From a virus: a stretch of DNA of 24,308 nt. This document shows positions 1 to 24,308 of the stretch, piece by piece. Position 1 is the first letter of the stretch. Each line of letters begins with the position of its first letter. Below the pieces are notes generated by a model, which was not told where the DNA came from, ran no database searches, and saw only the letters and a list, made by a program, of their open reading frames with translations. The stretch covers positions 1-24,308 of IMG/VR virus record IMGVR_UViG_3300044625_001140; one strand, given 5' to 3'. The translations under genes were made by a program, and so were the position numbers.

Positions 1-314
1 GACTCGGCGCGCACCGTCACGATGCGCGTGCCCTCGACGGTCTCCTGCCCGAGGATCGACAGCCGGATGCCGTGCAGGCTGGCGAGCTGGTCGGTGCAGG
101 TCTTCGTGGCGTAGAGGGTGAGCTTGCCCTGCAGGTTGAGGTACTGGAAGGGTTGCGTGGCGGGGTCGAGCCCAGCCCTGGTGCAGCGTGCGGTGTAGTA
201 CTCCAGCCGCTGCATCGTGGTCAGCTTGGACAGGTCGCCGCCGACCACCAGCGCTTCCAGCGTGGCGGGCGACAGCGGCTGCTGCTGCTTGTCAGTCGTG
301 ATCAGATCGGTCAT
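1..314 (-). CDS. Probable single-strand DNA annealing/recombination protein, partial (N-terminus only)
   Basis: Only the first 104 residues are present; the gene runs off the left edge. The start is an ATG 9 bases after a GGAGG ribosome site. The N-terminal region has the pattern L-S-K-L-T-T-M-Q-R-L-E-Y-Y, then A-G-L-D-P-A-T-Q-P-F-Q-Y-L, then G-K-L-T-L-Y-A-T-K-T-C-T-D-Q-L. From memory this resembles a family of phage recombination proteins encoded beside exonucleases. Such proteins anneal complementary single strands exposed by a 5'-3' exonuclease. Its place downstream of the YqaJ-type exonuclease at 417-1373, with only a membrane peptide between, is the main support for the role. The call is an inference: the C-terminal part is missing and no fold search was possible. 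It could also be an unrelated conserved phage protein. Confidence 0.5.
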   Translation of the reverse strand, partial: MTDLITTDKQQQPLSPATLEALVVGGDLSKLTTMQRLEYYTARCTRAGLDPATQPFQYLNLQGKLTLYATKTCTDQLASLHGIRLSILGQETVEGTRIVTVRAE

Positions 315-420
315 TGCATTCGCCTCCAAAGAAGACTTCGATGATGACTCCTGCGGCAAGCCAGACGACCAAGAGGATGGTCGCTGCTCGGCCAAGCGTG
401 TGGATGAGATCGATGGTCAT
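292..420 (-). CDS. Small one-helix membrane peptide (42 aa)
   Basis: A short ORF starts with ATG inside an ATGA overlap with the stop of the exonuclease gene and ends 23 bases inside the next gene, in another frame. The protein begins M-T-I-D-L-I-H-T-L-G and has one hydrophobic segment at about residues 11-31 (A-A-T-I-L-L-V-V-W-L-A-A-G-V-I-I), followed by a short charged tail. That is a typical single transmembrane helix. The ATGA junction, the filled gap between two genes and the coherent hydrophobic stretch suggest a real gene. The function is unknown; small phage membrane peptides of this type can act in lysis, superinfection exclusion or membrane anchoring, but nothing here picks one. Confidence 0.6.
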   Translation of the reverse strand: MTIDLIHTLGRAATILLVVWLAAGVIIEVFFGGECNDRSDHD

Positions 421-1373
421 GAGCCACCCATCTTCAGTTGCTTGGCGAATCGCAGGGTGCGGAACTGGACAGTGCGCGCATCACGTGCCGGTTCCGCTCG
501 GCTCGTGGTGCGGTACGTGAATCCGCTGCCGTCGGGCAGGACACCGTACTCGGCGGTCCCGATGGCGGCGAGGATGACGGCCTTGGCCTCGGACTCGAGG
601 CGCTCGGCCTCCTTCTTTAAGACTTTGGCCTGCTCGAGCTGGGCGGCGGCTGCGATGGCATCGTCGGCCAGGCGCACGGCGACGCCGGCTTGGTGGGTGG
701 GGTAGACCAGCCGCAGCATCTCGACATCCCCTTCGCATGGCGTCACCGGCGGGGGGATGTCCCTCTGCACGTGCTCGTGCCAGAACTCGTCAAGCTTGGC
801 GAGCGCCCAGGATTCCCACTCGTCGTTCCGCAGCACCATGTGCCAGCGGGGCTTGGGCGGGATGAGGGCGGAGACGATGGCGCTGTCGGTGTCCAGCAGG
901 TGCATGTACATGCTGGCCTGGATGCGGGCACCCAACGGTGCCTCGTCCCGCCATGCGCTGAAGTTGTGGACGGGCGCCTTCAGCTCGAGCACGGAGGTGG
1001 TGCCGTCCTCCCCGTAGCAGGTGCCGTCCGGCGTGCCAGCCAGCCACGGTCGGTCGCTGTCGATGTACAGGTCACGGTTCAGGTCGACCTGCCAGCCCAT
1101 CCGCCGGAGCTGGTCGGCGTGGAACCCCTCGGACGAGGAGCCCCAGTCCAGGATGTCCTGCAGGCCGCTGTCTGCATCGTCGTCTGCCTCTGGCTCGACT
1201 GCCTCGGGCTCGTTGCCGGCGAGTTCCTGCGTGATCCTATGCCATTCGGAGAGGGGCGTGCCTCGGACGCCGGGCTGGCCGGGGGCAAGGATCGCTGCCG
1301 CCGTCGAGCCGGTGACCTTGCCCTTGCGGGCGGCGTGCCACTCGGGGGTGCCGTGTTGAATGCGAGTCTTCAT
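417..1373 (-). CDS. YqaJ-type phage exonuclease (lambda exonuclease/Cas4-like nuclease fold)
   Basis: This 318-residue protein starts M-K-T-R-I-Q-H-G-T-P-E-W-H-A-A-R, the conserved YqaJ opening. PD-(D/E)XK-type catalytic elements are visible: E82 in G-S-S-S-E-G, D116 in A-G-T-P-D-G, E130-L-K132 in V-L-E-L-K-A-P, and Q152 in R-I-Q-A-S-M-Y. The family degrades one strand of double-stranded DNA ends 5' to 3', leaving single strands for an annealing protein. The C-terminal third (about 235-275) is rich in A, E, K and L and probably helical. The reading frame stays open upstream to 1781, but residue similarity begins at the ATG at 1373, so I chose that start. No clear Shine-Dalgarno sequence precedes it; a strong hairpin ends about 20 bases upstream. 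The stop overlaps the next gene as ATGA. Confidence 0.9.
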   Translation of the reverse strand: MKTRIQHGTPEWHAARKGKVTGSTAAAILAPGQPGVRGTPLSEWHRITQELAGNEPEAVEPEADDDADSGLQDILDWGSSSEGFHADQLRRMGWQVDLNRDLYIDSDRPWLAGTPDGTCYGEDGTTSVLELKAPVHNFSAWRDEAPLGARIQASMYMHLLDTDSAIVSALIPPKPRWHMVLRNDEWESWALAKLDEFWHEHVQRDIPPPVTPCEGDVEMLRLVYPTHQAGVAVRLADDAIAAAAQLEQAKVLKKEAERLESEAKAVILAAIGTAEYGVLPDGSGFTYRTTSRAEPARDARTVQFRTLRFAKQLKMGGS

Positions 1374-1393
1374 GGTTGTTGCGTAGGAGAAGT

Positions 1394-1447
1394 GCCGGCA
1401 GGGATGCAATGACAGCGGGGTGCCCTGCCGGCGGGAGCCACCCCGCC
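1394..1447 (-). promoter_or_regulatory. Two neighbouring hairpins in the leader of the exonuclease gene
   Basis: The 89-base gap between the exonuclease start and the previous stop holds two inverted repeats. One pairs 1394-1403 (GCCGGCAGGG) with 1423-1432, a perfect 10-base stem with a 19-base loop. The other pairs 1430-1435 with 1442-1447, a 6-base GC stem with a 6-base loop. The two share 3 bases, so both cannot form completely. Read as - strand RNA, the longer hairpin ends about 20 bases before the exonuclease ATG, where no ribosome site is visible. There is no U-run after either stem, so a simple terminator is not favoured. A role in controlling exonuclease translation or RNA processing is an inference. 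Confidence 0.45.
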
Positions 1448-1462
1448 AGGCTGTGGTCGGTG

Positions 1463-1651
1463 TCAGAAGGGGATGTGGCTGCGCATCTCCTCTTCGATCT
1501 TGGCGCGCTCGTCCATGTAGCGGTCGAGCTCCTCGGCTTCCTGCTGCATCTCCTCGAGGATGCCGCGCGCCTGAATGACGGCGGGCGACAGCTCGTCGTG
1601 CTTGGTGATGAGGGACTGAAGAACGAACATGATGTCGGTACGGGGGTGCAT
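1463..1651 (-). CDS. Small acidic, probably coiled-coil protein (62 aa), unknown function
   Basis: The gene starts with ATG preceded by AAGGAG at good distance. The protein is rich in E, I, L, M and R; residues 29-58 (I-L-E-E-M-Q-Q-E-A-E-E-L-D-R-Y-M and on) look like a continuous amphipathic helix or coiled coil. There are no cysteines and no membrane segment. I do not recognise the family. It is the last small gene before the hairpin-bearing gap and the exonuclease, so it is probably transcribed with the early operon. It could be a small DNA-metabolism accessory or host-modifying protein; neither is shown. Confidence 0.65.
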   Translation of the reverse strand: MHPRTDIMFVLQSLITKHDELSPAVIQARGILEEMQQEAEELDRYMDERAKIEEEMRSHIPF

Positions 1652-1674
1652 TGCGTTGGCTCCTTGGTTGTAGT

Positions 1675-1896
1675 TTACTGCGGGTTGTAGTCGTGTGCAA
1701 GGGGGTTGTCGCGACGATCCTGCGCAGCCCTGATGATGGCGTCGCAGCCCTCGCGCACAGCCTCCTCGACCATGGCGTCACGCGCCTGGTTGGTGTTGGT
1801 GCGCCGCCACTTGGTCTCGAAGAACATGATGACGGCGGCCAGATGCACCTCGAGGGCGTGCATGGCGGACTGTCGGGATTGTTCGTGGATGTTCAT
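1675..1896 (-). CDS. Small unknown phage protein (73 aa)
   Basis: The start M-N-I-H-E-Q was chosen because an AGGAAAGG ribosome site lies just upstream and the ATG overlaps the stop of the previous gene (ATGA-type, 1893-1896). The frame stays open further upstream to 2001, but that part lies over the neighbouring gene. The protein looks mostly helical, with a hydrophobic stretch L-A-A-V-I-M-F-F at about 18-25 that is too short and charged around it to be a clear membrane helix, and a C-terminal half rich in A, R, D and E. I do not recognise the family. A 23-base gap separates it from the 62-aa gene downstream. Confidence 0.65.
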   Translation of the reverse strand: MNIHEQSRQSAMHALEVHLAAVIMFFETKWRRTNTNQARDAMVEEAVREGCDAIIRAAQDRRDNPLAHDYNPQ

Positions 1897-2108
1897 GCGT
1901 TGCCTTTCCTGGGGCCGATGCCGGCCTGTTGTTGAAGCTGCTTCATGCCTTCGGCCCTGCGCTGCAGCTCGTCGCGCAGGAGCCGTGCTTGTTGTTCCCA
2001 CTGGTAGGCGCGTTGCGGCTCGCGGATGGCGGCTGCGTGCAGCTCCACGATGCGCTCGTTGATGACATCGACGGCCATCTCCCGCGCCTTCTGCCGGTAG
2101 TCGATCAT
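1893..2108 (-). CDS. Small helical protein rich in Gln/Arg/Glu (71 aa), unknown function
   Basis: The start M-I-D-Y-R-Q-K follows a near-perfect ribosome site (GGAGGTGA) that is itself the coding end of the previous gene. Start and stop overlap as ATGA. The protein has a long run of helix-favouring residues, with R-E-P-Q-R-A-Y-Q-W-E-Q-Q-A-R-L-L in the middle and a Gln-rich tail (K-Q-L-Q-Q-Q-A). This suggests one or two amphipathic helices, possibly a coiled coil. There is no membrane segment and no cysteine. I do not recognise it. The frame is open upstream to 2243, but those codons overlie the neighbour and lack a ribosome site. Confidence 0.65.
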   Translation of the reverse strand: MIDYRQKAREMAVDVINERIVELHAAAIREPQRAYQWEQQARLLRDELQRRAEGMKQLQQQAGIGPRKGNA

Positions 2109-2326
2109 GGCTTCACCTCCTGCTCGCCATCCATCACGGCGTTGAAGGCGGCGACGGCAGCCGGCAATCGATGCGCCTCGGGATGATCTTCGTTGGCGAA
2201 GATCGCCAATCCAGGGAAGGGATGGCCTTGGATCTGAAACCAATGCAATCCGCGCGCGGAACAGGGGATCAATCGGAACGGTTGGTCTTTGGCAACGGAC
2301 ACGGTGATGTTGGCAGTCACAGTCAT
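2105..2326 (-). CDS. Small unknown phage protein (73 aa)
   Basis: The protein starts M-T-V-T-A-N-I-T-V-S-V and looks like a small alpha/beta protein: a beta-like N-terminus, then F-R-L-I-P-C-S-A-R-G-L-H-W-F-Q, then H-P-F-P-G-L-A-I-F-A-N-E-D. It ends E-Q-E-V-K-P. The start lies after GGAGGTGA and overlaps the upstream stop. The last codons plus the next gene's start are a near copy of the junction just upstream (see the duplicated-junction finding). No family recognised. Position inside a chain of coupled small genes suggests a shared early promoter. Confidence 0.65.
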   Translation of the reverse strand: MTVTANITVSVAKDQPFRLIPCSARGLHWFQIQGHPFPGLAIFANEDHPEAHRLPAAVAAFNAVMDGEQEVKP

Positions 2327-2592
2327 GGCTTCACCTCCACAGTCAGGTTCTTGATGTCGATGTCCTCGTCGTGATACATGATGGCGTGATCGTTGACATG
2401 CCACCACAAGTCTTCGCACCGCTTGCAGTAGCCAGAGTTGCCGGGCTTGAACAGCTGGGCGTCGACCAGCACCATGTGCAGCTCGCCCGGAGTGTCGATG
2501 CCGATGCCGAAGGCGTCGATCTCCTCCTGCGACATGGTGTGGACGCAGTGCTGGACGATGTGACGCTCGAACTTGATGACGTAGTTCTTCAT
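2323..2592 (-). CDS. Small unknown phage protein with paired cysteines (89 aa)
   Basis: The protein begins M-K-N-Y-V-I-K-F-E-R-H. A C-x-x-C pair sits in G-Y-C-K-R-C-E-D-L-W-W-H at about residues 54-66, followed by histidines (H-V-N-D-H-A). This could bind a metal, but only one clear pair is present. It ends L-T-V-E-V-K-P, like the gene downstream. Start and stop overlap with the upstream gene (ATGA at 2589-2592), with GGAGGAAGC just before it. The function is unknown. No similarity to a named family could be recalled. Confidence 0.7.
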   Translation of the reverse strand: MKNYVIKFERHIVQHCVHTMSQEEIDAFGIGIDTPGELHMVLVDAQLFKPGNSGYCKRCEDLWWHVNDHAIMYHDEDIDIKNLTVEVKP

Positions 2593-2768
2593 GCTTCCTC
2601 CTTGTCTGCCAAGGTCACCGTGACGCTCGGCAGTAGGTCAAACTCCGTGTAGTCGGAGATGTGGTCGAGCATCATCTGCGTCGCATCGACGATGCCTTCC
2701 AGATGTTCGGAGTCAAGAGCGCCGTCGTTCACGACGACGCGGATGGTGAATGCCTTGTACTGTTTCAT
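2589..2768 (-). CDS. Small unknown phage protein (59 aa)
   Basis: This short gene starts at an ATG preceded by AAAGGAGAAATC, a good ribosome site. Its protein begins M-K-Q-Y-K-A-F-T-I-R-V-V-V and ends T-L-A-D-K-E-E-A. The layout beta strand, helix, beta strand (V-T-V-T-L at the end) suggests a tiny compact alpha/beta fold. The N-terminus resembles that of the neighbouring 89-aa protein in style (M-K-x-Y-x-I/F) but not convincingly in sequence. It overlaps the downstream gene by 4 bases and is separated from the upstream gene by 25 bases that hold its ribosome site. Function unknown. Confidence 0.65.
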   Translation of the reverse strand: MKQYKAFTIRVVVNDGALDSEHLEGIVDATQMMLDHISDYTEFDLLPSVTVTLADKEEA

Positions 2769-2793
2769 GATTTCTCCTTTTGTGGGTTCAGAG

Positions 2794-3009
2794 TCACAGA
2801 TCCCTCCACGAGTATCTGCGGGGCAGGTGCTTGTCGATCTTGTCTCGATCGCTCTGCGACATCGCCGCCATTTCTCGGTCGGGGATCTCGCACTGATCAG
2901 ACGCGACCTTCCACCTACCCTCGTAGACCGACCAGTAGCGGATCACGACGAGGTCGCCGTGCTCGCGGAGGTCGTGGGTCACGCGGATTTGCATCTTGGG
3001 GTTGCTCAT
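2794..3009 (-). CDS. Small unknown phage protein (71 aa)
   Basis: The start M-S-N-P-K-M-Q-I-R-V has GGAGGAACT directly upstream. The protein has a beta-rich front (I-R-V-T-H-D-L then D-L-V-V-I-R-Y-W-S-V-Y) and a helical, charged rear (R-E-M-A-A-M-S-Q-S-D-R-D-K-I-D). One cysteine, no membrane segment. The frame is open upstream to 3348 but that stretch overlies two neighbours and has no start signal. It overlaps the upstream gene by 4 bases. No known family recognised. Confidence 0.65.
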   Translation of the reverse strand: MSNPKMQIRVTHDLREHGDLVVIRYWSVYEGRWKVASDQCEIPDREMAAMSQSDRDKIDKHLPRRYSWRDL

Positions 3010-3242
3010 AGTTCCTCCTTGTAGGGTTCGATTTCGAACGAGTCCGCGTTGCCGTACTCGGGCAAGGCGTTGGCGCGCAGCTCGTCCCAACGCTCGCGAG
3101 TCTCGGTCGTCGAGCCATCGACATCGACGGAGTTGCTGCCAGGGTAGCAATGCACGGTGTCGCGCAGCCGTTCGATGTCGTCCGGCCAATCGACGATGGC
3201 GTTGTAGCGGATGTGCTCGGTCCACGAGATGATGTACTTCAT
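3006..3242 (-). CDS. Small acidic unknown phage protein (78 aa)
   Basis: The protein starts M-K-Y-I-I-S-W-T-E-H-I-R and ends F-E-I-E-P-Y-K-E-E-L. It is acidic, with a central D-V-D-G-S-T-T-E segment. A stretch L-R-A-N-A-L-P-E-Y-G near residues 56-65 echoes L-R-V-N-I-L-P-E-Y-G in the 122-aa protein at 3714-4082, so the two may share a distant origin. Start overlaps the upstream stop by 4 bases, and GGAGGTGG precedes it. Function unknown. Confidence 0.65.
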   Translation of the reverse strand: MKYIISWTEHIRYNAIVDWPDDIERLRDTVHCYPGSNSVDVDGSTTETRERWDELRANALPEYGNADSFEIEPYKEEL

Positions 3243-3499
3243 TCGTCCACCTCCCAGTCGGGATGACCGTAGGACTCGGCGAGTTGCGCGAGCTCGTAGG
3301 CGAGGTCGTTGCGCAGTCGGTCGAGCTTGGCGTGGTACATGGCGACATGGGCGTGCTCCAAGTCCATGGTGAGCAGCGTGGCGAGGCGCTTGCGGGCTCT
3401 CTCCATGCTGCGGTCGAGGCTGGACAAGGCGTCCGAGCCGTGGTCGAGGGAACGCCAGATGTTGACGTCCTTCTCGAAGATGGGGTCGTTGTCGGTCAT
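3239..3499 (-). CDS. Small helical unknown phage protein (86 aa)
   Basis: I chose the start M-T-D-N-D-P because it forms an ATGA overlap with the upstream stop (3496-3499); a longer frame with an ATG at 3532 would lie over the neighbour. The protein is largely helical, with D-R-S-M-E-R-A-R-K-R-L-A in the middle and a His- and Leu-rich region after it (L-E-H-A-H-V-A-M-Y-H). It ends G-H-P-D-W-E-V-D-E. No cysteines and no membrane helix. I do not recognise the family. Confidence 0.65.
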   Translation of the reverse strand: MTDNDPIFEKDVNIWRSLDHGSDALSSLDRSMERARKRLATLLTMDLEHAHVAMYHAKLDRLRNDLAYELAQLAESYGHPDWEVDE

Positions 3500-3717
3500 T
3501 CTTCGCAGTACCCGCAGCCGCAGGTGCTCCATTCGACCAAGAGGTTAAGGTAGCCGTAGACTGCGTGGTCGCCGCAGGCATGGCACTTGACGCGCTCTGC
3601 GTCAGGTTCGAGGAAGCCGTCGTGGTCAACTCCGCACGAGTAGCAGACGGCACCGCCGTCGTCGGCCTCGTGCATTGCGAGGAGGCGATCAACGGTGATG
3701 GACTTGTGGATCTTCAC
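3496..3717 (-). CDS. Small zinc-ribbon-like protein (73 aa), GTG start
   Basis: The gene starts with GTG in a GTGA overlap with the upstream stop. Two cysteine pairs, C25-x-x-C28 and C45-x-x-C48, are spaced as in zinc ribbons; three more cysteines (C66, C68, C71) lie at the C-terminus in the pattern C-G-C-G-Y-C. The protein therefore probably binds one or two zinc ions. The N-terminal part (K-S-I-T-V-D-R-L-L-A-M-H) looks helical. Small zinc-ribbon phage proteins may bind nucleic acid or host proteins; which applies here is not visible. An ATG start is not available close by. Confidence 0.7.
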   Translation of the reverse strand: MKIHKSITVDRLLAMHEADDGGAVCYSCGVDHDGFLEPDAERVKCHACGDHAVYGYLNLLVEWSTCGCGYCEE

Positions 3718-4082
3718 TGCATGGTCTCCTGTGAGAAGAAGTTGTTGGCATCCTCCATGACATCGACGCGCTCGAGCCTGAGCAGGTCGCGCGTAGTGAG
3801 GTGCGTGGGAGCGTCGCGGTGCGTGGTGGCGAGCAGGACGCCGCCCTGGCGGTCGAGGTCGCTGTAGTACAGACGCACGCCGTGGCCGTATTCCGGCAGG
3901 ATGTTGACGCGCAGCAGCGACAGAGCCGCGACCTTGAGGTTGTCGGAGTACTCGAGCTCGTGGCGGTACGCGAAGGTGTGGCGGACGATCTGGTTGCCAA
4001 GATCGCAGCTCGCCACGATGCGAGCGCCACGGTGATTCGTGGCGGCAAGCTTCTTGGTTCGGACGATGAAGTGCATGGTCAT
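3714..4082 (-). CDS. Conserved-looking small phage protein (122 aa), unknown function
   Basis: The protein begins M-T-M-H-F-I-V-R-T-K-K-L-A-A-T-N-H-R-G-A-R-I. From memory the pattern K-x-L-x-A-T-N-x-R-G-x-R-I is seen in many small phage proteins of unknown function, usually among early genes. An internal ATG at 4076 is an alternative start; neither has a clear ribosome site, and only 3 bases separate this gene from the upstream stop, so re-initiation is likely. It shares an L-R-x-N-x-L-P-E-Y-G motif with the 78-aa protein at 3006-3242. The C-terminal half is acidic and helical. Confidence 0.7.
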   Translation of the reverse strand: MTMHFIVRTKKLAATNHRGARIVASCDLGNQIVRHTFAYRHELEYSDNLKVAALSLLRVNILPEYGHGVRLYYSDLDRQGGVLLATTHRDAPTHLTTRDLLRLERVDVMEDANNFFSQETMQ

Positions 4083-4085
4083 GTG

Positions 4086-4871
4086 CTAGTGGGCCTCGAT
4101 CGTGATGGACTTGCGACGGTCGTTGTCGTACTGCACGCCGTCGCAGAGCGTGCAGTCGATGCACTTGGTGCGGGAGCCGGCCTCGTTGGAGGCGGGGCAG
4201 ACGACGCTGCCGGCGGGAACCGGAGCGTCCTTAGGCTTGGCGTAGAAGTAGCGCCAAGCCATGGCGGTGGCGTCGGCGACATCCTGTTCGGTGTCGCAGG
4301 ACGCCATGAAGAAGCGACGCGCCCACGTGGAGCGGACGTCGCGCCATTGATGCGTGTAGCCGGTGTGGGACTTCGAAGCCGCAGCGATGCGGGCAACGAG
4401 TGACACGGGCAGGAACGCAGGGTCGCCGTAGGCGCCGAAGCGCGTAGAGCGGCCCGAGAACAGCGCCAAGTCGCCGTCCCAGCGGGGATATCGACCGCGC
4501 TTGTAGGCGCGGTAGATGCCGTTGGGAGCCTTGCCAAGGTTGACGTAGCAAGACTTGGTGCGAAGCAGGGCCTTGAGGGCCTGCGACGCTCGAGGACGAC
4601 GCGCCAGCCGTTGAATGAACGGACGGAACGCGCAGTCTCCGCAGGTCGCAGAGTCAAGGCCACGCTTGGCAGCCGTCGTAGGCGAAGAGTCGGCGTGCAG
4701 GATCCAGACTTGGATCATGTTGCCGGTCTTGCGGTTGACGGACTTCCAAGTGGCGATGGCGACGATGGGCGAGCCGTCGAAGTGCGAAGCGCCTTCCCAC
4801 AAGACTACACCCGTAGCCTTGCCAGGGAGGCGACGCGCACGACGGGGCCGCCGTCGAAGCATCTGAGCCAT
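4086..4871 (-). CDS. Conserved multi-cysteine phage protein of unknown function (261 aa)
   Basis: This is the first gene of the leftward operon. The start M-A-Q-M-L-R-R was chosen for a GGAG 8-9 bases upstream; an ATG at 4862 is possible. Blocks that I recall from a widespread but uncharacterised phage family (I believe DUF7227) are present: N-R-K-T-G-N-M-I-Q-V-W-I-L (46-58), C77-G-D-C80, C108-Y-V-N-L-G, R-F-G-A-Y-G-D-P (144-151), T-G-Y-T-H-Q-W (170-176), M-A-S-C-D-T-E (189-195), V-C-P-A-S (224-228) and a final C237-x-x-C240-x-x-C243. The cysteines suggest a bound metal or iron-sulfur cluster. No enzyme activity can be assigned. The N-terminus is very Arg-rich. Confidence 0.75.
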   Translation of the reverse strand: MAQMLRRRPRRARRLPGKATGVVLWEGASHFDGSPIVAIATWKSVNRKTGNMIQVWILHADSSPTTAAKRGLDSATCGDCAFRPFIQRLARRPRASQALKALLRTKSCYVNLGKAPNGIYRAYKRGRYPRWDGDLALFSGRSTRFGAYGDPAFLPVSLVARIAAASKSHTGYTHQWRDVRSTWARRFFMASCDTEQDVADATAMAWRYFYAKPKDAPVPAGSVVCPASNEAGSRTKCIDCTLCDGVQYDNDRRKSITIEAH

Positions 4872-5003
4872 TGCGAAACTCCAACACCGAAGCCTGCGCC
4901 GCAAGCCGCTACGCGACGTGCGTAGCAGACGAGGGCACCTGGCATCGGTGGACTAGTGCGCGGCGCGCCGCGAATCGCAGCGCTGCGAATTGTCGCGCGC
5001 GCC

Positions 5004-5039
5004 GCGCGCCGCATTGCGCGCCGCATTGCGCGCCGCACT
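5004..5039. repeat. 12-base tandem repeat, three copies
   Basis: The unit GCGCGCCGCATT occurs at 5004-5015 and 5016-5027, and a third copy with one change (GCGCGCCGCACT) at 5028-5039. A related unit (GCGCCGCATTCC) appears twice at 6133-6156, just after the gene that starts at 5237. Placed in a divergent control region, the array could be a binding site for a regulator or replication protein, or a by-product of slippage in GC-rich DNA. Confidence 0.75.
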
Positions 5040-5144
5040 GCCATAAGGGCGCGCGCTACCCCGTTCCGCGCACAATTCCGTCGGCTCGCGCATAAGTACT
5101 TGGCAGACAAGGGATTGCGCGCGCCGCAATTCCGCATTGCGCCC

Positions 5145-5173
5145 TTGCACTACGCTCAATCGCGTCCGATACT
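5145..5173 (+). promoter_or_regulatory. Weak sigma70-like promoter candidate
   Basis: TTGCAC at 5145-5150 and GATACT at 5168-5173 are 17 bases apart, about 60 bases upstream of the ATG at 5237. The -35 box matches 3 of 6 consensus bases and the -10 box 4 of 6. It is the best rightward candidate I can see in this region, but host promoter rules are unknown. Confidence 0.3.
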
Positions 5174-5236
5174 AGTGCAATGCCGAGCGGGACGGGCGCG
5201 CACGCCGCGCGCCGCCGATCGGCGGGAGGCAATGCA

Positions 5237-6133
5237 ATGGCTCTAGACTACTTTGACAATGGCGCGCGCGACGCTGCGCGCGAGGACGACCGTACAGAAG
5301 AACGGCGGGAATGGCGCTTGGCGGTTTGGGCGGCGCGTGCCGAATTGTGGCGCGCTACGGTCGCGTGCGATGCCGGGACGCAATCCCGGATTGCGATGAT
5401 CCTCTCGGGCGCGGTGGAAGGCACGCCTCCCGCTCGGCTCGAACCGTGCAGGCTCGCCCACGCCTCCCGCGGCCTCCATGCCGTAGTAATGCATTCCAGC
5501 CGCATCGGGATGGTGCGCGGGACGGCTCGCCACGTGCGTGGAAGCTTGGATCCGCAAGCGGCGTGGGACACCGTGCGTGGCCAGGGTAGCGCTCAAACGC
5601 GCGCGGACTACTTTGCGGATGCGGCCGCGTCGCGAAACTTGCGCGCGGAAGCGCAGGGTAGCGCGCCGGACTGGCTTCCCGCGATCGGACGCGCCGCGCG
5701 AGCGCTACAGGTTTGGGCGCGAGCCACGCGAATCAGCCGCGCGCCTTGGCGGCCGGAAGCGGAGTCGGACTCGGAATCGGAATCGAATTGCGAGCCGGCC
5801 TTCCGATCATGGAATCGGAGTCTAGCGCGGCTGCGCCGCGCGCAAGCGGCCGCGCGCGCCGCGCGTGCTGGCATGAATTGCGCGCCGATGCCATTGCAAG
5901 CCTACCTAGTTCGTGCGGAGCGGTGCGCGCCGTGCGATTGCCAGACTTGCCAGTCCATGGAAGCCATGGCCAAGCGTTGGCGCGCGTTGTGCGCCGAGAC
6001 GGAATCGGAAGCTACTTCCAGCACGGCCCCCTACCCCGAACCGGATTCCGCGCCTTGGATGAATTGGAACCTGCGGAAGGCGCGCCTGCTGCGCCGCGAT
6101 CGATTGCGTCGCGCGCGCGCCAAGCAAGCCTAG
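5237..6133 (+). CDS. Unknown Ala/Arg-rich protein of unusual composition (298 aa)
   Basis: The start M-A-L-D-Y-F was chosen for a GGGAGG ribosome site 7 bases upstream. The protein is very rich in Ala and Arg. It has an acidic serine run E-A-E-S-D-S-E-S-E-S-N at 174-184, then an Ala/Arg helix (A-Q-A-A-A-R-A-A-R-A-G), then a cysteine cluster C230-A-P-C-D-C-Q-T-C238 that may bind a metal, and a strongly basic tail (R-D-R-L-R-R-A-R-A-K-Q-A). A basic tail plus a cysteine cluster would fit nucleic-acid binding, which is only an inference. Codons and oligonucleotides (GCGC, ATTGCG, repeated GGAATC) differ from the neighbouring genes. I recognise no family. It stands alone between two non-coding regions. 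Confidence 0.6.
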   Translation: MALDYFDNGARDAAREDDRTEERREWRLAVWAARAELWRATVACDAGTQSRIAMILSGAVEGTPPARLEPCRLAHASRGLHAVVMHSSRIGMVRGTARHVRGSLDPQAAWDTVRGQGSAQTRADYFADAAASRNLRAEAQGSAPDWLPAIGRAARALQVWARATRISRAPWRPEAESDSESESNCEPAFRSWNRSLARLRRAQAAARAARAGMNCAPMPLQAYLVRAERCAPCDCQTCQSMEAMAKRWRALCAETESEATSSTAPYPEPDSAPWMNWNLRKARLLRRDRLRRARAKQA

Positions 6134-6156
6134 CGCCGCATTCCGCGCCGCATTCC
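6133..6156. repeat. 12-base tandem repeat, two copies
   Basis: GCGCCGCATTCC is repeated at 6133-6144 and 6145-6156, starting on the last base of the preceding gene's stop codon. It is a close relative of the 12-base unit at 5004-5039, so the unusual gene is bracketed by related repeats. Confidence 0.7.
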
Positions 6157-6240
6157 GCGCCCCGCCCTGCGCCCCTCGCGCTCGCCGGGGCGCTTTCGTT
6201 TCCATTGCGCTCGCCCCTTGCGCCTCGCCCGGCTCGCGCG

Positions 6241-6300
6241 CCGCTCCCGCAGCCGGGGACGGGAGCCGATACCCCGCAGCTCCCGCCGCTCCCGCAGCCG
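6241..6300. repeat. 15-base direct repeat
   Basis: CCGCTCCCGCAGCCG occurs at 6241-6255 and again at 6286-6300, 45 bases apart, inside the C-rich half of the non-coding region. Shorter CCGCAG and CTCCCG copies lie between and after them. It may be a protein-binding repeat or simple-sequence drift. Confidence 0.7.
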
Positions 6301-6339
6301 TTGCCGCAGCCCTTTCGCGCGTCCCAGACCCCGCGACCC

Positions 6340-6363
6340 CCCCCTGCCGGGGGTGCCAGGGGG
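6340..6363 (+). terminator. GC hairpin, possible terminator or structural signal
   Basis: CCCCCTG at 6340-6346 pairs with CAGGGGG at 6357-6363, with a 10-base loop. It lies 207 bases after the stop of the gene ending at 6133 and has no T-run after it, so intrinsic termination is uncertain. Confidence 0.3.
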
Positions 6364-6386
6364 ACTTGCGCTGCCGACGACGCGGG

Positions 6387-6403
6387 GAGGGGGCAATCCC
6401 CTC
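6387..6403 (+). terminator. Second GC hairpin, possible terminator or structural signal
   Basis: GAGGGG at 6387-6392 pairs with CCCCTC at 6398-6403 around the 5-base loop GCAAT. The sequence after it contains ATTT but not a proper T-run. Together with the hairpin at 6340 it marks the point where the strand switches from C-rich to G-rich. Confidence 0.3.
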
Positions 6404-6513
6404 ACAGAATTTCCGACCTAGGCTTGTCGGACTTGCGTGTGCTAGCGTGCGGGAGGGCAGGCGGGAGTCGCTGGTGGTGTGTGGCTCAAGCTCACACGCT
6501 GTAGCTAGGGGCT

Positions 6514-6525
6514 AGCGCTAGCGCT
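6514..6525. repeat. Perfect 12-base palindrome AGCGCTAGCGCT
   Basis: The site is fully self-complementary and contains a tandem of the CTAGCG motif that recurs nearby. It lies about 155 bases upstream of the sulfatase start and could be an operator for a dimeric repressor; that role is inferred. Confidence 0.55.
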
Positions 6526-6679
6526 GTGGGGGTGTGGGGGTTGTACACTTGGGTGTCTAGCGTTGGGAAGGGCGGTTTTAGGGAGTTGGTGGTAGGTGTG
6601 GTGTTGGTGGGGGGTTGTGGCGGCTAGAAAAGGTCGGGAAATGAGTTGACGGCGGAAGTCGATTGTTAAGGTGGGAGCC

Positions 6680-8185
6680 ATGCCGGTGGTAGTTCCTGGG
6701 TTGGATCCGATCAGGCCGGTGGCGTTGGAGGTACGTGTGCAGCCGAACATCATCGTGTTTGCTCCTGATGACTGGGGTCGGGATGCGTGGAGCGTGTATG
6801 CGGACACGTTGGGCGGAGTGCAGGTCACGAATCAGGCGTACACGCCCAACCTGAATGCGCATGCGCAGGCGGGGGTGAGGTTCAACCGTGCGTACGTGCA
6901 GCCGTGGTGCTCGCCCACGCGGGCGCAATGGATGACGGGGCGGTGGGGGTACAAGACTGGGATCGGGGCGCTGGCGCAGGACGGAGACCAGTCGCTGCTG
7001 GATGCGGAGGTGACGTTGCCGAGGGCGCTGAAGCTGGCGACGAACGGCGCGTACACGTGTGCGGCGTTCGGGAAGTGGCACCTGTCTGGGTTCAGCAATG
7101 CCGGCGGGGCGATTGGGCACCCCATTCGTTGCGGGTTCGACGAGTGGGCGGGGCAACTCATCAACATGGAGTTGCCGGAAAGTTACTTCGCGTGGCCGCT
7201 GTCGAGGGCAAAGCGGACGCGGACGGGGATCGAATCGGAGAGCCACGAGCTCGTGCAGGACTACCAGCCGATCTGGTTGATCGAAGAGGCGTTGCGGTGG
7301 ATTGCGCGGACGCCGCAGCCGTGGTTCTTGTACCTGCCCATCAGCATGCCGCACGGCCCCATGCACAGGCCGCCGCCGGAGATGTACCGCACGGACGTGT
7401 GGAACCTGCCGGCCCAGTTCCCCGACCTGATCTCGAGCCGGAACTATCCGACTTCGGTGCCGTACTTCCGCGCCATGGTGGAGGCCATGGACTACGGGTT
7501 CGGGCGGCTGATGAACGGGATGCCGCAGGAGACGAGGGAGCAGACCACGACCATCGTGTGGGCGGACAACGGGACGGCAGCGGTCAACATCCCGATTGGA
7601 GTGAACGCCTTCCCTGCAGGTCGGTCCAAGCAGACGGTGTACGACCTCGGGATCAGGGTGCCGCTCGTGGTGTCGGGCGCGAAGGTCGAAGCGCCTGGCC
7701 GGACGTCCGAGCAGATCGTGAGCGCCTGCGACCTGTTCGAGACCGTCATCGCGCTTGCGAACGGAAGCTCGATCGCCGTGCCGGTGCCCACGACGCCCTC
7801 TTCGCCGGCGAGCAGAAACAGCAACAGCATCGTGCCCGTCTTGCGCAACACGGGAGCCAGCGGGCGGACGGCGGTGCAGGCCGACTTCTTCCAACCAAAC
7901 ATCCCCCATCTTAATGCCAGCGTCACGGGATCGCGCTGCTACGTGAAGACCATCACGGCAGGGGCGGGTGCCGGAACGTGGAAGATCATGCGCAAGGACG
8001 GCAGCGGGACGGGCCCTTGGCCTGGGTCGGGAACGGGGGTGGCGAACTACGAGTTCTACAACTTGGTCGCGGACCCGAACGAAGCAACGAATTTGATTGC
8101 CGGAAGTTACACCTTGACGGCAGCGCAGGATGCGGCCTACAACGAACTCGTAAACGACTACGCCAGCATCTGGAGTACCTACTGA
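6680..8185 (+). CDS. Sulfatase with intact formylglycine motif (501 aa)
   Basis: This is a type I (arylsulfatase-type) sulfatase, which hydrolyses sulfate esters. The opening P-N-I-I-V-F-A-P-D30-D31-W-G supplies metal-binding aspartates. C77-S-P-T-R81, within C-S-P-T-R-A-Q-W-M-T-G-R, is the site where a host enzyme converts Cys to formylglycine. G-K132-W-H134, M-P-H225-G-P, W-A-D296-N297-G and K317 before Y-D-L-G-I-R-V-P complete the usual active site. The length is normal for the family. The first 20 residues are not a classical signal peptide, so the protein probably stays in the cytoplasm or in the virion. The C-terminal region (about 340-500) is Ser/Thr/Gly-rich and less typical. The ATG at 6680 was preferred to the GTG at 6671 because GTGGGAG serves it as ribosome site. 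Its stop overlaps the next start. Confidence 0.92.
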   Translation: MPVVVPGLDPIRPVALEVRVQPNIIVFAPDDWGRDAWSVYADTLGGVQVTNQAYTPNLNAHAQAGVRFNRAYVQPWCSPTRAQWMTGRWGYKTGIGALAQDGDQSLLDAEVTLPRALKLATNGAYTCAAFGKWHLSGFSNAGGAIGHPIRCGFDEWAGQLINMELPESYFAWPLSRAKRTRTGIESESHELVQDYQPIWLIEEALRWIARTPQPWFLYLPISMPHGPMHRPPPEMYRTDVWNLPAQFPDLISSRNYPTSVPYFRAMVEAMDYGFGRLMNGMPQETREQTTTIVWADNGTAAVNIPIGVNAFPAGRSKQTVYDLGIRVPLVVSGAKVEAPGRTSEQIVSACDLFETVIALANGSSIAVPVPTTPSSPASRNSNSIVPVLRNTGASGRTAVQADFFQPNIPHLNASVTGSRCYVKTITAGAGAGTWKIMRKDGSGTGPWPGSGTGVANYEFYNLVADPNEATNLIAGSYTLTAAQDAAYNELVNDYASIWSTY

Positions 8186-8412
8186 TGTTCCCGATGATGT
8201 TCCCAAAGATGTCGAGCGGGATGATGACCCAGCTCAAGAACGGACTGAGCACGGGCAAGCCGATGGAGCAGAACGCTCCGGCTGCGGGCGCGATGAACGT
8301 CGCCAACATGAAGAGCGCGACGAACGGCGCGACGAACGGCGGAGGGAACAAAGTCGGCAAGGCGGTTGGGGGCATGTTGGACAAGTTGAAGGCGAAGGGT
8401 CCGACGTTGTGA
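8185..8412 (+). CDS. Small Met/Gly/Asn/Ala-rich protein (75 aa), unknown function
   Basis: The ATG shares one base with the sulfatase stop (TGATG). The protein begins M-F-P-M-M-F-P-K-M-S-S-G-M-M and then is low in complexity, with A-T-N-G-A-T-N-G-G-G-N-K and a basic end (K-L-K-A-K-G-P-T-L). About ten methionines in 75 residues is exceptional. There is no membrane helix. I do not recognise it. The coupling with the sulfatase and with the two basic peptides that follow suggests one transcription unit; they may be virion or DNA-bound peptides. Confidence 0.65.
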   Translation: MFPMMFPKMSSGMMTQLKNGLSTGKPMEQNAPAAGAMNVANMKSATNGATNGGGNKVGKAVGGMLDKLKAKGPTL

Positions 8413-8612
8413 GCTCGGAACGCGGCGAATCGAAGCGGCACGAAGCCATGGAGCGCGTGCGCAAGAGCTTGGCGGCGAACGCCCGCAAGCGGAAGCAAAG
8501 CCGCAGGCAGGTCGCCATGCAAGAGACGTACAGCCCGCCCAAGTCGTTCAAGGGACAGTCGGGCAGAGCCGGCGCCATGAACGTGCGGGGCGGAGTCAAG
8601 AAGGGCAAGTGA
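8409..8612 (+). CDS. Small strongly basic protein (67 aa), unknown function
   Basis: The gene starts with GTG in a GTGA overlap with the previous stop. The protein is rich in Lys and Arg: R-V-R-K-S-L-A-A-N-A-R-K-R-K-Q-S-R-R-Q-V at about 17-36 should form a positively charged helix, and the tail R-G-G-V-K-K-G-K is also basic. It is likely to bind nucleic acid or the packaged genome. It contains G-A-M-N-V, as does the preceding protein, a small shared motif. No family recognised. Confidence 0.65.
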   Translation: MSSERGESKRHEAMERVRKSLAANARKRKQSRRQVAMQETYSPPKSFKGQSGRAGAMNVRGGVKKGK

Positions 8613-8613
8613 C

Positions 8614-8781
8614 ATGAAGGGTTCCTCCTGCAAGAGCGGTGGCAAGAAGGTCGGCATGGGCTACGGCACCAAGAAGATGAGCGCCGCCAAGGCCGGTGCC
8701 GCCGCGAAGAAGGCCGGCATGCCGAAGGGCGCCAAGCGCGGCATGATGTCGTCGATGAAGAGCGGCGGTCGAGGCGCGTGA
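8614..8781 (+). CDS. Tiny Lys/Gly/Ala/Met-rich basic protein (55 aa)
   Basis: The ATG lies 1 base after the previous stop. The protein has low complexity, with S-G-G-K-K-V-G-M-G-Y-G-T-K-K-M-S and then K-A-G-A-A-A-K-K-A-G-M-P-K-G-A-K-R-G-M-M. The Lys/Ala/Gly style resembles histone H1-like tails and the G-Y-G-x-K-K-M pattern that I recall from small phage virion peptides. A role in binding DNA or as a minor virion component is inferred. The stop shares one base with the next ATG (TGATG). Confidence 0.65.
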   Translation: MKGSSCKSGGKKVGMGYGTKKMSAAKAGAAAKKAGMPKGAKRGMMSSMKSGGRGA

Positions 8782-9245
8782 TGGGCGACAAGGGCGACGA
8801 CTTGACGTCGGACGAGCCCTATGTGCCCAACATGAGCCTGGACGATGCCGACGCGCTCATGCGCTACAGCAACGCTCGTGGTCGACAAGACTACGAACGG
8901 CGCATGCAAGGAAGGAAGCACATCTGGGTGAGACCTGACAACAACGGCGGGCCTGGCGACCAGAGCTCCTACGTCGGCGCAGCCGACACGGGGTTCGTGG
9001 AGCGCATCGCGGAGATCGAGAAGAAGCTCGATGCCGGACTGCCGCTGTCGGATGCCGAGGCCGAGTACATGGTCTCGCGCACCATCACGCGCATCCTGCG
9101 CACCTCGCGCAGGCCCACGCACGTGCTGAAGGCCATCGAGATGCTGCAACAGGCTCGAGCCAAGAAACTGGTGGCGAAGATGCTGGAGGCCAACGTCACC
9201 ATCCAGAAGAACGACCCGCCTCCGCCGCAACTCAATCTGCCATGA
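8781..9245 (+). CDS. Unknown phage protein (154 aa)
   Basis: The ATG at 8781 overlaps the previous stop; a GTG at 8778 is an alternative. The protein starts with an acidic stretch (M-G-D-K-G-D-D-L-T-S-D-E-P). Its middle contains F-V-E-R-I-A-E-I-E-K-K-L-D-A-G-L-P-L-S-D-A-E (two helices) and then R-T-I-T-R-I-L-R-T-S-R-R-P-T-H-V-L-K, a positively charged helix. The helical, basic middle could bind DNA, and a small-terminase-like role is conceivable, but it lies about 3 kb upstream of the terminase and nothing specific supports that. It ends in a Pro-rich tail. Stop overlaps the next start (ATGA). Confidence 0.65.
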   Translation: MGDKGDDLTSDEPYVPNMSLDDADALMRYSNARGRQDYERRMQGRKHIWVRPDNNGGPGDQSSYVGAADTGFVERIAEIEKKLDAGLPLSDAEAEYMVSRTITRILRTSRRPTHVLKAIEMLQQARAKKLVAKMLEANVTIQKNDPPPPQLNLP

Positions 9246-9454
9246 ACATCCAAGCCATCCTCGCCAAGATCGCCGGCTCCTCCACCTGGTGGGTCAGCCT
9301 GCTCCTGCCCGTCCTCAAGGTGCTCCTTGAGAAGATCGGCATCATCATCCCGTGGGAAGTCGTCATGGCCGGCACCGGCGCGTACGGCGTCAAGGAAGCC
9401 GCCGCCAAGCTGCAACCTGTCGTCGCCGCCAAGCTGGCGCAGAAGAGCGAGTGA
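9242..9454 (+). CDS. Small holin-like membrane protein (70 aa)
   Basis: The ATG overlaps the previous stop as ATGA. The protein has a hydrophobic stretch from about residue 14 to 38 (S-T-W-W-V-S-L-L-L-P-V-L-K-V-L-L and then I-G-I-I-I-P-W), possibly one long or two short membrane helices, followed by an Ala/Lys-rich tail (V-K-E-A-A-A-K-L and A-A-K-L-A-Q-K-S-E). Size, charge and layout fit a holin, the pore former that triggers phage lysis. No endolysin is visible next to it, so the call stays tentative; it may just be a membrane anchor. Confidence 0.55.
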   Translation: MNIQAILAKIAGSSTWWVSLLLPVLKVLLEKIGIIIPWEVVMAGTGAYGVKEAAAKLQPVVAAKLAQKSE

Positions 9455-9455
9455 G

Positions 9456-10124
9456 ATGAACTGGAAGATCCTCGCGGGCTTGTGGCTCGTGGGTGCGGTC
9501 GTGCTGGGCGGAACCAGCAAGGGTTCGCGCTCGCGCACGCAGGTCCACGAGGGTCCGTTCGTCGGCACGTCCGCCACCGTCCAAGATCCAGGCGAGGTCG
9601 AACTGCCCGCGTACACCGGCAGCGCGCCCCTCGCTCGAGTCCAGCTCACCGTCCGACACCACATCTCGTGGCGCGTGCGGTTCGAGAACCTCGACGGGTT
9701 CGTGTGGTGGGGGCAGAACGGCTGGGGATACCCCACCGTCTACTCGTACCCCTGGTTCCACAACGAGCAGAACGGCGTGACCATGTTCGGCCTGCCAAGC
9801 TGGTCCATCCTCCAATGCTTCCTGCCTACGCTGCAGGAGTACGACGGAGTCTTGGACTACGCAGGAATGTCGGGCGTCACCAGCACCGTGCTGTGGGACT
9901 ACTGCGCGCAACCGGACTACTGGACGACCACGACCTACACCATCACGGAACCCTACGCGCTCGCGCCGTTCCGCGACCCCGATGGCGTTGCGAGCTTCGA
10001 CATCCGCCCCATGGCCTGGGTGCAGGAAGATGTTGGCATGATGGTGCCCACGGCGGGCAGCCTCGCTTCGCAGCTCGACTGGTTCGCGTGGGACGTGATC
10101 GTCGACCGCGTGCAGTACAACTAG
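9456..10124 (+). CDS. Putative exported or membrane-anchored protein (222 aa)
   Basis: The ATG follows the previous stop by 1 base. The N-terminus M-N-W-K-I-L-A-G-L-W-L-V-G-A-V-V-L-G-G has a positive charge followed by a hydrophobic core, like a signal peptide or signal anchor; there is no lipobox cysteine. The remainder is rich in Trp, Tyr and other beta-formers: W-W-G-Q-N-G-W-G-Y-P-T-V, then Y-S-Y-P-W-F-H, and T-T-T-Y-T-I-T near 160. This suggests an exported beta-sandwich or a virion surface protein. I recognise no family. Its stop codon and that of the opposite-strand gene share the bases CTAG. Confidence 0.65.
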   Translation: MNWKILAGLWLVGAVVLGGTSKGSRSRTQVHEGPFVGTSATVQDPGEVELPAYTGSAPLARVQLTVRHHISWRVRFENLDGFVWWGQNGWGYPTVYSYPWFHNEQNGVTMFGLPSWSILQCFLPTLQEYDGVLDYAGMSGVTSTVLWDYCAQPDYWTTTTYTITEPYALAPFRDPDGVASFDIRPMAWVQEDVGMMVPTAGSLASQLDWFAWDVIVDRVQYN

Positions 10125-10354
10125 GCCGGCGGCGGGCGCTTGAGCGGCACGGACGGCGGGCGCTTCTTCACCGGCGCCGGCATCACCGTCGCAGTCAAGG
10201 CCATGGTGGCGTTCAACTTGCGAACGTCCCAGTCGGCCTCGTTGCCGTAGCGGTGGATCGCCGCGTCGCAGGCATCCATCTGCGACATGAACGGCCCGTA
10301 CAGCTCGCCCCGCCGCACGATCACGAACGCCTCGTTGATCTCGTACTCCGTCAC
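10121..10354 (-). CDS. Small unknown protein downstream of the replication gene (77 aa)
   Basis: The gene starts with GTG in a GTGA overlap with the end of the replication-initiator-like gene. The protein begins (M)T-E-Y-E-I-N-E-A-F-V-I-V-R-R-G-E-L-Y-G-P-F, a likely beta-hairpin, continues with C-D-A-A-I-H-R-Y-G-N-E-A-D-W-D-V-R-K-L, and ends in a Pro/Lys-rich tail (K-K-R-P-P-S-V-P-L-K-R-P-P-P-A). By position it should be made together with the initiator. The function is not recognised. A helicase-loader role would be the classical neighbour function, but the protein is far too small and lacks a Walker motif. Confidence 0.65.
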   Translation of the reverse strand: MTEYEINEAFVIVRRGELYGPFMSQMDACDAAIHRYGNEADWDVRKLNATMALTATVMPAPVKKRPPSVPLKRPPPA

Positions 10355-11220
10355 CTTCGAGCCCCCTTGAGCTGCTCGATCTCGAGCGACGCCCTCTCCG
10401 CACCAGGCCATTCCGGCACGAACCCGTTCACCCGCGAATGCCACTTGTACCACTCGTCGCGCAGATCGTCGCCCGCCTCGTGCGGCGGCTGACCGCGCCT
10501 GACGCTCTGCGCGCTCGTCTGCCGCGACTTGACGCCGAGTTGGTTCCATTGCCCAAGGAGCACCGTCGGCGACGCGCTACGGGCCAGCCAAGCGTCCTGG
10601 GAGTCAAGCATCGCCGTCATGCGTGCCTTGACCTCGTCCTCGGTTCCCATCTTGAGGAGTTTCGAGACCGCGACGGCGTCCTTGGTCTGGATCTGGTAGC
10701 GGGTGCCGCGAGTGCGCAGCCACTCCTTCTCCCACCACTGAATGCAATTTGGATGGGGAGCCGAAGCGAGCTTGCGAGCTTCCCCCTCGGGAGAGGTGGG
10801 AGAGGGGGAGAGAGGAGAGGTGTTAATAGGGGGTGTGGGGGAAAGAAGAGGAGAGGGAGAGGGGGAGGGGAGGTCACACCCTGTAGGGCGTGACACGGTG
10901 TGACGTCGCTTTTGCTGTCGCTTGGCCGCCGCCTGCCGCTTCTCGTTCTCCGCCTCCTGCATCCGCGCCACGAACGGCGACACCCACCCCTGGTCCGTCC
11001 GGGCGAGGATGCCCGTCACCTGCTCCCACGCCTGGTGGAAATCCACGCACAGCCGACCGTACAGCCGCTCGAAGTACAACTCGTCGTCGGGGATGAACCC
11101 ATGCTCGAGCTGCCACACCACCAGCTCCGCGAACAGACCACGAGCCTCCAGGCTCAACAGCGCAACCTCGGGATTGCGCCAGAGTTGCGTTGTCATCTTG
11201 CTCCACTTCTTGTTTGTCAT
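10351..11220 (-). CDS. Replication-initiator-like protein with winged-helix-like N-terminus (289 aa)
   Basis: The start M-T-N-K-K-W-S-K has AAGGTAG upstream. Residues 1-90 (T-Q-L-W-R-N-P-E-V-A-L-L-S-L-E-A-R-G-L-F-A-E-L and on to G-W-V-S-P-F-V-A-R-M) resemble the N-terminal helical DNA-binding domain of phage replication proteins and DUF1376/DnaD-type proteins. A basic helix follows (K-R-Q-A-A-A-K-R-Q-Q-K-R-R, 94-106), then a Pro/Ser linker (117-144), then a C-terminal domain with W-W-E-K-E-W and K-D-A-V-A-V-S-K-L-L. This layout is like lambda O: DNA binding, linker, partner binding. The DNA that encodes the linker holds a purine tract and an inverted repeat. A sigma70-like promoter lies upstream (11249-11276). 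The fold assignment is from pattern, not a search. Confidence 0.6.
   Translation of the reverse strand: MTNKKWSKMTTQLWRNPEVALLSLEARGLFAELVVWQLEHGFIPDDELYFERLYGRLCVDFHQAWEQVTGILARTDQGWVSPFVARMQEAENEKRQAAAKRQQKRRHTVSRPTGCDLPSPSPSPLLSPTPPINTSPLSPSPTSPEGEARKLASAPHPNCIQWWEKEWLRTRGTRYQIQTKDAVAVSKLLKMGTEDEVKARMTAMLDSQDAWLARSASPTVLLGQWNQLGVKSRQTSAQSVRRGQPPHEAGDDLRDEWYKWHSRVNGFVPEWPGAERASLEIEQLKGARR
10789..10904. other. Candidate replication origin inside the initiator gene
   Basis: The stretch 10789-10873 is almost pure purine on the + strand, with an unbroken 37-base purine run at 10837-10873. Directly beside it, GTCACACC (10873-10880) and GGTGTGAC (10897-10904) form a perfect 8-base inverted repeat around 16 bases, which also contain a GTGACAC copy. 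Lambdoid phages carry their origin inside the initiator gene in the linker-coding part; the same position here suggests an origin. A Pro/Ser linker alone can also cause a purine-rich opposite strand. Confidence 0.35.
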
Positions 11221-11229
11221 AATACTACC

Positions 11230-11258
11230 TTGAATGGGGACGGGGCGTAGTGTACGCT
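11230..11258 (+). promoter_or_regulatory. Candidate rightward promoter for the packaging/head genes
   Basis: TTGAAT at 11230-11235 and TACGCT at 11253-11258 are separated by 17 bases. The -35 box matches 4 of 6 and the -10 box 3 of 6 consensus bases. It lies about 55 bases upstream of the ATG at 11315, and its -10 box overlaps that of the leftward promoter. Confidence 0.3.
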
Positions 11259-11276
11259 GCGTATCGTCAAGGTCAA
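11249..11276 (-). promoter_or_regulatory. Candidate leftward promoter for the replication gene
   Basis: On the - strand TTGACC (11271-11276) and TACACT (11249-11254) are 16 bases apart and lie about 30 bases before the ATG at 11220. The -35 box matches 5 of 6 and the -10 box 4 of 6 consensus bases, the best promoter match in the window. A second TTGACG overlaps the spacer. Confidence 0.5.
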
Positions 11277-11314
11277 CACCAATCACCCTAGAACGCTGCG
11301 CAGTAGGCACGCCC

Positions 11315-11539
11315 ATGAAGAAGCGGTTCGCGAAGACGGTCAAGAGCCCCACCACTGGCCGCACTCGCACTGTCCGCTACGGGCAGTCAGGCTCGAGCAT
11401 CAAGCCTGGGACGCCCAAGGGCGATGCCTACTGCGCGCGGTCTCTCAAGATCAAGGGCGACTGGAAGTCCGACCCCAACAGCCCCAACAACCTCAGCCGC
11501 AAGAAGTGGCGCTGCAAGGGCGCCAAGTCGATGCGGTAG
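11315..11539 (+). CDS. Small conserved basic phage protein (74 aa), DUF6321-like
   Basis: The protein begins M-K-K-R-F-A-K-T-V-K-S-P-T-T-G-R and contains V-R-Y-G-Q, then G-T-P-K-G-D-A-Y-C-A-R-S, then D-P-N-S-P-N-N-L-S-R-K-K-W-R-C-K-G. I recall this set of blocks from a small, widespread environmental-phage protein of unknown function (I believe DUF6321). It is strongly basic, with two cysteines. The start ATG at 11315 has no strong ribosome site; the frame is open to 11234 but homology-like sequence starts at M-K-K-R. It is the first gene of the rightward packaging/head operon and may bind nucleic acid. The role is not known. Confidence 0.75.
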   Translation: MKKRFAKTVKSPTTGRTRTVRYGQSGSSIKPGTPKGDAYCARSLKIKGDWKSDPNSPNNLSRKKWRCKGAKSMR

Positions 11540-11546
11540 CTTGATC

Positions 11547-11578
11547 GTGCATCTCCAGTGCGAGAGTCGGGGATGCAC
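11547..11578 (+). promoter_or_regulatory. Intercistronic stem-loop, possible RNA processing site
   Basis: GTGCATCTCC (11547-11556) pairs with GGGGATGCAC (11569-11578), ten pairs including one G-U, around a 12-base loop. It begins 8 bases after the stop of the 74-aa gene. There is no T-run, so it is more likely an RNA-stabilising or processing hairpin, or a partial attenuator, than a full terminator. Confidence 0.45.
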
Positions 11579-11606
11579 TGCTAGGAGAAGCAGGCGGGTC
11601 GGCGTG

Positions 11607-12008
11607 ATGAGCGCCGGCCCGTTTCAAACCATGGACGACATCCAGAAGAAGGAGAAGCTCCGCCTGTACATGCGCGACTACCGCAAGCGCATGAAGGAGT
11701 CCAAGCGGTGCATCGCCTGCGGAATCCCCGTCACCGACGGCAGGACGATGTGCCCCGACCACCGCGAGAAGACAAGGCAGAGGAACCGCAGGTCCAACCG
11801 CCTGCGGCGCCTCGACGCCAGCCCCTTCGTCGGTGAGCTCGCCACCCAGCTCGAACTGCGCCGGCAACTGACCAACAAGTTCAACGAACTCATGGACACG
11901 CTCGTCGGCGAGATCTCCGAGTGCGACACGCGCATCGCCATGATGATCGACACGCACAACTCCCACCTCGTGTCCATGCGCGACAAGCTCAAGGTCGAGC
12001 AAGGCTGA
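11607..12008 (+). CDS. Small zinc-finger protein before the terminase (133 aa), possible packaging accessory
   Basis: The protein has a basic helical N-terminus (K-K-E-K-L-R-L-Y-M-R-D-Y-R-K-R-M), a probable zinc site C-I-A-C-G-I-P-V-T-D-G-R-T-M-C-P-D-H at about 32-49 (C-x2-C plus C-x2-H), a basic stretch R-Q-R-N-R-R-S-N-R-L-R-R, and a helical C-terminal half (L-R-R-Q-L-T-N-K-F-N-E-L) that could oligomerise. Its stop overlaps the terminase ATPase start (TGATG). DNA binding plus oligomerisation right before the large terminase would suit a small-terminase role, but the sequence is not a recognised small terminase. ATG at 11631 (M-D-D-I-Q-K) is an alternative start; neither has a strong ribosome site. 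Confidence 0.6.
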   Translation: MSAGPFQTMDDIQKKEKLRLYMRDYRKRMKESKRCIACGIPVTDGRTMCPDHREKTRQRNRRSNRLRRLDASPFVGELATQLELRRQLTNKFNELMDTLVGEISECDTRIAMMIDTHNSHLVSMRDKLKVEQG

Positions 12009-13384
12009 TGTTCAAGCCGCCCGATCCCGCGACCCTCGCCTCGCTCCAGAAGCGCGTCGACGAGGCCAGCGAGGATCCCCAGATCCGCGACAACCACCTG
12101 TACGCCGGACTGTTCGACAGGACATCCGGCGTGTACGGAGACGCCGCATCCTCGCCCGAGTTCGTCCGCGACGCGCATGGAGCCAGGCTCGTGCGCACGC
12201 GACTCTCCCGCCGCGAGTGGATCGAACGCTACTTCCCCATCCGCGACAAGGCCGGCAAGATCGGGCCACTCAAGCTCAACCGCGCGCAACGCAGGCTCGA
12301 GACGTGGATCCTGCAGATGGAGATGGCCGGCGTGCCCGTGCGCATCATCATCCTCAAGGCCCGCCAGATGGGCTTCTCCACCTACGTGCAAGCCTGCATG
12401 TTCGAGAAGCTCCTGCGCGAGAAGAACTTTCGCGGGCTCATCATCGCGGACAACAAGGATCGCTCCAAGCTCCTGCTCCAGATCGCCGAGACCGCCCGCA
12501 CCTCGATGGTCAAGACCAGAACCCAAGCGGGGGAAACGGTCCACTGGGACTTCAAGATGAAGTCCAAGGCGACCAGCTCGCTCGTATGGACAGACCCGAT
12601 CCGTGGAGAGATCCACGTCACAAGCGCAGAAACCCCCGAGCCAGGTCGCGGTGGAACAAGGACGATGGTCCACTTGTCCGAGACCGCGCACTGGCCCGAC
12701 GCCGAACGCAAGCAAGCCGGCGTGATGGCTTCGCTTCCTACGTTGCCAGGCACCTACGGATTCGACGAGAGCACGGCCAATGGCGACCAAGGGAAGTTCC
12801 GTGACGACTTCTGGCGCGCGTGGAAGCAGCGCGACATCGACTTGTTCGAACGCACCGATCCATGGCACGCCGTGTTCTTCGCCTGGTGGGAGCACGACGA
12901 GTACCACTGGACGCGCACCTACGGATCGGGACGCTCCATCCCCGAGAAGCTCGCCGAGCAGATCAAGAACAGCCTCGACGAGGAGGAACGCTGGCTCTTG
13001 AAGCAGACCTACATCCGCCGCTGGAGGAGCGACGACCAGTGGCGGCAGGTGCCGGCCAAGCAGGGACGCAAGCTCGTGTTCGACGAAGATGGCAAGTTCA
13101 CGACCAAGACCGCCCCCGTCGACAAGCCGCACAAGTGGTGCCGCGTCGGAGTCGGACTCGTGCCCGTCTCCATCGACCAGCTCGCGTGGCGCAGGCAGAA
13201 GCTCTCCGACAAGGAGATCGCCAACGACCTGATGCTGTTCAACCAGGAGTATCCCTCCCGCCCGCAGATCGCGTTCATGTCCACCGGCAGGCCGGTCTTC
13301 GACATGGACTGCATCGACAGGATGCTCGCGCTCGCGCGCGACAACCCGCCGCGCTTCGTCGGAAGCATGAGGGTCGAGGAGTGA
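12008..13384 (+). CDS. terL: Large terminase, ATPase part (458 aa), lacking the nuclease domain
   Basis: The terminase ATPase drives DNA into the empty capsid. Visible motifs: Walker A-like K117-A-R-Q-M-G-F-S-T125 after I-I-I-L; Walker B-like T-M-V-H-L-S-E225 with the catalytic Glu at its end; the coupling-type motif E-S-T-A-N-G at 254-259. The terminase-typical block L-F-N-Q-E-Y-P-S, then A-F-M-S-T-G-R-P-V-F-D (about 421-441), follows. In usual large terminases the RNase H-fold nuclease comes next in the same chain; here the frame stops after S-M-R-V-E-E. The missing domain is encoded at 14955-15653, beyond a methyltransferase gene. The three genes lie in three different frames, so this is not an in-frame intein. 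The start overlaps the preceding stop. Confidence 0.9.
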   Translation: MFKPPDPATLASLQKRVDEASEDPQIRDNHLYAGLFDRTSGVYGDAASSPEFVRDAHGARLVRTRLSRREWIERYFPIRDKAGKIGPLKLNRAQRRLETWILQMEMAGVPVRIIILKARQMGFSTYVQACMFEKLLREKNFRGLIIADNKDRSKLLLQIAETARTSMVKTRTQAGETVHWDFKMKSKATSSLVWTDPIRGEIHVTSAETPEPGRGGTRTMVHLSETAHWPDAERKQAGVMASLPTLPGTYGFDESTANGDQGKFRDDFWRAWKQRDIDLFERTDPWHAVFFAWWEHDEYHWTRTYGSGRSIPEKLAEQIKNSLDEEERWLLKQTYIRRWRSDDQWRQVPAKQGRKLVFDEDGKFTTKTAPVDKPHKWCRVGVGLVPVSIDQLAWRRQKLSDKEIANDLMLFNQEYPSRPQIAFMSTGRPVFDMDCIDRMLALARDNPPRFVGSMRVEE

Positions 13385-14958
13385 AGTACCTGTCCGTGTG
13401 CAGCGGCATCGAGGCCGCGACCGTCGCGTGGCACCACTTGGGCTGGGAACCCGCCGGCTTCGCCGAGATCGAGAAGTTCCCCGCGCAGGTGCTCGCGCAC
13501 CATTATTCTCGAGTCCCCAATTTCGGAGATCTGACGGAGCATGATCAGTGGCCCCTCGAGCCTAGAGCAGTTGACCTTCTGGTCGGAGGAACTCCCTGCC
13601 AAGCCTTCAGCGTCGCCGGACTGCGGCGAGGCATGGACGATGCGCGTGGTCAGCTCACCCTTGAGTTCGTCCGACTGGCTGCACGACTACGTCCGCGCTG
13701 GGTCGTCTGGGAAAACGTCCCTGGCGTCTTGTCCAGCGGAGGAGGACGGGACTTTGGTTCCTTCCTCGGCGCGTTGGGCGAACTCGGGTATGGGTACGCC
13801 TACCGCGTGCTGGACGCTCAGTACTTCGGAGTGGCCCAGCGCCGCCGTCGTGTGTTCGTTGTCGGATACCTTGGAGACTGGCGTCGTGCCGCGGCGGTTC
13901 TTTTTGAGCGCGAAAGCCTGCGCGGGAATCCTCCGCCGCGCCGAGAAGCGGGGCAAAGACCTGCCGGAGCTTCTGTCGCAGGCGCTGCGTCAGGTCGCCA
14001 GCATGCAGCCAAATGGCCCGCGGAAATTGCCTGCACCCTGAACACACGATACGGCGACAAGCAGGGTCTTGAAGACCAACACGCGTTTGGCGGCGCATCG
14101 TTGTTCGTGCCGGCGGTTGGAAGCGACTGCTACAACGGAAGCGTGACTGGCGATGTTGCAGCAAAAATCGGCACGGCAGGTTCGTCTTCGAGCTCTTCGG
14201 GGCCAACGGTGATGGTGCAGCAGCCAGCGATGGCTTTCCATGAAAACCAAAAGGGAAAGGTAACTCTCAGCGACACGGCTGGCAGCTTGACAGGAGGCGG
14301 CGGCAAGCCGGGCCAAGGGTACCAGGCAGTGATGCAGCCGATCGGCACCGACTGCTTCAATGCTCGCCAAGACCCCGTGCAGTACGGCGACCAGGCGGGT
14401 GCGCTTGATCAGGATGGATACACGATGGCGGTGGCGCAGCCGATGGCATTTAGCGCAAAAGATCATGGAGCTGATGCTTCGTCCGATATCGCTCCGACCC
14501 TGCGAGCGATGGGTCACGCCGGTAGTCACGCAAATGGGGGAGGGCAGATGGCGGTGGCCTATGACGTTCATGGCACGCTAGCCAAAAAAGGTGCAAGCCA
14601 GACCGATTGCCATACCGCCCTGCGGTCTAGGCCGCCTGGGCAGAGCGAGGCCAGCACAACGACTGTCGTGGCGTTCAAGGAATCACAGAGCGGTTGCCGC
14701 GTGGGCCACGTTCACGCAACTCTAGACGCCAACAAGGGCAGCCGCCGGATGGAGGGCGTGCTCTCTCCTATGGCCGTCCGCCGTCTTACGCCCCGCGAGT
14801 GCGAGCGTCTGCAAGGATTCCCAGACGGCTACACCGACATCCGTCCTCGCGGTAAGGACACGCCTGATGGACCGCGCTACAAGGCGCTCGGCAACAGCAT
14901 GGCCGTGCCGGTCATGCGCTGGATCGGCGAGCGCATCGCCAAGGTCGACCAAGCATGA
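13381..14958 (+). CDS. dcm: C5-cytosine DNA methyltransferase with repeated target-recognition region (525 aa)
   Basis: This enzyme transfers a methyl group from S-adenosylmethionine to cytosine C5 in DNA. Motif I is S-V-C-S-G-I-E-A (5-12); motif IV is G-G-T-P-C73-Q with the catalytic Cys; motif VI is W-E-N-V (110-113); motif VIII is Q-R-R-R-R (153-157); motif IX is L-T-P-R-E-C-E-R-L-Q-G-F-P (469-481); motif X is G-N-S-M-A-V-P (504-510). Between VIII and IX lie about 300 residues built of roughly seven degenerate repeats of 30-40 residues. It starts with GTG overlapping the terminase stop (GTGA) and ends overlapping the nuclease start (ATGA). No restriction enzyme is nearby, so it is probably an anti-restriction orphan. 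Much of the gene (about 13500-14850) has A/T-richer codons than its neighbours. Confidence 0.93.
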   Translation: MKYLSVCSGIEAATVAWHHLGWEPAGFAEIEKFPAQVLAHHYSRVPNFGDLTEHDQWPLEPRAVDLLVGGTPCQAFSVAGLRRGMDDARGQLTLEFVRLAARLRPRWVVWENVPGVLSSGGGRDFGSFLGALGELGYGYAYRVLDAQYFGVAQRRRRVFVVGYLGDWRRAAAVLFERESLRGNPPPRREAGQRPAGASVAGAASGRQHAAKWPAEIACTLNTRYGDKQGLEDQHAFGGASLFVPAVGSDCYNGSVTGDVAAKIGTAGSSSSSSGPTVMVQQPAMAFHENQKGKVTLSDTAGSLTGGGGKPGQGYQAVMQPIGTDCFNARQDPVQYGDQAGALDQDGYTMAVAQPMAFSAKDHGADASSDIAPTLRAMGHAGSHANGGGQMAVAYDVHGTLAKKGASQTDCHTALRSRPPGQSEASTTTVVAFKESQSGCRVGHVHATLDANKGSRRMEGVLSPMAVRRLTPRECERLQGFPDGYTDIRPRGKDTPDGPRYKALGNSMAVPVMRWIGERIAKVDQA

Positions 14959-15653
14959 ACTTCAAGTTCGAGCCCTACGCGCGCGGCGGTCTCCAGATCT
15001 GGAAGGATCCCGAGGAGGGCCGGAAGTACGTCGCCGCGTCCGACACCGCAGGCGGACTCGCTCGAGGGGACTTCGCCGTCATCGTGGTCATCGAGGGCGA
15101 GACCTGCGAGGTGGTCGCGCGCTGGAAGGAACGCGACGACCCGCACGTGTGGGGGCCGAAGTGCGCCTGGCTGTCGTGGTACTACAACGAAGCCCTGCTC
15201 GCGTTCGAGACGTACCCCTCGGCCCACGGCTACACCGCCTGCATGGAAGCCATCAACAAGGGCTACAAGAAGATCTACAAGCGGCAGCGGCAGGACACCA
15301 TCTCCAAGCAGGTGTCCGAAGTCCTGGGCTGGCACACCAACTCCACCACCAAGCCCCTGCTCATCGACCGCATCAAGCGCGCACTCGACGAAGGCGCGCA
15401 CATCCCAGACGAGGAATTGCTCTACGAACTACGCGACCAACGCTGGAACGGAAAGGGCGAGATGGAGTCGCGGGGACACGACGATATGGTCATTGCATAC
15501 GGCATTGCGCTCGCTGTCCGTGATCAGTCATGGACAAGGGGCCTATTGCGTCCTGAGCCTGTAGTGCCTAGGACAGAGTCGGAACGCTACTGGGCTGCGT
15601 ACGACAAGCGTCTTACCGCCAAGCCCAAGAAGCGAAAGCTCTACCATGGATGA
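14955..15653 (+). CDS. terL: Large terminase, RNase H-fold nuclease part (232 aa)
   Basis: This is the C-terminal nuclease domain that cuts packaged DNA, encoded as its own gene. After a linker-like opening (F-E-P-Y-A-R-G-G-L-Q-I-W-K-D-P) comes R-K-Y-V-A-A-S-D30-T-A-G-G with the first catalytic Asp, then G-D-F-A-V-I-V-V-I and V-A-R-W-K-E-R. The second acid, E85, is in A-L-L-A-F-E, and the last pair is in R-G-H-D176-D177-M-V-I-A-Y-G. Together with the ATPase gene it makes about 690 residues, longer than most terminases. The start overlaps the methyltransferase stop (ATGA) and has no strong ribosome site, so it depends on translational coupling. The two chains must meet as separate proteins, or be joined at RNA level if an unseen intron exists. 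Confidence 0.85.
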   Translation: MNFKFEPYARGGLQIWKDPEEGRKYVAASDTAGGLARGDFAVIVVIEGETCEVVARWKERDDPHVWGPKCAWLSWYYNEALLAFETYPSAHGYTACMEAINKGYKKIYKRQRQDTISKQVSEVLGWHTNSTTKPLLIDRIKRALDEGAHIPDEELLYELRDQRWNGKGEMESRGHDDMVIAYGIALAVRDQSWTRGLLRPEPVVPRTESERYWAAYDKRLTAKPKKRKLYHG

Positions 15654-15921
15654 TGCGTTGAACGGCTGGGAGTTCGGAGTGCTGGCGATCGTCGCGCTGA
15701 CATGCGCGCTGCCCGTCGCGGCGGTGTCATGGGCGTTGGTGCGCGTCAATCTCCGCCTCGCCGACCAGAACCGCGACTTGCTGAAGGCGATCCTCGCCAG
15801 CAGCGAAAGGCCGCAGGCCGCCGCCGTCGCGGGCGCCATGGAGATCACTGATCGCGAGAAGGTGGCGCAGGAAACCATGGGGCGCGCGACTCTGCCTCGC
15901 CGCCACGCAGGAGCAGGATGA
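15646..15921 (+). CDS. Small membrane protein between terminase and portal (91 aa)
   Basis: The ATG lies 8 bases inside the end of the nuclease gene. Residues 9-30 (E-F-G-V-L-A-I-V-A-L-T-C-A-L-P-V-A-A-V-S-W-A-L) form one clear transmembrane helix, followed by a helical charged segment (V-R-V-N-L-R-L-A-D-Q-N-R-D-L-L) and an Ala-rich, basic tail. Layout (short outside part, one helix, cytoplasmic coil) would fit a holin or a spanin-like protein, but no other lysis gene is near. Stop and portal start overlap as ATGA. Confidence 0.7.
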   Translation: MDDALNGWEFGVLAIVALTCALPVAAVSWALVRVNLRLADQNRDLLKAILASSERPQAAAVAGAMEITDREKVAQETMGRATLPRRHAGAG

Positions 15922-17960
15922 AGCTCGACGAAGGCAATCTGATCGAGATGATCGACAAGCGTGTCGGTCTCCACGAGTCGCGTCTCGAGCGCCTCGCACT
16001 CGAGGAATCGTGGATCTCGAACGTCGCCTTCTGGAGCGGCAAGCAACGCTTCTTCTTCGAGCAGGGACGCCTGTTCGACGCCGGCATCGACGACCCCGAG
16101 GCGGCGACGCACTACAAGGTCAACCTCATTCGCTCGCGCGTGCTCGCCGCCTGCGCGAAGGTGCTCGCGGTCAACGCGGAGTTCCGCTGCCGCCCGCCCA
16201 CCGGCACCAGCCGCGACCGCGAACTCGCGCAGCTCGCCGAGCGCGTCTTCGATCACATCCGCGAAGTCACCGACTTCGAGTGGCATCTCATGATGTCCAC
16301 GCTGTGGAAGGCCGTCTGCGGCTCGTCCTTCCTCAAGATCACATGGGATCCGTTCAAGGGGGAGCCTGATCGCTTCTACCTGTCGGATGCGCAGAACCGC
16401 CGCGTCATCCCCGAGCAGATGCTTTCTCAGGCAATCAAGCAGGAGAAGGACAGGGCCGGGCTCTTCGAGGACTACTCCCCTGGCGATATCTCAGTTAGCG
16501 TCCTGTCGCCGTTTGCCGCGTTCCAGGATACGAGCAGCCGCGACTCGCAGATGATGGGCTGCCAGTGGTTCGCGGAGAAGCACTACGTCGACATCGACCG
16601 CATCGCGGAACGCTTCGACATCGACCCCAAGGACATCCAGCCCATGGAGGCGGATGCCGGCCTGCGCAACTACGAGGAGGCCATCGCGTTCATGTCGAAC
16701 GGATCCGGCTTGTCGCTCGTGGACTGGGCGCAGCCCGAGGACAAGCGCGGCAAGCGCACCCAGTACGTCGAGCTCTGGCAGCGACCGAGCAAGCAGTACC
16801 CGCGCGGCATGCGCGTCGTGTACGCGGGCGGGCGCATCCTCAACCTCAACCGCGCCGGCGGACTCGACAACCCCTACATCGCCGACCGCACCGGCTGGTC
16901 GCACCTGCCCTACGTCAAGGACGACTGGTGCCCGCACCCCGGCAGGTTCTGGGGCGCGTCGCTCGTCGAGGATCTGCTCGGCCCGCAGTACTACCTCAAC
17001 GAAGCCCGCACCGTGATGATGCAGTTCATGGAGACGTTCGGTCTCCCGAACACCTACGTCGGCGACCAGTCGGGCATCGACACCGACAGCATGCCGGTCG
17101 GCGGTGGACGCATCTACCAGGTCAACGAGGTGTCTTCGTTCAAGGTGCAGCACGGCCCCCCGCCCCAGATCCCGCCCGACGTGGCGCGGTTCATGGACGT
17201 GTGCGAAGCCGACCTCAACAAGGCCGCCGCGCAGTCCGAGATCAACGCCGAGGGATTGCCGGGGCAGCTCCGCTCCGGCAGCGCCGTGCGGGCCATCAAC
17301 GAGGAGCGGTTCATCACGCTGACCGTGCCCTCCAAGTCCACGCTCCGCACCGTGCGCGACGCCGGCAAGATCTGCCTCGCGCTCGGCAAGATGTACTACG
17401 GCCCCAAGCGCACCATGCGCTACCTCGGCGAGGACGCGGAATGGGTCGTCGAGGAGTTCGACGGCTCCGACCTGCTCAACGACTTCGTCATCGTCGGCAA
17501 CCCGTCCGTCGCGGACACGCTCGGCTCCGCGCGCGAGGAGATGCTGGACGCCCTGCAGGCCGGCGCGTTCAACCCGCAGTTCGACGAGCAGACCCGCGCG
17601 CTCATCCTGAAGGGCCTGCACTACAACACCAGCGACGAGTTCATCAAGCGCACCCTCCAGGCGGAGCGGAACCAGGAGCGCGAGATCCAGGAGATGATCA
17701 AGGATCCGCTCAAGTACGGCGACGAAGGCTACCCCGTCATGGAGTGGGAGGACCACGCCAAGGAATCGACGGTCATCATCGCGTACATGTACACGCCGGA
17801 GTTCAAGGGGCTGCCCGTGCAGACGCAGGCGCTCATCACAGACCACTGGAAGAAGCATCAGATGTTCATCCAGCAAGCCCAGATGCAGGCCATGCAGATG
17901 GCCGAAGCAGTCAAGGGCATCCCAGGCCAAGTCGGCCAAGCATCCCAACCTTCATTCTGA
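15918..17960 (+). CDS. Portal protein (680 aa), P22-like size
   Basis: The portal is the dodecameric ring at one capsid vertex through which DNA enters and leaves. The call rests on size, position directly after the terminase, and portal-like blocks: N-L-I-R-S-R-V-L-A-A-C-A-K-V (about 72-85), F-W-G-A-S-L-V-E-D-L-L-G-P-Q-Y-Y-L-N-E (about 344-362), which matches the usual wing/stem entry in portals, and the following T-V-M-M-Q-F-M-E-T-F. The C-terminal part holds a long helical section ending Gln/Met-rich (M-F-I-Q-Q-A-Q-M-Q-A-M-Q-M), as expected for a crown or barrel. The length is close to P22-type portals. The start at 15918 overlaps the upstream stop, with GCAGG just before. The gene ends 3 bases before the next. 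Confidence 0.88.
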   Translation: MKLDEGNLIEMIDKRVGLHESRLERLALEESWISNVAFWSGKQRFFFEQGRLFDAGIDDPEAATHYKVNLIRSRVLAACAKVLAVNAEFRCRPPTGTSRDRELAQLAERVFDHIREVTDFEWHLMMSTLWKAVCGSSFLKITWDPFKGEPDRFYLSDAQNRRVIPEQMLSQAIKQEKDRAGLFEDYSPGDISVSVLSPFAAFQDTSSRDSQMMGCQWFAEKHYVDIDRIAERFDIDPKDIQPMEADAGLRNYEEAIAFMSNGSGLSLVDWAQPEDKRGKRTQYVELWQRPSKQYPRGMRVVYAGGRILNLNRAGGLDNPYIADRTGWSHLPYVKDDWCPHPGRFWGASLVEDLLGPQYYLNEARTVMMQFMETFGLPNTYVGDQSGIDTDSMPVGGGRIYQVNEVSSFKVQHGPPPQIPPDVARFMDVCEADLNKAAAQSEINAEGLPGQLRSGSAVRAINEERFITLTVPSKSTLRTVRDAGKICLALGKMYYGPKRTMRYLGEDAEWVVEEFDGSDLLNDFVIVGNPSVADTLGSAREEMLDALQAGAFNPQFDEQTRALILKGLHYNTSDEFIKRTLQAERNQEREIQEMIKDPLKYGDEGYPVMEWEDHAKESTVIIAYMYTPEFKGLPVQTQALITDHWKKHQMFIQQAQMQAMQMAEAVKGIPGQVGQASQPSF

Positions 17961-17963
17961 TTC

Positions 17964-18614
17964 ATGCAAGACGCAAACCCCATCAAGCCCAAGGGCGTCA
18001 GGCGCGAAGAACACGCCGACGCCGCCAACATCGCGACGCAGCTCAAGGAGCTGTCCGCGTCCCGCGCCACCGTCGAGAAGGCGACCAACCTGCTGACCCC
18101 CATGTTCCCCATCGACGGGGACAACGAGAAGGAGGTCGAGGCCGCCGACGTGCTGCTCGAGGAGGTCTACAAGCAGCAGCGCCGTCGCACCGAAGAGGAG
18201 AAGGACAATGAGAACTCCATCTACCACTTCTTCGTCAAGTGCCGGAACCAGCACCCCGAGGGGCAGCCCAGCCACGGCGTCTACCTGACGCTGAACCCCG
18301 AGACCGGACTGGTTCGATCCGATCAGTGGAAGAGCGCCTACAAGCCCAACCCGAAGTCGGCGTGGTACGAGGACATCCTCTGCCAAGTGTGCCTGCGGTA
18401 TTACGGGCAGAAGGTCGAACTGCCCGTCGTGGTCGGAGCCGGCGGCTCGTTCACCGTCGACCAGCGGTGGTTGTGGCGCAGGCCCAAGGATCCCAAGCGC
18501 GCCTCCATCGAGGGCGAGTCACGAGCCAACCCCATGGGCCTTCCGTCCCAGAACAATGGCCGCGATGAAGCCAACAGGCGCGCCGCCGCCGCCGGCTACG
18601 AGGTGATCCCGTGA
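17964..18614 (+). CDS. Unknown head-module protein (216 aa)
   Basis: The protein lies between portal and scaffold and is probably made with them. The N-terminal third is helical (T-Q-L-K-E-L-S-A-S-R-A-T-V-E-K-A and E-A-A-D-V-L-L-E-E-V-Y-K-Q-Q). The middle has an isolated C-x-x-C in D-I-L-C-Q-V-C-L-R-Y-Y-G (about 139-150), and the end has V-D-Q-R-W-L-W-R-R-P-K. The C-x-x-C plus an earlier C at about 93 could bind zinc. I do not recognise a family. Possible roles are a head-assembly accessory or an internal protein; nothing in the sequence decides. Stop overlaps the scaffold start as GTGA. Confidence 0.7.
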   Translation: MQDANPIKPKGVRREEHADAANIATQLKELSASRATVEKATNLLTPMFPIDGDNEKEVEAADVLLEEVYKQQRRRTEEEKDNENSIYHFFVKCRNQHPEGQPSHGVYLTLNPETGLVRSDQWKSAYKPNPKSAWYEDILCQVCLRYYGQKVELPVVVGAGGSFTVDQRWLWRRPKDPKRASIEGESRANPMGLPSQNNGRDEANRRAAAAGYEVIP

Positions 18615-19405
18615 GCGAACAACAACCCCAGCAGCCCGGCGCCGTTCCCTACGCGCCCGACAACGCCGTCGTCCGCCTCAAGGTGGATGGACGCGAGATG
18701 GATACCACCGTGGCGGACCTGCGCAAGAGCGCGCAGATGGCGTCCGCCGCAGAGAAGCGACTTCAGGAAGCGAACGCGCTCAAGGCACAGCATGCCGGCG
18801 CCATCGAGTTCGCCTCCCAGATGGAGACGCTGTTGCGCACCAACCCCGACGCGGCCCTTGCGGAGATCCAGAGACGTGCGTCTCAACTGCATGGCCGCCC
18901 CATCGGAGTTGGCTCCACCGATGCGAGTTATTCGGGCGAGGAACTGGATCCTGTCACCAAGCAGACCAGATCCGAGCTCATGCAGATCCAGAGCAAGATC
19001 GCGGAGCTCACAAAGTTCCGCGATGAATTGACCACCCAGTCGCACATGGATCGCATCAAGTCCGTCGTCGGCTCGCTGCCCCTATACCAAGGGAACGCGA
19101 AGGCGCGGGAACAAGCTGAGGTTGTGGTCGCGGCTTACCAGATGGCGAACCCATCGAAGCCGCTGGAGGAGGTGGCTGCCGAACTGCACGCGCTGCAGGC
19201 CGACATGCTCTCCGACTTCATGTCTTCCCAACGTGACCAAAGGGCTTCCGCCGCGTCGCAACTGGCTGGCATCCCGCCCGCCGCCGGCACGCCTGGACTG
19301 ACTGCCAACACCCCGCCGAAGCCTTCGGCGAAGGATCTGCAATCGGGCCAATGGCGCTCCGGCTTCAAGTCGTTCATGAACCAGCTCAGGAACGACGTCC
19401 GGTAG
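18611..19405 (+). CDS. Probable capsid scaffolding protein (264 aa)
   Basis: It has the properties of a scaffold: position between portal and major capsid protein, GTG start coupled to the previous stop, no cysteines in most of its length, and long charged helices (E-K-R-L-Q-E-A-N-A-L-K-A-Q-H near 52-65, S-E-L-M-Q-I-Q-S-K-I-A-E-L-T-K near 120-134). The C-terminus has a flexible Pro/Ala section (I-P-P-A-A-G-T-P-G) followed by a basic amphipathic end (W-R-S-G-F-K-S-F-M-N-Q-L-R-N). Such ends bind the coat protein in P22-type scaffolds. The N-terminal part (V-V-R-L-K-V-D-G-R-E-M) is a small beta domain. It guides coat assembly and leaves before or during packaging. Confidence 0.75.
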   Translation: MSEQQPQQPGAVPYAPDNAVVRLKVDGREMDTTVADLRKSAQMASAAEKRLQEANALKAQHAGAIEFASQMETLLRTNPDAALAEIQRRASQLHGRPIGVGSTDASYSGEELDPVTKQTRSELMQIQSKIAELTKFRDELTTQSHMDRIKSVVGSLPLYQGNAKAREQAEVVVAAYQMANPSKPLEEVAAELHALQADMLSDFMSSQRDQRASAASQLAGIPPAAGTPGLTANTPPKPSAKDLQSGQWRSGFKSFMNQLRNDVR

Positions 19406-19431
19406 CCCACAACCAAACCAAGGACTGATCC

Positions 19432-20907
19432 ATGTCTGTGACCGCAAGCAACGGTGTTGCATACAACACCCAAGCGTACGGCGCCACGACCGGCGCCGGC
19501 TACTACGACAACCTCCTCACCAACTACTTCCTGCAGCTCCTGCCGGACGCCCGCAACAACTCGACCGTGCTCTTGAGCATGATCGACAAGCGTCCGCATC
19601 AAGCCGTCTCGGGCAAGTACATCGTGTTCCCCGTGCGGTTCGGTCGCTCGACCGGCCTCAACAACGTGGGTTACGGTGGCGTCATTCCCGACCCCGGCTT
19701 CCAGCCGTCGCTGACCTACTCGACCATCACCCGCAAGGGCATGGCCCGCATCGCGCTGGATGGCGACACCATCCGGCACGGCAAGACGAACGGCGGAGCC
19801 TACGCCGAAGCCTTGCAGATCGAGATGGAAGGCATCGTGGACGACATCATGATCGACCGCGCCCGCCAGGTCCACAACGACGGATCGGGTCGGATCGCGG
19901 AAGTGAACACAATCGGCAGCACGACCCCCGACGCCGATGGCTGCATCTCCGTCACGCTCAAGGTGAACTCGTCGATCGAAGGCGCCGCGACCACTCGCGC
20001 CGCCGGTACGCTCGACAAGTACATCGAGCCTGGGATGCGCGTGGCGGTGTTCACCAACGCTGGTGCTATTCAGACCTTCACTCCCAACACCGGTCCTATC
20101 GCCAATGCATTCACGGTGTTTGACGTCACCGTGTCTGGAGCAACCGTGACGGTTCGTCTCCGAGACGCCTTGAACGTGGCGTTGGCTTCAGGCGTGGGAG
20201 CGTTCTCCGCCAACTGGGCCAATGCTTGGGTGGTTCGCTGTGGCAACGGCGTCGCGCTCGGTACTGCCCCTGCTCGCGTTGACACTGCCTATCGTCGCGA
20301 GATGACGGGCATCGGCGGCGTCTTCACGGACGTCGGCGTGCTCAATGGCATGGGTGCCTCGGGCTCGCAGCAATCGGCTGCGGAAGACGACATCGGCACT
20401 GCGACGAGTTATTTCCAAGGCATCCTTGCCTCAAGCCAGTCGTTCAACCGTGCCGTGGTCCTCGACAACGGCGGCGCGGGCAACCGTCCGCTGACCGAGG
20501 AGCTGATGCAGCAGGCGATGTCCGACGCCGAGGAGATCAACAACGCCAACATCGAGTTGATCCTCTCGTCGTTCCCGACCTACAACTCGTACGTGAAGTT
20601 GCTGACGCCGGACAAGCGCTACAACAACACGCTCGAGCTGCAGGGCGGCCACAAGACGCTGACGTTCAACGGCGTCGGCTGGGTGAAGGACCGCTTCTGC
20701 TACCAGAACCGCGTGTACTTCCTCGCCCTGGACCAGTTCCACATCCTCGAGACGGCTCCGATGCAACCCCTCGTTGGTGGCGATGTCACCACGTGGGAGC
20801 GCCTGCCCGACCTCGACAAGTACTGGCGCGGCTGGACGTGGGAGGACAACATGATCGTGGAGGTCCGCAACCGCACGGGTGCCGTCCTCACCGAGCTGTC
20901 GAGCTGA
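19432..20907 (+). CDS. Major capsid protein (491 aa)
   Basis: The gene follows the scaffold with a ribosome site AAGGA and is the longest structural ORF after it, as expected of the coat protein. The N-terminal arm (Y-N-T-Q-A-Y-G-A-T-T-G-A-G-Y-Y-D-N-L) is followed by V-S-G-K-Y-I-V-F-P-V-R-F-G-R-S-T-G (near 60-75), the kind of extended segment that forms the E-loop in HK97-fold coats. A region at about 200-270 is rich in T, V and A beta strands and may be an inserted domain; its codons are less GC-rich than the rest. The C-terminal part (Y-V-K-L-L-T-P-D-K-R-Y and on to W-E-R-L-P-D-L-D-K-Y-W) resembles the A-domain end. No catalytic motifs. The fold is an inference from order, size and pattern. 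Confidence 0.8.
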   Translation: MSVTASNGVAYNTQAYGATTGAGYYDNLLTNYFLQLLPDARNNSTVLLSMIDKRPHQAVSGKYIVFPVRFGRSTGLNNVGYGGVIPDPGFQPSLTYSTITRKGMARIALDGDTIRHGKTNGGAYAEALQIEMEGIVDDIMIDRARQVHNDGSGRIAEVNTIGSTTPDADGCISVTLKVNSSIEGAATTRAAGTLDKYIEPGMRVAVFTNAGAIQTFTPNTGPIANAFTVFDVTVSGATVTVRLRDALNVALASGVGAFSANWANAWVVRCGNGVALGTAPARVDTAYRREMTGIGGVFTDVGVLNGMGASGSQQSAAEDDIGTATSYFQGILASSQSFNRAVVLDNGGAGNRPLTEELMQQAMSDAEEINNANIELILSSFPTYNSYVKLLTPDKRYNNTLELQGGHKTLTFNGVGWVKDRFCYQNRVYFLALDQFHILETAPMQPLVGGDVTTWERLPDLDKYWRGWTWEDNMIVEVRNRTGAVLTELSS

Positions 20908-20922
20908 AAGGAGGCTGATCCA

Positions 20923-21708
20923 ATGGCATCAGTCCTTTTCAAGAACTCGCTGGGAGGGAGCGCCTATAGAGGGTTGTTTTCCGAAACAACCTTCATTAGG
21001 CCCCCTCAGGATGTTGACGGGATTTGCCCTGCTCAAGCATGCGCCCAAAACGTGCGGCAATTGATGCCGTTCGTTGCGGCTCCGACTGAGCTAGGCACCG
21101 TGATTGGCGGAGTGTTCTACGCGAACTATCCGTTCGCGCCAGACTTCACGTGTCCAACCGCTACCGACGTGTTTCAGTACGAGATCAATGGATGGGACCA
21201 TTATGGCAACCCCATCCAAGAGCTCGGAACGAAGAACGGAACGGGAGCAAACAGCTTGCGGGCACGGGCTTGGCGCGTGTTCAGCGCGATCTCGTCGATC
21301 TATGTGACGTTGACGACTGCTGGGCCGGTCAACATCGAAGTTGGCATGTCGTACCTTGTGTCGGCAGTCAACCATGCATCCCGCAGGTATCCTCTGCCGT
21401 TTGCCCTCGACAAGTCGATCTATGCCGCCAAGGTGGTCACGGTCGATGTTGGAGGTCAAACGGCGCCGTCGACACCCACCAATCAGTTGCAAAATCAGGG
21501 AATCAACGTTCTAGGAGGAGCGCTTGACCCTACCACCGCAGACACCGTGTTTGCTCAACAGAACACAGGACTGTGGACTCCCAACCGATTGGCCGCTGTT
21601 GGTGTTGTCACATGCAATGAAAGCACTGCATGGACGGCAGGCGCAGCCAACACTGCTCCTTCGGTGATGAAAATCATGCTGACTCCCAATGCTTTGATCG
21701 GGCAATGA
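20923..21708 (+). CDS. Probable capsid decoration or accessory structural protein (261 aa)
   Basis: The gene has a strong ribosome site (AAAGGAGG) 15 bases after the coat stop, which suggests high expression. The protein is rich in Thr, Ala, Asn, Val and Tyr, and mostly beta: V-I-G-G-V-F-Y-A-N-Y-P-F-A near 60-72, S-I-Y-V-T-L-T-T-A-G-P-V-N-I near 125-138 and A-K-V-V-T-V-D-V-G-G near 167-176. There is a C-P-A-Q-A-C segment near 36-41. Codon use is visibly A/T-richer than in the flanking genes, a sign of separate origin. I recognise no family. Position after the coat gene favours a head-decoration or vertex protein. Stop overlaps the next start (ATGA). Confidence 0.65.
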   Translation: MASVLFKNSLGGSAYRGLFSETTFIRPPQDVDGICPAQACAQNVRQLMPFVAAPTELGTVIGGVFYANYPFAPDFTCPTATDVFQYEINGWDHYGNPIQELGTKNGTGANSLRARAWRVFSAISSIYVTLTTAGPVNIEVGMSYLVSAVNHASRRYPLPFALDKSIYAAKVVTVDVGGQTAPSTPTNQLQNQGINVLGGALDPTTADTVFAQQNTGLWTPNRLAAVGVVTCNESTAWTAGAANTAPSVMKIMLTPNALIGQ

Positions 21709-22202
21709 GGAAGCGCACCGTTCCGATGACCGACTCGGAGCGGCGCCGCGTGAGCTGGCAGCCGGCGGATCCCATCTGGGCGCCGTCGGCTGCCTTGTCC
21801 CGCGTTCGTCGCCTTCTGCGCGACTACGACCCCTGCCTCAGCATCTGGTGGTCGCCCATCCGCCGCATGTCCAGCGAGGTGCCTGGGCGGTGGCGCGTCG
21901 TGCGCTACTCGGTGAACATGGCCGAGTGGGACACGGTCTTCTATTGGGAGGGGGATCAGGGCGAGTTCCTGAACGAATTCCCCGCCGAGACCATCCTCGC
22001 GCGCGTGCGCGCCTGCGACCTGACCAAGCAGGGCAAGAACCTCCAGGAGGTCGCCGACGAGGTCGAGCGGCACAACGACCGCCTGCGGGAGACCCGCAAG
22101 AAGGAACTCGCCGAGCAGGCGTGGAAGACCGCCCACGAGCGGGCCGAGCACGCCGCCGGCATCAAGAGGACGTACGCCACCGCGAAGGTTGACGCGCCCT
22201 AG
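21705..22202 (+). CDS. Unknown head/neck protein (165 aa)
   Basis: The protein starts M-R-K-R-T-V-P-M-T-D-S-E-R-R-R; an ATG at 21726 is a second possible start. The central part has R-V-R-R-L-L-R-D-Y-D-P-C-L-S-I-W-W-S-P and R-W-R-V-V-R-Y-S-V-N-M-A-E-W-D-T-V, a compact Trp-rich alpha/beta domain. From about residue 85 on it is one long charged helix (V-A-D-E-V-E-R-H-N-D-R-L-R-E-T-R-K-K-E-L-A), typical of coiled coils. In phages with this gene order a protein here usually works in head completion. The family is not recognised. Codons return to the GC-rich style of the head genes. Confidence 0.7.
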   Translation: MRKRTVPMTDSERRRVSWQPADPIWAPSAALSRVRRLLRDYDPCLSIWWSPIRRMSSEVPGRWRVVRYSVNMAEWDTVFYWEGDQGEFLNEFPAETILARVRACDLTKQGKNLQEVADEVERHNDRLRETRKKELAEQAWKTAHERAEHAAGIKRTYATAKVDAP

Positions 22203-22234
22203 CCCAGTCGGTACAACGACTTCGGGGGGGCTTC

Positions 22235-23227
22235 TTGAACGTAACCCAGTTCATCGCGGAGGTTCAGGACGTGCTCGACGATCCGAGCGCGGCCAAGTAC
22301 CCCATTGCCACCATCGTCCGTCACGGCGACCGCCAACTACGCGGCATGTACCGCACGATGGTGGAGGCGAACAAGGAGTACTCCAACTTCACGATGTGCG
22401 TCGACGGGGCTTCCGCCACGAAGCTCATGTCGGACGTGTACGAGTACCGCCTGCCCACCTGGGTGATGGCGTGCGTGAAGGTGTACCGGCGGAGCAACGA
22501 CCCCAGCTCGACGCCGACCTTCAGCCCGTACAAGTGGAGCACGCTCGGCAACGTGACCCAAGGGCAGGAGATCCCGAAGTGGGTCGCCAACGAGCGCGTG
22601 CCGCACTGGTCGTGGGAGGGCAACAACACCCTGCGGCTGTGGCACTACACGAGCCCCGAGGACTTGATGCTGCGGGTGGTCGTCCGTCCGCCCAAGATGT
22701 TCAAGGGCAAGATCGTCACGGTCTCCGCCTCGGCCAACCTGCTGTACCTGCCTGGGCCGATCTTCGGGGAGATCGAGCCCGAGGAGGGTTCGTACATCAA
22801 CAGCGACTGGCAGGTCACGACGACGGCGAACGTGAACGCCGCGCACTACGGGGAGGTGCGCCGCTGCATCTACTCGAATGGCGCGACGATCCTGTCTCCT
22901 TCGGGCGCCCGCGTGCATGAACTGACGTTCGACGCCGCGTTCACGAACGCCTTGGCGCAGGACGACATCGTCGAGACGATGGTCATGCTGCCCGACCAGC
23001 ACTGCCGCTACCTCGTGCTGCGCACGGCGCAGGGCTGCTTCCAGAAGAAGAACAACATCCCCGGCATGAGGGCCATCCAGCCCGAGCTCGCCGAGGAAGG
23101 TGTGAAGTTCACGACGTACGCTGGCGGTCCTCGGGACGCGAGGGGGCCGACGATGTACAAGCGCGGGATGCGGCATCGCGGCCCGTTGGATCCTGACCGC
23201 GTCAACTTCTGGGGATGGTGGTACTGA
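22235..23227 (+). CDS. Probable head-tail connector/adaptor protein (330 aa), TTG start
   Basis: No ATG or GTG stands at the beginning; a TTG at 22235 follows a G-run (GGGGGGG) at ribosome-site distance and opens M-N-V-T-Q-F-I-A-E-V-Q-D-V-L-D-D. The N-terminal helices (T-I-V-R-H-G-D-R-Q-L-R-G-M-Y-R-T-M) resemble the front of head-to-tail adaptors that bind the portal ring. Beta-rich sections follow (L-R-V-V-V-R-P-P-K; I-V-T-V-S-A-S-A-N-L-L-Y). A C-terminal region is basic (M-Y-K-R-G-M-R-H-R-G-P-L) and ends in W-G-W-W-Y. The role is inferred from order and helical front; it could also be another tail-hub part. Confidence 0.6.
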   Translation: MNVTQFIAEVQDVLDDPSAAKYPIATIVRHGDRQLRGMYRTMVEANKEYSNFTMCVDGASATKLMSDVYEYRLPTWVMACVKVYRRSNDPSSTPTFSPYKWSTLGNVTQGQEIPKWVANERVPHWSWEGNNTLRLWHYTSPEDLMLRVVVRPPKMFKGKIVTVSASANLLYLPGPIFGEIEPEEGSYINSDWQVTTTANVNAAHYGEVRRCIYSNGATILSPSGARVHELTFDAAFTNALAQDDIVETMVMLPDQHCRYLVLRTAQGCFQKKNNIPGMRAIQPELAEEGVKFTTYAGGPRDARGPTMYKRGMRHRGPLDPDRVNFWGWWY

Positions 23228-23228
23228 C

Positions 23229-23621
23229 ATGACGAGCTTTCGCGATAGCGCGGCGACGCGGGTGATGATTCTGACGGCAGCCGGCACGTTCTATCCGACT
23301 GGCCGTGCGATCGGCGCAGCCAAGGCTGCAGGCGGGGTATTCGACAGCACCGACACGGTGAATGGCACTGCCGCCAACAGCGTATTCCAGACAGGGAACA
23401 CGAAGTATGCGGTCCTGCATCGCATCTATGTCGTTACCGCTGGAACATCCGTTCAATTGCGAGAAGCTCAAGGGACTACACAATTGACTCCTGCGTATGG
23501 AACCACGGTTGCGGGAACTGTGATCGACTTCACTCCAGGCGTGATCATCCCGCAGGGCTTCAGTGTCGTGACGGTTGGCGCCGCAACGCTTCACATCATC
23601 TACAGCCTCCTCGAGAACTGA
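23229..23621 (+). CDS. Small beta-rich structural protein (130 aa), unknown
   Basis: The ATG lies 1 base after the previous stop. The protein is rich in Thr, Val, Ala and Gly with alternating beta patterns: Y-A-V-L-H-R-I-Y-V-V-T-A-G-T-S-V-Q-L near 60-77 and G-V-I-I-P-Q-G-F-S-V-V-T-V-G near 103-117. This style is usual for tail-tip, fibre or decoration domains. Codons are less GC-rich than in the neighbouring genes, as in the gene at 20923. There are no cysteines or membrane helices. I do not recognise the family. Stop is followed after 1 base by the next start. Confidence 0.65.
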   Translation: MTSFRDSAATRVMILTAAGTFYPTGRAIGAAKAAGGVFDSTDTVNGTAANSVFQTGNTKYAVLHRIYVVTAGTSVQLREAQGTTQLTPAYGTTVAGTVIDFTPGVIIPQGFSVVTVGAATLHIIYSLLEN

Positions 23622-23622
23622 T

Positions 23623-24308
23623 GTGGCGTCGTCGAACTTCGAGCGCCCCGAGTACCGCGAGATCCGGCAGTCGGATCTGTCAGGTGGTGTCAACGACTAC
23701 CTGAACCAGAACGTCATCAAGCCCACGGAGACGCCCGACGCGCTCAACGTGGACTTCGACCGCGCTTCTGTCGACACCGCGTTCGGATCGATCAAGTTCA
23801 ACAACCAGACCGCGCCTTCCGCCTGCATCCGCACGAAGAGCCTCAAGGGCCAGCAGCCGCTGGCGGTGATGTCGGCGCCACTTCAGAAAGCATCTGCTGG
23901 GGTTGTCGACACCCGCAACATCGAGGTTCCGATGCGGGGCTACGGCTACCTGCCGTACGCGGTCGAGACCGACATCGGGGGCAACTTCGCCGAGGGGCTG
24001 ACCGACGCTGCCACTACCTCGCTGCTGTCTGCTCAGTACCACTACCACGCTCGTCGCGGACGCAACTTCGAGCTGAACGTCAGCTTCCGCTTGCCCCAGC
24101 ACGAGAAGCTCTTCGATGTCGAGGTGAAGGGCGCGAACGCACCGGCGGTTCCTGCGCTGCCGATGATCCCGCCCAACGGGTTCGACGAGGCGCTGGACGA
24201 GACGTTCATCATCATCCAGAAGGGCGGTGACCGCCTTGCTCCCATGTCGTGGGCGCTGGGCGTGACGAACATCGGCAACGGGTACGGACTCGCCCAGGCT
24301 CCGCAGCC
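23623..24308 (+). CDS. Probable tail/minor structural protein, partial (first 228 aa)
   Basis: The gene starts with GTG at 23623 just after the previous stop and runs off the right edge without a stop. An ATG at 23621 would read in another frame with no support. The N-terminus D-L-S-G-G-V-N-D-Y-L-N and then E-T-P-D-A-L-N-V-D-F-D-R resembles a pattern that I recall at the start of phage tail proteins that build a tail surface or carry ligand-binding domains. Next comes a likely beta-sandwich section (F-E-L-N-V-S-F-R-L-P, D-E-T-F-I-I-I-Q-K-G). The rest is outside the window, so the full function cannot be read. Confidence 0.7.
   Translation, partial: MASSNFERPEYREIRQSDLSGGVNDYLNQNVIKPTETPDALNVDFDRASVDTAFGSIKFNNQTAPSACIRTKSLKGQQPLAVMSAPLQKASAGVVDTRNIEVPMRGYGYLPYAVETDIGGNFAEGLTDAATTSLLSAQYHYHARRGRNFELNVSFRLPQHEKLFDVEVKGANAPAVPALPMIPPNGFDEALDETFIIIQKGGDRLAPMSWALGVTNIGNGYGLAQAPQ

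Follow-up and report, generated by a model that had tools for sequence, protein, structure and literature searches.

The sulfatase gene and its neighbours

We analysed a virus record of 24,308 bases, the whole of which is referred to here as the window. It includes genes for TerL, a P22-like portal, a major head protein and a RecE-like exonuclease and, judged by this gene content, the contig bearing the sulfatase is a genuine tailed-phage record. An S1-family (type I, formylglycine) sulfatase of 501 aa is encoded on the + strand at 6680..8185, and was identified from PF00884, phrog_19870, an AlphaFold model and a match to 1fsu. The start codon, ATG at 6680, is preceded by the Shine-Dalgarno-like AAGGTGGGAG, and the sole earlier in-frame start is a GTG at 6671. 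The match to PF00884 had an E-value of 1.5e-29 and a score of 103.7 bits, the cut-off being 25, while phrog_19870 was matched at 2.3e-24.

The formylglycine motif, C77-S-P-T-R81, lies at 6908..6922 (+) and follows the CXPXR consensus that is converted to formylglycine by FGE (PMC4505483). In terms of the broader pattern C/S-X-P/A-X-R it reads C77SPTR81, and it is kept in all members of the phage group (described below) that cover the motif. In addition, the protein has D30, D31, R81, K132, H134, H225, D296, N297 and K317, which we take, from general knowledge of S1 enzymes, to be metal ligands or catalytic residues. Across 51 aligned relatives from phages and bacteria, K132, H134, H225, D296 and K317 were invariant and D30, D31, C77, P79, T80, R81 and N297 nearly so; the catalytic set was identical throughout the phage-group members that cover those positions. 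The AlphaFold model, built from this 51-sequence alignment, had a pLDDT of 90.1 and a pTM of 0.93. Its best solved match was human arylsulfatase B (1fsu; Z 41.8, rmsd 2.6, 393 residues), with which model residues 19-501 align across the two-part S1 fold, including the C-terminal subdomain. The solved proteins nearest by sequence were carrageenan and N-acetylgalactosamine sulfatases, and the closest enzymes (S1_19, S1_16 and ARSB) shared about 20-28% identity with the window protein. Pairwise dN/dS values of 0.09-0.23 indicate that the gene is under purifying selection, and its GC content is level with that of its surroundings.

The original prediction was of a complete type I sulfatase with every expected residue, and the motif, the catalytic set and the PF00884 match all bear this out. 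It had also named a grouping with inactive pseudo-sulfatases as an outcome that would overturn it; instead, the catalytic set was found to be intact and conserved. We rejected the pseudo-sulfatase reading as unlikely because the residues are conserved, the whole S1 fold is modelled and dN/dS is 0.09-0.23. The fold and residues of an S1 sulfatase are thus well supported, and catalytic activity is predicted.

To the left of the sulfatase lies a gene of 317 aa with no assigned function (5180..6133, +), whose homologue in contig L013 (37.5% identity over 264 aa) also stands before a sulfatase. The gap between the two genes (6134..6679, +) has no assigned gene and may hold a promoter; no sigma-70-like site was found in 6134..6679, and RNA folding of this upstream region showed nothing exceeding shuffled sequences. 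On the right, a small ORF of 75 aa containing 'APAAGAMNV' (8185..8412, +), also present in L002 and L003, is likely to be translationally coupled to the sulfatase because its start overlaps the sulfatase stop (TGATG). It is followed by a small basic ORF of 67 aa containing 'AGAMNVRGG' (8409..8612, +), equivalents of which, with 'APAGAMRISG', come after the sulfatase in L013, L023 and L025. The AGAMN / APAGAMRISG motif is common to these small post-sulfatase ORFs (8185-8612 in the window, and equivalents) across divergent phages. A conserved gene of 155 aa with no assigned function (8778..9245, +), 79-93% identical in related phages, forms the right-hand anchor of the locus. Beyond it, 9242..9454 (+) encodes a small protein with one possible membrane segment, which from its sequence is possibly holin-like and for which no PHROG match was found.

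Occurrence and allele exchange in the phage group

A search of IMG/VR with the portal yielded 24 contigs, most of them 89-100% identical. Six of these (L011, L013, L016, L021, L023 and L025) reach through the locus, and the sulfatase was present in 6/6; since L016 and L025 are near-copies, the six represent five distinct lineages. The remaining contigs end before the locus, L019 ending just 410 bases upstream of gene 8778. Two further cases, L002 and L050, were recruited via the sulfatase itself, and in L050 homologues of early genes stand before it. Across these contigs, the sulfatase is a standard component of the phage group. A chimeric contig, which had been raised as a possible refutation, was rejected, as the sequences on either side of the gene are found again, with the locus in synteny, in independent contigs (L013, L025 and L050).

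Among L021, L023 and L025, which are nearly identical elsewhere (pairwise identities of 99.8-100% for the ATPase part of TerL and 97.8-99.7% for the portal), the sulfatases are only 79.7%, 60.6% and 56.7% identical, with dS values of 0.85, 1.46 and saturation. Neighbouring genes have dS values mostly of 0.01-0.1, with gene 9242 reaching 0.19 in the L025 pairs. In 250-base windows, the DNA identity of L023 and L021 is 96% just upstream of the sulfatase, 68-75% within the alignable part of the gene, the rest being too diverged for alignment, and back at 99% from position 2001. The sulfatase and terminase trees also conflict: the L013 sulfatase groups with those of L023 and L025, and its terminase with those of the window and L002. 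Because the sulfatases differ strongly between near-identical phages and the trees disagree, we conclude from these comparisons that sulfatase alleles are exchanged whole, as a cassette. Of the remaining genes compared, the most divergent were MCP (dS 0.22-0.40) and gene 22235 (dS 0.40); gene 23229, at 90% amino acid identity, has a dS of only 0.03 and is not among them. The MCP is 81-91% identical across the three contigs, where neighbouring proteins are mostly 96-100% identical, and its divergence is concentrated in a single internal stretch.

Discrete allele exchange is a usual feature of genes whose products contact the host surface, and one would expect it less of a gene for internal metabolism. 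The main argument for an extracellular role of the sulfatase, which we infer from this likeness, is that its alleles are exchanged in the manner of host-surface-interaction genes. Neutral recombination with more divergent phages could also have caused the exchange. Two uses of the enzyme had been envisaged, namely desulfation of a capsule or exopolysaccharide and release of sulfur from polymers; cassette exchange between near-identical phages favours the former over the latter.

Maturation, origin and possible role of the enzyme

It had been expected that the phage would depend on its host to mature the enzyme. In agreement with this, the phage contigs, themselves incomplete, yielded neither FGE (PF03781) nor radical-SAM (PF04055) genes, and a host maturase is therefore the likeliest source of the formylglycine. 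FGE-family genes were present in 13 of 14 genomes holding bacterial relatives, a count that says nothing about the phage's own host. FGE genes have been reported in Pseudoalteromonas phages (PMC10232697).

The absence of a signal peptide, another of the original claims, was confirmed: none was visible in the phage sulfatases by inspection and hydropathy. A hydropathy count found a hydrophobic N-terminal segment in 48/56 bacterial relatives. In the window, the leader is a proline-rich N-terminal extension of about 20-22 residues (6680..6739, +; low model confidence of 64-69) without a hydrophobic core, and is not a signal peptide. It is absent in L023, L025 and L006, in which the protein starts 2-8 residues before the first strand. 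On these grounds Sec export before lysis appears unlikely, and the possible sites are then the virion, the lysate and the cytoplasm. The model contains no extra or recognisable virion-attachment domain. A signal-less sulfatase is also carried by L006, a single fragment of a second, unrelated phage. There, 7 bp separate the gene from the virion structural gene (phrog_3758) before it, and genes for the head-tail adaptor, head closure, head morphogenesis and the capsid lie downstream; the sulfatase protein matches phrog_19870 at 4.3e-18, and no further relatives of it were found. The capsid of Ruegeria phage Tedan shares 55% identity with the L006 capsid; in the corresponding region of Tedan, no equivalent of the sulfatase was detected. 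In this one case, the gene order hints at late expression or virion association. For the virion mounting suggested at the outset, the evidence is indirect.

A tree with bacterial families had been suggested as a way to find the donor group, and it named none. When 84,980 species genomes were scanned with a pattern filter, the best 80 bacterial matches were at most 37% identical to the window protein, and the nearest were spread over several phyla. The eight sulfatases of the phage group grouped together with full support, on a stem of 0.85 substitutions, and the placement of this clade near Planctomycetota and other sequences was weakly supported. Six contigs with bacterial relatives (L110, L113, L106, L057, L108 and L083) were rejected as phage contigs, since no phage genes were recognised in them by eye; the bacterial relative in L110 adjoins molybdenum-cofactor-type genes. 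A sulfatase-rich host, as originally proposed, was not supported either, no host being found in the genomes sampled. The portal gave one weak match (23%) in 392 genomes of the phylum of a Planctomycetota locus. For TerL, the phyla of Verrucomicrobiota, Pseudomonadota and Bacteroidota loci were sampled at about 400 genomes apiece, and only distant matches were obtained, about 32% identical and in the Pseudomonadota set. These searches covered samples of genomes and exclude no host. Among named phages, even the nearest were <30% identical for each of TerL, portal and MCP.

Phage sulfatases are rare, as had been stated. Only 14/50,697 phage records matched the window protein; identity was about 35% or less, and in no case did the match span as much as 80% of the query. 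Four were inspected and are unverified, unannotated fecal scaffolds, and others are long bacterial-type contigs. A literature search found no report of a phage-encoded sulfatase, conserved and exchangeable or otherwise; an 'arylsulfatase regulator' is listed in a Vibrio phage (PMC10473537). Both the window and L006 proteins match PHROG 19870, a phage protein family of unknown function that PHROGs does not annotate as a sulfatase; some further (pro)phage relatives have therefore been recorded. Significant matches in a viral structure library included giant-virus sulfatases and no bacteriophage sulfatase. Those of Yasminevirus and Tetraselmis virus 1 are likewise virus-encoded and have the same fold, but are 14-16% identical to the window protein and come from viruses of eukaryotes. 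With S1 carbohydrate sulfatases (1fsu; PsS1_19B, 6prm/6psm; Ps i-CgsB, 6bia; a Pedobacter enzyme, 7stt) it shares the whole fold, the formylglycine motif and the catalytic set, whereas it is phage-encoded, about 20-28% identical, without a signal peptide and in a clade of its own on a long stem. The novelty lies in the setting of an otherwise ordinary S1 fold, and in a pattern of exchange through which its role can be tested.

Taken together, we lean, by a small degree, towards a functional S1 carbohydrate sulfatase that is matured by the host, desulfates the host coat or matrix outside the cell and is exchanged as a host-matched cassette. We infer its activity, host maturation, extracellular site, delivery by virion or lysate and substrate. 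The enzyme, lacking an export signal, would be synthesised in the cytoplasm of the host, whose own maturase (FGE or anSME) would turn Cys77 into formylglycine. Its target would lie outside the cell, and it would arrive there either carried on the virion or set free along with the progeny when the cell lyses; at that site it may remove sulfate esters from the host capsule, exopolysaccharide or surrounding sulfated matrix, which would aid adsorption or spread. Its specificity would be matched to the local host coat, and we propose that this is why the cassette is exchanged between near-identical phages. A point against a virion role is that the N-terminal extension, of about 20 residues, is not universal in phage sulfatases.

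It is also conceivable, and in our view unlikely, that the gene is an auxiliary metabolic gene, whose active cytoplasmic product frees sulfate from small esters or imported oligosaccharides for host or phage metabolism. Sulfatases are common in carbohydrate-using bacteria, and the lack of a signal peptide and of a known virion-attachment domain alongside a complete active site would suit such a function. However, one would not expect the alleles of an internal metabolic enzyme to be swapped between phages that are otherwise nearly identical. Its closest relatives of solved structure are glycan sulfatases (arylsulfatase B and carrageenan S1_19 enzymes among them), the majority of bacterial relatives seem to be exported, and the L006 sulfatase sits among structural genes. 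That last gene, lying within a head/connector cluster, also weighs against a role at lysis alone, in which a released soluble enzyme loosens a sulfated matrix and frees progeny with no part in adsorption. The position of the window gene outside the portal-MCP-tail block, and the small possible membrane protein at 9242-9454 among its right-hand neighbours, are compatible with this; yet no endolysin was recognised adjoining the sulfatase and the holin-like call is itself tentative, and we regard a purely lytic role as quite improbable. PF00884 and the alkaline phosphatase superfamily also include phosphotransferases and phosphonate hydrolases. A promiscuous member acting mainly on a phosphonate or a phosphate mono- or diester, perhaps in nucleotide or lipid metabolism, would fit the weak NCBIfam matches, which include PehA and fall far under the cut-off. 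Such an identity is very doubtful given the CSPTR motif, the conserved K132, H134 and K317, and closest folds that are glycan sulfatases.

Phages are well known to use enzymes that cleave the capsule backbone or take off acetyl groups. Capsule depolymerases and tailspikes offer an analogy to the proposed coat-directed sulfatase in working only, as exchangeable glycan-active modules; the window protein lacks the tailspike fold and would take off sulfate where those enzymes cut the backbone, and its attachment to the virion is only putative. As a tentative extension, to which we give somewhat less than even weight, a virion-borne or lysis-released sulfatase may be an interchangeable host-specificity module, desulfation a distinct means of passing the coat, and coat sulfation a trait under phage-driven diversifying selection. 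If true, the gene would mark phages whose hosts have sulfated coats, sulfation would be indicated as a defence layer, and phages would become a new source of glycan sulfatases. Moreover, it would become testable whether phages depend on host formylglycine machinery to arm an enzyme of their own.

A sister record and the terminase junction

A sister record of 37,560 bases, G023, has a portal identical to that of the window. Its other end matches the left part of the window, and it stops before the sulfatase. The late region of this record (L028, L038 and L039) encodes proteins of 2759 and 2978 aa at 7990-16269 and 19113-28049, the second of which has, by eye only, a C5-methyltransferase-like stretch and an HExxH-like motif. 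A 90-aa protein at 29762-30034 (-) resembles an acyl carrier protein by eye.

The large terminase is split into two ORFs, an ATPase part and a nuclease part (11999-15653 in the window). A C5-cytosine methyltransferase gene stands exactly at the junction between the two in the window, L012, L026 and L027, and a methyltransferase gene is found there, at least on the left side, in L002. No insert is present in L008, which is 97-100% identical to the window and in which the two ORFs are joined by a GTGA start/stop overlap (L008 1500-1545), or in L011 (5895-5940), L019 and L021. Other inserts, of about 250-1070 bases, occupy the junction in L025 (7125-7410), L013 (7870-8335) and L030. These arrangements suggest that the junction is a site within the terminase at which cargo genes insert.
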